Assembly: GCF_000014065.1 (NCBI RefSeq)
Contig: NC_008044.1
Location: forward strand, 2,379,501 to 2,443,500
Reading direction: 5' to 3'
Length of the DNA stretch: 64,000 nucleotides
DNA from: Ruegeria sp. TM1040
GTDB taxonomy: Bacteria > Pseudomonadota > Alphaproteobacteria > Rhodobacterales > Rhodobacteraceae
Part shown: positions 1-64,000 of the stretch, one piece after another
How the letters are laid out: the number at the start of each line of letters is the position of its first letter
Numbering within the stretch: the first letter of the stretch is position 1
Program-made: the position numbers and the translations under genes
The notes under the pieces: generated by a model
What the model saw: the letters and a program-made list of their open reading frames with translations, nothing else
The model's database searches: none
What the model was told of the DNA's origin: nothing

Positions 1-1
1 C

Positions 2-1036
2 GGATTCTCCTCACTCAAGAAATTCGGCATCTCTGGCGTGGAGTTTCAATGCAATGGCGTCGCCAGCGCGCTACGGCTGTCGCCTGCGGGCACCGTGTTT
101 GCCCTGCACGACTGTTTCTTCACCCGTCCCAGCGCGCGCGGGATCACCTCGATTGGCAGCGGCTGTCAGGGTATGCTGGTCGACAACTGCCAGTTCCTGT
201 CGGACGAGGATGCAGCGGATGTGGCGGATCGCGAGACCATCGCGCTCAATGTGAACTCCAACGATGTGAAGCTGCGCCACAACCGCGCCACGCGGTTCCT
301 GCATTGGGCGGTGATGGCCGGATCGAACCACACGGTGACCGGCAACCATTTCTTTCAGGGTGACAGCGTGGCGGGTGGCATCCGCACGGCGGGCATCGTG
401 GTTACAGACACCTATGCCTCGCATACGATTTCGGAAAACTACATCGACAACTGCTTTATCGAGTGGACCAACGAATATGACGCAAACCCCGATTTCAATG
501 GCGGGTTCTCCTTTGCGGCCATGTCGATCACCGACAATGTCTTCCTCAGCGGCGATGTAGCGAGCTGGTTCAGCTACATCGTGATAAAGCCATATGGCAG
601 CGGGCATTTCCTCAACGGGGTGTCCGTGACCGGCAACAAGTTCCGCTCGATCAACGGCACCATCGACCGCGCCGAACGAGTCGATACGAGCTTTGCCGAC
701 CTTGATTTCAGCCGCGCCAAGGACGTCTTCTTTGACGCCAACAGTTTCCACAACGTCACCACCCAGAGCCGAAACCCCCTGAGGGTGGAATTCGACCAGA
801 ACACCGCCGCAAGCACCTGGACCATCGCGACGGGCGGCGCGCTGCCGTTTGACGGCCACAGCCGCGCCGTGGATGCGGTGATCGTGGAAGGCTCGCTTCG
901 AAACAGCGGCGGCTCGGTGGTCTATCCCGGCCACTACGTGCGCACGCAGGAAGGCGGCAGCAACAACAAGATCGATCTCGTCTGGGAACAGGCCGTGCGC
1001 GGCACCGTGCGCACGTTGATCCGGATCGACCGCTAG
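2..1036 (+). CDS. Right-handed beta-helix protein, 5' end missing
   Basis: The frame is open from the first bases of the window, so this is the C-terminal 344 residues of a longer protein whose start lies outside. Short strand-turn units rich in N, G, V and F (for example V-T-G-N-H-F-F, I-S-E-N-Y-I-D-N and V-S-V-T-G-N-K-F) recur about every 20-30 residues, the usual look of a parallel beta-helix of the pectate-lyase/polysaccharide-lyase fold. No catalytic motif can be assigned from this part. It may be an exported polysaccharide-binding or polysaccharide-cleaving protein, but that is inference. Its TAG stop overlaps by 4 bp the stop codon of the convergent gene. A GTG 38 bases in could be mistaken for a start, but the frame continues upstream of it. 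Confidence 0.75.
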   Translation, partial: GFSSLKKFGISGVEFQCNGVASALRLSPAGTVFALHDCFFTRPSARGITSIGSGCQGMLVDNCQFLSDEDAADVADRETIALNVNSNDVKLRHNRATRFLHWAVMAGSNHTVTGNHFFQGDSVAGGIRTAGIVVTDTYASHTISENYIDNCFIEWTNEYDANPDFNGGFSFAAMSITDNVFLSGDVASWFSYIVIKPYGSGHFLNGVSVTGNKFRSINGTIDRAERVDTSFADLDFSRAKDVFFDANSFHNVTTQSRNPLRVEFDQNTAASTWTIATGGALPFDGHSRAVDAVIVEGSLRNSGGSVVYPGHYVRTQEGGSNNKIDLVWEQAVRGTVRTLIRIDR

Positions 1037-1548
1037 GGCACGAGGCCCAGATCCGCCGGCGTGAGTTGATAGGCCTTGCCAAAGCCGCCGTTCAAAAACG
1101 CCTCCCGGATCTGGAAACGCACAAAATGAAAATCGGCAAATCCAATGTAGAGCTTTGCCTTGGGGTGGCGGCGCAGATAATGCGTGGCCATCTCCTCATG
1201 CGCGGGGCAACCATTGGGCAGGATCTCGGCCGTCCCATTGAGTGTCAGGCGCGGATGGGTCAGCGGATCGCCCTTCTCGCCCGGCTCTCCCACAAGGAGA
1301 GAGACCTGCGGGCGGACCGCCATCGCCTGAGCGTGCTGCGCCAGTGTCGAGACGAGCGAAATCGGCCCACCCGACGCATCGAGCGCAAAGGCGACGCGGC
1401 TCTGGACCGGGTGGCCCTCATCACTGAGCGTTGCGAGCGCGGCAAAATCTGCCTCTGCGATCAGGCTCTGGGCCAGCGTGCGCGCCTCATCATCGGTGGG
1501 GCGGATTGGAGAGGTCGGTTTTTCGGAGGGTGGGGTATCTTGTGGCAT
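1033..1548 (-). CDS. Pyridoxamine 5'-phosphate oxidase-like (HugZ-type) protein
   Basis: A 171-residue protein of the FMN-binding split-barrel family. The body begins near residue 20 (A-R-T-L-A-Q-S-L-I-A), followed by A-A-L-A-T-L-S-D-E-G-H-P and S-R-V-A-F-A, the typical first strands of this fold, and ends with the F-V-R-F-Q-I-R-E-A-F region common in HugZ-like proteins. Members bind flavin or haem; the substrate cannot be told here. I chose the ATG at 1548 because the region between it and the possible upstream start at 1686 overlaps the neighbouring gene and does not look like this family. The C-terminal G-F-G-K-A-Y motif is typical of the proteobacterial subgroup. The stop codon overlaps that of the convergent beta-helix gene. 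Confidence 0.75.
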   Translation of the reverse strand: MPQDTPPSEKPTSPIRPTDDEARTLAQSLIAEADFAALATLSDEGHPVQSRVAFALDASGGPISLVSTLAQHAQAMAVRPQVSLLVGEPGEKGDPLTHPRLTLNGTAEILPNGCPAHEEMATHYLRRHPKAKLYIGFADFHFVRFQIREAFLNGGFGKAYQLTPADLGLVP

Positions 1549-1625
1549 GCTCGCACGTTTCCGATCTGTAAATGTGTCCGGGCGGGCGGATCGAAATCCG
1601 GCTGGCGAGGCGGTAGGTCTGCTGT

Positions 1626-2288
1626 CTAGAACCTCTGCCACAACTCCAGCGTCAGGCCAAGCCGTTCCTGCCCGAAAGAGCGCCACTCCAGCCCCGTCAA
1701 CAGCTCACGCTTGGGGGAGAGGCGCCAGCGCAAACCGGGCAGAACCTTCCAGATCCGCGCGCCCGCGTCGGGTTGAAAAACCTCGCCGCGAAAGATCACC
1801 GCTGGTCCGGACCTGCGCTCAAAACCAAAAGCACCGTCGAGCTTCCACGCCTTTGCCAGGCCTTCCTCGCGCCACTCTCGGATCAGGTCGAAATTGACCC
1901 AAGCTCCGCGCGTGGGCCAACTGAGCCCCCGCCCTGCCGAAAGACCGAGCCGTTTCATGCCGCTCCATTGTGTCTCGACACGCCCAAACCCGGCTGCCAT
2001 CTCAAAGGCCAGTTGCCAGCCCGTCTCCGACTGGCGCAGGGGCAGGCGCGTAAAGACGAGCGCATGCGCGCTCTGGTTCTGGGCGTCCGTGCTTTGATTG
2101 AGATCGAGTCCAAAGGTCAGCCGCTGCGAGACCCCATAGGCGATATAGCCGCTGACTTCCTGCCCGGAGCCGCGCGTCCGCAGCGCGCTTGAGGTGAAAC
2201 CGCGCCCCTCCGCCTCAAGCCACGCCCCAGCGAGCGCGGGCAGCGTGGAAAGGGCGTAAACCAACGACAGGACGAGGGGCAGACGCAT
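1626..2288 (-). CDS. Hypothetical exported protein, outer-membrane barrel-like
   Basis: A 220-residue protein with a clear signal peptide (M-R-L-P-L-V-L-S-L-V-Y-A-L-S, cleavage near A-L-A-G-A). The mature part is a run of alternating amphipathic strands rich in W, R, G and aromatic residues, ending in L-T-L-E-L-W-Q-R-F. A C-terminal phenylalanine after an amphipathic strand is the usual outer-membrane insertion signal, so a small beta-barrel is likely. I do not recognise a named family. The ATG at 2288 is preferred over a TTG two codons upstream because A-A-G-G lies 8 bases before it. The 77 bp between this gene and the downstream split-barrel gene show no terminator, so co-transcription is possible. 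Confidence 0.65.
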   Translation of the reverse strand: MRLPLVLSLVYALSTLPALAGAWLEAEGRGFTSSALRTRGSGQEVSGYIAYGVSQRLTFGLDLNQSTDAQNQSAHALVFTRLPLRQSETGWQLAFEMAAGFGRVETQWSGMKRLGLSAGRGLSWPTRGAWVNFDLIREWREEGLAKAWKLDGAFGFERRSGPAVIFRGEVFQPDAGARIWKVLPGLRWRLSPKRELLTGLEWRSFGQERLGLTLELWQRF

Positions 2289-2391
2289 TGGCAAAGCCTT
2301 CTGAAATCACACCCACTCTCCCTATGATAGAGCAACGCATGGTAGACTTTCAAGCGCATTGGATTACGCTCTGAATAAGGGAGGACGTTTC

Positions 2392-2712
2392 ATGCCGACA
2401 ATCCAGAAATCCGACGACCGCCAAACCGTCATCACCACCTTTGAGGTCACGCCGGGCACCTGCCAGGATCTCATTGATGCGCTGGAAGCCGCATACGCTG
2501 AATTCATCTCGTTCCAGCCGGGCTTTATAGCGGCCGGGTTACATGTGAATGACGCACAAACCCGCATCGCCAATTACTCGCAGTGGCATCGGCGCGAGGA
2601 TTTTATGGCGATGCTGCGCTCGCAGGAAATGCGCAAGCGCAACCGGGAGCTGAATGCGCTCTGCCGCAGCTTCGAGCCAGTGATGTATGACGTGGTCACA
2701 ACATTTGGCTAG
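2392..2712 (+). CDS. Antibiotic biosynthesis monooxygenase (ABM)-domain protein
   Basis: A 106-residue single-domain protein. It has the ABM/dimeric alpha-beta barrel pattern: an N-terminal strand (T-V-I-T-T-F-E-V), a helix (C-Q-D-L-I-D-A-L-E-A-A-Y), a F-Q-P-G-F-I-A-A-G-L-H strand where the family usually has P-G-F/C, and N-Y-S-Q-W-H in place of the common Y-x-x-W. These proteins are small cofactor-free oxygenases or haem/quinone-handling enzymes; the substrate is unknown. The ATG at 2392 has G-G-G-A-G-G about 10 bases upstream; an in-frame start 33 bases earlier has no such site. Transcribed alone, divergently from the barrel-like gene. Confidence 0.75.
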   Translation: MPTIQKSDDRQTVITTFEVTPGTCQDLIDALEAAYAEFISFQPGFIAAGLHVNDAQTRIANYSQWHRREDFMAMLRSQEMRKRNRELNALCRSFEPVMYDVVTTFG

Positions 2713-2730
2713 AGGTCTGCGCCACAGGGC

Positions 2731-3129
2731 TCAGATGGATTTTTCGGGATAAAGCACCCGGCACTGAGCGGCCGCCTCGGCGGCACGCTTTTGGGCGGCA
2801 GGCAACGCATCCTTGAGGCGGCGCAGCTTGCGGCGTTCGTCATCCATATCAATGCTTACCGGGGTTTCAATCGTGCGATAATAGGTCTCGGGGCACGGAT
2901 AATAGCCCACCACCTTGCCGTCCTTCACCCGTCGGCAGCTGTGAAACACTGTCTCCGGGACGGTTTGGCGATGGATGGCATAGCCGCGCGCGATATTGCC
3001 TTCGCTCTCGGTAATCTGGCGTTGAAGCTGCGTCTGTTCGGAGGCGCCTTCGCGGATGCAACGCTCCTGGGGTGTGGCGCAGGCGGCAAGGACCGCGAGG
3101 GCAGGCAGGGTAAGGGAAAGGCGGAACAT
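2731..3129 (-). CDS. Small lipoprotein of unknown function
   Basis: A 132-residue protein with a lipoprotein signal: hydrophobic stretch L-T-L-P-A-L-A-V-L-A-A-C with the lipobox cysteine at residue 17, so the mature form should be anchored to a membrane. The rest is charged and probably helical (two Q/R/E/K-rich segments at about 28-45 and 95-120) around a cysteine-containing middle with V-V-G-Y-Y-P-C-P-E-T-Y-Y. Four cysteines in the mature part suggest disulfides in the periplasm. I do not recognise a family. The ATG at 3129 has A-G-G-A-C 9 bases upstream; the frame is open further upstream but that part does not resemble a signal peptide. Confidence 0.65.
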   Translation of the reverse strand: MFRLSLTLPALAVLAACATPQERCIREGASEQTQLQRQITESEGNIARGYAIHRQTVPETVFHSCRRVKDGKVVGYYPCPETYYRTIETPVSIDMDDERRKLRRLKDALPAAQKRAAEAAAQCRVLYPEKSI

Positions 3130-3282
3130 GAATATCGTCCTGTAATTGCGGCAATCCATTTTTTGATGCCGCAATCTTAGCAGGGAGGCAGCTGTTATGC
3201 GATAACAAGGCCCCATGACCCATGCAGACGGCCTTTTAAAGCCGCGGGTCTGTCGCTCGGATCTGTCTTTCAGGCCTGCCGA

Positions 3283-4212
3283 TCAGGCAGTGGCACAGAC
3301 CTCTGCCACTGCCAGCTCCGCCAGAGCCAGAACCGCCTCACGGCTACGGGCGATCGCCAGGAACCGGCCATTGTGGCAGAAGGCAGCACCGGGCACGCCG
3401 GACGCCGCCTCAAAAGCCGCATCCGTCAGACCCGCCCAAGCCAAGGGCAGATCGGCGCGGGTTTCAAAGGTATCATCGCCCGTGCGGATCGTGGTCAGCG
3501 CCCAGTCGCTGTCGCGCGGATGGATCACAAACAGCAGATGATCGGCTCCGGCCTGCTCCACCGCGCCCCGAAAGGGCATGCCCATCGGGAGCTCGAGCAC
3601 ACGGCGCTCGCCCGCGTCCTCAATGGCGCGCAGCACCACATCCGTGGCCCGCAATTTGGCCGCCTTGTGGCGCAGCCGGGCTTCGACAAAGGCGCGCGCG
3701 ATGGCCAGCGCGTCGACAAATGCCGCATCGTCAGCACCATCCCGGCGATCATCAAACACCGGCTTCAAACTCTCAAGAAGCACCGGCAGCGTCAGCCCTG
3801 CAAACAGCGGCCCGGCCTCGGCACTGTCGACCGCGCCATTGTCCAAGAGATCGACAGGACGCACAAAATCCGCATCAAACGCGGCGTGAACCCGGTCGAG
3901 ATCTTTCTCCGGAACCTCCAGCGCGCGCAGGTAGTCCTGGCCAAATGCGGCCCAGATCAGACCAAAGGAGCTGTAGGGCTGGCCATCGGGGCGCAGCGGG
4001 TTGGGCCGCTGGTGATGGTCAAAGATCCGCGCGGCAGCATCAAACTGCCCGCCCACGTCATAGATGATCCGCCCCTCGGCGGGGGTAATCCATGCCTTGT
4101 CCCGCGTGCGCACCAGTTCGGCATGGGGATAGAGGCGGCTCAGGATGACGGTGGAGAGGAGCTCATCCGCGTGAAAGCCACCAGAATGGGTCACAAGATG
4201 GGTAATGGTCAT
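3283..4212 (-). CDS. MYG1 family protein (DHH-like metal-dependent hydrolase)
   Basis: A 309-residue protein of normal MYG1 length. Diagnostic segments are H-S-G-G-F-H-A-D-E-L near the N-terminus, I-I-Y-D-V-G-G-Q-F-D at about 50, and I-F-D-H-H-Q at about 64, the metal-binding D-H-H triad. G-A-A-F-C-H-N-G-R-F close to the end is also typical. The eukaryotic homologue is described as a 3'-5' RNA exonuclease in nucleus and mitochondria; bacterial members are little studied, so an RNA-processing role here is inference. It is flanked by unrelated genes and appears to be monocistronic. Confidence 0.9.
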   Translation of the reverse strand: MTITHLVTHSGGFHADELLSTVILSRLYPHAELVRTRDKAWITPAEGRIIYDVGGQFDAAARIFDHHQRPNPLRPDGQPYSSFGLIWAAFGQDYLRALEVPEKDLDRVHAAFDADFVRPVDLLDNGAVDSAEAGPLFAGLTLPVLLESLKPVFDDRRDGADDAAFVDALAIARAFVEARLRHKAAKLRATDVVLRAIEDAGERRVLELPMGMPFRGAVEQAGADHLLFVIHPRDSDWALTTIRTGDDTFETRADLPLAWAGLTDAAFEAASGVPGAAFCHNGRFLAIARSREAVLALAELAVAEVCATA

Positions 4213-4253
4213 GGACGTGCCTTGGGGTAACGTGGGCCATAGGGGATAGTGGA

Positions 4254-4267
4254 CGGCCTGCAGGCCG
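4254..4267. promoter_or_regulatory. Perfect 14-bp palindrome upstream of the MYG1 gene
   Basis: CGGCCTGCAGGCCG is a perfect palindrome 42 bp upstream of the MYG1 start codon, in the 142-bp gap after tesA. It could be an operator or form a cruciform. It has no T-run, so it is not an intrinsic terminator. It could also be chance in GC-rich DNA. Confidence 0.2.
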
Positions 4268-4354
4268 CTTTAGGGTGCCATGGGCAATCCCATGCGCGAG
4301 GTCAAGCGCCACATCACCGCAGCAAGGCGGATTGTGCTGTTTTGACGGCACGTC

Positions 4355-5032
4355 CTAGTTGTTGGCGCTGTCCTCAGGTTGTGAAAGCCGCGCCATCAGC
4401 GCGTGAAGGGCGGGCTCCATCGCCTTGATATTCAAGGCGACACCACGCGCATTGGGATGGATGCCATCCGCCTGCATGTAGGCGCCCATCTGGGCCGGAT
4501 CCTCTCCTGCTTCTGCGGCCATCCCGGCAAAGGCAAACGGGTGCAGCACAAGATCATGCGTCGCGGTCAGATCCGGATAGATACTGTCAAAAGCGGCCTT
4601 GTAGTCGGCGCCATAATTGCCCGGCGCCTGCATCCCGATGAGCAGCACTTCGGCCCCTGCCCCGCGCGCGGCCTCAATGATCCGGCTGAGATTGGCGCGG
4701 GTGTCTTCGGGGGGAAGTCCGCGCAGCAGGTCATTTCCGCCCAGGAGCACGATCATGGCGTCCGGGGTTTCCGCAAGGGTCCAATCGATGCGCGCCGCGC
4801 CGCCGGCGGTGGTGTCGCCAGAGACCCCCGCATTGGTCAGCGCGACATCAAAGCCCTCCACCGCGAACCAGTCCCGCAGCTGCGCCACCAGACCCTCGCC
4901 CTGGGGCAGCCCATAGCCCTGCACCAAGCTATCGCCAAAAGCGGTGATCCGCACGGGCTCCGCCTGCGCCACGCCCAGGAGCAATGGAATGCTCACCAAA
5001 CTGACCACAATTTGCTTTAGAAACTTGCGCAT
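4355..5032 (-). CDS. tesA: Arylesterase / lysophospholipase of the GDSL (TesA) family
   Basis: A 225-residue secreted SGNH hydrolase. A signal peptide (M-R-K-F-L-K-Q-I-V-V followed by a hydrophobic core, cleavage near A-Q-A) precedes block I A-F-G-D-S with the catalytic Ser at 35, block III G-G-N-D at 98-101, and block V D-G-I-H-P-N with Asp189 and His192. TesA-type enzymes hydrolyse thioesters, aryl esters or lysophospholipids in the periplasm. The ATG at 5032 starts the signal peptide; longer forms would bury it. It is divergent from an ABC transporter pair (ATP-binding protein plus FtsX-like permease), the same tesA-ybbA-ybbP arrangement as in Escherichia coli, which supports the call and a shared envelope-lipid role. 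Confidence 0.92.
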   Translation of the reverse strand: MRKFLKQIVVSLVSIPLLLGVAQAEPVRITAFGDSLVQGYGLPQGEGLVAQLRDWFAVEGFDVALTNAGVSGDTTAGGAARIDWTLAETPDAMIVLLGGNDLLRGLPPEDTRANLSRIIEAARGAGAEVLLIGMQAPGNYGADYKAAFDSIYPDLTATHDLVLHPFAFAGMAAEAGEDPAQMGAYMQADGIHPNARGVALNIKAMEPALHALMARLSQPEDSANN

Positions 5033-5084
5033 GGCTCGGGACACTCCATATCCAAACGAGATCAAAAGAGATAGGGACCCACAG

Positions 5085-5789
5085 ATGAGCACCGATGCCC
5101 GCCCCATTCTTACGCTTCAAGATGTGCATTTGTCGTTGAATGGCAATACCGGCCCGGTGCGGATCCTCGAAGAGATCTCGCTCGAGGTCCAATCCGGCGA
5201 GACGCTGGCCCTTGTTGGCCCATCGGGGTCGGGGAAATCATCGCTGCTGATGGTGATGGGCGGGCTGGAACAGGCCACCGGCGGCCAAGTGCGCGCCATG
5301 GGAGAGGATCTGACCCGGCTGGACGAGGACGCGCTGGCCCGGTTTCGCCGCGCCCACATGGGGGTGGTGTTTCAGAGCTTTCACCTGATCCCGACCATGA
5401 CGGCGCTGGAAAATGTAGCCACGCCTCTGGAGCTGGCCGGGGCGCGCGACGCCTTTGACCGCGCCCGCGATGAACTGGAAGCCGTGGGTCTGGGGCATCG
5501 TTGCGATCACATGCCTGCACAGATGTCGGGCGGTGAGCAGCAGCGTGTGGCTTTGGCCCGCGCCGTCGTGACGCGCCCCGAGATCCTTTTGGCGGATGAG
5601 CCCACGGGCAATCTCGATCAGGCAAACGGCGCACAGGTGATGGATTTGCTCTTTGATCTGCGCGACCGGCATGGCTCGACACTGGTGATGGTGACTCATG
5701 CGCCCGAACTGGCCGAGCGCTGCGATCGCACCATCCGCCTGCGCGACGGTCGCATCCTGACCGACGCCCAGCGCGAGGCCGCGGAATGA
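5085..5789 (+). CDS. ybbA: ABC transporter ATP-binding protein, YbbA/LolD type
   Basis: A 234-residue ATPase subunit with Walker A G-P-S-G-S-G-K-S at 45-52, the Q-loop near 97, signature S-G-G-E-Q-Q at 148-153 and Walker B I-L-L-A-D-E at 167-172 followed by P-T-G-N-L-D. The P-T-G-N-L-D form is typical of the MacB/LolD/FtsE group that works with FtsX-like permeases without moving a solute through the membrane. Its stop overlaps the start of the permease gene (ATGA), so the two are translationally coupled. ATG 5085 is chosen because A-G-G-G-A lies upstream and the protein then starts at family length; 52 bp separate it from the divergent tesA. Confidence 0.93.
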
Positions 5790-8314
5790 GCCAGAAATCG
5801 TCTTTTCGCCTCGCCTGGCGCTTTGCACTGCGCGAACTGCGCGGTGGGTTGCGCGGCTTTCGCCTCTTCCTTGCATGTCTCGCCCTTGGGGTGGGTGTCA
5901 TTGCCGCCATCGGTTCGATCCGCGCCTCCATCGAGGCGGGGCTCTCGCGCGAGGGGGCAAGCCTACTTGGCGGCGATGCGGAGCTGACCTTCACCTATCG
6001 CTTTGCCAACCCGGACGAGATCGCCTGGATGGACGAGATCGCCCGCGACCGCTCCGAAGTTGTGGAGTTTCGCTCCATGGCCGTGGTCGGCGACGAGCGG
6101 GCGCTGACGCAGGTAAAATCCGTCGACGCGGCCTATCCGCTGCGCGGTGACTTTCGCCTCATGTCGGGCCAACCGCTTCATGAAGCGCTCGCAGCGGCAG
6201 ATGGCCGCCCCGGCGCGGTGATGGAACGGGTGCTGGCCGACCGCCTGGGTCTGAGCGAGGGCAGCGTCTTTCGCCTTGGCACACAGGAATTTCGCCTGAG
6301 CGGCCTCCTTGAGTGGGAACCCGATGCGGCGGGATCGGGGTTCTCCATCGGGCCGCGCACCCTGGTGCGTACCGAGGCCCTGGCGCAATCCGGCCTCTTG
6401 GCGCCGGGGACGCTCTATTCCACCAAATACCGGCTGACTTTGCCGCCCGATGCAGATCTGGCGGCACTGGAACAGGACGCCCGCGCCCGATTCGAAGAGA
6501 GCGGCATGCGCTGGCGCGATGCCCGCAACGGCGCACCGGGGATTGCACGTTTCGTAGAGCGTCTGGGCGCGTTTCTGGTGCTTGTGGGTCTGTCGGGGCT
6601 TGCGGTCGGCGGTGTCGGGGTCTCAACAGCGGTGCGCGCCTATCTCGCCACCAAGACCGAGACCATCGCCACGCTGCGCACCCTTGGTTCAGAGCGGCGG
6701 GTCATTTTCCTGACCTACTTTCTGCAGATCGGCGTGCTATCGCTCTGCGGGATCACGCTGGGGCTGATATTGGGCGGGGTGGGTCCGCTGTTGCTCGGTC
6801 CGTTGATTGCAGCACAGTTGCCGTTTCCGGCGGTTTTCTCGATCTACCCTGCGGCGCTTGCGGAATCCGCACTCTATGGTGTGTTGACCGCACTGTTGTT
6901 CACCCTCTGGCCACTGGCCCGCACGGAGCGCATCCGCGCAGCCGCTCTTTATCGTGATGCGGTGAGCGGCGGGCTGCAATGGCCCGCCCCGCGCTACATT
7001 CTGGCCACGCTGGCGACGCTCGGCCTGCTGATTGCTGCCGCCGCGCTATTCAGTGGCGCGCCAGAACTGGCGCTCTGGACGGCGGGCGGGTTGATCGGCG
7101 CGCTTGTGGTGCTGCTGATTGCAGGAGCCGCCATCGGAGGTCTGGCGCGCATGGGCAATCGTATGGCGCGGGGGCGTCCCGCACTGCGTTGGGCGCTGGC
7201 CTCCATCGCCTCGGCGCGCGATGGCGCCATGCCTGCGGTGCTGGCACTGGGTCTGGGGCTGACGGTGCTGGCCGCAATCGGGCAGATCGACGGCAACATG
7301 CGCCGCGCCATCGCCGGGAACCTTCCGGATGTGGCTCCTTCCTATTTCTTTGTCGATATTCAGCGCGACCAGATGCCCGCCTTTCTTGAGCGCGTCGAAG
7401 GCGACCCGCAGGTGAGCAAGGTCGACAATGCGCCGATGCTGCGTGGTGTCATCACCCGCATCAACGACCGCCCGGCCAAAGAGGTTGCGGGCGACCACTG
7501 GGTGATCCGCGGGGATCGCGGCGTCACCTATGCCGCTGCCAAACCCGCAAGCACCAATGTCACGGCAGGCGCCTGGTGGCCCGAGGATTACACCGGGCCA
7601 CCACAGATCTCCTTTGCTGCCGAAGAGGCCGAGGAAATGGGTCTCGCGCTCGGAGACACGCTGACGGTGAATGTGCTGGGACGTGACATCACCGGCACCA
7701 TCACCAGTTTCCGTGAGGTGGATTTCTCCAATGCGGGGATGGGCTTTGTGCTCACCATGAACGAAGCCGCCCTGCGTGGCGCGCCCCATAGCTATATTGC
7801 AAGCGTCTATGCCGAAGAGGACGCGGAGGCCGCTATCCTGCGCGATGTGGCCCGCGAGATGCCGAATATCACCGCGATCCGGGTGCGGGACGCGATCAAC
7901 CGGGTGTCCGAGATCCTCGGCCAGTTGGCCACCGCCACCGCCTATGGCGCTGCGGCAACGCTGTTCACAGGGTTCCTGGTGCTGCTCGGGACAGCGGCAG
8001 CAGCAGAGCCTGCGCGACGCTACGAGGCGGCCCTGTTGAAAACACTGGGCGCGCCGCGTGGTCAGATCCTGCGCAGCTTTGCGCTGCGCTCCGCGATCCT
8101 CGGGGCGGCTGCGGGGGGCGTGGCGCTTCTGGCAGGCATCCTTGGGGCCTGGTCGGTGAGCCACTTTGTGCTGGAGACAGACTATGTTGTGATCTGGCCC
8201 AATGCGGTCGGGGTGATCGGCGGCGGCATTCTGGTGACACTCTTTGCGGGACTGGCCTATGCGCTGCGCCCGCTGGCGGCGCGACCGGCTCGGGTCTTGC
8301 GGGCGCGCGACTAG
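5786..8314 (+). CDS. ybbP: ABC transporter permease with two FtsX domains (YbbP type)
   Basis: An 842-residue inner-membrane protein. A first membrane segment at about 25-50 is followed by a large periplasmic MacB-type domain, then three segments from about 255 to 385 (first FtsX domain), two more around 405-445, a helix at about 480-500, a second periplasmic domain (about 500-705) and a C-terminal FtsX domain with three helices. This ten-helix layout is that of YbbP, not of the four-helix LolC/MacB. It pairs with the upstream ATPase through a 4-bp overlap. YbbAP-TesA is thought to extract or hand over hydrophobic substrates at the membrane; the substrate here is not known. The gene ends 15 bp from a convergent regulator gene. 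Confidence 0.92.
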   Translation: MSQKSSFRLAWRFALRELRGGLRGFRLFLACLALGVGVIAAIGSIRASIEAGLSREGASLLGGDAELTFTYRFANPDEIAWMDEIARDRSEVVEFRSMAVVGDERALTQVKSVDAAYPLRGDFRLMSGQPLHEALAAADGRPGAVMERVLADRLGLSEGSVFRLGTQEFRLSGLLEWEPDAAGSGFSIGPRTLVRTEALAQSGLLAPGTLYSTKYRLTLPPDADLAALEQDARARFEESGMRWRDARNGAPGIARFVERLGAFLVLVGLSGLAVGGVGVSTAVRAYLATKTETIATLRTLGSERRVIFLTYFLQIGVLSLCGITLGLILGGVGPLLLGPLIAAQLPFPAVFSIYPAALAESALYGVLTALLFTLWPLARTERIRAAALYRDAVSGGLQWPAPRYILATLATLGLLIAAAALFSGAPELALWTAGGLIGALVVLLIAGAAIGGLARMGNRMARGRPALRWALASIASARDGAMPAVLALGLGLTVLAAIGQIDGNMRRAIAGNLPDVAPSYFFVDIQRDQMPAFLERVEGDPQVSKVDNAPMLRGVITRINDRPAKEVAGDHWVIRGDRGVTYAAAKPASTNVTAGAWWPEDYTGPPQISFAAEEAEEMGLALGDTLTVNVLGRDITGTITSFREVDFSNAGMGFVLTMNEAALRGAPHSYIASVYAEEDAEAAILRDVAREMPNITAIRVRDAINRVSEILGQLATATAYGAAATLFTGFLVLLGTAAAAEPARRYEAALLKTLGAPRGQILRSFALRSAILGAAAGGVALLAGILGAWSVSHFVLETDYVVIWPNAVGVIGGGILVTLFAGLAYALRPLAARPARVLRARD

Positions 8315-8328
8315 AAAGCGCGCGCCTG

Positions 8329-8793
8329 TCAGGCGGGCGTTTTCGCCGGGCTGGGGCAGGAGAGCGGCGACAGGATGCGCTGTAGATCAATGTTGTCGCA
8401 GGTCAGACTCTCGAGCGAGATCCCGTCGAGCGCGCCATAAAACGCCTCCCCCGCCCGGGTGAGCGCGTCGCGCAGACGGCAGGCCTCCACCAGGGGGCAG
8501 GTGTTGTCCACATCGGCAAAACACTCCACCATCGGCAGCCCACCTTCGACCTGACGAAAGACATCGCCAATGCAGATGTCGGCAGCGGCGCGACCGAGCG
8601 CCAGTCCGCCATTGCGTCCGCGCTGGGTCTTGAGAAAGCCAAGCTGGCTCAATTGGTTCACCACCTGCGCCAAGTGGTTTTCCGAGATATTGCAACGCGC
8701 CGCGATTTCGGATTTGGTGACAAGGCGTCCCTCATTGAGAGCACAATACATCAACAGTCGGACCGCGATGTTGGTTCTTTTGGTGATACGCAT
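8329..8793 (-). CDS. nsrR: Rrf2 family regulator, NsrR-like (Fe-S)
   Basis: A 154-residue Rrf2 protein. The winged helix covers residues 1-65 (T-N-I-A-V-R-L-L-M-Y, I-A-A-R-C-N-I-S-E-N-H-L, wing R-G-R-N-G-G-L). Three cysteines at 91, 99 and 105, with V-E-C-F and C-P-L-V-E-A-C, sit where NsrR holds its NO-sensitive iron-sulfur cluster; the C-P-L-x-x-x-C form is also seen in other Rrf2 regulators, so NsrR is likely but not proven. NsrR represses NO-detoxification genes and is inactivated by NO. It is divergent from a gamma-glutamylcyclotransferase-like gene, with a CRP/FNR-type box between them. A G-G-G-A-G-A-G-G-G tract upstream of ATG 8793 serves as ribosome-binding site. Confidence 0.8.
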   Translation of the reverse strand: MRITKRTNIAVRLLMYCALNEGRLVTKSEIAARCNISENHLAQVVNQLSQLGFLKTQRGRNGGLALGRAAADICIGDVFRQVEGGLPMVECFADVDNTCPLVEACRLRDALTRAGEAFYGALDGISLESLTCDNIDLQRILSPLSCPSPAKTPA

Positions 8794-8855
8794 GTCTGCG
8801 GCCCTCTCCCATTGGCGGCGATGGCCCAGTGTTGCAAACTATGGCAAAAAGCGGT

Positions 8856-8869
8856 TTGACATACATCAA
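8856..8869. promoter_or_regulatory. FNR/NnrR-type box between nsrR-like gene and GGCT-like gene
   Basis: TTGACATACATCAA fits TTGA(T/C)-N4-ATCAA, the FnrL/NnrR half-site pair, with one change from the perfect palindrome. It lies 63 bp upstream of the regulator start and 28 bp upstream of the GGCT-like start, so it could serve either gene. Proteins of the CRP/FNR family binding such sites respond to oxygen (FnrL) or NO (NnrR/DNR). Confidence 0.5.
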
Positions 8870-8896
8870 AGCTCGCTCAAAAAACGACAAGGCCTC

Positions 8897-9466
8897 ATGA
8901 CCCCGCATTTCTTCGGCTTCGGCAGCCTCGTGAACACCGCCACCCATGTCTATGGAAACACCCGCCCCGCCCGGCTGGAAGGCTGGCGGCGCACCTGGGT
9001 GCGCACCCCCGATCGCTCCATGGCGTTCCTGAGCGTCACGCCCGCACCCGGCCACGTCATCGAGGGCCTTTTGGCGGCGGTGCCCAATGGCGACTGGGCG
9101 GCGCTTGATGAACGCGAAACCGGCTATGTGCGTGTCGATGTCACGCCGCAGGTGGCACATGACATGGCCCCTGCCCCGCAGATTTCGCTCTATCAGGTGC
9201 CAGAGGAGTCCCACGACCGCAACGCGCGCGATCACAAGATCCTGCTGAGCTATCTCGACGTGGTGTTGCGCGGCTATCGGGAGGTGTTCGGCGATACGGG
9301 TGCAGAGGCCTTTATGGCGACGACGGATGGGTGGGACACGCCGATCCTCAATGATCGCGCCACCCCCTATTACCCTCGCCATCAGGTGATGACCCCGGAT
9401 GAACACGCCCTGCACGATGCGCTCATTGCCGAGGCTGGCGCACAGGTTTTGGCGGGCGGAGAATGA
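8897..9466 (+). CDS. Gamma-glutamylcyclotransferase-like (GGCT) protein
   Basis: A 189-residue protein that opens with F-F-G-F-G-S-L-V-N, the glycine-rich nucleotide/substrate loop of the GGCT/AIG2/ChaC fold, and has L-D-E-R-E-T-G-Y at about 75, containing the acidic residue normally used in catalysis. The family makes pyroglutamate from gamma-glutamyl compounds, including glutathione, but many bacterial members have no assigned substrate. The start at 8897 gives the standard N-terminus; the frame is open upstream through the divergent regulator but that part is clearly not coding. Its stop overlaps the ATG of the next gene (ATGA), so both should be co-translated. Confidence 0.8.
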   Translation: MTPHFFGFGSLVNTATHVYGNTRPARLEGWRRTWVRTPDRSMAFLSVTPAPGHVIEGLLAAVPNGDWAALDERETGYVRVDVTPQVAHDMAPAPQISLYQVPEESHDRNARDHKILLSYLDVVLRGYREVFGDTGAEAFMATTDGWDTPILNDRATPYYPRHQVMTPDEHALHDALIAEAGAQVLAGGE

Positions 9467-10647
9467 TCTCGCGCAGCCTCCTGCTGCTCCGGCGCATCAC
9501 GCGCCAGCTCTGGTTTCGGGTGGTTGCGATTTCCCTGTTCTCGCTTCTGGCGCTGGCGATCGCCCCATTGCTAGCGCCGATCCTGCCGCCAGCCTGGGAG
9601 GACCGGTTTGGTCGCGAGGCGGTTCTGCCGGTGTTGACGATCCTTGCCTCCGGCATGCTGGCGGTGACGACGTTTTCGCTCAATGTCATGGTCAGCGCCT
9701 ACCGCACCGCCTCCAGCATGGCGACGCCGCGCGTCTACCGGTTGTTGCTCGAGGACACCGTCACCCAGAGTGTACTGGCGACCTTTACCGGCGGTTTTGT
9801 CTATTCGCTGAGTGCCGTGATCCTGTTTCGCGCCGGGATCTATCCGCCGGGATCGGCCTTTGTGGTCTTTGTGATGACGGCGCTGGTGGTGATGCTGATC
9901 GTTCTGGCAATCCTGCGCTGGATCGATCACCTCTCGGATCTGGGCAGCATGGACCACACGCTGCGCCTGATCGAAAGCCGCAGCTGCAGCAGCCTGCGCG
10001 CGCGCAAAGAGACCCCCTGCCTTGGCGGCTGCTGTCTGAAGACAGAGCCCCCATCGAGTGCCAGCCCCATTCCCGCAAGCCAGAGCGGATTTGTGCGTTT
10101 TGTCGATATGGCCGCGCTCAACCGGCGCGCCAAGGAGGCCGGTGTCACGCTCTACCTGACCCGCCTGCCCGGCGAATTTGTCCTGCGCGGCCGCCCGGTG
10201 GCCATGGCCGAAGGGGCCGATGAGGCCTTCTGTAAAGAGGCAAGCGGCCTCATTGATGTCGGCGATGTGCGCAGTTTCGAACAAGACCCGACCTTTGGGC
10301 TGACGCTCCTGGCGGAAACCGCGCAACGCGCCCTTTCGCCCGGGGTCAATGATCCGGGCACCGCCTATGAGGTCATGGGTCGTCTGACGCGTCTGTTGTG
10401 GGAGAACCTGCCCGAGGACTCCGAGGCCACAAAATCAGACGCGGATTTTCCACATATTCACCTGCCGCCGGTGACTGCATCCGCCTTGCTCAAGGCCAGC
10501 TTCCCGCCGATCGCGCTCTATGCCGGGGATGCGCCAGAAGTCATGGATTGGATGCAGACCTCGCTCAAGGCGCTTGAGCATCACCCCAATGCGGCCATGA
10601 CGCGGGCTGCGCAAGAGATGCGGCAGGACTACTTTGAGAATTCATAA
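9463..10647 (+). CDS. DUF2254 integral membrane protein
   Basis: A 394-residue protein with four membrane segments in the first 155 residues (about 15-40, 50-75, 100-122 and 127-150), the conserved T-F-S-L-N-V-M-V-S-A between segments two and three, and a soluble C-terminal half containing T-F-G-L-T-L-L-A-E-T-A-Q-R-A-L-S-P-G-V-N-D-P, the most conserved stretch of DUF2254. Function is unknown. Unusual for the family is a cysteine-rich linker (S-R-S-C-S-S-L and P-C-L-G-G-C-C-L at about 173-190), which could bind a metal. Coupled to the GGCT-like gene by an ATGA overlap and followed by a hairpin terminator. Confidence 0.88.
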   Translation: MISRSLLLLRRITRQLWFRVVAISLFSLLALAIAPLLAPILPPAWEDRFGREAVLPVLTILASGMLAVTTFSLNVMVSAYRTASSMATPRVYRLLLEDTVTQSVLATFTGGFVYSLSAVILFRAGIYPPGSAFVVFVMTALVVMLIVLAILRWIDHLSDLGSMDHTLRLIESRSCSSLRARKETPCLGGCCLKTEPPSSASPIPASQSGFVRFVDMAALNRRAKEAGVTLYLTRLPGEFVLRGRPVAMAEGADEAFCKEASGLIDVGDVRSFEQDPTFGLTLLAETAQRALSPGVNDPGTAYEVMGRLTRLLWENLPEDSEATKSDADFPHIHLPPVTASALLKASFPPIALYAGDAPEVMDWMQTSLKALEHHPNAAMTRAAQEMRQDYFENS

Positions 10648-10651
10648 AAAT

Positions 10652-10677
10652 ACGGGCAGCGCCTTGGCCCTGCCCGT
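10652..10677. terminator. Intrinsic terminator between DUF2254 gene and gltX
   Basis: ACGGGCAG and CTGCCCGT form a perfect 8-bp stem around a 10-base loop. It sits 5 bp after the DUF2254 stop and 48 bp from the convergent gltX stop; an A-run precedes it, giving a T-run for minus-strand transcripts, so it probably serves gltX and perhaps both genes. Confidence 0.7.
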
Positions 10678-10725
10678 TCATAAATTGTGACGTGATCCAC
10701 GCCGCGCCTGGCGCGGTGGTTTCAA

Positions 10726-12051
10726 TCAGCCGCGGGCGCGCACGGTCTGCATCAAGGCCAGAAGTGCGGACATATCCGGGCCACGCTCCATGCCGGTGAC
10801 GGCCTTGCGCAGCGGCATAAAGAGCCCCTTGCCTTTGCGGCCGGTCTTTTCCTTCACTGCTGCGGTCCATTTGCCCCAGCTCTCAGAGTCGTAGGGGCCT
10901 TCGGGCAGAAGGGTCATCGCCTCGGCGATAAACTCCTTGTCCTCGTCGGCAATCAGCGGCTCCGCTCCGTCGCGGCACAAGATCCACCAGCCCTCGAGAT
11001 CCTTGAGCGTGGTGATGTTTTCCTTGGCCACCGCCCAAAAGGCCTCTTGGGTGTCTGCGGGCACGCCAATGGCGTCGAGCTCGGATTTGACTGTCGCAAC
11101 CGGCAGGGTCTGCAGGTAGCGCGCGGTCAGCGGATAGAGATCCTCGGCGTCGAACTTGGTCGGCGCAGAGCCGAAACGGTTGATGTCAAAACCGTCAACC
11201 AGCTCGGCCATATCGGTGCGCAATTCCACCGGATCAGAGGACCCTAGACGCGCCATCAGCGACAGAAGCGCCATCGGTTTGACGCCCGCCTCGCGCAGAT
11301 CGCGCAGCGCCAACGTGCCAAGACGCTTGGAGAGCGCCTCGCCCTGCGGGCCGGTCAGCAGCGAGTGGTGGGCAAACTCGGGATGGCCATGGCCGAGCGC
11401 AGCCATGATCTGAATTTGCGTCGCGGTATTGGTGACATGGTCAGAGCCGCGCACAACATGGGTCACGCCCATGTCGGTGTCGTCCACCACAGAGGCGATG
11501 GTATAAAGGACCTGCCCGTCGCCGCGGATCAGCACCGGGTCCGAGACAGACGCCGCGTCGATGGAGATGTCACCAAGGATGCCATCGGTCCACTCGATGC
11601 GTTCCTGATCGAGCTTGAAGCGCCACACACCATTGCCGCGCTCGGCGCGCAGGGACTCTTTTTCCGCATCCGACAGCGCCAGTGCGGCGCGGTCATAGAC
11701 CGGCGGCTTGCCCATGTTGAGCTGCTTTTTGCGTTTGAGATCGAGTTCGGTCGGGGTCTCGAAGGCCTCGTAGAACCGGCCGATCTCGCGCAGCTTGTCG
11801 GCGGCCTCGGCATAGCGGTCGAGCCGCTCGGACTGGCGCTCCACCTTGTCCCAGGTGATGCCGAGCCATTCGAGATCCTGCTTGATCGCGTCGACGTATT
11901 CCTCCTTGGAGCGCTCGGGGTCGGTGTCGTCGATGCGCAGAATGAAGGTGCCGCCCGCCTTGCGAGCGATCAGGTAGTTCATCAAAGCAGTGCGCAGGTT
12001 GCCCACATGGATATAGCCGGTGGGGGACGGCGCAAAACGGGTGGTGGTCAT
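10726..12051 (-). CDS. gltX: Glutamyl-tRNA synthetase, short variant (GltX2 type)
   Basis: A 441-residue class I aminoacyl-tRNA synthetase. The N-terminal R-F-A-P-S-P-T-G-Y-I-H-V-G-N-L-R-T carries the HIGH motif as H-V-G-N, and the KMSKS loop appears as L-S-K-R-L-G at about 237-242. R-I-D-D-T-D and V-V-R-G-S-D-H are the usual substrate-binding segments. At 441 residues it is shorter than the ~470 of the main GltX. Many alphaproteobacteria carry two GltX proteins, one partly specialised for tRNA-Gln charging ahead of GatCAB amidation; which role this one has cannot be read from the sequence. A-G-G-A-G lies 7 bases before the ATG. Confidence 0.92.
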   Translation of the reverse strand: MTTTRFAPSPTGYIHVGNLRTALMNYLIARKAGGTFILRIDDTDPERSKEEYVDAIKQDLEWLGITWDKVERQSERLDRYAEAADKLREIGRFYEAFETPTELDLKRKKQLNMGKPPVYDRAALALSDAEKESLRAERGNGVWRFKLDQERIEWTDGILGDISIDAASVSDPVLIRGDGQVLYTIASVVDDTDMGVTHVVRGSDHVTNTATQIQIMAALGHGHPEFAHHSLLTGPQGEALSKRLGTLALRDLREAGVKPMALLSLMARLGSSDPVELRTDMAELVDGFDINRFGSAPTKFDAEDLYPLTARYLQTLPVATVKSELDAIGVPADTQEAFWAVAKENITTLKDLEGWWILCRDGAEPLIADEDKEFIAEAMTLLPEGPYDSESWGKWTAAVKEKTGRKGKGLFMPLRKAVTGMERGPDMSALLALMQTVRARG

Positions 12052-12146
12052 CGCAAATCTCCTGTTGCGCCTGCTCTGTCACAGGCGCGCGGAATTGTCC
12101 AGTTTTCGCATGGTGTGCCCCTCTGCGTGCGCCCCTGCGGGGCGTG

Positions 12147-12179
12147 GCCTCCGGCGGAGCTATTCTGGAAAAGATGAAG
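12147..12179 (+). repeat. 33-bp dispersed repeat, copy 1
   Basis: Begins GCCTCCGGCGGAG and ends GAAAAGATGAAG. It matches the sequence at 39370-39402 in 30 of 33 positions. It sits in the 228-bp gap between the divergent gltX and MBL genes, right after a GC hairpin (CGCCCC-TGC-GGGGCG at 12130-12144). The CTCC-GGC-GGAG core can form its own small hairpin. Nothing else clear is seen in this gap apart from the ribosome-binding site of the MBL gene. Confidence 0.7.
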
Positions 12180-12279
12180 GGGTCGGAGACCCTGCACGCA
12201 TTCGTGATCTAAGTTACACGGATTTCGAGCGCGGGCGCTCTAGTTTCACCACCTATCAAACAACTGGGAGACTGACATC

Positions 12280-13218
12280 ATGACGTTGAAGCTATCTCGC
12301 CGCGCGGCTCTTGCCGGTGTTGCGGCTGCCCCGATCGCCGCGGCGGTTGCGGCCCCTGCCCGCGCGGCCGGCCATGAAGCTGCCAAGGCGCCTCTGCATG
12401 CGCGTGCGTTCAAGGTGGGCGACTACACGGTTCACAGTCTGCTGGCGGGCAGCACCGGTCGCGACGGTGTGAAGGATATCTTTGGCGGCGGAGCCTCTGA
12501 TGAGGCGTTTTCCGAAGTCGCGGCAGAGAATTTCATCTCTGACACCAGCGCTCAGTTTTACTTTACGCCGACACTCGTGGACACCGGCTCGGAGAAGATC
12601 CTCTTTGACACCGGCCTCAATGCAGGTGGGATCACAAAAGCGCTGGCGGATGCGGGCGTGACGCCGGAAGAAGTGGATGTGGTGGTGCTGACCCATATGC
12701 ATGGCGACCACATCGGCGGCATGACCGACGACAGCGGCGCGGCGACCTTTGCCAATGCGCGCTATGTGACGGCAGCGGCGGAATATGACCACTGGACCGC
12801 AATGCCCGAAGGCAATGGCGGCGCGGATCGGGTGCGCGCCAAGGTGGCACCGCAGGCCGAGAAGATGAGCTTTATCGACGATGGTGGGGCGGTGGCCTCG
12901 GGCGTGACCGGGATGGCAGCCTTTGGGCATACGCCGGGCCATATGGTCTATATGATCGAGAGCGCCGGGCAGCAGCTGCTGCTGACGGCCGATCTGGCCA
13001 ATCACTATGTGTTCCCCTTTGCCCATCCCGAGTGGCAGACCAGCTTTGACACCGACAAGGATGCGGCCTCGGCCACGCGGCGGCGGGTGCTGGAAATGCT
13101 CGCTGACAGCCGCACGCCAATGATCGGCTATCACATGCCCTTCCCTGCCGCCGGCTATGTCGAGCGGCGCGGCGAAGGGTTCCGTTTTGTGCCGGTCAGC
13201 TATCAGATGATGGGCTAA
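12280..13218 (+). CDS. Tat-exported metallo-beta-lactamase-fold hydrolase
   Basis: A 312-residue protein. The N-terminus has the twin-arginine motif L-S-R-R-A-A-L-A followed by an alanine-rich core and a cleavage site near A-R-A-A-G, so it should be exported folded. The MBL zinc motif T-H-M-H-G-D-H-I-G-G is at about 143-152, the second metal ligands are F-G-H-T-P-G-H at about 211-217 and T-A-D-L-A-N-H at about 236, with the final His in G-Y-H-M-P-F. The set fits a dinuclear zinc hydrolase of the quorum-quenching lactonase/arylsulfatase-like group; the substrate is unknown. G-G-G-A-G lies 10 bases before the ATG. Its stop overlaps by 4 bp that of the convergent oxidoreductase. Confidence 0.88.
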   Translation: MTLKLSRRAALAGVAAAPIAAAVAAPARAAGHEAAKAPLHARAFKVGDYTVHSLLAGSTGRDGVKDIFGGGASDEAFSEVAAENFISDTSAQFYFTPTLVDTGSEKILFDTGLNAGGITKALADAGVTPEEVDVVVLTHMHGDHIGGMTDDSGAATFANARYVTAAAEYDHWTAMPEGNGGADRVRAKVAPQAEKMSFIDDGGAVASGVTGMAAFGHTPGHMVYMIESAGQQLLLTADLANHYVFPFAHPEWQTSFDTDKDAASATRRRVLEMLADSRTPMIGYHMPFPAAGYVERRGEGFRFVPVSYQMMG

Positions 13219-14516
13219 GCGCCAAAACGACTGAGGCGGAAGGGGCGCGGATCCACGATGGGCGCGTCCCCCGTCACCAGATCCGCCGTCAACCGACCGG
13301 CCCCGGGGCCAAGGCCAAAGCCATGTCCGCTGTAGCCGGTGGACACAAACAGCCCCGGACGGGAGATCACTTCGGAAATCACCGGGATCTCGTCCGGGGT
13401 CACGTCGATCAGCCCGCCCCAGCTTTGGGTCACATCGGCCTTTTCCAGCGCCGGGAAGGCATCTCGAACCGCCGCAAGACCGCGACGCAGCGCTTTTTGC
13501 GAAGGTTGCGGGTCCAGCACGCGGGTCTCTTCAAACGGAGAGCGATCCTGACCGCTCCAGGGGCGGGCCTCGGCGCTCTCGATGCGCCAGCGGTCTGAGA
13601 CGCGAAAGCGCAGCGCGGTCACATCACGCAGAAAGGCCGGGATAAAGCGATGACCGATCCGAAAGGTGTCGGGCACGATGTCAAAGGTGTTCTCGCCGCC
13701 CGAGGCCACCGTGTAGCCCCCATCCATACGTTTGCGCAGGCCAAAACCAGCCGCCCAGAGTGCCGTTTCCGGCACACCCTTGACCGGGGAGAGGCGCATC
13801 ACGGAGTTGAGGACCTTGAGCTGGGGCAGGAACAGGCCCTCGTTGCGCAGGAACAAGCGTGACCACGCACCGCCTGCCACCACCACGGCGGTGGCGTTGA
13901 CGCGGCCCTTTTCGGTGATGACCCCCCGGATGCGCCCCGCCTCCACATCCAGCCGTCGCACCGCGCAGCCGGTGATGACCACCGCGCCCTTATCCCGCGC
14001 AGCGGAAGCGATTGCATGCGTGGCCATCTGCGGCTCGGCGCAGCCATCCTGTGGGGTGTAGAACCCGGCGCGGATTCGGTGACCATAGCCCGGCGTCAGC
14101 TGTTCCAGTGACTCGCCGCGCAACATGTGCCCCTCGCCACCAATCGCCTTCAGATGCTCTGACCACGCCGAGAGCTCCGCCTCGCGTTTGCGGGTGTGGG
14201 CCGTGAACATGATGCCGCATTTGGTATAGCCGGTGGCGTAGCCTGTACGCATATCCAGACCTTCCCAGATGCGCTGGGAGTGGGTCATCAGTTCCATTTC
14301 GCGGGGATCGCGCTGGGACATGCGAACCCAGCCCCAGTTGCGCGAGCTCTGCTCCCCCGCGATCTGGCCTTTCTCGCACAGGAGCACGGAATGGCCCCGC
14401 TCTGCGAGCTCCAGCGCGGTCGATGCACCAACGATACCGCCACCGATGATGACGACATCAACCGCTTTGGGCAGCACGCGGTCCGAATTGAAGTGAGGCA
14501 GCTGAGGTCCGGGCAT
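13215..14516 (-). CDS. FAD-dependent oxidoreductase of the DAO family
   Basis: A 433-residue amine/amino-acid oxidase-type flavoprotein. The dinucleotide-binding motif V-V-I-I-G-G-G-I-V-G-A-S is at about 21-32, E-K-G at 49-51 ends the Rossmann hairpin, and the C-terminal S-T-G-Y-S-G-H-G-F-G-L-G-P-G-A-G closes the FAD site. S-S-R-N-W-G-W-V-R resembles the flavin-loop of sarcosine oxidase/glycine oxidase-like enzymes. Expected reaction: oxidative deamination or demethylation of a secondary amine or amino acid, probably cytoplasmic. Substrate not determined. It follows nadE on the same strand after a 137-bp gap with a strong hairpin, so it probably has its own promoter or partial readthrough. 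Confidence 0.85.
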   Translation of the reverse strand: MPGPQLPHFNSDRVLPKAVDVVIIGGGIVGASTALELAERGHSVLLCEKGQIAGEQSSRNWGWVRMSQRDPREMELMTHSQRIWEGLDMRTGYATGYTKCGIMFTAHTRKREAELSAWSEHLKAIGGEGHMLRGESLEQLTPGYGHRIRAGFYTPQDGCAEPQMATHAIASAARDKGAVVITGCAVRRLDVEAGRIRGVITEKGRVNATAVVVAGGAWSRLFLRNEGLFLPQLKVLNSVMRLSPVKGVPETALWAAGFGLRKRMDGGYTVASGGENTFDIVPDTFRIGHRFIPAFLRDVTALRFRVSDRWRIESAEARPWSGQDRSPFEETRVLDPQPSQKALRRGLAAVRDAFPALEKADVTQSWGGLIDVTPDEIPVISEVISRPGLFVSTGYSGHGFGLGPGAGRLTADLVTGDAPIVDPRPFRLSRFGA

Positions 14517-14587
14517 GGGCCCGTTCTAGTCCGGTGTCAAACAGCGGGTCCAGCCGCGCATGAAGCTCATTTGACCGGTTCCCGCAG

Positions 14588-14626
14588 CCTGTGTTCTCGG
14601 GGCCTCAATCACGGCCAGAACACAGG
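14588..14626. other. Strong stem-loop between nadE and the DAO gene
   Basis: CCTGTGTTCT (14588-14597) pairs perfectly with AGAACACAGG (14617-14626), and an inner GGCC/GGCC pair extends the stem past a 3-base bulge. On the minus strand, where both flanking genes are read, no T-run follows, so it is not a classic terminator for nadE; it could be an mRNA 3'-end stabiliser or processing element. The plus strand has TGTTTT after it. Confidence 0.45.
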
Positions 14627-14653
14627 TGTTTTACGAGACGGTGGCAGGGATTT

Positions 14654-16312
14654 TCAGCTGGGATCACGCCAGCGATTGACAATCGGATAACGCCGATCAA
14701 GCCAGAAGGCCCGCTTGGTCAGCCGCGCGCCGGGAGCGGACTGAAAGCGCTTGTATTCGCTGATATAAAGCAGGTGTTCGACCCGTTTTGCCACGTCGCG
14801 GTCAAAGCCTGCGGCGACGCAATCGGCGATTGATCCTTCCTGATCCACGAGAATGTCGAGAATCGCATCGAGCTCGGGATAGTCCGGCAGGGAATCGCTG
14901 TCCTTCTGGTCCTCGCGCAGCTCGGCTGAGGGGGGCTTGTCGATCACATTGGGGCGGATCACCTCGCCCTCTGGCCCCATCATCCAGTCGCGGTGATTGG
15001 CATTGCGCCAGCGGCAGGTTTCAAACACACGCGTCTTGTAGAGATCCTTGATCGGGTTATAACCGCCGTTCATATCGCCGTAGATGGTGGCATAGCCCAC
15101 CGCGACCTCGGATTTATTGCCGGTGGTCAGGAGCATCTCGCCAAATTTGTTCGACATGGCCATTAGCAGAAGCCCGCGCAGGCGGGACTGGATGTTTTCC
15201 TCGGTGAGATCCGCGTCCCGTCCCGCAAAGAGCGGCGCAAGCGTGTTGGTGATTGCTTCGCGGCCCTCAGAGATCGGCACATAGTCGTAGTGGACGCCCA
15301 GCGCCTTGGCGACGGCCTCTGCATCCTCGAGTGATTCCTTGGAGGTATATTCCGACGGCAGCATGACGCAGCGCACGTTTTCCGCGCCCAAGGCATCGAC
15401 GGCGATGGCCGCAACGATGGCGGAATCCACCCCCCCCGAGAGGCCCAGCAGCGCTTTTTTGAAGCCGGTCTTGCCCATGTAATCGCGCAAGGACAGCACC
15501 ATGGTGCGATAGTCCTGCTCCCACGCATCGGGTAGATGCGCCTTTTCGCCCTCTTTGATGCGCCAGCCATCGGCGGTGCGCTCGAGATCAAGCTGTGCGA
15601 TGCATTCGTCAAAGACCGGCATCTGCACCGCCAAAGCCCCATGCGGGTTGAGCGCAAAGCTGCCCCCATCAAAGACCTGATCGTCCTGACCGCCCACCAT
15701 GTTGAGGTAGATCACCGGCAGGCCCGTTTCGACCGCCCGAGCAACCATGTGGTTGATGCGGGTTTCCATCTTGCCGCGGTAATAGGGCGAGCCATTGGGA
15801 ATGAGCAGGAACTCAGCGCCGGTTTCTTCCAGCGTCTCGGCGACATCCTCGTGCCAGCCATCCTCGCAGATCGGGCTGCCGATGCGGGTGTTGCCCACGG
15901 AATACGGCCCGCCCAGCGGGCCTGCGTCAAAGATCCGAACCTCGTCAAACACCGTCTCATTGGGAAGATGGTGCTTGAGGCATTTGGAGGCGATCTTGCC
16001 GCCCTTGAGGATCAGATAGGCATTGTAGAGCTTGCCGTCCTCGACCCAGGGGCTGCCGATGGCCAAGGCAGGACCCTCTGCAGTGGCCTTCGCAAGCGCC
16101 TCGACCTCAGCGATCGCAGCCTGATGAAAGGCCGGTTTCATCACCAGATCCTGCGTGTTGTAGCCGGTGATGAACATCTCCGGCAGCGCCACGAGATCCG
16201 CATCCGCCGCGCGACCCTCCTGCCAGGCCGAGAGAGCCTTGGCGGCATTGCCCGCCAAATCCCCAACCGTCGGATTCAATTGCGCAAGGGTGATGCGAAA
16301 ACTATCGGCCAT
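14654..16312 (-). CDS. nadE: Glutamine-dependent NAD+ synthetase
   Basis: A 552-residue two-domain enzyme that makes NAD+ from deamido-NAD+, ATP and glutamine. The N-terminal nitrilase-type glutaminase has its triad at Glu45 (A-L-P-E-M), Lys113 (L-K-H-H-L-P-N) and Cys149 (S-P-I-C-E-D). The synthetase domain starts near 275 and has the ATP-pyrophosphatase loop L-S-G-G-V-D-S at 291-297, with later K-S-E and D-L-Y-K-T substrate motifs. Length is normal for the long, glutamine-using form. Two adjacent ATG codons (16315 and 16312) follow G-A-G-G-A; I used the second because it gives the family N-terminus. Confidence 0.95.
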   Translation of the reverse strand: MADSFRITLAQLNPTVGDLAGNAAKALSAWQEGRAADADLVALPEMFITGYNTQDLVMKPAFHQAAIAEVEALAKATAEGPALAIGSPWVEDGKLYNAYLILKGGKIASKCLKHHLPNETVFDEVRIFDAGPLGGPYSVGNTRIGSPICEDGWHEDVAETLEETGAEFLLIPNGSPYYRGKMETRINHMVARAVETGLPVIYLNMVGGQDDQVFDGGSFALNPHGALAVQMPVFDECIAQLDLERTADGWRIKEGEKAHLPDAWEQDYRTMVLSLRDYMGKTGFKKALLGLSGGVDSAIVAAIAVDALGAENVRCVMLPSEYTSKESLEDAEAVAKALGVHYDYVPISEGREAITNTLAPLFAGRDADLTEENIQSRLRGLLLMAMSNKFGEMLLTTGNKSEVAVGYATIYGDMNGGYNPIKDLYKTRVFETCRWRNANHRDWMMGPEGEVIRPNVIDKPPSAELREDQKDSDSLPDYPELDAILDILVDQEGSIADCVAAGFDRDVAKRVEHLLYISEYKRFQSAPGARLTKRAFWLDRRYPIVNRWRDPS

Positions 16313-16483
16313 CATCGGGGTCCTCGAAAACATCTCTTACCCTGCCATGTATCAGATCCCCGCCGAAGGGAAAGCCTCCGGGGGGCAAAACCATTGCGAC
16401 AGGCCCCGCACTGACATAGGTTCTCGGGTAAGCACCCCATTTGACAGACCGCTCTCGACGAACTTGAGGCAACTGAGGTTTTT

Positions 16484-17986
16484 ATGATCCGTATCAACTC
16501 TACTCTGCTCCTGACCTCCCTGCTCTCTTTGAATGCCGCAGGGCTCAGCGCCCCCGCCTTTGCGCAGGACGAACAGGTTCTGACCACACAAGACGAGATC
16601 GGTGGCGTCTATGAGGGCGAATTCAAGGGCGGCCTGCAACATGGTCAAGGGACCTATAAGCTGCCAAACGCCTATGAATATTCCGGCCAGTGGGTCGAAG
16701 GCGAGATCAAGGGTAAGGGGGTTGCCCGTTTCCCAAATGGATCAGTCTACGAGGGTGAGTTTTCCAAGGGGAAACCCGAAGGTCTGGGCAAGATCACCTT
16801 TGCCGATGGCGGCACCTATGAAGGCGAGTGGCAAGACGGTGTGATCAATGGCCAAGGCATTGCGATCTATGCCAATGGGGTGCGCTACGAGGGGTCTTTT
16901 GTGGACGCCAAACATGACGGGCGCGGGGTGATGCAAAACCCCGGCGGCTACCAATACGAGGGCGATTGGGTTGCCGGGCGCAAGGAAGGCACTGGCAAGA
17001 TCACCTACCCCGATGGCACCACCTATCAGGGCGGCGTCAAGGACGGCAAGCTGCATGGTCTGGGGACGCTGGTGATGCCTGATGGCCTTAAATACGAGGG
17101 CGAATGGGCCGACGATCAGATGAATGGCACCGGCGTCCTGACGCAGCCCAATGGCGACGTCTACGAGGGCCCGCTGGTCAACGGTCGTCGTCAGGGCGAG
17201 GGCGTGCTGCGCTATGCCAATGGCGATGTCTACGAGGGCCAGTTCGACGATGATCTGCGTCAGGGCGAGGGCACCTTTACTGGCACCGACGGCTATATCT
17301 ACAGCGGTCAGTGGCAGGCCGGTCAGATCGAGGGTCAGGGCAAGGTCACCTACCCGGATGGGTCCGTCTATGAGGGCGAATTCCGCGATGATCTGGCGCA
17401 TGGGGTTGGCAAGATCACTTACCCCGATGGCTCCACCTACGAGGGCGAATGGGTCGCTGGCGTGATCGAAGGCAACGGCAAGGCGACCTACGCCAATGGC
17501 GCCATCTATGAGGGCAGCTTCAAGAACGCCAAAAACGACGGTCAGGGCGTAATGACATCGCCCGAAGGCTATCGTTACGAGGGCGGCTGGAAGGACAGCC
17601 TGCGCCATGGCGAGGCCAAGGTGACCTATGCCGATGGATCGGTCTATGAGGGCGCGTTTGCAAATGGCCAGCGCCATGGCTTTGGCAAGATCACCCGCCC
17701 AGACGGGTTCAGCTACGAAGGCCAATGGGTCGAAGGCAAGATCGAAGGCGAAGGCATTGCGACCTATGCCAACGGCGACATCTACGAGGGCAGCTTTGTG
17801 GGGTCCAAACGTCAGGGCCCCGGCACCATGCGCTATGCCTCCGGCCAGGAGGCCTCGGGCACTTGGAACAATGGCGCGCTTACCACACCAGATGCCGCGG
17901 CCTCTGAGGCGGATCAGAGCACGGATCCGGCCGCCGAGGAGACGCCTGACGCAGAGGCAGGCTCGGCTGGGGACGAAAGCAACTAA
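16484..17986 (+). CDS. Exported MORN-repeat protein, 18 repeats
   Basis: A 500-residue protein with a signal peptide (cleavage likely after A-F-A, residue 27). Residues 42-455 are 18 uninterrupted 23-residue MORN repeats of the form Y-E-G-x-(F/W)-x(3-5)-x-x-G-x-G-x-x-x-(Y/F)-x-(N/D)-G, then a degenerate nineteenth and an acidic A/D/E-rich tail (about 470-500). MORN arrays form long curved beta-sheets that bind lipids or proteins; here the array would be outside the cytoplasm. The repeats have a higher-order period: repeats 1-9 resemble 10-18 in order. Divergent from nadE; G-A-G-G lies 5 bases before the ATG. The next gene starts 8 bp after the stop, so the two likely form an operon. Confidence 0.9.
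   Translation: MIRINSTLLLTSLLSLNAAGLSAPAFAQDEQVLTTQDEIGGVYEGEFKGGLQHGQGTYKLPNAYEYSGQWVEGEIKGKGVARFPNGSVYEGEFSKGKPEGLGKITFADGGTYEGEWQDGVINGQGIAIYANGVRYEGSFVDAKHDGRGVMQNPGGYQYEGDWVAGRKEGTGKITYPDGTTYQGGVKDGKLHGLGTLVMPDGLKYEGEWADDQMNGTGVLTQPNGDVYEGPLVNGRRQGEGVLRYANGDVYEGQFDDDLRQGEGTFTGTDGYIYSGQWQAGQIEGQGKVTYPDGSVYEGEFRDDLAHGVGKITYPDGSTYEGEWVAGVIEGNGKATYANGAIYEGSFKNAKNDGQGVMTSPEGYRYEGGWKDSLRHGEAKVTYADGSVYEGAFANGQRHGFGKITRPDGFSYEGQWVEGKIEGEGIATYANGDIYEGSFVGSKRQGPGTMRYASGQEASGTWNNGALTTPDAAASEADQSTDPAAEETPDAEAGSAGDESN
16607..17848 (+). repeat. Tandem array of 69-bp coding repeats (MORN), 9+9 arrangement
   Basis: Eighteen 69-bp units encode the 23-residue MORN repeats without insertions. Two blocks of nine (16607-17227 and 17228-17848) align unit by unit: only units 2 and 11 have Y-S-G-Q-W; units 5 and 14 share Y-E-G-S-F with G-V-M and end in G-Y; units 4 and 13 share T-Y-E-G-E-W and Y-A-N-G. 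The copies are diverged at the DNA level, so the duplication is not recent. Confidence 0.75.
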
Positions 17987-17994
17987 ATCGCCCG

Positions 17995-19035
17995 ATGGCC
18001 ACGCTTCTCTATCTTGTTCACGGCGCGGCCGTGCAGCAGCAACAGCAGCTTTCCTACAGTGTATTGTCCGCGCTCAAGCACGGTGTAGACGGTGTCGATC
18101 TGGTGTTGATCTGCGATGCGGCCAACCGCCGCCCCGACCTGCCCCTGCGCCATGTTGTGATCTCGCCAGAGCAGATCGCGCAATGGACCGACGGCGGGCG
18201 CCGACCAGCGCGCGCGCAGCTTCATGCCCTGGATCTGGCCCTTCGGGAGACAGGCGGGCCGGTGTGCTGGGCCTCGACCGATAGCGCATTCACCGCTGCG
18301 CCAGCTCGGCTCTTGGAGCGTATCACGCCAGAGACGCCTCTGTTTTTTGACCGGGACGGCTGGCTCACGTCTCGACCGGAATGGAGCCCCATTATTGACG
18401 CCTGCAAGGACTCTGCCCTCTCAGAACAGATCCAACCCAGCACAGAGGTCTTCGATACGGGCATTTTGGGGCTTTCGCCCTCAGATTTGGATTTCATAAA
18501 TCAATCATTGAGCCCCTCTTTTTGGCCCCGCATTCCCAATATTTTTGACAATTTCGAACAAATCCACCTATGCGCGCTCCTTGCGCAAAACGCACAGGAA
18601 TTGCGATTCTCTCACGACCTAGTGCAGCGGTATCAGGGCTATATGCGACATGTCTACCAAGGGCGGCTGGAGGCAATGTTTCCACCCGGCGGGGCGGTGA
18701 ACACCGCGCTGGCAGCACAGTTGCCTGCTATAACAGAGCCGCCCAAACCCTTGCATTTGCGTCTAAAAGCCAAAGCCTATGCGCTCAGACGCGGGCTTGG
18801 GCATGGGACGGAGTTTGGCTATCTCGCCTATCTCTGCGCCTTTGCGGCCCCGACCCCAGAGGGGCGCAATGTCTGGGCCAATATCGCTCTGGACATGATG
18901 GAGCGCTCTGCCCGCGCGCCGCAAAAGCTGGTCAAGGACCTCTCGAAGCTTGCGCCTGAGGCATTGCCTGATGCGGAGCTTTCACCACAAACCGAAGAAA
19001 GATGGCGCAGGTATTGGATGAACGCCGGGCTCTAA
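17995..19035 (+). CDS. Hypothetical protein, possibly GT-A-fold glycosyltransferase
   Basis: A 346-residue cytoplasmic protein without signal or membrane segments. I do not recognise a family. The first 150 residues read like a nucleotide-diphospho-sugar transferase: an N-terminal strand (T-L-L-Y-L-V-H-G), V-D-L-V-L-I-C-D at about 33-40, V-C-W-A-S-T-D-S-A-F at about 90 where such enzymes have their metal-binding acidic motif, then V-F-D-T-G-I-L-G-L, like the F-N-x-G strand of GT8-type enzymes. The DxD motif itself is not clear, so this is only a fold-level guess. The start is 8 bp after the MORN gene stop, suggesting a linked role in the envelope. Its stop overlaps by 4 bp that of the convergent photolyase. 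Confidence 0.55.
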   Translation: MATLLYLVHGAAVQQQQQLSYSVLSALKHGVDGVDLVLICDAANRRPDLPLRHVVISPEQIAQWTDGGRRPARAQLHALDLALRETGGPVCWASTDSAFTAAPARLLERITPETPLFFDRDGWLTSRPEWSPIIDACKDSALSEQIQPSTEVFDTGILGLSPSDLDFINQSLSPSFWPRIPNIFDNFEQIHLCALLAQNAQELRFSHDLVQRYQGYMRHVYQGRLEAMFPPGGAVNTALAAQLPAITEPPKPLHLRLKAKAYALRRGLGHGTEFGYLAYLCAFAAPTPEGRNVWANIALDMMERSARAPQKLVKDLSKLAPEALPDAELSPQTEERWRRYWMNAGL

Positions 19036-20555
19036 ACTCTTTCGCCCGCGTCAAGTTTTGCGAGGAACGCGCTCGCTTCCTGCAAAATCACATCGCGTTT
19101 CTCTTCGTCCATCCGGTCCCAGGTGCGATACATGTTGCCCATGCGCGGGTTGCCCTCAAACCGTGCCCGGTGGCGGTTCAGGAAATCCCAGTACAGCAGG
19201 TTGAACGGACAGGCGCCCTCGCCCGTTTTTTGCTTCACCTTATAGGCGCAACTTCCGCAATAATTGGACATTCTGTCGATGTAGGCACCGCTGGAGACAT
19301 AGGGTTTGGAGGCAATGATGCCGCCATCGGCAAACTGGCTCATGCCGACGGTGTTGGGCGCCTCGACCCACTCAAACGCATCTGCATACACTGCGAGATA
19401 CCATTCGTGCACCTGTGCCGGATCAACCCCGGCCAAAAGCGCAAAATTCCCGGTCACCATCAGCCGCTGGATGTGGTGGGCGTAGGCCTCCTGCCCGGTC
19501 TGCTCCACCGCTTGCGAGAGGCAATGCATGTCCGTCTCCGCCCCCCAATAGAGCGCGGGCAGCGCTCGGGTTTGTTCCAGTGCGTTGCGCGTGGGGTAAT
19601 CCTCCCCCTCGAGGAAATAGATCCCCCGCACATACTCCCGCCACCCGAGGATCTGCCGGATGAAACCTTCGACCGCATTGAGCGGCGCATGGCCGTCCTG
19701 ATGTGCGACCTCGGCCGCCTCGCAGATCTCCAGCGGGGTCAACAGACCGATGTTGAGATAGGGCGACAGGATGGAGTGATAGAGCCAGCGCTCATCCGTC
19801 ATCATCGCATCCTGATAGTCCCCGAACTGCGGCAGAGCGTGGGTGATGAAATGCGCAAGCGCCTCCTGCGCTTCTTCGCGGGTTGTGGCAAACCAGAACG
19901 GGCGCAGATCCCCGAAATGAGTGCCAAAGCGCGCCTCCACCAGATCCAGCACCTCCTCGACCTCGGCGTCCGGTTCAAACCGGGGTGGCCCCTTGTGGTC
20001 GATGATCTTGGGGGGCGCCTTGCGGTTCTCTGAATCGTAATTCCACTTGCCGCCAACCGGGGTGTCTCCCTCCATCAGAAGGCCGGTTTTCTTGCGCATC
20101 AGGCGATAGAAATACTCCATCCGGAGCTGTTTTTTGCCCTCGGCCCACTCGGTGAAATCCTCGCGCGTGGCGAGAAAGCGGTCGTCGGCATGAAAATGAA
20201 CCTTGAGGGGGGCATATTTCAACGCGTGGATCAGCCGCCACTCGCCCGGCGTGGTGGCCAGCACCTCCGAGGCGCCAAATTCTTCGGCCCGGCGCAAGAG
20301 TTCGCCCACGATGCTCTCCGCGCCATCCTCGTCCAGACGCCGATAGGCCACACGCCAGCCCTGCCCTTCTAGACGCTGCGCAAACTTGCGCATCGCCGCC
20401 AGCACCAACGCGATCTTCTTGGGGTGATGCGGGACATATGTGCCCTCGTCCATCACCTCCGCCATCACCACCACATCATGTGCAGGGTCTGCCGCTTTGA
20501 GCGCCGACAACCCTTCTGAAAGCTGGTCCCCCAGCACCAAAACAAGCCGTGTCAT
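19032..20555 (-). CDS. Iron-sulfur photolyase/cryptochrome (FeS-BCP, PhrB-like)
   Basis: A 507-residue flavoprotein of the bacterial cryptochrome/(6-4) photolyase group. The N-terminal Rossmann part starts L-V-L-V-L-G-D-Q-L, and the C-terminal helical domain includes N-T-V-G-M-S-Q-F-A-D-G-G. Four cysteines match the 4Fe-4S ligands of Agrobacterium PhrB: one in D-M-H-C-L-S, then C-G-S-C, and a fourth 13 residues on in G-A-C-P-F-N. In PhrB the enzyme uses FAD plus a lumazine antenna and repairs (6-4) photoproducts with light. The ATG at 20555 gives the correct N-terminal strand; the frame extends upstream through non-conserved sequence. Divergent from the leuA leader region. Confidence 0.93.
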   Translation of the reverse strand: MTRLVLVLGDQLSEGLSALKAADPAHDVVVMAEVMDEGTYVPHHPKKIALVLAAMRKFAQRLEGQGWRVAYRRLDEDGAESIVGELLRRAEEFGASEVLATTPGEWRLIHALKYAPLKVHFHADDRFLATREDFTEWAEGKKQLRMEYFYRLMRKKTGLLMEGDTPVGGKWNYDSENRKAPPKIIDHKGPPRFEPDAEVEEVLDLVEARFGTHFGDLRPFWFATTREEAQEALAHFITHALPQFGDYQDAMMTDERWLYHSILSPYLNIGLLTPLEICEAAEVAHQDGHAPLNAVEGFIRQILGWREYVRGIYFLEGEDYPTRNALEQTRALPALYWGAETDMHCLSQAVEQTGQEAYAHHIQRLMVTGNFALLAGVDPAQVHEWYLAVYADAFEWVEAPNTVGMSQFADGGIIASKPYVSSGAYIDRMSNYCGSCAYKVKQKTGEGACPFNLLYWDFLNRHRARFEGNPRMGNMYRTWDRMDEEKRDVILQEASAFLAKLDAGERV

Positions 20556-20712
20556 AATCGTGCTAACTGGCGCAGTGGGCGGGAAAATCCACCCGCAGTC
20601 AGAAAGTTCTTGGAAATTTTCAGCTCCGCCACCTTGCCCAGCACCCGCCATCGCTGCACCGCAGAGAATTTTGGCCCTTCCCATTCGCCGCTTGGCCTGT
20701 ATAACACGGGCC
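20556..20712 (+). promoter_or_regulatory. Upstream region of the leuA leader with -10-like TATAAC
   Basis: This is the first part of a 359-bp stretch between phr and leuA. TATAAC at 20700-20705 is a good -10 element and lies 7 bp before the ATG of the leader peptide, so the transcript may begin at or next to that ATG (leaderless). I see no convincing -35 at the usual spacing. Nothing else in this part is clear. Confidence 0.4.
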
Positions 20713-20799
20713 ATGACCACGTTTTTGCATATCCAGATTGCCGACGCTGCTTCCTGCGGCGCGCTTTCGCGTGGCCTACTGCTCCTAATCCGCCTCTGA
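20713..20799 (+). CDS. leuA leader peptide (28 residues, four leucines in a row)
   Basis: The short frame from ATG 20713 to TGA 20797-20799 codes for 28 residues ending R-G-L-L-L-L-I-R-L. Four consecutive leucine codons (cta ctg ctc cta, 20776-20787) include two uses of the rare CTA codon, as expected of an attenuation leader that senses charged tRNA-Leu. It lies 115 bp upstream of leuA on the same strand. No ribosome-binding site is seen before the ATG, which fits a leaderless start from the adjacent -10 element, as reported for trpL in Sinorhizobium. The peptide itself is not expected to have another function. Confidence 0.8.
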   Translation: MTTFLHIQIADAASCGALSRGLLLLIRL

Positions 20800-20850
20800 G
20801 CGTGCCATCCGGCGCGCCCGCTCAGAGGATGTGCATGCGCGCCATGGATT
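20793..20850 (+). promoter_or_regulatory. leuA attenuator: two mutually exclusive hairpins
   Basis: Hairpin A: CCTCTGAGCG (20793-20802) pairs perfectly with CGCTCAGAGG (20819-20828) and contains the leader stop codon. Hairpin B: GGCGCGC (20811-20817) pairs with GCGCGCC (20837-20843), extendable by CCAT (20805-20808) with ATGG (20844-20847). The arms cross, so only one can form. A ribosome stalled at the Leu codons leaves A free to form; one at the stop codon blocks A and permits B. B lacks a U-run, so termination may need Rho, or control may be on translation. This is a model from base pairing only. Confidence 0.6.
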
Positions 20851-20914
20851 GGACCCTACCCCCCGAACAACATGCCTGACGTCCCCGGGGATCAGAGCAA
20901 GAAAGACATTTGAC

Positions 20915-22498
20915 ATGACCAGCAAGACCGACACCGTGAACCAGCAGGATCGCGTTCTCATTTTTGACACCACGTTGCGCGATGGCGAGCAGAGCCCCGG
21001 CGCGACCATGACCCATGATGAAAAGCTCGAGATTGCCGAGCTTCTGGACGATATGGGTGTCGACATCATCGAGGCCGGTTTCCCGATTGCCTCGGAGGGC
21101 GATTTCAAGGCCGTGAGCGAGATCGCGGAACGCTCCAAGAACTCTGTGATCTGTGGCCTGGCGCGTGCGAATTTCAAGGACATCGACCGCTGCGCCGAAG
21201 CCGTGCGCAAGGCTGCGAAGCCCCGCATCCACACGTTTATCGGCACGTCGCCGCTGCACCGCGCCATTCCCAACCTTACCATGGATGAGATGGCCGAGCG
21301 CATCCACGACACCGTGACCCATGCGCGCAACCTCGTGGACAATGTGCAATGGTCGCCGATGGATGCCACGCGCACCGAATGGGATTACCTCTGCCGGGTC
21401 ATCGAGATCGCGATCAAGGCGGGGGCGACTACCATCAACATCCCTGACACGGTTGGCTATACCGCGCCGCGCGAGAGCGCCGACCTGATCCGGCGCCTGA
21501 TTGAAACCGTGCCCGGCGCTGACGAGATCATCTTTGCGACCCATTGCCATAACGACCTTGGCATGGCGACCGCGAACTCTTTGGCCGCAGTCGAGGCGGG
21601 CGCGCGCCAGATCGAATGCACGATCAACGGCCTTGGCGAGCGTGCGGGCAATACCGCGCTCGAAGAGGTGGTGATGGCAATGCGCGTGCGCAACGACATC
21701 ATGCCGTTCCAGACCGGGATCGACACCAAGAAGATCATGCATATCTCGCGCCGCGTCGCCACGGTTTCGGGCTTTAACGTGCAGTTCAACAAGGCGATCG
21801 TCGGCAAGAATGCCTTTGCCCACGAAAGCGGCATCCACCAGGATGGCATGCTCAAGAACAAGGAAACCTTCGAGATCATGCGCCCCGAAGACGTGGGCCT
21901 TGCTGGAACGTCGCTCCCCTTGGGCAAACACTCCGGCCGCGCCGCGCTGCGCGACAAGCTCTCGAGCCTCGGGTTTGAAATCGGAGACAACCAGCTCAAG
22001 GATGTATTCGTGCGCTTCAAGGAGCTCGCGGACCGCAAGAAAGAGGTGTTCGACGACGACATCATCGCGCTCATGCGCACCAGCGGCGACGAGGACGATC
22101 ACCTGAAGCTGGTGTCGATGAAAGTGGTCTGCGGCACCGGTGGTCCGGCGGAATCCACCGTCGAGATGGAAGTTGACGGCAAGGACGTGACGGAAACCGC
22201 CGAGGGCGACGGACCGGTGGATGCCACATTCAAGGCGATCCGCAAGATCCACCCCAACGCCGCGCATCTGCAGCTTTATCAGGTGCACGCCGTGACCGAG
22301 GGCACGGACGCGCAGGCAACCGTCTCTGTGCGCCTTGAAGAAGACGGCGTGATCGCCACCGGCGACAGCGCCAACACCGATACGGTTGTGGCCTCTGCGA
22401 TGGCATACATTGACGCGCTCAACCGCCTGATCGTGCGCCGCGACAAGATGGGCGAAGGCGCGGATTCGCGCGAGATTTCCTATAAAGACGTGGACTGA
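20915..22498 (+). CDS. leuA: 2-isopropylmalate synthase
   Basis: A 527-residue enzyme catalysing the first committed step of leucine synthesis: acetyl-CoA plus 2-oxoisovalerate to 2-isopropylmalate. The N-terminal TIM barrel opens with F-D-T-T-L-R-D-G-E-Q-S-P-G, carries H-C-H-N-D-L-G-M-A for metal binding at about 205-213 and the G-L-G-E-R-A-G-N-T segment, then H-E-S-G-I-H-Q-D-G. The C-terminal regulatory LeuA domain (about 390-515) is present, so leucine feedback inhibition is likely. ATG 20915 is used because upstream codons overlap the attenuator. Preceded by a leucine-rich leader peptide and hairpins, followed by a strong terminator. Confidence 0.96.
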   Translation: MTSKTDTVNQQDRVLIFDTTLRDGEQSPGATMTHDEKLEIAELLDDMGVDIIEAGFPIASEGDFKAVSEIAERSKNSVICGLARANFKDIDRCAEAVRKAAKPRIHTFIGTSPLHRAIPNLTMDEMAERIHDTVTHARNLVDNVQWSPMDATRTEWDYLCRVIEIAIKAGATTINIPDTVGYTAPRESADLIRRLIETVPGADEIIFATHCHNDLGMATANSLAAVEAGARQIECTINGLGERAGNTALEEVVMAMRVRNDIMPFQTGIDTKKIMHISRRVATVSGFNVQFNKAIVGKNAFAHESGIHQDGMLKNKETFEIMRPEDVGLAGTSLPLGKHSGRAALRDKLSSLGFEIGDNQLKDVFVRFKELADRKKEVFDDDIIALMRTSGDEDDHLKLVSMKVVCGTGGPAESTVEMEVDGKDVTETAEGDGPVDATFKAIRKIHPNAAHLQLYQVHAVTEGTDAQATVSVRLEEDGVIATGDSANTDTVVASAMAYIDALNRLIVRRDKMGEGADSREISYKDVD

Positions 22499-22517
22499 CA
22501 CACGTCACATCAAAGAT

Positions 22518-22547
22518 AAAAAAGGGCGCCGTCGGGCGTCCTTTTTT
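22518..22547. terminator. Bidirectional intrinsic terminator after leuA
   Basis: AAAAAAGGGCGCC pairs with GGCGTCCTTTTTT around a GTCG loop, with one G-T wobble. T-runs follow on both strands, so it serves leuA (plus) and the convergent MFS gene (minus). Confidence 0.92.
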
Positions 22548-22579
22548 GTTACTGTGCATGACGTTGCTGCAGGCGCGGA

Positions 22580-23836
22580 CTACTGCCGCTGCAACAGCAC
22601 AAGCGCCACCGCAGTCACGATCACGCCCGACAGCAGATAGAGCGCCGCCGCCCAGAGCCCAAAGGTCCACGCCAGCACCAACCCGCAAAGCGGTGCAAAG
22701 GCTGCGCCCAGAATCCACGACAGGTTGGTGGCCATCGCCGCACCCGAATACCGATACTGCGGCTTGAAGCGATCCGGGACGATCGCGCTCGATTGCCCGT
22801 AGGCCAGACCCAGCACCACAAAGCCGAAGATGATGTAGATCGCCGGTGCCCGCTCGAGCGTGCCGATGCTGAGGCAAAGCAACAGGATCAGGGCACTGCT
22901 GATCCACAACACCACGGGACGACCAAATTTATCCGCCAGTACGCCCGACAGGATTACGGTCACGATGGCGAGGGTGCCGCCCGCAAGCTGCAGCAACAGG
23001 ATGCTGGAGAGGTTGCTTTCGGTGAAGAGCAGAGAATAGCTGAGCGGGAACACCGTCACCATGTGAAAGAGCGCGTAGCTCGCCAGTGGCAGGAGCGCCG
23101 ACAGGACAATGGTGCGCCATTCCTGTGACATCAACTCTCCAAGCGGCGCCGAGCGCAGCACCACCTCGTCATCGCCCGCAAAATTCGTCGACAGGAGCCG
23201 GAGCCGCGCAAAGAGCGACACCACATTGACCGCCATCACCGCAAAGAAAGCAAAGCGCCAGCCATAGGTGAGGAATTCCTCTTCGCTCAGGAATCCGGTC
23301 AGCACATAAAACAGCGCCGCCGCGACGCAAAATCCAACAGGCCCGCCGATTTGCGGCACCATGCTGTACAGGCCGCTTTGCCCTTTGGGCGCCGCCGCCT
23401 TGAGCTGCAGGGTGATCCCGTCCCATGCACCGCCAAGGCCGAGCCCCTGCATGAAGCGCAGCGCCGCCAGCGCAATTGGCGCGCCGATCCCCCAGGCTTC
23501 ATAGCCGGGCAAAAGACCGATGGCGACGGTCGAGACACCCAGGATCATAAGTGCCACCGTGACTTTGCCCGCACGACCGATCACCAGTTGGAGGCGCCGC
23601 CCCAGAAGGCTTGCGATGGGGCGCGCAAGAAACGCCAGCGAGAACAGCGCAAAAGACCACAGCGTGCCCATCATCGGGTCAAGATGCGGGAAAAATACCG
23701 CCGGGAACACCAGCGCAGAGGCAATGGCGTAGACAAAAAAGCCGAAAAAATCTGTCACGCGCGCCATCACCACCGTGATGATCACGTCGTCAAACGTGAC
23801 ATCAGAATGCTGTGCATTTGCCTCAGTTGTTGTCAT
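22580..23836 (-). CDS. MFS transporter, metabolite:H+ symporter type
   Basis: A 418-residue permease with about twelve hydrophobic segments. It begins with a soluble N-terminus, then V-T-D-F-F-G-F-F-V-Y-A-I-A-S-A-L-V-F-P, the first helix form of the MHS family (relatives of ProP and KgtP), and has A-R-P-I-A-S-L-L-G-R-R at the loop 2-3 position. Substrates of such carriers are organic acids, osmolytes or amino acids; none can be named here. The ATG at 23836 has G-A-G-G-A-G 8 bases upstream. It is divergent from cyoA with 210 bp between them; that gap shows no FNR box and no clear promoter match. Confidence 0.85.
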   Translation of the reverse strand: MTTTEANAQHSDVTFDDVIITVVMARVTDFFGFFVYAIASALVFPAVFFPHLDPMMGTLWSFALFSLAFLARPIASLLGRRLQLVIGRAGKVTVALMILGVSTVAIGLLPGYEAWGIGAPIALAALRFMQGLGLGGAWDGITLQLKAAAPKGQSGLYSMVPQIGGPVGFCVAAALFYVLTGFLSEEEFLTYGWRFAFFAVMAVNVVSLFARLRLLSTNFAGDDEVVLRSAPLGELMSQEWRTIVLSALLPLASYALFHMVTVFPLSYSLLFTESNLSSILLLQLAGGTLAIVTVILSGVLADKFGRPVVLWISSALILLLCLSIGTLERAPAIYIIFGFVVLGLAYGQSSAIVPDRFKPQYRYSGAAMATNLSWILGAAFAPLCGLVLAWTFGLWAAALYLLSGVIVTAVALVLLQRQ

Positions 23837-24046
23837 GTCAGTCTCCTCGAAAGTCAGCGTAGAGCTAGCACCCGATGCCTTCCAAACAACCCAAACCAGT
23901 GCCTCAACGGGCCAGCGCGAACAAATGTCGCATCTGAAATGTGGGTTTTGGCCCGATCCCGTCATTGTGTCGCAGTTGCGGGCAAATCAAACCGAAATAG
24001 GTAGCAGCCCAAAGCAAATTCTACTCTATCAGAAGGGCGGCACCCC

Positions 24047-25138
24047 ATGCGGTATCTTCGTTTCCTGTGTTGTGCTTTGGCGTTTTTGACGCTGTCGGGC
24101 TGCAATCTCGTATTGCTGTCCCCCTCCGGCGACATCGCCGCGCAGCAGGGCGACCTCATCGTTTACTCCACAGTCCTCATGCTCATCGTCATCATTCCTG
24201 TGATGGCGCTGACGGTGTTTTTTGCCTTCAAATACCGGGCAGAAAATAAGGACGCCCGGTACGAGCCGGACTGGGATCACTCCGTCAGTCTCGAGATCGT
24301 GGTGTGGTTTGTGCCGCTTGCGATCATCATCTGTCTGGCAGGGCTGACCTGGGTGGCGACCCACCGGCTGGAGCCCTATGACGATCTGCGCCGCGTCTCC
24401 GAGACCAAGCCCATCGACCCCAATGTGGAACCCATGGAGGTTCAGGTGGTGGCGCTCGATTGGAAATGGCTGTTCATCTATCCCGAATACGGCGTGGCAA
24501 CCGTCAACGAGGCTGCAGCCATCGTGGATCGCCCGGTGGAGTGGAAACTCACGTCCTCTACGGTGATGAACGCCTTCTACATCCCGGAAATGGCCGGGAT
24601 GATCTATGCGATGGCCGGGATGGAGACCGAGCTCAACGCGGTGATCAACGAACCCGGCACGTTTGAGGGTTTTTCGGCCAACTACAGCGGCAATGGGTTC
24701 TCTCACATGCGGTTTGATTTCATCGCCGAGGATGAAGCGGGCTTTGAGGCCTGGATCGAAGAGGTCCGTGCAAGCGGCATGACGCTTGATCAGGACTCCT
24801 ATGCGGTGCTCGAACAGCCCAGCGTAGCCCATGAGGTCGAGTATTTCGGCGCGGTCGAAGACGGGCTCTGGGACAAGATCCTCAACATGTGCGCTGGCCC
24901 CAATGCGCTGTGCCTCAACGACATGATGATGGTTGACGCGCTTGGCGGTGGCGGTCTGGCGGGGCTCTACAATCGAGAGCTCTATCGCGGGATTTGCTCG
25001 GCAGACGACCCCGAAGCGCTGCTGGCGATGCTGCGGCCTGACATTCAGGAAGAACAGCAGCGCGAAGACATTCTGCAGGCCATGACCCTGACCTCAGGTG
25101 ACCTGCTTCCCAATTCCAACACAACAGAGGCGAACTGA
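24047..25138 (+). CDS. cyoA: Quinol oxidase subunit II
   Basis: A 363-residue lipoprotein subunit of a bo3/ba3-type ubiquinol oxidase. The signal ends in L-T-L-S-G-C with lipid-modified Cys19; two membrane helices follow (about 40-65 and 85-108). The periplasmic cupredoxin domain has W-K-W-L-F-I-Y-P at about 141 but lacks the Cys pair of a CuA centre, so it takes electrons from quinol and not from cytochrome c. First of a five-gene operon (3-bp gaps, then ATGA overlaps). A long acidic C-terminal region (about 290-363) containing two extra cysteines goes beyond the core domain. Confidence 0.95.
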   Translation: MRYLRFLCCALAFLTLSGCNLVLLSPSGDIAAQQGDLIVYSTVLMLIVIIPVMALTVFFAFKYRAENKDARYEPDWDHSVSLEIVVWFVPLAIIICLAGLTWVATHRLEPYDDLRRVSETKPIDPNVEPMEVQVVALDWKWLFIYPEYGVATVNEAAAIVDRPVEWKLTSSTVMNAFYIPEMAGMIYAMAGMETELNAVINEPGTFEGFSANYSGNGFSHMRFDFIAEDEAGFEAWIEEVRASGMTLDQDSYAVLEQPSVAHEVEYFGAVEDGLWDKILNMCAGPNALCLNDMMMVDALGGGGLAGLYNRELYRGICSADDPEALLAMLRPDIQEEQQREDILQAMTLTSGDLLPNSNTTEAN

Positions 25139-25141
25139 CAC

Positions 25142-27178
25142 ATGGCTACGATTCCTGCTGCAACAGCAGCCGCTCAGTCCAGTGACGCCCTCAACCAGAC
25201 CCATTGGTTCTGGGGCAAGCTCGGCTGGGACATCTTTCCCTTCTACGATCCAATCATCTTTGGCACCTTTATCGGGACCTGTATCCTTGCGGCCGGGGTG
25301 GTCGGCATAGTGCTCTACTACCGCCTTCTGCCCTATCTGTGGAACGAGTGGTTCACCACGGTGGACCACAAGAAAATCGGCATCATGTACATGATCCTTG
25401 CGGTTGTGATGTTGGTGCGTGGCTTTGCCGATGCAGTGCTGATGCGGCTGCATCAGGCGCTGGCCTCGGCGGGATATGTGGGCTTCTTGCCCGCTTATCA
25501 CTACGATCAGGTCTTTACCGCGCATGGCGTGATCATGATCTTCTTCGTGGCGATGCCCTTTATCACCGGCTTCATGAACTATGTGATGCCGCTACAGATC
25601 GGGGCGCGCGACGTGGCCTTTCCGTTCCTCAACAACTTCAGCTTCTGGCTGACGGTGTCGGGTGCGGTGCTGATCATGATCTCGCTCTTTGTGGGGGAGT
25701 TTGCCGCGACCGGCTGGCTGGCCTACGCGCCGCTTTCGGGCCTGAAGTTCAGCCCCGGCGTCGGCATGGACTACTACTTGTGGTCGCTCAACATTGCCGG
25801 GATCGGCACCACGCTCTCGGGCATCAACCTCGTTGTGACCCTCGTCAAGATGCGCGCACCGGGCATGACCTGGATGAAGCTGCCGATTTTCAGCTGGACC
25901 ACGCTCTGTACCAACATCTTGATTGTTGTGACCTTCCCGGTCCTCACCGCGACCCTCGCGCTGCTGACTGCGGATCGCTACCTCGGCACCCATTTCTTTA
26001 CCAATGAGATGGGCGGCAACCCGATGATGTATGTGAACCTGATCTGGATCTGGGGCCACCCGGAGGTCTACATCCTGATCCTGCCGATCTTTGGGATCTT
26101 TTCCGAGATCGTCGCGACCTTCTGCGGCAAACGCCTCTTTGGCTATGCCTCCATGGTCTATGCGACCTGCGTCATCATGGTCCTGAGCTACATCGTCTGG
26201 CTGCACCACTTCTTTACGATGGGGGCTGGTGCGGATGTGAACTCCTTCTTTGGGATCACAACGATGATCATCTCGATCCCCACGGGGGCCAAGCTCTTCA
26301 ACTGGCTCTTCACCATGTACAAGGGGCGTATCCGCTTTGAACTTCCGATGATGTGGACCATCGCCTTTATGCTGACCTTTGTGGTCGGGGGCATGACCGG
26401 CGTGCTTCTGGCGGTGCCGCCTGCGGACTACGTGCTGCATAACTCCTTGTTCCTGATTGCACATTTCCACAATGTGATTATCGGGGGTGTTGTGTTCGGC
26501 ATCTTTGCGGGCATCACCTACTGGTGGCCCAAGGCCTTTGGCTTCCACCTCGATCCTTTCTGGGGCAAGGTCAGCTTCTGGGGCTGGGTCGGCGGGTTCT
26601 GGGTGGCCTTCATGCCGCTCTATCTCCTCGGCCTGATGGGCGTCACCCGTCGTCTGAGCCAGTTTGAAGACACCATCTATGCGGGGTATTTCTTTACCGC
26701 CCTCATCGGCGCGCTGATGATCGCGGTCGGGCTTCTGGCCTTCCTCGTGCAGATCTTCGTGTCGATCCGCAACCGCGAGAAATTGGCGGTGGGCAATGAT
26801 CCTTGGGGCGGGCGCACGCTGGAGTGGTCCACCACCTCGCCGCCGCCCTATTACAACTTTGCCTTCACCCCGCGCGTCTACGAGCGCGACGCCTGGCACC
26901 ATATGAAAACCCATGACGCCAAGGCGCCGACCTCGGGCTTCGTACCGATCCACATGCCGCACTACACGGCAAGCGGGATCATTCTGGCGGGGCTGATGAC
27001 GGTAATGGGCTTTGCACTGGTCTGGCACATCTGGTGGCTCTCGGCGCTGATGTTCCTTGCAAGCCTCGCCTATGGGATCGCCCATACCTTCAACTATAAC
27101 CGCGACTATTACGTGCCCGCCGAAGAGGTCTCTGAAATCGAGACCGGGCAGAGAACAGTCGCCACGCCTGCGGAGTAA
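25142..27178 (+). CDS. cyoB: Quinol oxidase subunit I (haem-copper)
   Basis: A 678-residue catalytic subunit that reduces O2 to water and pumps protons. The low-spin haem ligand lies in [10 protein letters not shown], CuB ligands in W-G-H-P-E-V-Y and L-H-H-F-F-T, and the haem ligands in H-F-H-N-V-I-I-G-G. Fifteen or so hydrophobic helices are expected; an N-terminal extra helix (about 35-60) and C-terminal ones are typical of CyoB compared with CtaD. Sits 3 bp after cyoA and 3 bp before cyoC. Expected in the inner membrane. Confidence 0.96.
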
Positions 27179-27181
27179 AAC

Positions 27182-27826
27182 ATGTCACATTCTGCTGCGA
27201 CACCCGCCCCAGAGGCGTTGGAGTTCTATGTCACCGAAGATCCCCATGCAGGTCATGGGGATCACCACCACGACACCGGCACCATGCTGGGGTTCTGGAT
27301 CTACCTGATGAGCGACTGCCTGATCTTTGGCATTCTCTTTGCGGTGCATGCGGTGGTGGGCACAAGCTATGCCGCCGGACCCTCGCCTGCGGATCTGTTC
27401 GAGATTGACAAGATCCTGCTGGCGACCTTCTTCCTGCTGTTTTCATCCATCACCTACGGGTTTGCGGTGATCAACATGCAGCAGCGCAAGCAGCGCGCCA
27501 TGATGCTGTGGCTTGGGGTTACGCTGGTCTTTGGCCTTGGCTTTCTGGTGATGGAGATCCTGGAGTTCCAACACCTGTGGCATCTCGGGGCCGGACCCGG
27601 TGCCAGCGCCTTCCTGTCGTCCTTCTGGGTGCTGGTCGGCACCCACGGCCTGCACGTCACGGCCGGGGCGATCTGGCTGGTGGTGCTTTTGGTGCAGGTT
27701 CAGATGCATGGTCTCACCGAAGCCAATACGCGTCGCATCCTCTGCCTCAGCATGTTCTGGCACTTCCTTGATCTGATCTGGATCGGGGTCTTCTCATTCG
27801 TCTATCTCACGGGGGTACTGCTATGA
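27182..27826 (+). CDS. cyoC: Quinol oxidase subunit III
   Basis: A 214-residue membrane subunit with five helices. It has an N-terminal histidine-rich stretch (D-P-H-A-G-H-G-D-H-H-H-D), then G-F-W-I-Y-L-M-S-D-C-L-I-F and G-T-H-G-L-H-V, all standard for CyoC/CtaE. It stabilises subunit I and supports proton uptake. G-G-A-G 6 bases before the ATG; the stop overlaps the cyoD start (ATGA). Confidence 0.94.
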   Translation: MSHSAATPAPEALEFYVTEDPHAGHGDHHHDTGTMLGFWIYLMSDCLIFGILFAVHAVVGTSYAAGPSPADLFEIDKILLATFFLLFSSITYGFAVINMQQRKQRAMMLWLGVTLVFGLGFLVMEILEFQHLWHLGAGPGASAFLSSFWVLVGTHGLHVTAGAIWLVVLLVQVQMHGLTEANTRRILCLSMFWHFLDLIWIGVFSFVYLTGVLL

Positions 27827-28170
27827 GCGCCCATTCACACGGCTCTTACAAATCCTACGCGATCGGCTTTGTGTTGTCGGTCATCCTGACCGTGATCCCC
27901 TTCTGGCTGGTTCTGGGAGAGGTGGACATCGGCGTCAACACGGCAATTGCCGTCATCTTTGGTCTCGGTGCGGTGCAGATCATCGTCCACATGCATTACT
28001 TTCTGCATGTGACCTATGGGGCCGAGGATGGCTGGCAGGTGATGTCGCTGGTGTTCACGGGGATCTTGCTGATCATCGTGCTGGCCGGGTCGATCTGGGT
28101 GATGGCGCATCTGCATGAAAACATGATGCCCGCACATGAACAGATCGAACGGGTCAGGAACCTGCCATGA
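27823..28170 (+). CDS. cyoD: Quinol oxidase subunit IV
   Basis: A 115-residue protein with three membrane helices (about 10-30, 38-60, 75-95) and the Q-I-I-V-H-M-H-Y-F-L-H segment characteristic of CyoD. It helps CuB binding or assembly in the bo3 enzyme. It overlaps both neighbours by 4 bp, so the operon is translated as a chain. Confidence 0.93.
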   Translation: MSAHSHGSYKSYAIGFVLSVILTVIPFWLVLGEVDIGVNTAIAVIFGLGAVQIIVHMHYFLHVTYGAEDGWQVMSLVFTGILLIIVLAGSIWVMAHLHENMMPAHEQIERVRNLP

Positions 28171-28898
28171 GCACAGGTACAAGCACGGAGGGCGGCGGCA
28201 GACGCCGCCCTTTCTGGGTCGATGCGGTGATCCTCGCGCTGGCCTTTGGGGTCTTTGTCACCATGGTGAGGCTCGGCAACTGGCAGATGCAGCGCCTGTC
28301 ATGGAAGCTTGACCTCATCGAGCAGGTTGAAACACGCGCCTTTGGCCCGCCGGTGGCCGCCCCTATCAAAGGAGCAGCACCAGAATATCAGCGCGTCACC
28401 CTGCAGGGCGTCTTTCGCCACGACCTGAGCCTGCGCATCAAGGCGGTGACCGAAATCGGTCCCGGCTCCTGGGTGATGACCCCGATTGAGGGCGCAGAGC
28501 AGACGGTCTGGGTCAATCGTGGTTTTGTGCCGCCGCAGATGCGCCTAGACGAGATCAACCGCCCCGAGGGCCTGCAAGAGATCACCGGCCTCATCCGCAG
28601 CGACCAGCCCGGCGGCACGCTCCTTGAGCAGAACCTTCCCGACCGGGACCGCTGGGTGTCCGCCGATCTGGCGCTGATGTCCGCCGACCGCGGCATCGAG
28701 GCGGCGGGCTATTATATTGATGCAGCGCATCAGGGCGCCGCAGCCGACTGGCCACGCGGAGGCATGACGCAGCTTGATTTCCGCAACACCCATCTGAGCT
28801 ATGCGCTCACATGGTACGCGATGGCGGTGCTGTTCTTTGGCGCCATGGCCTATGTGATCTGGGACCGGCTGCGCGCCCCCAAAGAGCGCACGAGCTGA
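28167..28898 (+). CDS. SURF1 family oxidase assembly protein
   Basis: A 243-residue protein with the SURF1 hairpin layout: one helix at about 15-33, a periplasmic domain and a second helix at about 208-228. G-N-W-Q-M-Q-R-L near residue 35 and V-W-V-N-R-G-F-V-P at about 112 are the conserved blocks. SURF1 delivers haem a to subunit I. In Paracoccus denitrificans a dedicated SURF1 (Surf1q) serves the ba3 quinol oxidase and lies with its genes; the position here at the end of cyoABCD fits that role, and implies the oxidase may carry haem A. No cyoE lies in this operon. Confidence 0.9.
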   Translation: MSTGTSTEGGGRRRPFWVDAVILALAFGVFVTMVRLGNWQMQRLSWKLDLIEQVETRAFGPPVAAPIKGAAPEYQRVTLQGVFRHDLSLRIKAVTEIGPGSWVMTPIEGAEQTVWVNRGFVPPQMRLDEINRPEGLQEITGLIRSDQPGGTLLEQNLPDRDRWVSADLALMSADRGIEAAGYYIDAAHQGAAADWPRGGMTQLDFRNTHLSYALTWYAMAVLFFGAMAYVIWDRLRAPKERTS

Positions 28899-28954
28899 CC
28901 TGCGCGCTAATTGGGTTTATCCATCGGTAGAATGCGGGGCAGGAACCGTAGCGT

Positions 28955-29350
28955 TTACTTGAAACGCCCGCCCGCCTCGATCACTTCGATCTGGTAGCCA
29001 TCGGGGTCGGCCACAAAGAAGAACCGCGCGACGCGCTCGCCTGCGGGGCGAAAATCCACGATGTCGCGTGGCGCACCGCCTGCGGTTTCGACCTTGGCGC
29101 GCGCCGCTTCCAGATCCTCGACCACCACAGCCAGATGACCATAGCCATTGCCCAGATCATAGGCCTCGGTCTGGGATTTGTTGACTGTGAGCTCCAACTC
29201 AAAGCTGCCCTCAGGCGCGGTCAGGTAGATCAGCGTGAAATCATCAAAATCGAGCCGGTCTGCGATCTCCATGTCGAACGCCGCCTTGTAAAACGCCACG
29301 GAGGCAGTCTCGTCGAGGACGCGGATCATGCTATGGGCAAGTTTGGTCAC
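28955..29350 (-). CDS. VOC-fold protein, lactoylglutathione lyase (glyoxalase I)-like
   Basis: A 131-residue protein with the beta-alpha-beta-beta-beta modules of the vicinal oxygen chelate fold. The start H-S-M-I-R-V has the first metal His, F-E-L-E-L-T the Glu, G-H-L-A-V-V the second His, and D-P-D-G-Y-Q-I-E-V-I-E the C-terminal Glu, so all four metal ligands of glyoxalase I are present. The enzyme would convert the methylglyoxal-glutathione adduct to lactoylglutathione. I take GTG 29350 as the start (V-T-K-L-A-H) because G-G-A-G is 6 bases upstream and the next ATG would remove the first ligand region. Confidence 0.85.
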   Translation of the reverse strand: MTKLAHSMIRVLDETASVAFYKAAFDMEIADRLDFDDFTLIYLTAPEGSFELELTVNKSQTEAYDLGNGYGHLAVVVEDLEAARAKVETAGGAPRDIVDFRPAGERVARFFFVADPDGYQIEVIEAGGRFK

Positions 29351-29432
29351 TGAAATCTCCGTTTTTGAAACAGCGGTTATAGCGCCGGACCCGCGCAGAT
29401 TCCGGCATAACTGTGGTCTTGGATGGATGCGA

Positions 29433-29852
29433 TTACGCGAGGGCCGCGCGAATTTTCTCGGCGTGGGCGGCAATGGCCTCCATATCGCCCATCTGCCCCG
29501 ACGCGCGCAGCGACACCCCCTCGTGACGCGGCAGCACGTGGAAATGCAGGTGGAACACCTCCTGCCCGCCGGCAGCCTCGTTAAACTGCTGGATCGTCAC
29601 CCCGTCCGCATCAAAGGCCGCCTTGCTGGCCTGCGCCAGTTTCTGAACGCTGCGGATCACCGCCTCAAGCTGCGCGGCGCTGGCATCCAGCACATTGCGG
29701 CAAGGGGTTTTGGGGATCACCAAGAGATGCCCGTCCGCGCGCGGCATGATGTCCATAAACGCAAGCGTGTCGTCATCTTCATAAACCCGCATGGAGGGGA
29801 TCTCTCCGCGCAGGATCTTGGCAAAGATATTGTCGTTGTCATAGGCGGTCAT
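29433..29852 (-). CDS. HIT family nucleotide hydrolase/transferase
   Basis: A 139-residue histidine-triad protein. H-L-H-F-H-V-L-P at about 101-108 is the catalytic triad, and I-F-A-K-I-L-R-G-E-I-P-S near the N-terminus is the usual HinT-like start. Such proteins hydrolyse AMP-lysine or other nucleoside phosphoramidates and dinucleotides. A C-terminal extension of about 30 residues follows the triad, as in the longer alphaproteobacterial members. It lies 82 bp upstream, on the same strand, of the glyoxalase-like gene. Confidence 0.92.
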   Translation of the reverse strand: MTAYDNDNIFAKILRGEIPSMRVYEDDDTLAFMDIMPRADGHLLVIPKTPCRNVLDASAAQLEAVIRSVQKLAQASKAAFDADGVTIQQFNEAAGGQEVFHLHFHVLPRHEGVSLRASGQMGDMEAIAAHAEKIRAALA

Positions 29853-30174
29853 GGCGGGTTCTCTCTCCGTATCAACCGAAAGCGGATCTCAGGATTGGGT
29901 GTCGCAGCCAACGCGCGCGGGGTCAAGCAACCAGCCCCGTCACGTCGCAGGTTCGCGTCGCGCAGAGGACATGGCAAGGCGCCAAAGACGCAATTGGATG
30001 AATATTTCACCGTCATTGAGACCCAAAACTCAAGAGGGCGCGACAATTATTCTTGATCCAGATCAAACTCCGCCATTGAAGGGCCGCGCAGGCCATTCTA
30101 AAACCACCAAGAGTCCAGAGCCGACGGGGAATCCCCCGTGCGGTCTCTGAGGAGTATAAACAGGAGGCACCCAA
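29853..30174 (+). promoter_or_regulatory. 322-bp control region of ctaD
   Basis: No gene is seen here. It holds the FNR-type box listed separately and, 3' to it, a weak sigma-70-like pair TTGAAG (30076-30081) and TAAAAC (30099-30104) with 17-bp spacing, which would start RNA near 30111. An AGGAGG site ends 8 bases before the ctaD ATG. The half nearest the HIT gene shows nothing clear beyond its own ribosome-binding site. Confidence 0.4.
30053..30066. promoter_or_regulatory. Perfect FNR/FnrL box upstream of ctaD
   Basis: TTGATCCAGATCAA is an exact TTGAT-N4-ATCAA palindrome, the FnrL consensus in Rhodobacter. It ends 108 bp before the ctaD start and lies about 50 bp upstream of the guessed transcription start, so FnrL could alter aa3 oxidase expression when oxygen falls. 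No other gene starts on this side. Confidence 0.75.
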
Positions 30175-31833
30175 ATGGCAGACGCAGCCATTCAAGGTCA
30201 CGGCCACGAAGACGAGCGGAGCTTTTTCACCCGCTGGTTTATGAGCACGAACCACAAGGATATCGGTATCCTTTACCTGATCGTTTCGGCGCTCACCGGC
30301 TTCATTTCCGTCGCATTCACCGTCTACATGCGACTCGAACTTATGGATCCCGGTGTGCAGTACATGTGTCTGGAAGGCTTTGCCGCAGACCCCTGTACGC
30401 CGAATGGCCATCTCTGGAACGTGCTGATTACAGGCCACGGCGTCTTGATGATGTTCTTCGTCGTCATCCCGGCCCTGTTCGGCGGGTTTGGCAACTATTT
30501 CATGCCGCTGCAGATCGGCGCGCCGGATATGGCGTTCCCGCGGATGAACAACCTCAGCTTCTGGATGTATGTTGCAGGCACCGCGCTGGCGGTCTCCTCG
30601 GTCTATGCGCCGGGCGGCAACAACCAGCTGGGCGCTGGCGTGGGTTGGGTTCTCTATCCGCCGCTCTCCGTCAAGGAAGGCGGGATCGCGATGGATCTGG
30701 CGATTTTCGCCGTGCACGTCTCCGGTGCCTCCTCGATCCTGGGCGCGATCAACATGATCACCACCTTCCTGAACATGCGTGCCCCCGGCATGACCCTGTT
30801 CAAGGTGCCGCTCTTCAGCTGGTCGATCTTCGTCACCTCCTGGCTGATCCTTCTGTCCCTGCCGGTTCTGGCAGGCGCAATCACCATGCTGCTGATGGAT
30901 CGTAACTTCGGCTTCACCTTCTTTGATGCCGCAGGCGGCGGGGACCCGGTTCTCTACCAGCACATCCTGTGGTTCTTCGGCCACCCCGAAGTGTACATCG
31001 TGATCCTGCCGGGCTTTGGCATCATCTCCCACGTGATCGCGACCTTCTCGCGCAAGCCTGTGTTTGGCTACCTGCCGATGGTCTGGGCGATCATCGCGAT
31101 TGGTGTTCTGGGCTTCGTCGTTTGGGCGCACCACATGTACACCGTCGGCATGAGCCTCAACCAGCAGGCCTACTTCATGCTGGCCACCATGGTGATCGCC
31201 GTGCCCACAGGGGTGAAGGTCTTCTCGTGGATCGCAACCATGTGGGGCGGCTCCATCGAGTTCAAAGCCCCCATGGTCTTTGCTTTCGGCTTCCTGTTCC
31301 TGTTCACCGTTGGCGGTGTGACCGGCGTGGTGCTGTCGCAGGCGGCCGTGGACCGGGCCTATCATGACACCTATTACGTGGTGGCACACTTCCACTACGT
31401 GATGAGCCTTGGTGCGGTGTTTGCGATCTTCTCCGGCATCTACTTCTACTTTGGTAAGATGACCGGCCGTCAGTACTCCGAACTGGGCGCACAGATTCAC
31501 TTCTGGATGTTCTTCATCGGTGCAAACCTGACGTTCTTCCCGCAGCACTTCCTGGGCCGTCAGGGCATGCCGCGTCGCTACATCGACTATCCCGAAGGCT
31601 TTGCATACTGGAACAAGATCTCGTCCTATGGCGCGTTCCTGTCCTTTGCCTCCTTCATCTTCTTCTTCGGTGTGGTGATCTATTCACTGCTGCGTGGCGC
31701 GCGTGTGACCCAGAACAACTACTGGAACGAATACGCCGACACGCTGGAGTGGACCCTGCCCTCTCCGCCGCCGGAGCACACCTTTGAAATCCTGCCCAAG
31801 CAGGAAGACTGGGACAAAAGCCACAGCCACTAA
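30175..31833 (+). CDS. ctaD: Cytochrome c oxidase subunit I (aa3 type)
   Basis: A 552-residue haem-copper subunit I. Ligand motifs: G-H-G-V-L-M-M-F-F (low-spin haem), F-G-H-P-E-V-Y with its Tyr cross-link, W-A-H-H-M-Y-T for CuB, and H-F-H-Y-V-M-S for the two haems. The short loop [14 protein letters not shown] after helix I resembles that of Paracoccus CtaD. It stands alone: coxB/ctaC, ctaE and ctaG genes are not next to it, as is usual in Paracoccus and Rhodobacter. Preceded by an FNR-type box, followed by a terminator and then a DUF2244 gene. Confidence 0.96.
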
Positions 31834-31853
31834 GACCGGCTTGAGCTGAAACC

Positions 31854-31893
31854 AAAACGCCCCGGAGCCACAGGCTTCGGGGCGTTTTCTTTT
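31854..31893 (+). terminator. Intrinsic terminator after ctaD
   Basis: AAAACGCCCCGGAGCC pairs with GGCTTCGGGGCGTTTT (16 bp, one G-T wobble) around a 3-base loop, followed by CTTTTC. It lies 20 bp after the stop, so ctaD is a single-gene unit. Confidence 0.95.
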
Positions 31894-31974
31894 CTCGCGC
31901 AGGGTCTTTTCCACCGCCCGCAAAACCGGGTCATTTTACTCGACAGGGCTGATCGCCAGACTAAACTATGCGTC

Positions 31975-32469
31975 ATGCCCTATGATTGGACCCAGCCCCC
32001 CAGCGATCATGGAGGCGAGCTACATCTGTGGCCGCATCAATCGCTCCCCCCCGAAGGCTACATGCGCTTTATCGGGGCGACAGCCGCGCTCATCACGGTG
32101 CCTTTGCTGCCGCTGATGGGCACACCGCTGTTCTGGGGACTGATCCCTTTTCTGACGCTGGCCGTCTTTGGCATGAAATATGCGCTCGATCAGAACCGCC
32201 GCCATGCGCAAATCATTGAGGTTCTGCGCCTCGGCCCTGAAGAGGCCGAACTGATCCGGCGTGACGCACGCGGCAGCGAGCAGTCCTGGCGCTGCAATCG
32301 CCACTGGACCCAGGTGTCCCTGCACCCTGATCGCGGTCCGGTGCCCAATTATGTGACATTACGCGGCGCCGGGCGCGAGGTGGAAATCGGTGCGTTCCTC
32401 TCCGAAGATGAGCGCAAGGCGCTCTACCACGATCTGCGCGACGCGATTCGACAGTCCGACAGCCGCTAG
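31975..32469 (+). CDS. DUF2244 membrane protein
   Basis: A 164-residue protein with W-P-H-Q-S-L in the N-terminal part, two adjacent membrane helices (about 33-50 and 52-70) and a C-terminal soluble domain containing W-R-C-N-R-H-W-T-Q-V and G-A-F-L-S-E-D-E-R, the conserved parts of DUF2244. The family has no assigned activity but is often found beside haem-copper oxidase genes in alphaproteobacteria, which fits its place behind ctaD. There is no clear ribosome-binding site before the ATG. Followed by a terminator shared with the convergent yqeY gene. Confidence 0.88.
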   Translation: MPYDWTQPPSDHGGELHLWPHQSLPPEGYMRFIGATAALITVPLLPLMGTPLFWGLIPFLTLAVFGMKYALDQNRRHAQIIEVLRLGPEEAELIRRDARGSEQSWRCNRHWTQVSLHPDRGPVPNYVTLRGAGREVEIGAFLSEDERKALYHDLRDAIRQSDSR

Positions 32470-32495
32470 CCCATCGAAGCCACAGGTACAAAAAA

Positions 32496-32522
32496 CCCGG
32501 CTCTGGGGTCAGAGCCGGGGTT
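32496..32522. terminator. Bidirectional terminator between DUF2244 gene and yqeY
   Basis: CCCGGCTCTG (32496-32505) and CAGAGCCGGG (32510-32519) form a perfect 10-bp stem with a GGGT loop. The A-run before it gives a T-run on the minus strand for yqeY. Confidence 0.85.
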
Positions 32523-32567
32523 CATCTGTCGTCGCGATGTCCACGCCAGTTATGGCAATCGAAGGCC

Positions 32568-33041
32568 TCAGCAGCCCCCTGCCGAGCAGAGCTGATCCTT
32601 GACCATCGGGCCCACTTTGCCAAAGTCCATCTGGCCGGTGTATTTGGCCTTGAGCGCGCCCATGACCTTGCCCATGTCGCGGATGGATTCAGCACCCGTT
32701 TCATCAACGGCGGCCTTCACTGCGTTCGACACCTCATCCTCAGAGAGCTGTTTGGGCAGGAATTCCTCAATGATCTCAATCTCGTTCATCTCGCGCTCGG
32801 CGAGGTCGAGCCGTCCGCCCTCCTCATAGGCGCGCACGCTTTCCTTGCGCTGCTTGGTCATCTTGCCGAGGATGGCGAGGATCTCTTCATCGCCGATGCC
32901 GCCTTCTTCCCCGTCACCGCGCGCAGCGATTTCACGGTCCTTGATGGCAGCATTGATCAGGCGCAGAGTGCAGAGACGCTCCATCGCCTTGTCCTTCATC
33001 GCCTGTTTGAGGGCCTCGTTGACCCGAGTTCGCGTATCCAT
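32568..33041 (-). CDS. yqeY: GatB/YqeY domain protein
   Basis: A 157-residue YqeY protein: N-terminal helical bundle (R-T-R-V-N-E-A-L-K-Q-A-M-K-D-K) with T-L-R-L-I-N-A-A-I-K-D-R-E-I, and the C-terminal subdomain with E-F-L-P-K-Q-L-S-E-D-E and D-M-G-K-V-M-G-A-L-K. The C-terminal part resembles the tRNA-binding tail of GatB, but YqeY has no proven amidation role. The final residues K-D-Q-L-C-S-A-G-G-C end in an unusual cysteine pair. Divergent from carA, with 174 bp between the two start codons. Confidence 0.92.
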   Translation of the reverse strand: MDTRTRVNEALKQAMKDKAMERLCTLRLINAAIKDREIAARGDGEEGGIGDEEILAILGKMTKQRKESVRAYEEGGRLDLAEREMNEIEIIEEFLPKQLSEDEVSNAVKAAVDETGAESIRDMGKVMGALKAKYTGQMDFGKVGPMVKDQLCSAGGC

Positions 33042-33153
33042 GTTTTCTCTTCGTCCAGGTGGAGCAAGAAGAGGCAGTATTATTCAAATCCACCGCAATA
33101 TTCAAGCTCCCCCAATTGTGCGAGACGCAGGGCCGGTATCGGCCTATCGGTGC

Positions 33154-33182
33154 TTGACCCCGCGCGGCGCGGGACTTATTGA
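33154..33182 (+). promoter_or_regulatory. Possible sigma-70 promoter of carA
   Basis: TTGACC (33154-33159) and TATTGA (33177-33182) stand 17 bp apart and 34 bp before the carA start. The spacer contains a perfect CCCGCG-CGG-CGCGGG hairpin sequence (33159-33173), which might be an operator. The -10 match is weak. Confidence 0.35.
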
Positions 33183-33215
33183 TGCGCGAATTTTGCCCGC
33201 ATGGAGAGTCGAGTC

Positions 33216-34376
33216 ATGGTCGAAACCGTTTCGCCGAAGCCAACCGCCTGCCTGGCCCTTGCAGATGGCACCGTGTTCTATGGACACGGGTTTGGCGCCA
33301 CCGGGCGATGCGTGGCCGAGCTGTGCTTTAACACCGCAATGACCGGCTATCAGGAAATCATGACCGACCCTTCCTATGCAGGTCAGGTCGTCACCTTCAC
33401 CTTCCCCCACATCGGCAACACCGGCGTCACCCCCGAGGATGACGAAACCGCCGACCCGGTGGCCGCAGGCATGGTGGTGAAATGGGATCCGACGCTGTCC
33501 TCCAACTGGCGCGCCACCGAAGAGCTGAAGTCCTGGCTCACCCGCACGGGCCGCATCGCCATCGGCGGCGTGGACACCCGCCGTCTGACTCGCGCGATCC
33601 GCCAGCAGGGCGCGCCGCATGTGGCGATGGAGCATAACCCGGACGGGAATTTCGATCTTGAGGCGCTGGTCGCCGCCGCCCGCGCCTGGCCCGGCCTTGA
33701 GGGCATGGACCTCGCCAAGGACGTGACCTGCGCGCAGTCCTACCGCTGGGATGAGATGCGTTGGGCCTGGCCCGAGGGCTACACCCGTCAGGAAGAGCCC
33801 AAGCACAAGGTGGTCGCCATCGACTATGGTGCCAAGCGCAACATCCTGCGCTGCCTCGCCTCGGCGGGCTGCGATGTCACCGTGCTGCCGGCCACCGCAA
33901 CCTCGGAAGAGGTACTGGCCCATGGCCCTGATGGTGTGTTCCTCTCCAATGGCCCCGGCGACCCGGCCGCAACCGGCGCATACGCTGTGCCGATGATCAA
34001 GGAAATCCTGGATAAGACCGACTTGCCGGTCTTTGGGATCTGTCTGGGCCACCAGATGCTCGCACTCGCTTTGGGGGCCAAGACCACCAAGATGAACCAC
34101 GGCCACCACGGCGCCAACCACCCGGTCAAGGAACACGGCACCGGCAAGGTGGAGATCACGTCGATGAACCACGGCTTTGCAGTGGATGCTCAAACCCTGC
34201 CCGAGGGCGTCGAAGAGACCCATGTCTCGCTGTTTGACGGCTCCAACTGCGGCATTCGCATGACCGATCGCCCGGTCTACTCCGTGCAGCACCACCCCGA
34301 GGCCAGCCCCGGCCCGCAGGACAGTTTCTATCTGTTCGAGCGCTTTGCAGAGGCGATGGCCGCGCGCAAGGCCTGA
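33216..34376 (+). CDS. carA: Carbamoyl-phosphate synthase, small (glutaminase) subunit
   Basis: A 386-residue subunit that frees ammonia from glutamine for carbamoyl phosphate, feeding arginine and pyrimidine synthesis. The N-terminal CPSase domain starts A-C-L-A-L-A-D-G-T-V-F-Y-G-H-G-F-G, and the class I amidotransferase domain has the catalytic Cys in F-G-I-C-L-G-H-Q-M and the His-Glu pair in Q-H-H-P-E-A-S-P-G-P. ATG 33216 has G-G-A-G-A-G 7 bases upstream; an in-frame ATG five codons before would overlap this site. carB is not in the window. A long hairpin terminator follows at once. Confidence 0.96.
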   Translation: MVETVSPKPTACLALADGTVFYGHGFGATGRCVAELCFNTAMTGYQEIMTDPSYAGQVVTFTFPHIGNTGVTPEDDETADPVAAGMVVKWDPTLSSNWRATEELKSWLTRTGRIAIGGVDTRRLTRAIRQQGAPHVAMEHNPDGNFDLEALVAAARAWPGLEGMDLAKDVTCAQSYRWDEMRWAWPEGYTRQEEPKHKVVAIDYGAKRNILRCLASAGCDVTVLPATATSEEVLAHGPDGVFLSNGPGDPAATGAYAVPMIKEILDKTDLPVFGICLGHQMLALALGAKTTKMNHGHHGANHPVKEHGTGKVEITSMNHGFAVDAQTLPEGVEETHVSLFDGSNCGIRMTDRPVYSVQHHPEASPGPQDSFYLFERFAEAMAARKA

Positions 34377-34397
34377 TCGAGCCGCCGTTTCAGTTCT

Positions 34398-34437
34398 GAC
34401 ACCGCCCGGTTGCCATGCAATCGGGCGGTGTCTTTTT
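34398..34437 (+). terminator. Intrinsic terminator after carA
   Basis: GACACCGCCCGGTTGC pairs with the bases at 34417-34432 to give a 16-bp stem with one wobble and a 3-base loop, followed by TTTTTG. Confidence 0.95.
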
Positions 34438-34505
34438 GCGGCGGCTTTTCATCTATTGCGGGTGTTTAACTACGGTCGCTTCCGGCGCTCTGCTAGCCTC
34501 GGCGC

Positions 34506-36299
34506 ATGGGCCAAAACCAAATGGATCTGCACCGGCGCAGCCGCGTCCTTTATCGCCGGTCTGCGCGTGCAGGTGGGGTGCGCCCCCCTGCAGCGGCTCC
34601 GCCCGATCTTGGGGACCTCCACAGGCAGCACCTCGACAATATCGCGCGTCTGGAACGCACTCGCCAGAAGGCAGCTGTGCAACGGATTGGGATTGATGAG
34701 CCTGACAAGGACATCCTGTCTCTGCGCCCACCCGCTTTTTGGATCAGGCATCAAGCGGTGCCACTGGAAATGCTTGGCCGAACCGCACTGGTGCTGATGG
34801 CCGATCCCGCCAGCCTTGCCGCCCTAAGGCAGGATCTTCGGGGTCAATTTGATGAGGTGATCCCAATTCCCACCCCCGCGGCAGAGATTGAGGCCATCTT
34901 GCTGAGGGCGCTTCAGGCACAGATGACACGGGAGGCTGCGCGCAGCGTTGCCCCCGCCCTCAGTTGCCGCAGCTTTGATTACCGCGCTGCCCGCGCCCCA
35001 GCCTTTGCAACGGGGACGCTTTTGTGTCTGTTTTCCATTCTCGCGCCGCATCTTGTGACTGCGGTGTTGGCTGTAGCGTCGCTTGTGACATTGCTGATGT
35101 TCACGGCCCTCAGGATCTCCGGCCTCTTGGCGGCGGCACGCCCGGACCAGCCGAAATCCGAAACACCCAAGGATCTGCCTCAGATGTCGATGCTGGTGCC
35201 GCTCTATCGTGAGGCGGAAATCGGCAAGCATCTCTTGCGCCGCCTGTGCCGCCTCACCTATCCGCGCGACCGCCTTGAGGTATTGCTTGTCCTTGAGGAA
35301 AACGACGATGTGACCCGAAATGCCGTAAAATGCGCAGACCTGCCCGATTGGTTCCGGGTGGTCGAGGTGCCGGGCGACGGCACGCTCACCACAAAGCCGC
35401 GCGCAATGAACTATGCGCTGAATTTCTGCCGGGGAGAGATCATCGGGATCTGGGATGCTGAAGATGCCCCAGCGCCAGACCAACTCGAGAGTGCGGCCAG
35501 CGCCTTTGCTCATGCCCCCCCCGACGTGGTGTGCTTTCAGGGAATTCTCGATTTCTACAATCCCAGCCGCAATCTGATTTCGCGCTGCTTTACGCTCGAA
35601 TATGCGGGATGGTTTCGCGTCCTGCTCCAAGGCATCGCGCGGCTGGGGCTGGTGATCCCGCTTGGAGGCACCACGCTGTTTATCCGCCGCGACGCGCTCG
35701 AACAGCTGGGCGCGTGGGATGCACATAACGTCACCGAGGATGCCGACCTTGGCGTGCGGATTGCGCGCGCGTGCTATCGCACCGAAATGCTGCCCACAAC
35801 CACCTATGAAGAAGCCAACAGCCGCATCACGCCCTGGATCAAACAGCGGTCTCGCTGGCTGAAGGGGTTCATGATGACCTATCTGGTCCACATGCGCGCC
35901 CCAAAGGCACTGTTACGGGATGTCGGGTGGCGGCGTTTCTGGGGGCTACAGGCGTTCTTTCTGGGCACCCTCGGGCAATTCCTGCTGGCACCAGTCCTCT
36001 GGAGCTTCTGGCTGGTGGCGCTCGGAGTATCGCATCCGCTCGAAGCGTCACTGCCCCGGGATATGCTGTCTGTCGCTGTCGGGGCGCTTGTGTTCTTTGA
36101 GGTGCTCAACCTGTGCATCTGGTATTGCGGCGCACGGGCTTCGGGGCGGCCAGTCCTCGCGTTCTGCGCGCCCCTGATGCCTCTCTATTTCATACTTGGC
36201 TGTTTTGCCGCCTACAAAGCCCTCTGGGAGGTGTTCGCAGCGCCGTTTTTCTGGGACAAGACCGCGCATGGGGATCATGGCGGCACCACAGAGCATTGA
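34506..36299 (+). CDS. Membrane glycosyltransferase family 2 with GspE_N-like N-terminus
   Basis: A 597-residue protein. Residues about 65-140 (D-I-L-S-L-R-P-P-A-F and A-L-V-L-M-A-D-P-A-S-L) resemble one half of the GspE N-terminal (T2SSE_N/MshEN) domain. Two membrane helices follow (about 160-205), then a processive GT2 domain starting S-M-L-V-P-L-Y-R-E, with D-A-E-D at about 317-320 as the metal-binding motif, T-E-D-A-D-L-G at about 412 and Q-R-S-R-W at about 446, and three C-terminal helices. This is the cellulose-synthase/NfrB-like layout of enzymes that make and export a beta-linked polysaccharide. The product is unknown and no partner export genes are adjacent. Confidence 0.85.
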   Translation: MGQNQMDLHRRSRVLYRRSARAGGVRPPAAAPPDLGDLHRQHLDNIARLERTRQKAAVQRIGIDEPDKDILSLRPPAFWIRHQAVPLEMLGRTALVLMADPASLAALRQDLRGQFDEVIPIPTPAAEIEAILLRALQAQMTREAARSVAPALSCRSFDYRAARAPAFATGTLLCLFSILAPHLVTAVLAVASLVTLLMFTALRISGLLAAARPDQPKSETPKDLPQMSMLVPLYREAEIGKHLLRRLCRLTYPRDRLEVLLVLEENDDVTRNAVKCADLPDWFRVVEVPGDGTLTTKPRAMNYALNFCRGEIIGIWDAEDAPAPDQLESAASAFAHAPPDVVCFQGILDFYNPSRNLISRCFTLEYAGWFRVLLQGIARLGLVIPLGGTTLFIRRDALEQLGAWDAHNVTEDADLGVRIARACYRTEMLPTTTYEEANSRITPWIKQRSRWLKGFMMTYLVHMRAPKALLRDVGWRRFWGLQAFFLGTLGQFLLAPVLWSFWLVALGVSHPLEASLPRDMLSVAVGALVFFEVLNLCIWYCGARASGRPVLAFCAPLMPLYFILGCFAAYKALWEVFAAPFFWDKTAHGDHGGTTEH

Positions 36300-36301
36300 C
36301 C

Positions 36302-36952
36302 TCAGCCGCCGCGTGCGCCCGCGTCCTGTTTCAATCGCGTGGTGAAGGCCACCGAGATATGATCCTTCAGCGCCTGCCCTGCCGCCGCCTCATCCCGGTT
36401 GGCAATCGCCGCGACAATCGCCTTATGCTCGTCTTGCGCGATGCGCCCGCGCCCCTCGGCAGCCAGCGATGTCGTGGCCATCAGCGCCATGGAGCGATGC
36501 ACCAGATCCAGTTGCTGCACCAGATAGCGGTTGTGGGAGGCCAGATGGATCTGCTGGTGAAACCGCCGGTTCGCCTTGGCAAGTTCGACCGGGTTGTCGA
36601 TCAGCGCATCGTCGGCCTCGACCATGTCGCGCAGAACCTGCACCTCTTCGTCGGTGGCATGGCGGGCCGCCAGCGCCGCCGCCAGCCCCTCCAGCTCGCG
36701 GCGCACCACATAAAGCTCTGCCATCTGGTTGTGATCAAGCGAGGCCACGATCAGTGACCGGCCATCACGCTCCAGAAGGCTCTGGGTTTCCAGCCGCTGC
36801 AATGCCTCGCGAATGGGCGTGCGCGACACCCCAAAACGATCCGCCAGATCATTCTCGACCAAGCGGTCGCCGGGTTTGAACATGCCCACGTCGATGGCAT
36901 CGAGGATCAGCCCATAGGCGTCTTTCTGGGTGCTGCTCTTCGTCTGGCTCAT
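36302..36952 (-). CDS. GntR family regulator, FadR/FCD type
   Basis: A 216-residue repressor-type protein. The winged helix (about 10-75) contains F-K-P-G-D-R-L-V-E-N-D-L-A and F-G-V-S-R-T-P-I-R-E-A-L-Q-R-L, and the all-helical FCD domain follows with N-R-R-F-H-Q-Q-I-H-L-A-S-H-N and D-E-H-K-A-I-V, whose Asp and His residues normally hold a metal next to a carboxylate ligand. Effector unknown. The ATG at 36952 is used because G-G-A-G-A-G lies 10 bases upstream; an ATG six codons earlier has no such site. Divergent from the nucleotidase gene and ends 2 bp from the glycosyltransferase stop. Confidence 0.88.
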   Translation of the reverse strand: MSQTKSSTQKDAYGLILDAIDVGMFKPGDRLVENDLADRFGVSRTPIREALQRLETQSLLERDGRSLIVASLDHNQMAELYVVRRELEGLAAALAARHATDEEVQVLRDMVEADDALIDNPVELAKANRRFHQQIHLASHNRYLVQQLDLVHRSMALMATTSLAAEGRGRIAQDEHKAIVAAIANRDEAAAGQALKDHISVAFTTRLKQDAGARGG

Positions 36953-37078
36953 CGGCGTGTCGCTCTCCATTGCACCACAATGTTCTACGCCCTGCCTGCG
37001 GGGCAATCAAGCCTGAGCCCCAAGGTCGCGCGTGCTATTGCATTGCGAATCCAAGGCATAGCGCCTAGGTCTCGGGCC

Positions 37079-37723
37079 ATGGTCAAGCAATCCTTCTCTC
37101 ACGTCGAACACTGGGTGTTCGATCTCGACAACACGCTCTATCACCCTTCTGCCCGTCTGTTTGATCAGATCGAGGCCAAGATGATCACCTATGTGATGGA
37201 GACCCTCCAGATCGATCACGGGGCCGCCGACAAGCTGCGTGGCGACTATTGGCGCAATCACGGCACCACGCTGGCGGGGCTGATGAAGGAACATGACATC
37301 GATCCCGACCCGTTTCTGGTCGCGGTGCATGACATCTCGCTCGACCATCTGGAGCCGGACCAGACGCTCGCAGGTCACATCAAGGCACTCCCGGGGCGCA
37401 AGATCGTCTACACCAACGGCTCTGCACCCTATGCAGAGCGCGTGCTGGCCGCGCGGGGGCTGACGGGGCTGTTTGACGGGATATTTGGCGTCGAACATGC
37501 AGATTATCGCCCCAAACCCGAGCGCAGCGCCTTTGAACGGGTGTTTGAACGGGCCGGTGTCGACACCACACGGGCGGCGATGTTCGAGGATGATCCACGC
37601 AACCTCAACGCGCCACACGCCATGGGGATGCGCACGGTGCATGTGGCGCCCGAGGCCCACCCGGGCGATCACATCCACCATCACACCGAAGATCTGACCG
37701 CTTTTCTCGGTCAACTGCGGTAG
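37079..37723 (+). CDS. HAD-family pyrimidine 5'-nucleotidase
   Basis: A 214-residue HAD phosphatase. Motif I is W-V-F-D-L-D-N-T-L-Y-H with the nucleophile Asp at about 14 and the acid/base Asp two residues later, motif II V-Y-T-N-G-S at about 107, motif III K-P at about 145 and motif IV M-F-E-D-D-P-R-N at about 165. D-L-D-N-T-L-Y followed by a helical cap matches the Sdt1-like pyrimidine 5'-nucleotidase group, which dephosphorylates UMP/CMP or similar. ATG 37079 gives the right N-terminus; the frame is open upstream to 36980 but without conserved sequence. Confidence 0.88.
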   Translation: MVKQSFSHVEHWVFDLDNTLYHPSARLFDQIEAKMITYVMETLQIDHGAADKLRGDYWRNHGTTLAGLMKEHDIDPDPFLVAVHDISLDHLEPDQTLAGHIKALPGRKIVYTNGSAPYAERVLAARGLTGLFDGIFGVEHADYRPKPERSAFERVFERAGVDTTRAAMFEDDPRNLNAPHAMGMRTVHVAPEAHPGDHIHHHTEDLTAFLGQLR

Positions 37724-37807
37724 CCTGTCGCAGCGACGAAAATGCACATGTCGCAGTCATCTTTGGCACCCTATATCGCGCAGAGACACGATATCACGGA
37801 GCCTGCC

Positions 37808-38056
37808 ATGACTGCTTACACACTGCCCCCCAAGCTCAGCACCTTTGAGCGGATCATGTTCCGCGTTCCGCTTCTGGGACGGATCTGGAAGGAAGTCAGC
37901 TATGGCGACGAAGAAAACATCTACTATGCCATCGCGACCTTCCTGAGCCTCTGGGGCATCTCTGTCATGCTGTTTGGCCTGCCCGGCCTTTATCTGCCGG
38001 CATTGGCGCTGGTGCCGGTGATATGGATCCTTTTGATCCTGATTTCGCGCGGCTGA
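37808..38056 (+). CDS. Small membrane protein of unknown function
   Basis: An 82-residue protein: about 35 soluble residues (F-E-R-I-M-F-R-V-P-L-L-G-R-I-W-K-E-V) and then two hydrophobic helices (about 40-57 and 60-79) ending I-L-I-S-R-G. I do not recognise a named family. G-G-A-G occurs 6 bases before the ATG. A start 66 bases upstream is in frame but would give a non-conserved-looking head. Lies between the nucleotidase and a UbiH-type gene, same strand. Confidence 0.6.
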   Translation: MTAYTLPPKLSTFERIMFRVPLLGRIWKEVSYGDEENIYYAIATFLSLWGISVMLFGLPGLYLPALALVPVIWILLILISRG

Positions 38057-38141
38057 CCCTACCTGCGGCACAGCGCCGCTTGTGTTTCGCCCGCCCCGCG
38101 CCCTATGTCTCCTCCCATAGACATTGCGCGGGGCCGAGGTG

Positions 38142-39338
38142 ATGAACCAGACATGTGACATCCTGATTTCCGGAGGCGGCATTGCCGGGTTGACGGCAGC
38201 TGCGGGGTTTGCGGCGCGGGGCTTTTCGGTGATCTGTGTCGATCCCACAGCCCCGGTCACCACGCGTGAGGACGCGGGGGCCGACTTGCGCACCACCGCG
38301 TTTTTGCAGCCGGCCAAGTCGCTCCTCGAAGAGGCGGGGCTCTGGTCCCGGTTTGCGCCTCATGCGGCGCCATTGCAGATCATGCGCATCATTGACGCTG
38401 GGGGCGCAGACCCAGAGCCCCGTGTGGTGCGTGAATTCAATGCTGCCGAGATTTCCGAGCTGCCTTTTGGCTGGAACCTGCCGAACTGGCTGTTGCGGCG
38501 CGAGATGCTGGGGCGGATTGCTGAACTCGCCAATGCCGAGTTCAGGCCCGGCGTCGGCACCCAAAGCCTGTTCACCCGAACCAACGAGGCGCGTGTGACC
38601 CTCACCGATGGCAGTCGTGTGCACTGCAAATTGGTGCTGGCCTGTGATGGGCGCGCCTCACCCATGCGCGAGGCCGCGGGGATCGATGTGCAGACCACCC
38701 GCTATGGCCAGAAGGCGCTGGCCTTTGCCGTCACGCACGACACCCCTCACGAAAACGTCTCGACCGAGATCCATCGCACAGGCGGCCCGTTCACTCTGGT
38801 GCCGCTGCCGGATCTCGAGGGGCGCCCCTCCTCGGCAATAGTCTGGATGGAGACCAGTGCCAATGCCGACCGGCTTGCTGCATTGGATGAGGTGGATTTT
38901 GAGGCGGAGATGAACATCCGCTCTTGTGGCGTTCTCGGCCAGTTGAGCCTGGCGTCGCGCCGAACGCTCTGGCCCATCATCAGCCAGCGCGCCTCGCGCC
39001 TTGTCGGGGAGCGTCTGGCCCTGATGGCGGAGGCTGCGCATGTGGTGCCGCCCATCGGGGCGCAGGGGCTCAATATGTCGCTGGCGGATCTGCGGGTTCT
39101 GATGGACCTTGCGGATGCGCGTCCAGAGGGCTTGGGCGATCAGGCGATGCTCAACGCCTATGAAAAGGCCCGCCACAGCGACATCAAGCTGCGTGTGAGC
39201 GGGATTGATCTCCTCAATCGCGCGTCGATGATGGAGGCGCGGCCTCTGCGCGATCTGCGTGCCGGAGGACTCAACGCGCTCTATTCCCTGCCGCAGGTGC
39301 GCAAGATGCTGATGCAGATGGGGCTTGGCGTGCGATAG
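38142..39338 (+). CDS. UbiH/UbiF family FAD-dependent hydroxylase
   Basis: A 398-residue flavoprotein monooxygenase. It starts C-D-I-L-I-S-G-G-G-I-A-G-L-T (FAD-binding GxGxxG), has L-V-L-A-C-D-G-R-A-S-P-M-R at about 160 (the D-G motif) and L-M-A-E-A-A-H-V-V-P-P-I-G-A-Q-G-L-N-M at about 290-308, the strongest UbiH/Coq6 signature. Such enzymes add hydroxyl groups to the ring of the ubiquinone precursor, so a role in ubiquinone synthesis is likely, fitting the quinol oxidase elsewhere in the window. Which ring position it uses is not clear. G-A-G-G lies very close to the ATG; a TTG six codons upstream is an alternative start. Confidence 0.9.
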   Translation: MNQTCDILISGGGIAGLTAAAGFAARGFSVICVDPTAPVTTREDAGADLRTTAFLQPAKSLLEEAGLWSRFAPHAAPLQIMRIIDAGGADPEPRVVREFNAAEISELPFGWNLPNWLLRREMLGRIAELANAEFRPGVGTQSLFTRTNEARVTLTDGSRVHCKLVLACDGRASPMREAAGIDVQTTRYGQKALAFAVTHDTPHENVSTEIHRTGGPFTLVPLPDLEGRPSSAIVWMETSANADRLAALDEVDFEAEMNIRSCGVLGQLSLASRRTLWPIISQRASRLVGERLALMAEAAHVVPPIGAQGLNMSLADLRVLMDLADARPEGLGDQAMLNAYEKARHSDIKLRVSGIDLLNRASMMEARPLRDLRAGGLNALYSLPQVRKMLMQMGLGVR

Positions 39339-39342
39339 AAAA

Positions 39343-39368
39343 CGGGCCTGCCCCAAAGGGCAGGCCCG
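39343..39368. terminator. Terminator-like hairpin after the UbiH-type gene
   Basis: CGGGCCTGCCC and GGGCAGGCCCG pair perfectly over 11 bp around a CAAA loop. It starts 4 bp after the stop codon. The T-run (ATATTTTTG) is 15 bases further on, inside the 33-bp repeat, so the two together may act as the terminator for this gene; the class V aminotransferase converges on it. Confidence 0.75.
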
Positions 39369-39369
39369 C

Positions 39370-39402
39370 GCCTCCGGCGGAGATATTTTTGAAAAGATGA
39401 AG
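39370..39402 (+). repeat. 33-bp dispersed repeat, copy 2
   Basis: Same first 13 bases (GCCTCCGGCGGAG) and last 12 bases (GAAAAGATGAAG) as the copy at 12147-12179, with three differences between. As with that copy it directly follows a GC-rich hairpin. Placed between two convergent genes, 5 bp from the aminotransferase stop. Confidence 0.7.
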
Positions 39403-39407
39403 CGCTG

Positions 39408-40532
39408 TCAGAGCAGCTGGTCGAGCACGGTTTTAAGCCGCGAGAGCGTGCCGTTCACATCATAAAGTTTATCAAGACCAAATAGCCCAAGGCGGAAGGT
39501 CATGAAGCCATCGGGTTCGTCCACCGCAAGCGGCACGCCCGCAGCAATCTGCATGCCTTGATCGGAGAATTTCTTGCCATTCTGGATCTGGGGATCATCA
39601 GTGTAGCTTACGACCACACCCGGCGCGCCAAAGCCCTCGGCGGCGACGGAGGTGACGCCCTTTTTGGCAAGCATTTCGCGCACACCATTGCCGAGTTTCC
39701 ACTGGGCCTCGCGCAGGCGCTTAAAGCCATAAGCCTTGGTTTCCGCCATCGTGTCCCGGAATTGACGCAGCGCGTCCGTCGGCATGGTGGCGTGATAGGC
39801 GTGGCCGCCGTCCTCATAGGCCTGCATGATCGCACGCCATTTCTTGAGGTCGATGGCGAAACTGTCTGAGGTGGTCTCCTCCAGACGCGCAAGCGCGCGT
39901 TTTGAGAGCATCACCAGACCCGCTGAAGGGGAGGCGCTCCAGCCCTTTTGCGGGGCCGAGATCAGCACGTCGACGCCTGTAGCCCTCATATCGACCCAGG
40001 CGCAGCCAGAGGCGATGCAATCGAGCACCATCAATGCGCCGACCTCATGCGCGGCGGTCGCCATCCGGGTCACATAGTCATCGGGCAGGATCACGCCCGC
40101 AGACGTTTCCACATGCGGGGCAAAGACGATGGAGGGCTTTTGCTCCAGGATTGCCTTGGTGACGTCTTCAATGGGTGCGGGTGCAAAAGGAGACTGCGCC
40201 CCATTTCCAATCTGACGCGCCTTGAGAACGGTTGCGGATTTTGTGAGGCCGCCGGATTCAAAAATTTGACTCCAGCGGTAGGAAAACCAGCCGTTACGCA
40301 CCACCAACGCATCCTGATCGCGGGCGAACTGGCGGGCCACCGCCTCCATTGCGAAGGTGCCGCCGCCGGGCACCAATGCGGTGGCGTCGGCCTTGTAGAC
40401 CTCTTTCAGCATGGCGTTGATGTCCAGCATCACCTGCTGAAATTCCTTTGACATGTGATTGAGGGAGCGGTCGGTGAAGACCACCGAGAACTCATCCAGA
40501 CCATCGGGGTCGACTGTCTCCAAGAGGGCCAT
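39408..40532 (-). CDS. Class V aminotransferase (alanine/serine-glyoxylate type)
   Basis: A 374-residue PLP enzyme. The Schiff-base lysine is in S-A-P-Q-K-G-W-S-A-S-P at about 200, preceded by the PLP-stacking region V-P-G-G-G-T-F-A-M-E-A and by L-M-V-L-D-C-I-A-S-G where the cofactor Asp lies. The fold type I layout and length match the alanine-glyoxylate/serine-glyoxylate aminotransferase group; C-A-W-V-D-M-R replaces the usual metal/substrate loop, so substrate is uncertain. A-A-G-G-A-G precedes the ATG. Two Lrp/AsnC regulators lie 122 bp upstream on the same strand, suggesting amino-acid-responsive control. Confidence 0.85.
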   Translation of the reverse strand: MALLETVDPDGLDEFSVVFTDRSLNHMSKEFQQVMLDINAMLKEVYKADATALVPGGGTFAMEAVARQFARDQDALVVRNGWFSYRWSQIFESGGLTKSATVLKARQIGNGAQSPFAPAPIEDVTKAILEQKPSIVFAPHVETSAGVILPDDYVTRMATAAHEVGALMVLDCIASGCAWVDMRATGVDVLISAPQKGWSASPSAGLVMLSKRALARLEETTSDSFAIDLKKWRAIMQAYEDGGHAYHATMPTDALRQFRDTMAETKAYGFKRLREAQWKLGNGVREMLAKKGVTSVAAEGFGAPGVVVSYTDDPQIQNGKKFSDQGMQIAAGVPLAVDEPDGFMTFRLGLFGLDKLYDVNGTLSRLKTVLDQLL

Positions 40533-40654
40533 GTGAAATCTCCTTGCTGCAATTGTGTTGGCTGAGGCCGGTTGCCCCTGTCATGGCAGAGCCGCTCTGC
40601 TGGCTCAAGCGCCACGTGGCTACAGCTCTTGTCGCACAATCCGATTAATCCGGT

Positions 40655-41113
40655 TCAGCCCAGGGGGCCGGGGCGGCGTTCTTCGGACAGGAGCACATTG
40701 GCGTCCACATTACCCGCCCCCGGCAGCGTCATGATCCGCCGCCGCAGGACGCGTTCGAAATCGGCGATGTCGCGCGCCACGACCCGCAGGCGATAGTCAT
40801 AAAACCCCAGCACATGTTCGACTGTCTGCACTTCGGGAATGGCCGAGACTGCGCGCTCGAAATCGTCAAGGCTCACCCGTCCCTTGGTGGCAAGTTTTAC
40901 GCCCACAAAGACCGTGACGCCAAACCCCAGCTTTTGCAGGTCCAGATCCAGCACGCGGTGCGACAGGATTCCCGCCTCTTCCAGCCGTTTGATCCGCCGC
41001 CATGTGGCAGGCTGGCTGAGGCCAAGCGCCCGCCCCAAGGCCCCGGCCGTCTGGGTGGCGTCCTGCGACAGCGCCCGCAAAAGAGCCAGATCGGTTGCAT
41101 CCAGCCCGGTCAT
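40655..41113 (-). CDS. Lrp/AsnC family regulator (second of pair)
   Basis: A 152-residue feast/famine regulator. The helix-turn-helix spans about 5-55 (D-L-A-L-L-R-A-L-S-Q-D-A, L-G-L-S-Q-P-A-T-W-R-R-I-K-R-L-E) and the C-terminal RAM domain has G-F-Y-D-Y-R-L-R-V-V-A-R-D at about 105, where the ligand loop G-x-x-D-Y normally binds an amino acid. Its start overlaps the stop of the upstream paralogue by 4 bp. Such proteins form octamers and sense amino acids, commonly leucine or alanine; ligand not known here. Confidence 0.92.
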   Translation of the reverse strand: MTGLDATDLALLRALSQDATQTAGALGRALGLSQPATWRRIKRLEEAGILSHRVLDLDLQKLGFGVTVFVGVKLATKGRVSLDDFERAVSAIPEVQTVEHVLGFYDYRLRVVARDIADFERVLRRRIMTLPGAGNVDANVLLSEERRPGPLG

Positions 41114-41565
41114 AGCGGCAGCGCCGTGCGGGTGGTGATCCGCGCCACATGCATCAGCGCCTCAATATCCGTGATATTTGGCAGCTGCAGGATGTGGTCG
41201 CGGTAAAGCGCCTGATAATGGGCCATATCGCGGGCAATCACGCTGAGACGCACATCAACCTGACCGAGGAATGTCTGGATTTCCAGCACCTCGGGAATCT
41301 CGCGCGCCGCCGGGATGAATTCGTCAAAGGCCCTTGGATTGGTCTTGTCGAGCGTCACCCGCAGCGACACTTCCACCGCGTAGCCCAAAGCCTGCCAATC
41401 GATCACCGCCCGCACCCCCAAGAGCACGCCCCCCTCGCGCAGTTTTTCAAGACGGCGCGACAGCCGTGACGACGTCAGCCCAAGCCGGTCTGCGAGATCC
41501 GGAAGCGATTGGGTCGGGTCATCCTGAAGGTTGCGCAATATGCGTCGGTCGAGGTCATCAAGCAT
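41110..41565 (-). CDS. Lrp/AsnC family regulator (first of pair)
   Basis: A 151-residue paralogue of the downstream regulator. It begins L-D-D-L-D-R-R-I-L-R-N-L-Q-D-D-P, with recognition helix L-T-S-S-R-L-S-R-R-L-E-K-L, and the RAM domain has G-Q-V-D-V-R-L-S-V-I-A-R-D in place of the G-x-x-D-Y loop. It opens a two-gene unit and is divergent from ilvC; 138 bp separate the start codons. No ribosome-binding site precedes the ATG, and TATCAT lies 7 bases before it on the minus strand, so a leaderless transcript is possible. The pair could act as a heteromer. Confidence 0.92.
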   Translation of the reverse strand: MLDDLDRRILRNLQDDPTQSLPDLADRLGLTSSRLSRRLEKLREGGVLLGVRAVIDWQALGYAVEVSLRVTLDKTNPRAFDEFIPAAREIPEVLEIQTFLGQVDVRLSVIARDMAHYQALYRDHILQLPNITDIEALMHVARITTRTALPL

Positions 41566-41569
41566 AGAT

Positions 41570-41580
41570 ATTATGATAAT
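41570..41580. promoter_or_regulatory. AT-rich inverted repeat between lrp pair and ilvC
   Basis: ATTATGATAAT, an ATTAT-N-ATAAT palindrome, starts 5 bp before the first lrp gene in an AT-rich patch that stands out from the GC-rich surroundings. Lrp-type proteins prefer such sites, so autoregulation or control of ilvC is plausible. A -10-like TATACT lies at 41621-41626 on the ilvC side. Confidence 0.4.
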
Positions 41581-41598
41581 TCAGCATTTGGAGAATAG

Positions 41599-42726
<1,128 letters not shown>

Positions 42727-42772
42727 GGCCTGCGATTGCGGAGCTCAGGCTCCACAACCCGGACCTCTGCAG

Positions 42773-42800
42773 GGCGCCTCGGGAAACCGGGGCGCCTTCT
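42773..42800 (+). terminator. Intrinsic terminator after ilvC
   Basis: GGCGCCTCGG pairs with CCGGGGCGCC (one T-G wobble) around a GAAA tetraloop, followed by TTCT. The U-run is poor, but the stem is strong and it sits 47 bp after the stop. Confidence 0.7.
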
Positions 42801-42877
42801 CCACGTCACAGGGCTGCCGCGCGCCGCCGCCCCAGACGGTTCTGACCTGCTGACAGCAACACTCCAAGGAGACCACA

Positions 42878-43777
42878 ATGCCGGAAATCGCACCCCGTTA
42901 CTGGGCCATGGTGGCCGCCTTGGGTCTCACCTGGGGCGGCACCTTCATGGTGGTGGAATTGGCGCTGCGCGGCATCACACCCTTCTGGCTCGCGGCAGGG
43001 CGGATCGGCTTTGCCGCGCTCCTGCTTACTTCGATCTGGGGTCTGCGCGGCTTTCGCCTGTTTGAGACCCGCGCGAACTGGCCCGTGGTGATCTTCGTGG
43101 GCCTGCTCAGCTCCACCCTGCCCTTCATCCTGATCAGCTGGGGTCTGCAACATGTGACTTCGGGCTTTGCAGGCGTCAGCATGGCGGCCATCCCGCTGAT
43201 GGTGCTGCCACTTGCGCATTTCTTTGCCGCCGAGCCGCTGACCCCGCGCCGACTGCTCGGTGTGATCATCGGCTTTCTGGGGGTCGCTTTGCTGATTGGC
43301 GGTCAGGCCTTCGAGAGCAATGGCTCCGATCTGGAATGGGCCGGGCGGCTGGCCTGCCTCACCGCCGCTGCCTGCTACTCGGTTTCTTCGATCTCGGTGC
43401 GCCGCCTTCCGGCGGTCGACTCGGTGGGGCTTGCGGCGGTCCTTTTGCTGATCGGCGCTCTGGGCATTCTGCCTGCGGCCTGGCTGGTTGAAGGTCCCCC
43501 GCCCGCCATCTCCTCAGAGACATGGATGTGGCTTGCTATCCTCGGCCTGATTCCGACCGCAGGCGCAAACCTCCTGCGCGTGCTGGTCATTCGCGGCGCA
43601 GGCCCCACCTTCATGAGCCTCACCAACTATCTGGTGCCGGTCTGTGCGGTGCTTTTTGGGGCACTCTTCCTGAAAGAAGCCCTCCCCAGCGTTCTCTTGT
43701 GGTCTCTGGCACTCATTCTCGCAGGCGTCGCGCTGAGCCAATACGGCGCCCTGAAGCGTCTCTTTGGCCTGAGCTGA
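42878..43777 (+). CDS. DMT-superfamily (EamA) permease
   Basis: A 299-residue protein with ten hydrophobic segments in two EamA repeats (about 5-140 and 150-290). L-T-W-G-G-T-F-M-V-V-E-L-A-L at the start of helix 1 and G-F-A-G-V-S-M-A-A-I-P-L in helix 4 are typical. Family members export amino acids or other metabolites. Being next to ilvC suggests an amino-acid exporter, but that is only context. A-A-G-G-A-G precedes the ATG; a 100-bp gap with the ilvC terminator separates the genes. Confidence 0.9.
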   Translation: MPEIAPRYWAMVAALGLTWGGTFMVVELALRGITPFWLAAGRIGFAALLLTSIWGLRGFRLFETRANWPVVIFVGLLSSTLPFILISWGLQHVTSGFAGVSMAAIPLMVLPLAHFFAAEPLTPRRLLGVIIGFLGVALLIGGQAFESNGSDLEWAGRLACLTAAACYSVSSISVRRLPAVDSVGLAAVLLLIGALGILPAAWLVEGPPPAISSETWMWLAILGLIPTAGANLLRVLVIRGAGPTFMSLTNYLVPVCAVLFGALFLKEALPSVLLWSLALILAGVALSQYGALKRLFGLS

Positions 43778-43897
43778 CACCTCTTTATTTTCTCGACAAG
43801 ATCTCGGGGTGACGACTCTGCCTGTGGAGACAGAGCCCCCCATGAAGGGACCAAAGCAAACCCTGCGCCGCCGACCGTAAGCCCGGGCCGCATGTGC

Positions 43898-45241
43898 CTA
43901 CTGCGTTGCCGCCTCTACAGCCGCAACCACATCGTCGACAGCACGGTTCAGCAACACCGGGTCCTCGCTCTCGGCCATCACGCGGATGAGCGGCTCGGTG
44001 CCAGACTTTCGGATCAACAGCCGCCCGCGGCCATTGAGCTGCTTTTCAGCCTCTGCAATCGCCGTTTGCACCTGATCCGCCTCCAATGGTGCCTGCCCGG
44101 CCTCGAACCGCACATTCTTGAGCAGCTGCGGAACCGGCTCAAACTGGCGCGCCAATTCCGAGGCCTTCTGCCCGCGCCGTACCATCTCGGCGAGGAAATG
44201 CAGCCCCGCCATCAGACCGTCGCCGGTGGTGGCATAATCGCTCATCACGATATGGCCGGATTGCTCACCGCCGAGGTTAAAGCCCCCCTGCCGCATGCGC
44301 TCCACCACATAGCGGTCCCCAACGCCGGTCCGCTCAAGACCGATGCCGCGCTCATTCAAGAACCGCTCGAGACCCAGGTTCGACATGACGGTTGCAACAA
44401 GTGCGCCGCCGCTCAACCGCCCATCCGCAGACCATGCCGAGGCCAGAAGCGCCATCAGCTGATCGCCGTCGGCGACGGTGCCGGTCTCGTCGATCACCAC
44501 AACCCTGTCGGCATCACCGTCAAGGCAGATCCCCACATCGGCACCATGCGCCACCACCGTCTCGGCCGCCGCCGCCGGCTGGGTGGAGCCACAGCCGCGA
44601 TTGATATTGAGCCCATCGGGCGACACCCCGACGGGGATCACATCTGCACCCAGCTCCCACAGGATTTCAGGCGCGGCGCGGTGGGCGGCCCCATTCGCGC
44701 AATCGATCACAACCTTCAGGCCATCCAGACGCATGTCACGCGGCAAAGAGCTCTTGACCCGCTCGCCATAGCGAAACCGTGCATCATCGATCCGTTTGGC
44801 GCGACCAATGTTCTGCGCCTGTGCAGGCTCGACACCCGCCTCAATCAGCGCCTCAAGCTCCAGTTCCACCTCATCCGAGAGCTTATAGCCATCGGGGCCA
44901 AAGAACTTGATGCCATTGTCCTCGGCCGGGTTGTGGCTGGCAGAGATCATCACGCCCAAATCTGCCCGCATCGAGCGGGTCATCAGACCCACGGCAGGCG
45001 TTGGCACGGGCCCCAGCAAAAGCACATTCATGCCTGTCGAGGTCAGCCCCGCCGTCAGCGCGTTTTCAAACATATAGCCCGAGAGGCGGGTGTCCTTGCC
45101 GATCACCACCCGGTGCACGGTGTCGTTTTCACGCCGGAAGTAGCGCCCAACAGCGGCCCCGATCCGAAGCGCCATCTCGGCGGTCATCGGATGCATATTG
45201 GCCTTGCCACGCACGCCATCGGTTCCAAAGAGTTTCCGCAT
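43898..45241 (-). CDS. glmM: Phosphoglucosamine mutase
   Basis: A 447-residue enzyme turning glucosamine-6-phosphate into glucosamine-1-phosphate for UDP-GlcNAc and cell-wall synthesis. It begins [11 protein letters not shown], the phosphoserine loop is [12 protein letters not shown] at about 98-109, the metal loop D-G-D-A-D-R at about 243, the sugar loop G-G-E-Q-S-G-H at about 330 and the phosphate-binding loop R-K-S-G-T-E-P near 410. ATG 45241 has G-G-G-G-A-G 9 bases upstream; the longer reading is not conserved. Third gene of a folB-folP-glmM unit, 60 bp after folP. Confidence 0.96.
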
Positions 45242-45301
45242 CAAAGCTGCTCCCCTGCCCAGCGCAGCGCCGGACATTCCAACTGCTGCCGTGATCTCTT
45301 T

Positions 45302-46297
45302 CTATCGTGTGGCCTGCCACAGGCGCAGCGCCTGCGCCGTCTCTGCCACATCATGCACCCGTAGCAATTGCACGCCTTGAGCAAAACCCGCAAGCCCCAC
45401 GGCAATAGATCCGGGCGCGCGGCGTGCAGCTTGCGGTTCTTTGCCAATCGCGCCGATGAATCCCTTGCGCGACACGCCCAGAAGGATCGGACAACCAATG
45501 CCGTGAAACAGGCTCAGATTGCGCAGGAGCGCCAGGTTATGCGCCTCCGTCTTGCCAAATCCGATACCGGGATCAATCACGATTTGCTCGCGCAGCACCC
45601 CGATCGCCTCGAGCTGGTCGACCTGCGCGGCAAGGAAATCATAGACGTCGAGCACCACGTTTTCGTAGTGCGGATTGTCCTGCATGGTCTTGGGATCGCC
45701 CTGCGCATGCATCACACAGACAGGAACCCCGGCCTGTGCCGCCAGCGGCGCCAGGGCCGCATCGAACGTAAAGCCCGACACATCATTGATGAGTGATGCC
45801 CCCGCCTCCAGCGCTTCCATGCCCACGGTGGCTTTGCGCGTGTCAATGGAGATCGCAACATCGCTTTGGTCGCGAATGGCGGCGATCACCGGAGCGGTGC
45901 GGGTGATTTCTGCAAGCTCCTCGACCTCTGCTGCGCCGGGGCGGGTGCTCTCGCCGCCGACGTCGATGATCGACGCCCCATCCGCCACCATCTGCAGCGC
46001 CGCATCGCAAGCGACATCCACTTCGTCGAACTGGCCGCCATCCGAGAAACTGTCCGGGGTCACATTGAGGATGCCCATGATCTGCGGCTGCGTCATGTCG
46101 AGCCCTGCAATCGCTGCGCGGCGGCTCATCAGGCGAAACCTGATCTCTTCGGGCAACAGGCCCGCTGGCACGATACGCGGTGGCGCGCTGCGATCCAGAA
46201 CTTCGACTTCAGTGAACCAGAGCGCGCTGCCGGCGAGATGAATGGCGCCCTCGGGGCGCGCATCTCCATGACGAACCAGGGGGCGGTAGTAACTCAC
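45302..46297 (-). CDS. folP: Dihydropteroate synthase
   Basis: A 331-residue enzyme joining p-aminobenzoate to the pterin diphosphate in folate synthesis. Core signatures are M-G-I-L-N-V-T-P-D-S-F-S-D-G-G at about 74-88, I-D-V-G-G-E-S-T-R-P-G at about 111-121, S-I-D-T-R-K and I-N-D-V-S-G, and D-P-G-I-G-F-G-K at about 241. It has about 65 residues before the core that ordinary DHPS lacks (Y-Y-R-P-L-V-R, W-F-T-E-V-E-V-L-D-R); this head is a feature I associate with alphaproteobacterial FolP. The start is GTG and overlaps the folB stop by 4 bp. A folK gene is not seen here. Confidence 0.95.
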   Translation of the reverse strand: MSYYRPLVRHGDARPEGAIHLAGSALWFTEVEVLDRSAPPRIVPAGLLPEEIRFRLMSRRAAIAGLDMTQPQIMGILNVTPDSFSDGGQFDEVDVACDAALQMVADGASIIDVGGESTRPGAAEVEELAEITRTAPVIAAIRDQSDVAISIDTRKATVGMEALEAGASLINDVSGFTFDAALAPLAAQAGVPVCVMHAQGDPKTMQDNPHYENVVLDVYDFLAAQVDQLEAIGVLREQIVIDPGIGFGKTEAHNLALLRNLSLFHGIGCPILLGVSRKGFIGAIGKEPQAARRAPGSIAVGLAGFAQGVQLLRVHDVAETAQALRLWQATR

Positions 46298-47214
46298 AGG
46301 GTATGTTGCTCCTCAGCATGGGCCCGCAGAGGCACGCCGGGGTTCTCCGGCAGCTCCGCGCCAATCACGATCATTTCTTCTGCTTCGAAAGTAGAAGCGA
46401 ACCACGCCGCAAGTGCAACCGCATTTGATGGCGGCTCGCTGGGACCTTCGACCGCATCCAGCACGATCTTGGAGGGCGCCCAGACGCAGATCTGGCCATT
46501 TTTCATCGCCCAGTCCAGCTCAGTACGGGTTTCCACCACTTTGCAGCGCGAATCCCGCGCCGCCAGACGCCAGGCATTTTGCTCAATTGCCAGCAAATCA
46601 ATGCGGCGCTGGGTCCATTTGTGCCCGGTCTGGGGCAGCGCCAGATCATGCGCCCCCACACAGAGGATCAAGGGCCGCTCGCGGCATTCCATCTGGTCGA
46701 TCCAACCAGTGAGATTGTCGCTGTCGATCGCAGCGTTGGAGAGAAACATCAGTCGTGGATGCGGTTTCACATCTTCATCGGCCTCGTGCGAAACCTGATC
46801 CGCAGAGCGTACGATCTCCACCCCCAGCTTGCCCGGGCCACGATCCAGTTTCTCGATCCGCACAAAGGCCCGCACCGCCTGCGGCTCCCAGAGGATCCGC
46901 TCTGCCACGCGCTCCGCCAGGGTTTCCAGCAGCGCCAGCCGCTCGCGGGCCAGCTCGTGGGCAATGGCCTCGGTCACCTTGTCATACGACAGGATACGAT
47001 CCACATCGTCATCGAGATCCGCCGGCAGTGGCGCGATTTCCACCACAACGTTGAAACATACACGCTGCGTGGTGCCGCGTTCCTGTTGAAAAGCCCCGAT
47101 CTCCACCTCGACGATGTGATCGCGCAGGGAAATCCGGTCCAGCGCGCCGGGACGGGCCGTCGCGGCAGAGCGTTCGGAGGGATGCGCGAAGGCGAGATGG
47201 ATGTCAGAACTCAT
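46294..47214 (-). CDS. folB: Dihydroneopterin aldolase fused to an unknown C-terminal domain
   Basis: A 306-residue protein, more than twice the usual ~120 of FolB. Residues about 25-145 are the FolB fold: D-R-I-S-L-R-D-H-I-V-E-V-E-I-G-A-F-Q-Q-E-R, then L-S-Y-D-K-V-T-E-A-I and the catalytic-lysine region G-P-G-K-L-G-V-E-I. FolB splits dihydroneopterin in folate synthesis. Residues about 150-300 (L-M-F-L-S-N-A-A-I, I-L-C-V-G-A-H-D-L-A-L-P, I-C-V-W-A-P-S-K-I-V) form a second alpha/beta domain I cannot name. It heads the folB-folP-glmM unit. The fusion may supply or recruit another pathway step, which is inference. Confidence 0.88.
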   Translation of the reverse strand: MSSDIHLAFAHPSERSAATARPGALDRISLRDHIVEVEIGAFQQERGTTQRVCFNVVVEIAPLPADLDDDVDRILSYDKVTEAIAHELARERLALLETLAERVAERILWEPQAVRAFVRIEKLDRGPGKLGVEIVRSADQVSHEADEDVKPHPRLMFLSNAAIDSDNLTGWIDQMECRERPLILCVGAHDLALPQTGHKWTQRRIDLLAIEQNAWRLAARDSRCKVVETRTELDWAMKNGQICVWAPSKIVLDAVEGPSEPPSNAVALAAWFASTFEAEEMIVIGAELPENPGVPLRAHAEEQHTL

Positions 47215-47366
47215 GGTGTGGCCCCCGGCTGGCTTTGGAACAGGAAAAAGGCTGTGTCAGGAGTCACAGTCTTAGGTCCGTTCCAGCCGGATAACAGGCT
47301 CAGACCCGCCGTGCCAGAGCCGGAAAGCGGCGTATTCCGGTCTCCGGCGGGCAAAAAGCGCCAGTC

Positions 47367-48011
47367 TTAGTTCGAGGCCGTGCGGTAGCGCTCGTCCCGG
47401 TAGAACAGGTGCACGCCAATTCGCGCGGTCTTGGTAAACTTGCGCGACCAGCGTGGGCTAACGGCGGTGGTGTGGTAATAGGTGGCCCCTTGGGTGAGCT
47501 TTGGGTTCACCCCATCCAGCACCAGCCGCGCCACTTTGGCCACGCGCTCAAAGGCGCGGGGTTCGTGAATCACTTCTTTGTGGCCATCACAGGTATAGGT
47601 GAACTGGCACTGGTATTTGCGGCCCGTGCCCTGGTTGATGACACCGCAAAACGTATTCGGGAACTGGGCGCTTTGCACCCGGTTCTTGATCACTTCGGCC
47701 ACTGCGAACTGGCCTTTGACGGTCTCGCCGCGCGCCTCGAAGTAGAGCGCCTCTGCGAGACATTCAAACTCGCTACCGCCCGTTGCGGCGGGGCGGCTGT
47801 CGAGGAAGTCGCGGGTGAATTCCACCTGCGTCACGCCATTGGTGCGGGTCTGGCGTTTTCCGCCCAAGAAACGCAGCATGCGCTCTTTGGGTGCGGCTTG
47901 AAGCGTCGACTGCTCCTGTTTGAAAAGCGCATCCAGCCCCATATCCGCAGAGGCCATGCTCCCGCCTAGTGTTGCCGCAACCACTGCGGCCCACATCAGT
48001 TTCCGTTTCAT
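47367..48011 (-). CDS. Cell wall hydrolase, SleB (Hydrolase_2) type
   Basis: A 214-residue secreted protein. A signal peptide ends near M-A-S-A-D (about 20-22). The C-terminal two-thirds is the SleB/Hydrolase_2 domain: C-L-A-E-A-L-Y-F-E-A-R-G-E at about 83-95 with the catalytic Glu, A-V-A-E-V-I-K-N-R-V, C-G-V-I-N-Q-G and C-Q-F-T-Y-T-C-D-G, then Y-Y-H-T-T-A-V-S-P-R-W. These enzymes cleave the glycan strand of peptidoglycan as lytic transglycosylases. Cysteines in the domain could pair in the periplasm. Lies upstream of folB on the same strand with a 152-bp gap. Confidence 0.92.
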   Translation of the reverse strand: MKRKLMWAAVVAATLGGSMASADMGLDALFKQEQSTLQAAPKERMLRFLGGKRQTRTNGVTQVEFTRDFLDSRPAATGGSEFECLAEALYFEARGETVKGQFAVAEVIKNRVQSAQFPNTFCGVINQGTGRKYQCQFTYTCDGHKEVIHEPRAFERVAKVARLVLDGVNPKLTQGATYYHTTAVSPRWSRKFTKTARIGVHLFYRDERYRTASN

Positions 48012-48180
48012 TCAGGGTACCCCCGGTCCATTTGCCTGCGGCCTGTCTCGTCCGCATGCGACGGCTTCGGGTAACGGAAATGTATCAAAACGTCCACCCA
48101 AGCGAACGTATACCCGTTATGCCCCAAGGTACATCTTGATGCGGCGATGTGTCTTTTGCCGACGAAGAACCCTGAAATCG

Positions 48181-50745
48181 TTAATTTTTTATGTATGTCG
48201 GCGCAATTTGGCCGGTTTTATCCGCGATCGCCAATTGTGCTGCCGCAAGCCGCGCGACAGGCACCCGGAAGGGCGAGCAAGACACGTAATCAAAGCCCGC
48301 CTCGCGGCAAAACGCGATTGATTCGGGATTGCCACCGTGTTCACCACAGATCGACAGGGTGATTTCGGGCTTCGCCATCCGCCCCCGCTGCACCCCGAGT
48401 TGCAACAGCTCTCCGACGCCGTCCACATCCAGCACATGGAAGGGATCTTCGGGAAAGACGCCCTGCTGCACATAGGCCGACATGAACCGTCCCGCATCAT
48501 CGCGCGACAGACCATAGGTCATCTGCGTGAGATCGTTGGTGCCAAAGCTCATGAAGGCCGTATGCGCGGCAATCTCATCGGCCCGGAGGGCCGCCCGTGG
48601 GGTCTCGACCATCACACCGAGCCGATAGGTGAAATCGGCGCCGCGCTCGGATTTCACGGCTGCGGCCACCGCATCGATACGCGCCTTGACCAGTTCCACT
48701 TCGCGTTTGGCAGACACCAACGGGATCATGATCTCAGGCACCACTGGCGCCCCATCGCGCGAGGCCTCGAGCGTGGCTTCAAAGATCGCGCGCGCCTGCA
48801 TGTCGTAGATCTCGGGCACCGTCACCCCGAGACGCACGCCGCGCAGACCCAGCATGGGGTTGTACTCCCCCATTTCCGCAACCCGGCGTGTCACGTCGCT
48901 CACCGGCAGGCCCAGAGCCTCGGAGAGTTCGCGCTGTCCGGCAGTGGTGGTGGGCAGGAATTCATGCAATGGCGGGTCAAACAGCCGGATGCACACCGGC
49001 AGACCTTCCATGATACGGAAAAGCTCGCGAAAATCCTTGCGCTGCATCGGCAGGAGACGCGCCAGAACCGCCGCCCGCCCGGAAGAGGTCTCGGCAAAGA
49101 TCATCTCGCGCATCACCGTAAGGCGACCCGGATCAAAGAACATGTGCTCGGTCCGGCACAGACCAATACCCTCGGCGTTGAAATTGCGCGCGGTCTGCGC
49201 ATCGGCAGGCGTGTCGGCATTGGCGCGGATCGCAATGTCGCGCGCCGCATCCGCCCAGGCCATCAACGTCACCAGCGCATCATCCTCGGCGGCCTCGACC
49301 ATGGCGGGTTCTCCAGCAAGCACCTCGCCCGAGGTGCCATCCACGGTGATGATCTCGCCTGCCTTGAAAACTCGCCCATCCGGGGCCGTCAGCTGTTTGC
49401 GCCGACTGTCGAACCGCAGGCGCGACGCGCCCACGATACAGGGCAGCCCCAGCCCGCGACCAATCACCGCCGCATGGCTGGTCATTCCGCCTTTTTCCGT
49501 CAGTACACCCGCAGCCGCATGCATGCCCCGCACATCCTCTGGCGAAGTCTCACGTCGCGCCAGAATGCAGGGTTCGCCACGCGACTTGCTGGCCTGCGCC
49601 TCGGTCGCGGTGAAAACCAGACGCCCGGTGGCCGCGCCCGGACTTGCGGCAATGCCGCTGCCAATCACGTCCCGTTTGGCATTCGGGTCCACCTGGCGGT
49701 GCAGCAATTCGTTGAGCGAATAGGCATCCACCCGCATCAGCGCCTCTTCGGCGGGAATGATCCCGTCCTCTGCCAGCCGCACCGCAATCCGCACCGCCGC
49801 GCGCGAAGAACGTGGTACCCGCACCCCGTCGAGAATATGCACACGGCCATTTTCGATGACGAATTCCACCTGCATTTCGGCACGCAGTTTTCTACGCATC
49901 AGCGCCGCATGGGCCTTCAACTCGGCAAAGGCCTCGGGCGCCAGCTCCTCAAGCGAGGGGCCGCGTTCGTCCTGCTCGAGATAGATTGCCTCCGCATCAA
50001 CCCCGAGCGCGTCGCGCCCCTGGCTTTGGCTCAGATAGCGTCCGGTGATCTGCGGCAGCCCGGTCTGCGAATTCACAAGCTGCAACACGCCTGAACCGCA
50101 TTCACCCTGCCCCAGCCCCGGCACCATCTCTTGCACAATGAGACCCAGCCCCGCGTCTTCGGGCGCGCCTTTCGCGGCGCGCAACAGCCGCGCGGACGTG
50201 CCCTCCCACGCGCGCGCCATGGAGCGCAGAACCGCCGCCAGCTGCTCGCCCGGATCTTGGGGGAACGGCTCTTCAGCCTCAGCCTCATAGGCCTGCAGCA
50301 TTTCGCTCAGCGCATCGGGGCCGCCGTCCTCGACGTCCTCAAACACATCCGGGTCCAGCCGCGCCACATGCACCGCATAGGACTGCACAAACCGCAAATA
50401 GAGCGCCGCCGCCGCCGCCGGTCCCAGCGTGTCGCTCAACTCCACGTAGCGCGCGTCATTCATGCCGATGTTCAAAACCGCTCCGGGACCGCCCCAGTCG
50501 GGATCCTCGGAGGAGGGCCGCACACACAAAAGCGCGCCGGGTCGCAGATCCGCAAGGATCGCGTTCACATCCACCATGTAGCCCTCGGCGATCTCATGCA
50601 CCGCATCAAACGAGAGCGCCACGGTCTGCGGCACCGGTAGCTCCAAGCGAACCAGCCGCTGCAGGCACTTGGCCCGCCCGCCATGGGTCTGATTGGCGAT
50701 CGGTGCGGTCGCGGTGATCAAAGTGGACTTCGGGGTGGTGTCCAT
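48181..50745 (-). CDS. ppdK: Pyruvate phosphate dikinase-like protein, divergent ATP-binding region
   Basis: An 854-residue protein with the three PPDK parts in order: ATP-grasp region (about 1-340), swivelling domain with phospho-His424 in G-G-M-T-S-H-A-A-V-I-G-R-G, and PEP/pyruvate barrel with catalytic Cys800 in S-I-C-G-E-H-G-G. Classical enzymes interconvert PEP, AMP, PPi and pyruvate, ATP, Pi. The two ends of the ATP site differ from the family: H-G-G-R-A-K replaces L-L-G-G-K-G, and H-I-L-D-G-V-R-V-P-R replaces the L-Q-T-R motif. V-R-P-S-S-E replaces V-R-S-G-A-R. The nucleotide may therefore be different or binding weak. ATG 50745 follows A-G-G-G-G-A. Confidence 0.85.
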   Translation of the reverse strand: MDTTPKSTLITATAPIANQTHGGRAKCLQRLVRLELPVPQTVALSFDAVHEIAEGYMVDVNAILADLRPGALLCVRPSSEDPDWGGPGAVLNIGMNDARYVELSDTLGPAAAAALYLRFVQSYAVHVARLDPDVFEDVEDGGPDALSEMLQAYEAEAEEPFPQDPGEQLAAVLRSMARAWEGTSARLLRAAKGAPEDAGLGLIVQEMVPGLGQGECGSGVLQLVNSQTGLPQITGRYLSQSQGRDALGVDAEAIYLEQDERGPSLEELAPEAFAELKAHAALMRRKLRAEMQVEFVIENGRVHILDGVRVPRSSRAAVRIAVRLAEDGIIPAEEALMRVDAYSLNELLHRQVDPNAKRDVIGSGIAASPGAATGRLVFTATEAQASKSRGEPCILARRETSPEDVRGMHAAAGVLTEKGGMTSHAAVIGRGLGLPCIVGASRLRFDSRRKQLTAPDGRVFKAGEIITVDGTSGEVLAGEPAMVEAAEDDALVTLMAWADAARDIAIRANADTPADAQTARNFNAEGIGLCRTEHMFFDPGRLTVMREMIFAETSSGRAAVLARLLPMQRKDFRELFRIMEGLPVCIRLFDPPLHEFLPTTTAGQRELSEALGLPVSDVTRRVAEMGEYNPMLGLRGVRLGVTVPEIYDMQARAIFEATLEASRDGAPVVPEIMIPLVSAKREVELVKARIDAVAAAVKSERGADFTYRLGVMVETPRAALRADEIAAHTAFMSFGTNDLTQMTYGLSRDDAGRFMSAYVQQGVFPEDPFHVLDVDGVGELLQLGVQRGRMAKPEITLSICGEHGGNPESIAFCREAGFDYVSCSPFRVPVARLAAAQLAIADKTGQIAPTYIKN

Positions 50746-50847
50746 CGGTTCGTCCCCTGTCTGTTTCTGCAACGCAGCGATCCTCCCTGCCCCTGAGCAT
50801 AATGCGCGCAGGCCGTCCCGCAAGGAAAAGCACGTCGCCCCTGCTAC

Positions 50848-50880
50848 AAAAACGACCCCCGCCATATCTGGCGAGGGTCG
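50848..50880 (-). terminator. Intrinsic terminator of the glyQ-glyS operon
   Basis: On the minus strand CGACCCTCGCC pairs with GGCGGGGGTCG (one mismatch) and is followed by TTTTTG. It lies 26 bp past the glyS stop and before ppdK. Confidence 0.85.
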
Positions 50881-50905
50881 AAGCGTGCAAAATATGTCTG
50901 CGCGA

Positions 50906-52969
50906 TCAGCCCTCGATGCGGCTCAGGTCCGCCACCTGACCGCAGACCTTGCGGATCTGGCTGAGGAGATTGAGCCGGTTGCGGCGCACTACCGGATTGT
51001 CGGAATTGACCTGCACCGCCTCAAAGAAGGCATCCACCGGCGCACGCAATGCGGCCATGCCGCCCATGGCGGCCGCGAAATCCTCGGCCTCGATGGCCGT
51101 GGAGATCGCTGCCTCGTTTGCAGCCAGCGCTTCAAAGAGCGCCGCCTCGGCAGGATCCTCGACGAATTTCTTGTCCGCGCCAAAGGAATATTCGACGCCG
51201 TCTTTTTCCTCGGCCTGCGACAATATGTTGTTGGCGCGTTTGAACCCTTGCAGCAGGTTCTCGCCATCCTCGGATTTCATAAAATCCTCAAGCGCGCGGG
51301 CGCGTTTCACCAAAAGTGTCAGATCGTCACTGCCCTCCATCGCGATGCAGGCGTCGATCACATCATGGCGAATCCCCTGATCGCGCAGAAAGACCTTGAG
51401 GCGGTCGTGGAAGAACGACAGAAGATCCGACCCATCCGCGCCCTCATAGGCTTTTGCAAAGACTTCTTTCAAACCCACTCGCACATCGTTCGAGAGCACC
51501 AACCGAATAACCCCGAGTGCCGCACGGCGCAGCGCGTAGGGGTCTTTGGACCCGGTGGGCTTTTCATCAATCGCCCAGAACCCGGTGAGCGTGTCGATCT
51601 TATCCGCAAGCGCCACGGCGACCGAAACGGGCTCTGTCGGCACATCATCGCTGGGGCCCAGGGGCGAATAATGCAGCTCACAGGCATTGGCGACCTCTTG
51701 CGGCAGCCCGGCAGCCTGAGCGTAATAGCGGCCCATCAGGCCCTGCAGTTCAGGAAACTCATAAACCATCTCGGAGCTGAGGTCGGCCTTGGCGACCTTC
51801 GCCGCCTGTTCCGCCAGATCCGCATCCGCACCCACAACGGGGGCAATCTCGCGTGCCAGCGCCGCAATCCGGTCGATGCGCGCGGCCTGAGTGCCAAGCT
51901 TGTTGTGGAAGGTCACATTGCCAAGGCTCTCGAGCCAGCCTTCCACGCCGACCTCGGATTTTGCGATGCGCAGGTCGTTCTCCCAGAAGAACTTCGCATC
52001 TGCCAGACGCGCGCTCAGCACCTTTTGGTTGCCCGCCAGAATGGTCGCGCCATTGTCTGCGGTTTCGCGGTTGGCCACGGTGATGAATTTCTCAATCCGC
52101 CCGGTCTTGGGATTCTTTACCGAGAAGAACTTCTGGTGCTCTTTCATAGAGGTCTGCAGCACCTCCGGCGGCAGGTCGAGGAACTCCGCATCAATCGAGC
52201 CCATCAGAACCACCGGCCATTCCACCAGCCCTGCAACCTCGGCCAGAAGACCCTTGTCATCGACAACCTCAAGACCCGAGGCAAAGGCCTGATTTGTGGC
52301 ATCCTGCCAGATCGCCGCCTCGCGCTCCTTGGGGTCGAGCACCACGAAGGCGCGTTTGAGCTTGGCGGCGTAGTCCTCAAATCCCGTCACGGCAAAGCGC
52401 GCGGGCGCCATGAACCGATGACCCGCGGTGCTGTCGCCCGATGTGACACCGTCGATCTCCAGCGGGACCACCTCGCTGCCCTCTTCGCGGGTCAGAAGGC
52501 ACAGGATGGAGTGCAACGGCCGCACCCACCGCAAAGCGCCTGCCCCCCAGCGCATCGACTTGGGCCAAGGGAAATTGCGAATGGTGTCTTCGAGCACCTC
52601 TGCAATGATCTCGGCCGCCGGGCGGCCCGGCTTTTCGATGGTGGCAAAGTAGACCGCACCTTTGGGGGTGTCGCGTTCCTCAAGCTGGTCGCGTGTCAGC
52701 CCCGCACCGCGCAAAAAGCCCTCGATGGCCTTCTCGGGCGCGCCGACCTTGGGGCCTTTGCGCTCTTCGCGCACGGTGGGGGAATGATCCAGGAGACCCT
52801 CGATGGCCAGCGTCAGGCGGCGCGGCGTCGTCAGCGCATGAGCCCCGGCATAGGTCAGCCCCGCCTCGACCAGACCGTCGGTCATCCGCTTCTTCAAATC
52901 TTCGCCCGCGCGCGCCTGCATGCGGGCGGGGATTTCCTCGGAGAAAAGTTCGATCAGAAGATCAGCCAT
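50906..52969 (-). CDS. glyS: Glycyl-tRNA synthetase, beta subunit
   Basis: A 687-residue subunit of the bacterial alpha2-beta2 GlyRS. It opens L-L-I-E-L-F-S-E-E-I-P-A-R-M-Q, the conserved beta-subunit start, and includes A-T-I-E-K-P-G-R and S-M-R-W-G, the HD-type helical region around Y-P-E-L-Q-G-L-M-G-R-Y-Y, and the C-terminal anticodon-binding part with N-R-L-N-L-L-S-Q-I-R. It provides tRNA binding to the alpha catalytic subunit. G-A-G-G-A precedes the ATG. Third in the operon glyQ-(DUF6446)-glyS, with a terminator behind it. Confidence 0.97.
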   Translation of the reverse strand: MADLLIELFSEEIPARMQARAGEDLKKRMTDGLVEAGLTYAGAHALTTPRRLTLAIEGLLDHSPTVREERKGPKVGAPEKAIEGFLRGAGLTRDQLEERDTPKGAVYFATIEKPGRPAAEIIAEVLEDTIRNFPWPKSMRWGAGALRWVRPLHSILCLLTREEGSEVVPLEIDGVTSGDSTAGHRFMAPARFAVTGFEDYAAKLKRAFVVLDPKEREAAIWQDATNQAFASGLEVVDDKGLLAEVAGLVEWPVVLMGSIDAEFLDLPPEVLQTSMKEHQKFFSVKNPKTGRIEKFITVANRETADNGATILAGNQKVLSARLADAKFFWENDLRIAKSEVGVEGWLESLGNVTFHNKLGTQAARIDRIAALAREIAPVVGADADLAEQAAKVAKADLSSEMVYEFPELQGLMGRYYAQAAGLPQEVANACELHYSPLGPSDDVPTEPVSVAVALADKIDTLTGFWAIDEKPTGSKDPYALRRAALGVIRLVLSNDVRVGLKEVFAKAYEGADGSDLLSFFHDRLKVFLRDQGIRHDVIDACIAMEGSDDLTLLVKRARALEDFMKSEDGENLLQGFKRANNILSQAEEKDGVEYSFGADKKFVEDPAEAALFEALAANEAAISTAIEAEDFAAAMGGMAALRAPVDAFFEAVQVNSDNPVVRRNRLNLLSQIRKVCGQVADLSRIEG

Positions 52970-53046
52970 GACGTGTCCTCAACGGTTCGGTCTGCCGTGC
53001 GCTCACGGCGATAAAGGGATGTGGCGACAGGCAGAGCTGCGCCGGA

Positions 53047-53574
53047 TCAGTTGCTTTGCGGCCGCTTGGGGCATTCCTCGCCCACGATGGTGCCGTCATA
53101 GGCCTTCTCGCCACAGTTGTTCAGTTCGTGCCAGACGTAGCCTCGGCCATCCTCGGTGACAGCCACGATACGATCGACACCAAATTCGATGTTCTTTTCA
53201 GAGATAAACGCCCGCGCGCGCCCGTCCTTGAGGGCCGCGCCGATGGCGGCAGCGTCAAAGCAGTCGAACCACTCCGGCGCATTGCGCGGATCGCGCGCCT
53301 CGGAAAGCTCATAGAGCTGCGCCAGCTCGGCGGGTTTCAGAGGCGTTGCAAAACAGGCGCGGTAGCGAATGGGCGAGCTGTCCGCGTCGATGGCCTTAAA
53401 ATCGCTATAGGCGATGGCCTGCGGCGCCTCGCCCCCGATAGGCATGAGCACCACATCGCGACCGGGCTCTGCGACAACCTCGTCGTAAAAGCCGTAGACT
53501 TGCAGATAATACATCGCGATCCCGGCCACGAGGCCAGAGACGATGAGGATGATCGACAGGATCTTGCCGGTCAT
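53047..53574 (-). CDS. Small membrane-anchored protein (DUF6446-like) between glyQ and glyS
   Basis: A 175-residue protein with one N-terminal helix (I-L-S-I-I-L-I-V-S-G-L-V-A-G-I-A-M-Y-Y, about 5-23) and a periplasmic domain with R-Y-R-A-C-F-A, W-F-D-C-F-D-A, and L-N-N-C-G-E-K-A-Y near the C-terminus; four cysteines could form disulfides. From memory it belongs to the Rhodobacterales-restricted DUF6446 group, always found in this place. Function unknown; no link to translation is visible apart from its position. A-A-G-G-A-G precedes the ATG. It is 22 bp after glyQ and 77 bp before glyS. Confidence 0.8.
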   Translation of the reverse strand: MTGKILSIILIVSGLVAGIAMYYLQVYGFYDEVVAEPGRDVVLMPIGGEAPQAIAYSDFKAIDADSSPIRYRACFATPLKPAELAQLYELSEARDPRNAPEWFDCFDAAAIGAALKDGRARAFISEKNIEFGVDRIVAVTEDGRGYVWHELNNCGEKAYDGTIVGEECPKRPQSN

Positions 53575-53596
53575 GTCAGATGCTCCTTTGCGCGGC

Positions 53597-54547
53597 TCAG
53601 GCGGCTGTTTCGCCTGCGGTCTCTTCGGTGTGACCTCCCGCCTCGGTCAGCACAAAGGCATCGGCGCATTGCTTTGCCAGTGCGCGGACACGGCCGATAT
53701 AGGCCTGACGTTCCGTCACGGAGATCACGCCGCGCGCGTCCAAGAGGTTGAACACATGGCTGGCCTTGATGCACTGATCATAGGCGGGATGCGCCATGAT
53801 GATGCGCTTGCCGGTCTTGGGGTCGGTATGCTCTTGCGCGAGGATCGCGGCGCATTCGGTCTCGGCCTCCTCAAAGTGGCGCAACAGCACCTCGGTGTTG
53901 GCCACGTCAAAGTTCCAGCGCGCATATTCTTCTTCGGTCTGCTTGAAGATGTCGCCATAGCTCAAGGGCTGCGGCGATTGCGGATCGTTGAACGGCATGT
54001 CCATGACATGATCCACGCCGAGGATATACATCGCCAGACGTTCCAGACCATAGGTCAGCTCGCCCGAAACCGGGTGACAGTCATGGCCGCCAACCTGCTG
54101 GAAATAGGTGAACTGCGAGACTTCCATGCCATCGCACCAGACTTCCCAGCCCAGCCCCCAGGCGCCGAGGGTCGGGCTTTCCCAGTCATCCTCGACAAAG
54201 CGGATGTCATGGAGATCCATGTCGACGCCGATCGCCTCGAGCGAGCCAAGATAGAGCTCCTGCAGATCCGGCGGGCTCGGTTTGATCAGCACCTGATACT
54301 GGTAGTAATGCTGCAATCGGTTGGGGTTTTCCCCATAGCGCCCGTCCGTGGGGCGACGCGACGGTTGCACATAGGCCGCGGCCCATGGCTTGGAGCCCAG
54401 TGAGCGCAGGGTGGTCGCCGGATGAAACGTGCCCGCACCCACTTCCATGTCGTAAGGTTGCAGGATGGCGCAGCCCTTGGAGGCCCAATAGGTCTGCAAA
54501 CGCAGGATGATCTCCTGAAACGAACGCGGGGCTGTGGTCTGGGTCAT
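53597..54547 (-). CDS. glyQ: Glycyl-tRNA synthetase, alpha subunit
   Basis: A 316-residue catalytic subunit. [13 protein letters not shown] at the start, [15 protein letters not shown] at about 52-66, [19 protein letters not shown] (written in two parts of the motif-2 loop) and [14 protein letters not shown] at about 157-170 identify it. It makes glycyl-adenylate and charges tRNA-Gly with GlyS. The last ~30 residues ([10 protein letters not shown]) run beyond the enterobacterial protein. G-A-G-G-G-G-A precedes the ATG. First gene of its operon. Confidence 0.97.
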
Positions 54548-54843
54548 GTCTCTTCCCCTCTAGGGCATCGGCGCGCCCGCCGCATGCGTGCCTCTCAAGG
54601 CCCGCACCGGCGGTGCAGTGTTCGAACGTCTTCCTATGCAAGCCCCCCGGCGGGGTCAACGGCCCCGTGCGCCAGAACCCCGCGCACGCGTCTCAACAGG
54701 GGGAAAATTCGCGCCAATGTGTCGAGAATGAGAAACAGATGCCATTTCCGGGCTCATGTGCGAAATCTCGCCGTTTCCTTTTGGGGCGCAAAATGGTTAC
54801 CTGCGCGGCGACAAAATTCATTTCGTTGTACAGAGGATGAGCA
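54548..54843. other. 296-bp intergenic region upstream of glyQ and the SPOR-domain gene
   Basis: Divergent promoter region. I see no gene and no operator-like palindrome. AGAGGATG provides the ribosome-binding site of the plus-strand gene; the half near that gene is more AT-rich. The promoters are not identifiable by eye. Confidence 0.4.
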
Positions 54844-56634
54844 ATGAAGAACCTATTTGCCTCGGTGTTGTGGGCAGTGATCCTGTGCTTGAGTGCGCTA
54901 TCGGGCGCCTCGCAGGCGCAGCAATCCAGTGCCGGAGGCGTCTGGATTCAGGTGGCCGCGCGCCCGTCGCTGCAACAGGCACAGGAAGAGGCGCGCAATT
55001 TCGCGGCCCGCCTGCCCGATGTGTCGGGCTATGCCTTGGGCGGCGGCTGGTATGGCATCGTGATTGGCCCCTATGCTCGCCCCGATGCCGAGCAGGTGTT
55101 GCGGGTCTATCGCGCTGAGGGCCAGATCCCGCGCGACAGCTTCATCACCTTCTCAAGCAATCTGCGCAGCCGGTTTTACCCCGTTGGAGCGGACGCCGAC
55201 ACAGGCACCACCGCCCCTGCGCCGCTGACCACCTCCGATGCCGAGACCGCGCCGCCAGAGCCAGCGGAGGACGCCACGTCTGAGGTGACGCCCGAGGTGG
55301 TCGTGGTGGATGAGACCCCCGCCGAAGCGCGCCAGAGCGAACGCGCCCTCACACGCGAAGAACGCATGGATCTGCAAATCGCGCTGAAGGCGGCAGGGTT
55401 CTACACCTCCGGCATCGACGGTGCCTTTGGCCGCGGCACGCGCGCCTCCATGTCTGACTGGCAGGTGGCACGCGGGTATGAGCCGACCGGCGTTCTGACC
55501 ACTGCCCAGCGCCAGGCCCTGATGGACGAGTATAACGCGCCGCTGATTTCCACCGGCATGGCGTCTTATACTGACGAGCGCGCGGGCATCCGCATGGATC
55601 TGCCCTTGGGCGAAGTGGCCTTCAGCCGTTATGAGCCGCCTTTTGCGCATTTTGACACGGCCGGAGATCTCGGCGCTCGGGTTCTGCTGATTTCGCAGCC
55701 CGGCGACCGCCGCACGCTCTATGGTCTCTATGACATCATGCAGACGCTGGAGATTGTGCCGCTCGAGGGACCACGCGAACGCAGCGGCGACCGCTTCACG
55801 CTCGAAGGCCGCAACAGCGACATCGTCTCTTATACCGAGGCCCGCCTCGACAATGGCGAGATCAAAGGCTTCACGCTGGTCTGGCCCGCAGGGGACGAGG
55901 CGCGCCGCGCCCGCGTTCTTTCGGCCATGCAAGAGAGCTTTACCCGTCTGGAGAACGTGCTCGATCCGGCGGCCGGCATGGATGATGCGCAGTCCATCGA
56001 CCTTGTGTCGGGGCTGGAGATCCGCAAACCGCGCCTGTCGCGCTCGGGTTTCTTTGTGTCGGGCGACGGTGTGGTTGTGACCACCGCCGATGTGGTGAAC
56101 GGCTGCGGCAGCGTCACAGTAGACCGCGATGTGAAGGCCGAGGTGCTGTTGCGCGATAGCGAGGCAGGCATTGCAGTGCTGAAACCTTCCGAGGCACTGG
56201 CCCCGATGGCGACTGCGCCGCTTGCGGCCAACACGCCGCGCCTGCGCAGCGCGCTTGCCGTGTCGGGCTACTCCTACGGCGGAATCCTTGGCGCACCAAG
56301 CCTCACATGGGGCGCGCTCAGCGATCTCAAGGGGCTGCAAGGCGAAAGCCATCTGGCGCGTCTGGACCTGACCGCCCAGCCCGGTGATGCGGGCGGGCCG
56401 CTTCTTGGCAAGGATGGCACCGTGCATGGCATGCTGCTGCCGGAGGCCACCAATGGCCCCACCCTGCCCGAGGGCGTGCGCTTTGCCCTAAAGGGCGAGG
56501 TCATCCGCATGGCGCTCGAACAGGCTGGCGTGGGCTTGCCCGCGACCGAGGCCGCCGCCACCGGCGAGCTGCCCATCTCGATCCTGCAAAAAGAGGCCAC
56601 TGGCCTCACCACGCTGGTCAGCTGCTGGGAGTAA
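54844..56634 (+). CDS. Exported SPOR/peptidoglycan-binding protein with catalytically dead trypsin-like domain
   Basis: A 596-residue protein. Signal peptide to about A-Q-A (residue 25); SPOR-like domain about 32-110 (G-V-W-I-Q-V-A-A-R-P and W-Y-G-I-V-I-G-P-Y); acidic/proline linker to about 165; peptidoglycan-binding domain about 170-230 (A-L-K-A-A-G-F-Y-T-S-G-I-D-G-A-F-G-R-G-T-R); a spacer; trypsin-like fold about 400-560. In that fold T-T-A-D-V-V (Asp416) replaces the catalytic His motif, A-G-I-A-V-L-K (Gly442) replaces the Asp motif, and P-G-D-A-G-G-P (Ala516) replaces GDSGGP, so none of the three catalytic residues is left. Likely a wall-bound binding protein. A terminator follows. Confidence 0.88.
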   Translation: MKNLFASVLWAVILCLSALSGASQAQQSSAGGVWIQVAARPSLQQAQEEARNFAARLPDVSGYALGGGWYGIVIGPYARPDAEQVLRVYRAEGQIPRDSFITFSSNLRSRFYPVGADADTGTTAPAPLTTSDAETAPPEPAEDATSEVTPEVVVVDETPAEARQSERALTREERMDLQIALKAAGFYTSGIDGAFGRGTRASMSDWQVARGYEPTGVLTTAQRQALMDEYNAPLISTGMASYTDERAGIRMDLPLGEVAFSRYEPPFAHFDTAGDLGARVLLISQPGDRRTLYGLYDIMQTLEIVPLEGPRERSGDRFTLEGRNSDIVSYTEARLDNGEIKGFTLVWPAGDEARRARVLSAMQESFTRLENVLDPAAGMDDAQSIDLVSGLEIRKPRLSRSGFFVSGDGVVVTTADVVNGCGSVTVDRDVKAEVLLRDSEAGIAVLKPSEALAPMATAPLAANTPRLRSALAVSGYSYGGILGAPSLTWGALSDLKGLQGESHLARLDLTAQPGDAGGPLLGKDGTVHGMLLPEATNGPTLPEGVRFALKGEVIRMALEQAGVGLPATEAAATGELPISILQKEATGLTTLVSCWE

Positions 56635-56667
56635 ACCCTTCCGAGCCCATGACTGCCTCAGACAAAA

Positions 56668-56700
56668 GGCTCCCGAAGTGATCTTCGGGAGCCCTTTTTA
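56668..56700. terminator. Bidirectional intrinsic terminator
   Basis: GGCTCCCGAAG pairs perfectly (11 bp) with CTTCGGGAGCC around TGAT, then CTTTTTA on the plus strand and TTTTG on the minus strand. Serves the SPOR-domain gene and rpiB. Confidence 0.95.
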
Positions 56701-56740
56701 TTGGAACGATGGGGCGTCCGCGCGACAGCGTCTGGCGCTC

Positions 56741-57190
56741 TTAGCCCTCGATCTCGGTGATCATATCCACGCGGGTGCCGTGGCGGCCGCCCTCGAACTC
56801 GGTCTTGAGAAACGCATCGACGATCTCAAGCGCCAGCCCCTCACCCACGACGCGCGCGCCGATCGACAGCATGTTGGCGTCGTTATGCGCGCGGATCATC
56901 TGCGCCGAGAACGTATCCGAACACACGCCGCAGCGGATGCCCTTCACCTTGTTGGCGGCCATCATGATGCCCTGACCAGTGCCACACAGGAGGATGCCCA
57001 GATCGCTCTCGCCCGCAGCCACATGGCGCGCGGCCGCTTCACCGTGCTTGGGATAATGGGTGCTCTCGGGGGTGGTCGGACCGAGATCGGTCACGGTGTA
57101 TCCCAAAGCCTCGATGTGCTTGGCGATGGTTCGGCGCAGCGCGATGGCGGCGTGGTCACTGGAAAGAACGATACGTTTGCTGGCAGTCAT
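56741..57190 (-). CDS. rpiB: Ribose 5-phosphate isomerase B
   Basis: A 149-residue RpiB/LacAB-type isomerase linking ribulose 5-phosphate and ribose 5-phosphate in the pentose phosphate pathway. V-L-S-S-D-H-A-A-I-A-L-R at the N-terminus holds the catalytic Asp-His, and G-I-L-L-C-G-T-G-Q-G at about 65-74 holds the catalytic cysteine loop; R-A-H-N-D-A-N is the last conserved block. Normal length. Upstream on the same strand is an SDR gene 125 bp away; convergent to the SPOR-domain gene. Confidence 0.96.
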   Translation of the reverse strand: MTASKRIVLSSDHAAIALRRTIAKHIEALGYTVTDLGPTTPESTHYPKHGEAAARHVAAGESDLGILLCGTGQGIMMAANKVKGIRCGVCSDTFSAQMIRAHNDANMLSIGARVVGEGLALEIVDAFLKTEFEGGRHGTRVDMITEIEG

Positions 57191-57315
57191 GATGCGGTCA
57201 TCCCGTTTTCCGGGCCGGATCAGCGGGCCGGAGGTGGTGGTTCAGATGGGGTTCGCCCCGCACATAGCCCGGATTTGCCGCGATGGCAAAGACCCAGCGC
57301 TCTCGACCGGCAGCC

Positions 57316-57957
57316 CTAGTAGGCGTGAACCTGACCATCCCAGGTGTGAAAACATCCCGTCGTGTCCAGCGACAGCACGTCAAATTCGTTGATCAACCCC
57401 AGCGCGCTTTCCTCGACGGTGATGTCACCGTCCTGACCCCCCATATCAGTGCGCACCCATCCGGGATGATAGATCCCCACGGCAATGCCTTCAGGCTTGA
57501 GGTCGGTGGCCAGGTTACGCCCGATGTTGAGCGCCGCCGCCTTGGACGCGCGATAGGCATAGGAGCCTCCCGGCGCGCGCGCGTGGCTGGCCATCTGCGA
57601 AGAGATGATCGCGATCTTGGGCTCGTCGGCCAGCTTGAGATTGGGCAGCATCGCCTGCACGGTCAGGAACACGCCCGTGACGTTCACCGCCAGCGATTTT
57701 GCCCAAACCTCTGCCGTATAGTCCTTGAGCGCCATGGATTTATCGAGATAAACCCCCGCGTTGCAGATCAAGAGATCCACCGGGTCGCCTTTGATCTGTG
57801 CCGCAAAGCGCGCCTGCTGGCCCGGATCGCTCACATCAAGGCGCGTGCCCGAGGAATGATCGCGCGAGGTGCCCGTCACCCGGTCCCCGCGCTCCGACAG
57901 CCTTGTCTTCAACTCGCGCCCGATACCGCGGCTGCTGCCTGTCACGACCACATGCAT
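57316..57957 (-). CDS. Short-chain dehydrogenase/reductase
   Basis: A 213-residue SDR. The NAD(P) motif is V-V-T-G-S-S-R-G-I-G-R-E at about 4-15, N-A-G-V at about 67, the catalytic Ser in I-A-I-I-S-S-Q-M-A-S, and Y-A-Y-R-A-S-K-A-A holds the Tyr-x-x-x-Lys pair at about 128-137 (Y-R-A-S-K). Short members with G-W-V-R-T-D-M-G resemble CsgA/C-factor-like oxidoreductases. Substrate unknown. A-G-G-A-G precedes the ATG. The 70-bp gap to the upstream DUF1178 gene shows no terminator. Confidence 0.92.
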   Translation of the reverse strand: MHVVVTGSSRGIGRELKTRLSERGDRVTGTSRDHSSGTRLDVSDPGQQARFAAQIKGDPVDLLICNAGVYLDKSMALKDYTAEVWAKSLAVNVTGVFLTVQAMLPNLKLADEPKIAIISSQMASHARAPGGSYAYRASKAAALNIGRNLATDLKPEGIAVGIYHPGWVRTDMGGQDGDITVEESALGLINEFDVLSLDTTGCFHTWDGQVHAY

Positions 57958-58027
57958 TGGCGGTCTCCTTTTGCCTGCTCTGCCTCATTTGGCCTGCGCC
58001 CTTCCTTTTGGAGCGCGAGGCCTGCGT

Positions 58028-58543
58028 CTAGTTGGTCTTGCGCGTGGGCGCAAAGGGCAGCGGCACCACCGGCACCCCCTCCTCGATCAGGGCCTTGGCC
58101 TCCTCGGGCTTGGCCTCTCCGTGGATGGAGCGCGCAGGCGCATCGCCCAGATGCATGTCGCGCGCCTCTTTCACAAAATCCTTGCCCACATAATCTGAAT
58201 TGGCTTCCACCTGCTTCTTGAGCTCAGCAATCGCCGCTTCCAGCTCGTTTGACGGTGCCGCAAGCGATGTGGGCGCGGGCGCCGCAGGCGCGGTCTGGGC
58301 CGGCAGATTCTGAGAGGGAACGTTTCCGGCGGACGGCGTCGCCACGGCTTCGCCGGCCGGGGCGCTCGCGGCCTTGCGGCCGGGGCGCACCCGCGGCGCC
58401 ATCAAAGCCTTCTCCACCTCGGTGGAGCCGCAAAGCGTGCAGGCCACCATGCCCGCACCGCGCAGTTTCTCGTAGGCAGCCGCCGATTGAAACCAGCTCT
58501 CAAAGCCATGCCCTTCGGCGCATTTCAGTGCGTAACGTATCAT
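58028..58543 (-). CDS. DUF1178 family protein
   Basis: A 171-residue protein starting M-I-R-Y-A-L-K-C-A-E-G-H-G-F-E-S-W-F-Q-S, the DUF1178 hallmark, with a second cysteine pair site C-T-L-C-G-S at about 37-42: with Cys8 this suggests a small metal-binding (zinc ribbon-like) head. An A/P-rich linker (about 60-100) precedes a C-terminal helix with V-G-K-D-F-V-K-E-A-R-D-M-H-L-G-D-A-P, also conserved. Function unknown, cytoplasmic. Start at 58543; only a weak GAG lies upstream. Confidence 0.9.
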   Translation of the reverse strand: MIRYALKCAEGHGFESWFQSAAAYEKLRGAGMVACTLCGSTEVEKALMAPRVRPGRKAASAPAGEAVATPSAGNVPSQNLPAQTAPAAPAPTSLAAPSNELEAAIAELKKQVEANSDYVGKDFVKEARDMHLGDAPARSIHGEAKPEEAKALIEEGVPVVPLPFAPTRKTN

Positions 58544-58729
58544 GTCCAGTCTCGTGCTCGGGAGCCGCGATTAAATACGGTTGAGCGGGGTTTGCAAGGG
58601 CTGCCGTTGTGTTCGGAGCCTGCCTCACTGTCCCATCGCCCCATCAGCCGGCACACGATCAAAGATGCAGTCAATGAGGGTCGGCACGCCACGCGTGATC
58701 CACCTAGGCTGTCTTGAGGGTATCGGCCA

Positions 58730-58752
58730 ATGGTTAACAGCTCATTTACCAT
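58730..58752. promoter_or_regulatory. CtrA-like box in an inverted repeat
   Basis: ATGGTTAA and TTTACCAT flank CAGCTCA; the arms match in 7 of 8 positions. Inside, TTAA-N7-TTTA (58734-58748) is one base from the CtrA consensus TTAA-N7-TTAA. It lies 187 bp upstream of the DUF1178 start, in a 274-bp gap after the EcsC gene that shows nothing else clear. Confidence 0.35.
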
Positions 58753-58817
58753 GATTTCAGCGCGCCTTTCCTGAAGTTCCGCCCCATGACGCGTGACGCC
58801 CCCCGTCAGTGACGCCT

Positions 58818-59594
58818 TCAAGTCAACAGCCGCTGCTGCAACCTCTCGACCATCTGCGGATAGGGTGTATCTGCCTCCAGCGCGAGACGACGCAGCGCAA
58901 AATGCACATGCGCCATTTCCTGATAGTAGCCCGAATAGACGTAATTGACACTGCCCCCCGCGACCGCACCCAGCACCGGCACCATCTGCGCTGCAAGTTT
59001 CGGGCCAAGCGCGACCGCGAGACGCGGGGCGACAACGGCGATCAACTGCGACAGGCTCGCCCCCGAGAGCCCAAGACGCAGGGTCAAGAACCCGGTGTCG
59101 GCCCCATCATCATGCGCCATGGGGCCTGCGGCGGCAAACACCTCGACCGCGTCAAAGCGCACGCTTTTGGCATTCGGGTCAAAGCCATAGTCCTGCGCGA
59201 CACCCTGAATGCTGCGCATCAGAAAGGTAGTTGTAGCGGGCAGTTCCACCAGCGCGCCCGGCAGGCCCGCCGCGCCGCCCACCATCCCCATGGTGGTGCT
59301 GACCCAACGGTTGGTTCTTGCAGGCTGATCCGGCACCACGCGGCGACTGAGCGCGGCGCCGCGCACCGACAGGTGCAGCGCCTGCAATACCGCGGCCTCG
59401 ATCGCGCCCTGCACGGGTGCGGGAAGGCGGCGCATCAAATCCTCGCCCTGACCGCCCAGCGCATTCAAAAGCCGCATGCCAAAGCTGCCAGCCGCGCGGT
59501 ATCGCACGGCAATGGCATCAAGCTCCGCATCGACATCGCGCAGGGACAGGCTCCGCGCGCTTGGCTCCAGAATCTCACCCGGCAATTCGCCCAT
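58818..59594 (-). CDS. EcsC family protein
   Basis: A 258-residue EcsC-domain protein: about 100 residues of helices, then R-W-V-S-T-T-M-G-M-V-G-G-A-A-G-L-P-G-A-L-V-E-L-P at about 97-120, the most conserved EcsC stretch, followed by T-T-F-L-M-R-S-I-Q and a glycine/alanine-rich hydrophobic region at about 175-210. EcsC is named from a Bacillus ABC-transporter locus but its function is not known; the hydrophobic parts suggest membrane association. ATG 59594 has A-G-G 6 bases upstream; an ATG four codons earlier is possible. Confidence 0.85.
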   Translation of the reverse strand: MGELPGEILEPSARSLSLRDVDAELDAIAVRYRAAGSFGMRLLNALGGQGEDLMRRLPAPVQGAIEAAVLQALHLSVRGAALSRRVVPDQPARTNRWVSTTMGMVGGAAGLPGALVELPATTTFLMRSIQGVAQDYGFDPNAKSVRFDAVEVFAAAGPMAHDDGADTGFLTLRLGLSGASLSQLIAVVAPRLAVALGPKLAAQMVPVLGAVAGGSVNYVYSGYYQEMAHVHFALRRLALEADTPYPQMVERLQQRLLT

Positions 59595-59683
59595 GCATGA
59601 CCTCATCTCTGTTGCTTCTTTGTATGAGATCAGGAGTCCGCGCTCTGGTTTCAAGACCTATGCCGTCGCAACCGGGGAGACTG

Positions 59684-60184
59684 TCACCCCTGCGCCGCAC
59701 CGCTCCAGCGCGTCACCTGCCCGCGCACGCCCCCCCAGGCCCCCGGGTTGAGTGCGAGTCCCAGTACACGTTCGGGATTGGTGGGCGGTGGCATTTCAAC
59801 ACCGTCCAAGCGCTCAAACCCAAATCGCTGATAATAGGGCGCATCCCCCACAAGGATCACCCGTTGCCAATGGCTGTCTTCCGCTTTCCACAGACTGTCG
59901 CGGATGAGTGCGGCACCAATGCCCTCGCCCTGTCGCGTCGGGTGCACCGCCACCGGACCCAACAACAGCGCGTCCTGCGTGCCCACGTGAACGGGCCAGA
60001 ACCGGATTGCGCCCGCCAGAATACCATCACTGTCGCGTGCAACCTGGCTGAGCCTCTGTACCGGCGCCACCCCATCCCGCAGCCGATAGGAGGACAAAGC
60101 CGTCCGCCCCGGTGCAAAACACAGGTCGTAAAGGGCTTCGACTTCCCAGGAATCCTCTGGCGTCTCTGGCGCGATGGTGATCAC
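59684..60184 (-). CDS. GNAT-family N-acetyltransferase
   Basis: A 166-residue acetyltransferase. The acetyl-CoA loop is V-A-V-H-P-T-R-Q-G-E-G-I-G-A-A-L-I at about 79-95 (R/Q-x-x-G-x-G/A), followed by V-I-L-V-G-D-A-P-Y-Y-Q-R-F-G-F at about 110-124, typical of the YhbS-like N-acetyltransferase group. Acceptor unknown. I use GTG 60184 (V-I-T-I-A-P-E-T) because G-G-A-G lies 10 bases before it and the N-terminal strand starts there; the ATG at 60226 would add a basic head not usual in the family. Confidence 0.85.
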   Translation of the reverse strand: MITIAPETPEDSWEVEALYDLCFAPGRTALSSYRLRDGVAPVQRLSQVARDSDGILAGAIRFWPVHVGTQDALLLGPVAVHPTRQGEGIGAALIRDSLWKAEDSHWQRVILVGDAPYYQRFGFERLDGVEMPPPTNPERVLGLALNPGAWGGVRGQVTRWSGAAQG

Positions 60185-60293
60185 GAGTCTTTGGCTCCAA
60201 CGGCTGCGCCTTGTGACCAGAGCCAACGCGACGCGGGGGTGGATTTCGCCCTAGCACGAGCGTAAGTCTGGGGCAAACACTTGGAGACATAGA

Positions 60294-60899
60294 ATGTTCT
60301 ACCGCCCCGAGGATGGCCACGGCCTGCCCCACAATCCGTTCAACGCCGTTGTGACCCCCCGCCCGATCGGCTGGATCTCCACCCGCTCCGGCGCGGGCGT
60401 CAACAATCTGGCACCCTATTCCTTTTTCAATGCGGTTGCCTATGTACCGCCGCAGGTGATGTTTGCCTCGACCTCGACCAAGGACGATCAGGACGGCACC
60501 AAGGATTCCATCGCCAACATCCGCGAAACCGGCGTGTTCTGCGTCAATGTGGTCGAATACGCCATGCGCGATGCGATGAACAAAACCTCTGCCGCACTCG
60601 ACAAAGGCATCGACGAATTCGCCCATGCCGGTCTTGAGGCCGTCCCGTGCGAAACCATCGACTGCGCCCGCGTTGCTGGCGTGCCTGCTGCGCTGGAATG
60701 TCGTCTTACCCAGATCGTCGATCTTCCCGGTGAGGCCAACAAAGTTGCCTTTGGCGAGGTGGTCGGCGTGCACTTGCGCGATGATTGCCTTGTGGATGGG
60801 GTTTTTGACGTGACACGGTATCAACCGCTCTCGCGCCTTGGCTATCGTGACTATGCCAAGGTCAGCGATCCGTTCTCCCTCTCGCGCCCGGACGACTGA
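60294..60899 (+). CDS. Flavin reductase family (FMN-binding split barrel) protein
   Basis: A 201-residue protein: N-P-F-N-A-V-V-T-P-R-P-I-G-W-I-S-T at about 14-30 and A-P-Y-S-F-F-N-A-V-A-Y-V-P-P at about 41-54 are the flavin-binding blocks of the DIM6/NTAB group. F-C-V-N-V-V follows at about 82. Such proteins reduce free FMN or act as NADH-dependent oxidoreductase components; the partner is unknown. G-G-A-G lies 9 bases before the ATG. The acetyltransferase gene starts one base after its stop, so the two are an operon. Confidence 0.9.
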   Translation: MFYRPEDGHGLPHNPFNAVVTPRPIGWISTRSGAGVNNLAPYSFFNAVAYVPPQVMFASTSTKDDQDGTKDSIANIRETGVFCVNVVEYAMRDAMNKTSAALDKGIDEFAHAGLEAVPCETIDCARVAGVPAALECRLTQIVDLPGEANKVAFGEVVGVHLRDDCLVDGVFDVTRYQPLSRLGYRDYAKVSDPFSLSRPDD

Positions 60900-60900
60900 C

Positions 60901-61542
60901 ATGCCGCTGCCAGACCCCAGACTGCGCCATCCGATTGTGCTGCCGGACGGGACTCCGCATGCCGGGACCGTGCTGTTGGCGCGTGTGGTGGAGAACCCGA
61001 ATTTCATTGTCGGGGACTACACCTATGCATCGGATTTCGAGCCACCACGCGACTGGGGCAGCCACCTCGCACCCTATCTGTTTGCGGGCGCGCGCGAGCA
61101 GCTCAAGATCGGTCGGTTTTGTCAAATCGCGCATGGGGTGAAGTTCATCACCGCCTCTGCCAACCACGCGCAAGAGGGCCTCAGCTGCTATCCGTTTCCG
61201 GTGTTTGATCCCGCGCAGATGGCCGGGTTTCAACCCGACACCCGCGACACGGTGATCGGCAATGATGTCTGGATCGGCTACGGCACGCTGATCCTGCCCG
61301 GCGCGCGCATCGGCGACGGCGCCATCATCGGCGCGGGTGCCGTGGTGCGCGGCACCGTGCCGCCCTATGCGATCATGACCGGCAATCCTGCCAGCATCGC
61401 CCGCCACCGTTTCTCCAAACCTCAGATCGCCCGGCTTCTGGCGCTGAAATGGTGGGACTGGCCCGCTGATCTGATCCTGCGCGCCGAGCCTGCGATCACC
61501 TCGGGCGATCTTGACATGCTCGAAGCGCTCGCCCCCGACTGA
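60901..61542 (+). CDS. CatB-related O-acetyltransferase (hexapeptide repeat)
   Basis: A 213-residue left-handed beta-helix acetyltransferase of the xenobiotic (XAT/CatB) class. F-I-V-G-D-Y-T-Y at about 35-42 and I-G-R-F-C-Q-I-A at about 71-78 start the hexapeptide coil, the loop with catalytic-type His is S-A-N-H-A-Q-E-G, and V-I-G-N-D-V-W-I-G-Y-G at about 118 and I-I-G-A-G-A-V-V are the later turns; K-W-W-D-W near the end is typical. Could acetylate a sugar or small compound. Tightly linked to the flavin reductase gene. Confidence 0.92.
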   Translation: MPLPDPRLRHPIVLPDGTPHAGTVLLARVVENPNFIVGDYTYASDFEPPRDWGSHLAPYLFAGAREQLKIGRFCQIAHGVKFITASANHAQEGLSCYPFPVFDPAQMAGFQPDTRDTVIGNDVWIGYGTLILPGARIGDGAIIGAGAVVRGTVPPYAIMTGNPASIARHRFSKPQIARLLALKWWDWPADLILRAEPAITSGDLDMLEALAPD

Positions 61543-61584
61543 CGGCGCCGGGCCGAGCCCTGCCAGCACCCAGCTGACAATGCA

Positions 61585-61616
61585 TATAAAAAAGCCGCGG
61601 TCCCTTTGGGGACCGC
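61585..61616 (-). terminator. Intrinsic terminator of the sulP gene
   Basis: GCGGTCCC and GGGACCGC pair perfectly (8 bp) around a 4-base loop; on the minus strand GGCTTTTTTATAT follows. It also lies 54 bp after the plus-strand acetyltransferase and may stop that transcript. Confidence 0.88.
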
Positions 61617-61643
61617 GACCGTTTTGAGACCTCTGTAGGGGCT

Positions 61644-63254
61644 TTAGTGACCGCCCAGAACCCCGGTTTTGACCGAGTAGTCCACCGCGAGGCCATATTC
61701 CGGATCATCGTCGCTATCGACCATCAGATGCCCGGCCTTGGACAGGAGCTCGTGACAATCGCGGCTCAGGTGACGCAGTTGCAGCGCCTTGCCAGCGGCC
61801 TCGTATTTTCCGGCCACAGCCTCGATGGCCTGCAGCGCCGACTGATCCACAACCCGCGAGGCCGCAAAGTCCACGATCACCACGTCGGGATCGTTTTCTA
61901 CGTCAAAGAGCTCGATGAACCCGTCGGTCGAGCCAAAGAACAGCGGCCCCTGGATCTCATAGACCTTGGCGCCTTTCTCGCTCACGCTGTCGCGGGTGAT
62001 CGCGTGAATGCGCCGCGCGTTGTTCCACGCGTAGGCCAGCGCCGACACGATGACCCCGACCACAACAGCGATCGCAAGGTCGGTCATCACCGTGACCACG
62101 GTCACCAGCACGATCACAAAGGCATCCGTCAGCGGTACCTTGGTCATGATCTTGAAGCTGTTCCACGCAAATGTCCCGATCACCACCATGAACATCACGC
62201 CCACGAGCGCTGCCAGCGGGATCTGTTCAATCAGCGGAGAGGCCGCCACGATGAACAGCAACAGAAACAGGGCTGCCGCAATCGCCGCGATCCGCGTGCG
62301 CCCGCCCGAATTCACGTTGATCATCGACTGACCAATCATCGCACAACCGCCCATGCCGCCAAAGAAACCGGTAACAATATTCGATGTCCCCTGCGCGATG
62401 CACTCCTGGCTCGCGCCGCCCCGCTTGCCGGTGATTTCGCCCACAAGGTTCAGGGTCAAAAGACTCTCGATGAGGCCAATCGCCGCCAGGATGACCGCAT
62501 AGGGCAGGATGATCTGCAGCGTTTCCATGTTGAACGGCACCATCGGCACGTGAAAGCTTGGCAAGCCCCCCTCGATGGACGCCATGTCGCCCACGCGCGG
62601 CACATCAAGACCAAAGGCGATCACGATGATCGCTGTAATCCCGATCCCCGCCAGCGGCGCCGGGATCACCTTGGTCAGCTTGGGCATGCCCCAGATGATC
62701 ACCATGGTCAGCACCACAAGCCCCAGCATCATCAGAAGCTGCGGCCCGGCAAGCCATTCTTCGCCCCCGGTGCCGGGTTGCTTGAACTGCGTAAGCTGCG
62801 CTAGGAAAATCACGATCGCCAGACCGTTCACAAAGCCAAGCATCACCGGATGCGGCACCAGTCGGATGAACTTGCCCCAATGCATGACACCGGCGATGAC
62901 CTGCAGGATGCCCATCAAAACCACGGTGGCAAAGAGATACTCCACCCCGTGCTCGGCCACCAGCGCCACCATCACCACTGCCAGCGCTCCGGTCGCCCCC
63001 GAAATCATGCCCGGACGCCCCCCGATGAGCGCCGTGATCAGCCCCACCAGAAAGGCCGCATAGAGCCCCACCAGAGGATGCACCCCAGCCACAAAGGCAA
63101 AGGCCACCGCCTCCGGCACCAGCGCCAGGGCCACCGTCAGCCCGGACAACAGCTCGGTGCGCACACGCGCCACCGTAAAACCCTCATCCTGCATGATGGA
63201 AAGATTGGGAGGAGAGATATTCTTGGCCAAAAGGCCCAATACGCCGCGTGTCAT
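61644..63254 (-). CDS. SulP family anion transporter with STAS domain
   Basis: A 536-residue transporter. L-L-S-G-L-T-V-A-L-A-L-V-P-E-A-V-A-F-A at about 35-53 is the SulP first helix, with G-M-I-S-G-A-T-G-A at about 85 and G-G-M-G-G-C-A-M-I-G-Q-S at about 305 as further signatures; about twelve hydrophobic segments precede a C-terminal STAS domain (about 420-525, V-V-D-Q-S-A-L-Q-A-I). SulP proteins carry sulfate, bicarbonate or other anions; in marine bacteria some take up bicarbonate. Start is uncertain: ATG 63254 has a weak C-A-G-G upstream, ATG 63194 has none. Confidence 0.9.
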   Translation of the reverse strand: MTRGVLGLLAKNISPPNLSIMQDEGFTVARVRTELLSGLTVALALVPEAVAFAFVAGVHPLVGLYAAFLVGLITALIGGRPGMISGATGALAVVMVALVAEHGVEYLFATVVLMGILQVIAGVMHWGKFIRLVPHPVMLGFVNGLAIVIFLAQLTQFKQPGTGGEEWLAGPQLLMMLGLVVLTMVIIWGMPKLTKVIPAPLAGIGITAIIVIAFGLDVPRVGDMASIEGGLPSFHVPMVPFNMETLQIILPYAVILAAIGLIESLLTLNLVGEITGKRGGASQECIAQGTSNIVTGFFGGMGGCAMIGQSMINVNSGGRTRIAAIAAALFLLLFIVAASPLIEQIPLAALVGVMFMVVIGTFAWNSFKIMTKVPLTDAFVIVLVTVVTVMTDLAIAVVVGVIVSALAYAWNNARRIHAITRDSVSEKGAKVYEIQGPLFFGSTDGFIELFDVENDPDVVIVDFAASRVVDQSALQAIEAVAGKYEAAGKALQLRHLSRDCHELLSKAGHLMVDSDDDPEYGLAVDYSVKTGVLGGH

Positions 63255-63413
63255 GACACCAAAACCTGTGAATTCGGGAAGCTTGTTTTGAGCGCCTGTT
63301 AGCCTCTCTGCCCGCGTGACACAAGCCAAGGCCTAAAAACAAGGCCTCAAAGCCCGCCCGCTGCCGCATGCGTGGGCAGAAACCCCAGAGAAACGTCAGC
63401 CTTCCTGCCCCAA

Positions 63414-63431
63414 TGTTTCGCGTGCGAAACA
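63414..63431. promoter_or_regulatory. 18-bp palindrome between sulP and the pentapeptide-type gene
   Basis: TGTTTCGCGTGCGAAACA has perfect 8-bp arms around GT. It lies 160 bp upstream of the sulP start and 106 bp upstream of the plus-strand gene, in a 282-bp divergent gap, so it is a candidate operator. I do not recognise the factor. Nothing else in the gap is clear. Confidence 0.5.
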
Positions 63432-63536
63432 ATAGGTCAGAAGCGCTGTCTACCGTGAACCCTTCTTTAACCCTTGCCCGTCGGTGTGAGGCTCCGCAGA
63501 CTGCGGGTATTGAAGCAGGAAACTTAGAGCAGCCAC

Positions 63537-64000
63537 ATGCATTTTAAAAGCTGGGACGACATTTCCCCGCCGCCAAACGCGGCAGAGCAACAACTCAAAG
63601 CCGCCGCCGAGGCTGGCGTATTGTGCGAACTCGGCCCCCGCGATCAAATCCCCGAGGAACCCGCGAACTGGCAAACCCTGACCGCAGCGCAAGAGGCCCG
63701 CCACATCCGCGCCGAGGTGCTGCGCCTGATCCTGCTCAATGGGGATGGATGCGACGTCACGAAACGAAGCGTCGCTATGTTTGGCGCTTACATAAGTGGC
63801 TCACTCGATCTTACGAATTGCATCATCCCCGGCAACCTGCTCCTGTATAATTGCCCCTTGGAATAGCGCATATTTGCACCCCGATCGAAATGGGCCGGAG
63901 ACCTGCGGCTGAAAACCTGTGCCTTGCCCGGATTGAAGGCCGGTGGCACCGAGTTTCGTGGGCAAGTGTCTTGCGAGGCCGTAAACTTTAGCTCGCCAGA
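63537..64000 (+). pseudogene. Pentapeptide-type protein interrupted by an in-frame TAG, cut by window end
   Basis: The first frame (109 codons) starts F-K-S-W-D-D-I-S-P and runs through A-R-H-I-R-A-E-V-L-R-L-I-L-L and G-A-Y-I-S-G-S-L-D-L-T-N-C to a TAG at 63864-63866. After that stop the same frame stays open to the window end and keeps the same style: D-L-R-L-K-T-C-A-L-P-G-L-K-A-G and G-T-E-F-R-G-Q-V-S-C. Such L-x-L-x-x-C strands are typical of the long pentapeptide-like membrane proteins of Roseobacters. So a nonsense mutation, or a sequencing error, splits one gene. The C-terminal part is outside the window, so gene length is unknown. Confidence 0.65.

Follow-up and report, generated by a model that had tools for sequence, protein, structure and literature searches.

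How does a short open reading frame with a run of leucine codons, lying directly upstream of leuA in Ruegeria sp. TM1040, act on the gene behind it? We approached this question in a stretch of 64,000 nucleotides (NC_008044.1, positions 2,379,501 to 2,443,500 of the forward strand), referred to here as the window; the features of the locus are collected in Table 1. The frame encodes the peptide MTTFLHIQIADAASCGALSRGLLLLIRL, from the ATG at 20713 to the TGA at 20797-20799, with the C-terminus ...GLLLLIRL*. A first-pass annotation, made from the sequence alone, had described a 28-codon frame that ends on four leucine codons, two of them CTA. The frame and the run are as described, except that three further codons, for Ile-Arg-Leu, separate the leucine codons at 20776-20787 from the stop.

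The proposal that this frame encodes a leucine-sensing leader peptide ahead of leuA was strengthened by comparison, because the leucine run is conserved across relatives. In Rhodobacterales loci, the leader peptide typically has the C-terminus G-LLLL-[S/I/T/V]-[R/C/S]-L, and the leader stop was TGA in all 63 rows of the alignment. Leucine was present at codon -7 in 68, at codon -6 in 77, at codon -5 in 75, and at codon -4 in all of 81 relatives. All four CTN codons occur at positions -7 to -5, and judging from this comparison the run is maintained as leucine. Codon -4 is nearly always CTT (45) or CTA (33) among the 81 loci, a choice that is restricted beyond the need for leucine, as would be expected if this codon is engaged in base pairing. 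Elsewhere CTA is rare, accounting for 4 of the 261 leucine codons in six genes of the window.

Nearer to its start, the leader has a second recurrent element. Codons 6-7 (20728-20733 in the window) read His-Ile or Asp-Ile (CATATC or GATATC) in 58 of 89 Rhodobacterales loci. Their place is fixed and the choice of codons hardly varies, a pattern that looks as though the nucleotide sequence itself mattered.

Table 1. Positions of the leader, of its predicted RNA helices and of leuA in the window.
Feature	Position	Strand	Evidence or remark
-35-like hexamer TTCCCA	20678-20683	+	16 nt before the -10 hexamer; Rhodobacterales keep TT(T/C)(T/C)CA ahead of the leader ATG
-10 hexamer TATAAC	20700-20705	+	7 nt before the leader ATG
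Leader ORF, 28 codons and TGA, without ribosome-binding site	20713-20799	+	Sequence reading; conservation
Leucine codons CTA CTG CTC CTA (putative sensor)	20776-20787	+	Codons -7 to -4 in relatives
Base stem part b, 5' arm TGCTC (Leu codons 2-3)	20780-20784	+	Pairs with 20895-20899; core pairs unchanging in the consensus fold of 11 congeners
Base stem part a, 5' arm CTAATCCG (spans the final Leu codon, the Ile codon and the first bases of the Arg codon)	20785-20792	+	Partner 20845-20852; order-wide covariation; fold of 11 congeners
S23 (pseudoknot stem 1), 5' arm, includes the stop codon	20793-20802	+	98.7% of cells paired; 63 sequences
Alternative inner hairpin GUGCC:GGCGC, 5' arm; would replace stem 2	20802-20806 with 20811-20815	+	Minimum-energy fold
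S34 (pseudoknot stem 2), 5' arm, inside the S23 loop, 1 nt from the S23 3' arm	20811-20817	+	Permutation test
S23 (pseudoknot stem 1), 3' arm	20819-20828	+	Covariation, 63 sequences
S34 (pseudoknot stem 2), 3' arm, 8 nt after S23	20837-20843	+	Conserved loop lengths
Base stem part a, 3' arm TGGATTGG	20845-20852	+	Covariation; consensus fold of 11 congeners
Hairpin CCCC...GGGG (20859-20862 with 20887-20890), inserted into the base stem in the genus of the window	20859-20890	+	
leuA ribosome-binding region AGAGCAAGAAAGA, with 3' arm GAGCA (20895-20899) of base stem part b	20894-20906	+	
leuA, type I 2-isopropylmalate synthase (TIGR00973 / NF002087)	20915-22498	+	ATG at 20915

The first-pass annotation had also pointed to a TATAAC 7 nt before the leader ATG and to the lack of a ribosome-binding site, both of which can be read in the sequence, and had suggested that the leader may be translated without an untranslated region in front of it. 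Conservation within Rhodobacterales agrees with this suggestion. Of 89 loci of the order, 68 carry a hexamer that matches TATAAT in at least 5 of 6 positions at a distance of 6-8 nt upstream of the leader ATG; in shuffles, the share was 1.6%. When single positions were scanned for a match of at least 4 of 6, a distance of exactly 7 nt stood out with 58%, followed by 8 nt with 26%, and all others gave 0-8%. A Shine-Dalgarno (SD)-like motif preceded the leader in only 1 of 89 Rhodobacterales loci, against 80 of 89 for leuA, for which a looser motif was used. From the conserved -10 spacing we infer that the leader is probably translated in leaderless form, a reading that is well supported in Rhodobacterales and does not extend to other orders, whose loci did not show the spacing. 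Transcription is predicted to start at about 20711-20713, and the mRNA would then begin at or just before the leader AUG. On a genome-wide scale, TATAA boxes closely before an ATG were not enriched over control, and none of the 16 such sites read was convincing as a further leaderless leader, so the evidence for leaderless initiation lies in conservation at the leuA locus rather than in the bare pattern.

On the minus strand, a divergent ORF of 562 codons extends over 19032-20720 of the window. Taken at its greatest possible length, it would overlap the leuA promoter, and its N-terminal part (MTRLVLVLGDQLSEG...) resembles, by eye only, a cryptochrome/photolyase-related protein.

Between the leader and leuA, both hairpins of the first-pass annotation were found where it had placed them. 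The first, S23, is a perfect helix of 10 bp (CCTCTGAGCG/CGCTCAGAGG) that contains the leader stop, and the second, S34, is a perfect helix of 7 bp (GGCGCGC/GCGCGCC). Among 63 sequences, changes on both sides were found at three pairs of S23. The outer pairs covary even though the last residue of the peptide alters (Leu, Ser, Pro, Phe, Ile, Arg, Val or His), so pairing takes precedence over the peptide at these positions. S34 was scored by duplex permutation, as the plain count from the MAFFT alignment (75.9% paired) is too low owing to shifts of the arm by 1-2 nt. The duplex score with the own partner was 19.44, compared with 16.73 for permuted partners (sd 0.27, maximum 17.76, 5000 permutations).

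The two hairpins had been thought unable to form together. The loops that connect them in the window have lengths of 8, 1 and 8 nt, which would permit an H-type pseudoknot, and the helices therefore need not exclude each other. Across Rhodobacterales, the L2 loop mostly has 1-3 nt and the L3 loop mostly 5-12 nt. These conserved lengths, taken together with the covariation, fit the geometry of an H-type pseudoknot better than they fit mutual exclusion. An inner hairpin, GUGCC:GGCGC, is possible in 93.7% of cells, and its covariation did not exceed that of shuffles.

A third helix, absent from the first-pass annotation, connects the leader with leuA. Here, the end of the leucine run and the next codon pair with a segment just upstream of leuA. 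In permutation scores, which here as for S34 ignore the relatedness of the sequences and are not exact probabilities, this base stem reached 16.29 with the own partner and 12.79 with permuted partners (sd 0.28, maximum 13.92, n=75); in a wider set, the corresponding values were 16.47 and 13.57 for Rhodobacterales, and 15.42 and 13.68 (sd 0.37) for other alphaproteobacterial orders, with a few genomes represented twice. The stronger argument is provided by independent matched changes in separate genera, in which an altered codon is accompanied by a compensating change downstream. Such pairs include CTTAGC:GCTAAG, CTTACGC:GCGTAAG (Paracoccus), TCCTAG:CTAGGA (Leisingera), TCCTAAGCC:GGCTTAGGA (Roseovarius), CTACTAAGC:GCTTAGTAG and TCCTTATG:TATAAGGA.

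The position of the downstream arm relative to leuA differs between loci. At loci L047, L053, L060, L071, L160, L178 and L179, the leucine codons have their partner at the leuA SD, 6-11 nt away from the start codon. For the majority of Rhodobacterales, some 17-26 nt separate the end of the 3' arm from the leuA ATG, and a second SD-like segment lies in between. In the genus of the window the base stem is predicted to be split: the consensus fold of 11 congeners, in agreement with the single-sequence fold, pairs 20785-20792 with 20845-20852 and 20780-20784 with 20895-20899. The main arm in the window ends 62 nt from the leuA ATG, and the 5-bp part b alone reaches the ribosome-binding region; this part is nearly invariant among the 11 congeners and thus gives no covariation support. 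Over all loci compared, the helix between leucine codons and ribosome-binding region is the best-supported link from leader to leuA, and as a comparative result it favours translational over transcriptional control.

The hairpin insert that splits the stem in this genus (20859-20890) changes fast in sequence while its ends are kept, as CCCC...GGGG or, in L097, as CCAAG...CTTGG.

The spread of the element was followed from leuA loci outward. A first scan covered 97 leuA loci, taken from the genus of the window and from 80 genome records, and found a leucine-run leader directly in 85 of them. Among the 12 loci without a leader at first, the element was present in six loci that had been reversed and in L010, L022, L024 and L026; L077 begins too near a contig end, and a search of L072 gave no element match. 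A covariance model of the element core, R1, which was trained on Rhodobacterales and a few near relatives, found a single site with a meaningful score in the genome of the window, the leuA leader (77.3 bits). R1 matched all 292 sampled genomes and all 112 genera of the order, mostly with one copy each, with adjacency of these matches to leuA checked for the loci that were read. Sampling of the whole class gave matches at E<=0.01 in 26 of 240 genomes, of which 23 belong to families other than that of the window; among the 26 loci read from these matches, leuA followed directly in 24. Altogether, R1 reaches leuA genes in more than 20 other alphaproteobacterial families. Inspection of about 40 more leuA upstream regions from other families showed many leaders that end in LLLLIRP or LRLxxP, followed by CCCCTGA...TCAGGGG.

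A conserved element ahead of leuA almost certainly exists, and its features go far past what chance would produce. The alignment across Rhodobacterales that the first-pass annotation had proposed as a check found both the leucine codons and the stems conserved in related genomes. No relevant match to an Rfam family was obtained in the region, at the gathering score or at E-values up to 5, and Rhodobacterales would gain a near-universal candidate regulatory RNA of leuA that is absent from Rfam.

The layout closely recalls the LEU element, described computationally at actinobacterial leuA (Seliverstov et al., 2005; PMC1262725), a kinship that the first-pass annotation had not noticed. That element comprises a leucine-run leader, a base stem formed by the leucine codons and the leuA SD, a pseudoknot and an alternative hairpin, with no obvious terminator (PMC1262725). 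Its mechanism was left open: the leader looks like that of an attenuator, leuA leader mutations in Streptomyces coelicolor deviate from the predictions of classical attenuation, and a protein partner was proposed (PMC1262725). The alphaproteobacterial element shares the leucine-run leader ORF, the base stem between leucine codons and SD region, the enclosed pseudoknot and the lack of a terminator. It differs in that the LeuA encoded downstream is of type I (TIGR00973), whereas the actinobacterial LEU element precedes type II (TIGR00970), and in that the base stem of Rhodobacterales usually lies somewhat upstream of the SD and is split by a hairpin in the genus of the window.

The same parts could be traced in actinobacterial loci. 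In Nonomuraea (L197), a stem 479-490:506-517 is accompanied by the pseudoknot GGCCGGC:GTCGGCC and the base GCTCCTT:GAGGAGC. Nocardia (L198) has the pseudoknot GACCGGC:GCCGGTC, Tsukamurella (L199) the same pseudoknot sequence with a longer loop, and Microbacterium (L200) the base stem GCTTCTTCTT:GAGAAGAAGC. R1 aligned in register with the leaders of L197 (22.8 bits), L198 (19.9 bits) and L200 (17.4 bits), scores that are modest and partly due to shared leucine codons, and it missed the L199 leader, though stem and pseudoknot partner are present there. No leader of this kind precedes the genes on Streptomyces plasmids that are annotated as 2-isopropylmalate synthase (L201, L204), and R1 gave no leader match in these two loci or in L115 and L116. 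By its architecture, the element of the window appears to be of the LEU-element kind, which does not imply common descent. Leaderless leader ORFs and ribosome-mediated control are already known in both phyla. In the literature searched, we found no paper on a leuA leader in Rhodobacterales or other Alphaproteobacteria, or on the LEU element outside Actinobacteria; older surveys (Vitreschak 2004; Lopatovskaya 2010) may list such leaders.

What the element does may be deduced from these parts. Comparison of related loci shows the leader, the leucine run, three covarying helices, the spacing of the promoter and the lack of a terminator; stalling, the direction of regulation and the controlled step are what we infer. 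The element may well be a leucine-responsive translational attenuator of the LEU-element type, a reading that we hold with about as much confidence as doubt. Transcription would begin on the leader AUG or right beside it, and translation of the leader would need no ribosome-binding site. With leucine plentiful, the ribosome would run through the leucine codons and depart, and the free RNA would fold into the pseudoknot of S23 and S34, closed by the base stem, with the leucine codons paired to the leuA ribosome-binding region; leuA would then be translated poorly. With leucyl-tRNA in short supply, the ribosome would stall on the leucine codons and block the base stem, the leuA start would be exposed, and LeuA would be made. 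That the free leader masks the leuA start and a stalled ribosome unmasks it is suggested by the covarying link between leucine codons and leuA start.

Predicted accessibility is partly in line with such a switch. In nested-structure partition functions, which leave the pseudoknot outside the calculation, masking of the leucine codons raised the accessibility of the leuA ribosome-binding site in 53 of 83 Rhodobacterales loci (15 opposite) and in 28 of 36 other loci (2 opposite), with a small mean gain. In Rhodobacterales, a ribosome at the stop codon had a predicted effect similar to that of a ribosome at the leucine codons. The window itself showed no gain (0.56 to 0.53), since the hairpin insert puts the main arm of the base stem far from the leuA ATG. 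The behaviour of the Streptomyces coelicolor leader mutations (PMC1262725) likewise counts against the switch.

In the translational attenuator, the leucine codons would act as both sensor and masking strand, and runs such as CUC CUU resemble the anti-SD sequence. Somewhat more tentatively, we suggest that the LEU element is a translational attenuator common to two phyla and two LeuA families, that through the likeness of CUC/CUU leucine runs to the anti-SD it may have arisen or spread repeatedly, and that leaderless initiation drives it in Rhodobacterales. If the mechanism holds, a single codon run measures leucine and masks the gene start, which would be a very simple way to build a sensor. 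The question posed by the LEU element also becomes testable in tractable marine and soil bacteria.

The covarying helix at the leuA ribosome-binding region bears directly on the main alternative, ribosome-mediated transcriptional attenuation, which leaves this helix unexplained. Under that alternative, S23 would be the antiterminator, and S34 or the untranslated region would serve as terminator or Rho-entry site when the ribosome reaches the stop. The arm 20811-20817 is indeed common to competing pairings, as in classical attenuators, and because the stop is inside S23, a ribosome that has reached it would favour formation of S34 by itself. Rho use has, moreover, been suggested for leader peptides without intrinsic terminators (PMC1262725). 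The first-pass annotation had remarked that the second hairpin lacks a U-run, and this proved right: no U-run follows S34 in the window, T-runs of at least 5 are rare in relatives (the longest between S23 and leuA was below 5 in 85 of 90 loci), and an intrinsic terminator is absent. The L2 and L3 loops of S34 also stay short, a constraint that a terminator hairpin acting by itself would not impose. Between the two possibilities named in that annotation, Rho-dependent and translational control, the helix tips the balance to the latter, and we retain a transcriptional step, with Rho or otherwise, as an unlikely rival.

A compact and very strongly conserved pseudoknot might instead be the binding site of a protein regulator, with leader translation in a minor role, an idea put forward for the LEU element of Actinobacteria on account of the mutational data (PMC1262725). 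According to that paper, organisms other than Actinobacteria lack the suggested partner (PMC1262725), yet a covarying element of the same layout is found here, which argues that RNA and ribosome suffice. Decoding of the leader is further indicated by the retention of leucine at codons -7 to -5 with all four CTN codons, and the signature of a leaderless start is conserved as well; we regard a protein regulator as rather improbable. Still less probable, indeed very much so, is that the leader boosts leuA translation by termination and re-initiation, with the structure tuning the hand-over and no masking switch. Re-initiation has been proposed generally for leader genes (PMC4833913), but in the window 118 nt lie between the leader stop and leuA, a spacing that varies widely among relatives, and neither the leucine run nor the covariation of the base stem would be predicted. 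Finally, the leader fold of the window is only modestly stabler than shuffles (z = -1.69), as a functionless leucine-rich frame amid GC-rich repeats or an artefact of alignment would have it, a hardly credible account that is refuted by the occurrence of the element in 292 of 292 genomes, the three covarying helices and the promoter at fixed distance.

Other known leaders share some of these traits with the putative translational attenuator. The enterobacterial Leu_leader (Rfam RF00512) is a leucine leader peptide ahead of leuA. It did not match in the region, at the gathering score or at E-values up to 5, and it differs in its U-run terminator, which is absent from the element of the window. 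Mycobacterial leaderless short ORFs with polycysteine, a subject of work by Canestrari et al. in 2020, reportedly control the operon downstream through the run of the sensed amino acid. They sense cysteine, and we know of no conserved pseudoknot in them.

Further parallels come from published leaders in both phyla. LeuL1 of Streptomyces lividans (MRFGLLLLSCRGEGL), upstream of leuA, is alike in its GLLLLSC core, leaderless transcript and lack of a Rho-independent terminator (PMC8079986); it belongs to another phylum, has a shorter peptide, and is expected to precede a type II LeuA. The trpL attenuator (rnTrpL) of Sinorhizobium meliloti likewise has a leaderless leader ORF, confirmed by Ribo-seq, in an alphaproteobacterium (PMC10117765), but it responds to tryptophan, and the published account is of transcription attenuation with release of an sRNA. 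The uORFC-8-2 motif upstream of cysS comes from the same order, Rhodobacterales, and is likewise linked to ribosome-mediated attenuation by an upstream ORF (PMC8632094); its codons are for cysteine, and formation of an intrinsic terminator was proposed (PMC8632094).

Type II leuA genes of Rhizobiaceae also have leucine-run leaders of their own, ASLLLLGLIRGCRVR in Sinorhizobium meliloti (L202) and TSLLLLGLTRGCRVL in Rhizobium leguminosarum (L203), with complements of the leucine codons near the leuA start.

Some loci deviate from the simple order of leader and leuA. In L010, L022 and L026, some 440 nt separate the element from leuA further downstream. A short ORF, which by eye resembles a cupin, occupies the interval, so that the first target of the switch there seems to be another gene. 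In L016 (1751-1840 and beyond), the base-stem partner AGCTAAGGA lies just before an ATG that is not that of leuA, which is about 226 nt from the leader stop; the masked SD would therefore belong to the inserted ORF. In Phaeobacter inhibens, a leuA about 92% identical to that of the window is found at 10917-12476 of NZ_CP081282.1, a record of 17.9 kb listed as a plasmid, so that either leuA is plasmid-borne or the contig is mislabelled.

Follow-up and report, generated by a model that had tools for sequence, protein, structure and literature searches.

Control of the aa3-type cytochrome c oxidase gene by FnrL is already known in related bacteria, since repression by this regulator has been published for Rhodobacter sphaeroides and Dinoroseobacter shibae. 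In the portion of the R. sphaeroides study used here (PMC2908626), FnrL ChIP-chip peaks are located at both coxI (RSP1877-6, TTGATctggATCAA) and coxII (RSP1826-9, TTGATtcagATCAA), both of them decreased, and a sigma-70 peak was absent from coxI while FnrL was bound and present at coxII. The same portion describes the low-affinity oxidase as 'apparently' repressed, on the basis of FnrL binding together with transcripts that fall with oxygen, and lists coxI and coxII among the predicted FNR targets, the study giving a 20-ortholog FNR regulon in 27 Rhodobacterales species. For D. shibae, the relevant part of the published account (PMC5398030) has FnrL mediating activation of the cbb3 oxidase and repression of the aa3 oxidase, with ctaCBGE and ctaD repressed anaerobically. 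According to the section on the Paracoccus denitrificans fnrP mutation in PMC6955949, ctaDII mRNA was unchanged and qoxB was raised, and the unaffected ctaDII counts against a universal rule of aa3 repression by FNR-type proteins. For Escherichia coli, the values drawn from PMC3688515 center 19 of the 23 FNR-activated sites with a known transcription start at -41.5 +/- 4, with another at -60.5; the FNR-repressed sites span -125.5 to +1 and include ndh and pdhR (both at -50.5), cydAB (-53.5), and hdeD (-43.5).

The locus compared with these systems lies in the window, the whole 64,000-nt stretch of Ruegeria sp. TM1040 DNA that was analyzed, and comprises the following features:

24047-27178: cyoA and cyoB (NCBIfam), about 3 kb before ctaD
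29433-29852, minus strand: divergent HIT-like gene, best models under their cut-offs, start 200 bp from the box
30038-30045, plus strand: GCGCGACA, conserved upstream element (approximately GYGCGRCA), box offset -15 to -8
30053-30066, plus strand: FnrL box TTGATCCAGATCAA, center 30059.5, predicted position -51.5
30076-30081, plus strand: predicted -35 element TTGAAG, from conserved columns and a leave-one-out matrix
30099-30104, plus strand: predicted -10 element (TAAAAC), separated from the -35 by 17 bp, T absent at -7
30111, plus strand: predicted transcription start, placed from the predicted -10
30175-31833, plus strand: ctaD, aa3-type cytochrome c oxidase subunit I (NCBIfam TIGR02891 CtaD_CoxA)

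The ctaD product scores 666.5 bits against TIGR02891 CtaD_CoxA, slightly below the cut-off of 670.75, and the next model reaches 548.2. The original prediction had placed an exact TTGAT-N4-ATCAA palindrome at 30053-30066, 108 bp from the ctaD ATG (30175) in a 322-bp intergenic region; the letters and coordinates are correct, and both the distance and the length of the gap between ctaD and the divergent ORF are confirmed. The palindrome is the sole exact match in the window. When one mismatch is allowed, the window holds five matches versus 1.43 expected, and at least five occurred in 3 of 100 shuffles, so that the match count by itself is poor support for a non-random box. Across the 4.15-Mb genome there are nine exact sites, versus one for the reversed pattern used as a control; at least four of the nine fall within mechanical ORFs of at least 233 aa, meaning that even an exact match does not by itself establish function. 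The match at 30053-30066 alone is suggestive, not decisive, and the case for a box beyond chance comes from its conservation before ctaD instead of from the window count.

Conservation was surveyed in 139 regions upstream of ctaD, each from a different genome of one family, with the box sought in the final 250 bp. These loci, taken from 288 genomes with a match, are the first 110 listed minus L031 (contig end) plus 30 of 40 further genomes; the sample is biased toward nearer relatives of the source, and its members are related loci, not independent draws. The box is exact in 39 of the 139 regions and present with at most one mismatch in 67, whereas 19 palindromes with permuted half-sites gave no exact match in the same regions and a one-mismatch match in at most two of them. 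Amongst 80 named ctaD loci, whose genomes partly overlap the larger sample, 19 carry an exact box, 12 a box with one mismatch, and 49 a best site with two or more. The same-genus genome G260 has TTTATCCATATCGA before ctaD, with two mismatches despite an FnrL of 86% identity, and the same letters precede ctaD in the named record L163, whose CtaD is 96% identical. Loss of the box in close relatives, which the original prediction had named as the observation that would refute it, is seen in one same-genus genome, G260, and not across the surrounding genera. Four loci (L017, L045, L172, and L175) carry two FnrL-type boxes, one at the promoter position and the other 34 bp upstream.

Alignment of the boxed loci on the first base of the box reveals three shared stretches, approximately GYGCGRCA at -15, CATTG(A/C)NG at +21, and CTA(A/G)AAC at +45. 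A promoter matrix built from the -35 and -10 columns, omitting both the box and whichever row is being tested (leave-one-out), places the promoter at an identical offset from the box in 56 of the 67 boxed loci, 1 bp off in two, and elsewhere in nine; 59 of the 67 contributed to the training (own row omitted each time), and the rows are related. Amongst the 56 fixed-offset loci, the distance from box start to ATG takes 19 different values from 111 to 137 bp, so the spacing between the box and the predicted promoter is constant while the leader length changes. In the window, this alignment predicts a box center of -51.5 relative to the predicted ctaD transcription start. A sigma-70 consensus scan of 29800-30250 returned no plus-strand promoter, for which reason the promoter is inferred from conservation; the scan requires a T at the last -10 position, a base that is absent at -7 in more than 60% of alphaproteobacterial sigma-70 promoters in the data used from PMC8407463. 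The weak promoter originally proposed about 50 bp beyond the box is roughly matched by a conserved -35/-10 pair, 10 and 33 bp past the box, and not by the consensus scan, and the box lies wholly upstream of the predicted -35, as had been suggested.

A second sequence element, TGCGNC, occurs around the box and was counted in the 109 loci with a promoter score of at least 10. At the place of the box (offsets 6-7) it is found in 25 of 48 unboxed loci, in one of three loci with two mismatches, and in 19 of 24 with one mismatch; its absence from all 34 exact-box loci is automatic, since the letters of an exact box exclude TGCGNC there. The commonest boxed form, TTGATCTGCGTCAA (19/58), is a recurrent, imperfect palindrome. 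Of the 58 boxed loci, 33 have a further TGCGNC copy 20 bp upstream, at -14; of the 48 unboxed loci, 11 have an upstream copy at -14 or -15. These patterns could be explained by an older activator element, a TGCGNC direct repeat with copies 20 bp apart, onto which the box was overlaid, with FnrL repressing by displacing the activator. This explanation is tentative: the zero count in exact boxes carries no information, the window retains only the upstream copy (as CGCGAC), the TGCGNC rows come from related genomes, and the box is only presumably the later of the two. It complements repression by FnrL rather than excluding it. RegA/PrrA is an uncertain candidate for the protein binding TGCGNC: the inverted repeat GCGNC-N5-GNCGC is present in only 9 of the 139 ctaD regions, and a published PrrA study did not find a strong consensus and described a degenerate GCG inverted repeat. 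RedB was set aside as the binder, its motif being AT-rich and non-palindromic. A non-exhaustive search of the open-access literature met no description of the fixed box-promoter spacing or of the overlapping TGCGNC element.

The genome encodes an FnrL. The FnrL gene (2688727-2689464 on G000:C3) specifies 246 residues, with the start codon assumed, has Crp-family Pfam matches, and lies near the cbb3 cluster, as judged from genes with COX1 and FixP domains. Its translation contains CADCPIRHRAVCARC, with the cysteines CADC...CARC, and LETVSR, in which the letters ETVSR are taken here to be the recognition helix that confers FNR-type specificity. Another exact FnrL-type box, at 2683902-2683915 of the same contig, comes directly after the FixP-type gene; it sits at the 5' end of an ORF (115 aa) that has no Pfam family. 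FnrL orthologues were sought in all 139 genomes (E <= 1e-20), 61 of which have a box at the promoter position: 59 of the 102 with an FnrL of at least 70% identity, one of the 26 with a more distant FnrL, and one of the 11 in which none was found. The Fisher p of this association, which takes no account of relatedness, is 5e-9. However, 43 of the 102 have a good FnrL and yet no box at this position, and a tree-based test on a 60-row CtaD tree yielded four independent pairs and no significance, so that the association may reflect shared ancestry. In the 26 genomes of the intermediate group the best FnrL match is just 51-69% identical, and the one ctaD box amongst them was noted above; genomes G169 and G234 encode such a distant FnrL-like protein in addition to a closer one.

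Use of the site by another Crp/FNR protein (CrpK-like or Dnr-like), either in place of FnrL or shared with it, is an unlikely alternative. In R. sphaeroides, FnrL shares its coxI site with CrpK, to which a negative sign is also assigned (PMC4263372, from its Table 3), which indicates that a second Crp-type protein can act at this promoter, and the D. shibae account assigns multiple regulators to one Fnr/Dnr site type (PMC5398030, in the part used here). Six Crp-type proteins exceed the Pfam cut-off in the TM1040 genome, three of them with more than 60 bits, and the imperfect symmetry of the recurrent TTGATCTGCGTCAA form would also suit a different binder. Against this, N-terminal FNR-type cysteines occur in only one of the three strong proteins, the one near the cbb3 genes, and the window site TTGATCCAGATCAA is a perfect FnrL palindrome. 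The comparison with R. sphaeroides coxI extends to a Crp/FNR-type protein, the same promoter, a negative sign, and a site shared with FnrL; CrpK is nevertheless distinct from FnrL, and no CrpK was identified in the TM1040 genome.

Boxes were also found at other oxidase genes. In the source genome an exact FnrL box separates ccoN from usp. A box with at most one mismatch is present at each of the 30 ccoN loci studied (from 30 of 36 genomes), that of locus L270 being exact and located at -90. The ccoN box begins 36 bp ahead of a conserved CAT-AA, a possible -10 that would center the box at -41.5; a second conserved stretch, GTCTAAA at offsets 49-55, is an alternative -10 candidate, which leaves the ccoN center of -41.5 uncertain. 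The ctaC gene, about 12 kb outside the window, carries TTGATCTAAGTCAA, and a box with at most one mismatch is present at 14 of 17 ctaC loci, 10 of them exact (sample of 17 of 36 genomes at E <= 1e-80, two of the 17 being partial matches). The GCGNC-N5-GNCGC inverted repeat that is rare at ctaD occurs within 350 bp of ctaC in 14 of 17 loci and is similar to GCG inverted repeats that have been put forward for RegA/PrrA; where an FnrL box is present, the repeat lies a few bases past it. No box precedes cyoA, as had been predicted: at all 10 cyoA loci, including that in the window, the best site within 350 bp has three or more mismatches. Of 69 genomes searched, 33 of them picked for more than one oxidase match, 10 yielded a CyoA; amongst the 36 nearer genomes the number was 3, and a search of same-genus G260 found none; this patchy distribution suggests that cyoA/cyoB form an accessory or transferred operon. 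The proposed contrast, in which the cytochrome c oxidase and not the quinol oxidase answers to FnrL, holds insofar as cyoA is boxless and is weaker than it appears, because cyoA is patchy. The other aa3 unit, ctaC, is boxed too.

From the conservation of the box, the presence of an encoded FnrL, and the published binding in R. sphaeroides, ctaD very probably belongs to the targets of FnrL, in agreement with the original prediction. The sign of this control is most likely repression at low oxygen, by analogy with the relatives. No direction was stated in the original prediction. A box placed ahead of a -35 element would ordinarily be taken for activation; the evidence nonetheless favors repression. 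Microaerobic activation of ctaD by bound FnrL, for which the placement of the box wholly upstream of the predicted -35 would speak, is improbable in view of the negative sign in R. sphaeroides (PMC2908626) and D. shibae (PMC5398030), in the portions cited, and of a predicted position of -51.5 that differs from both positions of activation by E. coli FNR, -41.5 and -60.5 (PMC3688515, values as above). The wide span of the repressed E. coli sites makes -51.5 compatible with repression without proving it. Action of the box on the HIT-like gene, whose start it precedes by 200 bp, is very improbable, as the fixed spacing is toward the ctaD promoter. A chance match, for which the exact genome sites inside ORFs and the degenerate same-genus box would argue, is the least probable of all, given a box in 67 of 139 genomes versus at most two for the permuted controls.

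The best explanation is that the palindrome is an FnrL operator that lowers ctaD transcription at low oxygen (probability roughly 0.82), with both the binding and the negative sign carried over from relatives. Under low oxygen, FnrL would retain its [4Fe-4S] cluster, dimerize, and bind the box at a predicted center of -51.5, roughly a helical turn farther upstream than the -41.5 from which FNR usually activates. From there it would lower transcription of ctaD and with it the low-affinity aa3 oxidase, while the same FnrL would switch on the high-affinity cbb3 oxidase; the route of repression may be exclusion of polymerase, contact with its alpha subunit, or blocking of an activator bound to the overlapped TGCGNC. 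It is conceivable, though doubtful, that spacing sets the sign of FnrL family-wide, with the ctaD box 46 bp before the predicted -10 (-51.5, repression) and the ccoN box 36 bp before the CAT-AA that may be its -10 (-41.5, activation), one helical turn apart, and that the ctaD box overlaid one older TGCGNC copy via the hybrid TTGATCTGCGTCAA, FnrL also displacing an aerobic activator. To what was already known, the analysis adds the fixed box-promoter spacing, the ctaC boxes at 14 of 17 loci, and the boxless cyoA at 10 of 10. The results support the view that one oxygen sensor swaps oxidases in these marine bacteria, turning cbb3 on and aa3 off. Should the constant spacing and the overlapped older element prove real, they would offer a simple test of the mechanism of FNR-type repression, as well as a test of site gain and loss between genera.

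Compared with the described systems, the P. denitrificans FnrP likewise exerts FNR-type control over the oxidase mix and differs in that the quinol oxidase is repressed there (PMC6955949, in the section cited). E. coli ndh, an aerobic respiratory gene, parallels the ctaD reading through its repression by FNR from a site near -50 (PMC3688515, values as above), with the difference that the starts of ndh and pdhR are known and that of ctaD is predicted. The R. sphaeroides coxI and coxII promoters share the gene, the regulator, and the consensus with ctaD; their sites, which are bound by FnrL in vivo, differ from the ctaD box in the center bases (PMC2908626, in the portion cited). The aa3 oxidase of D. 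shibae, as described in the cited part of PMC5398030, is subject to the same FnrL-mediated repression that is proposed here for TM1040 ctaD.
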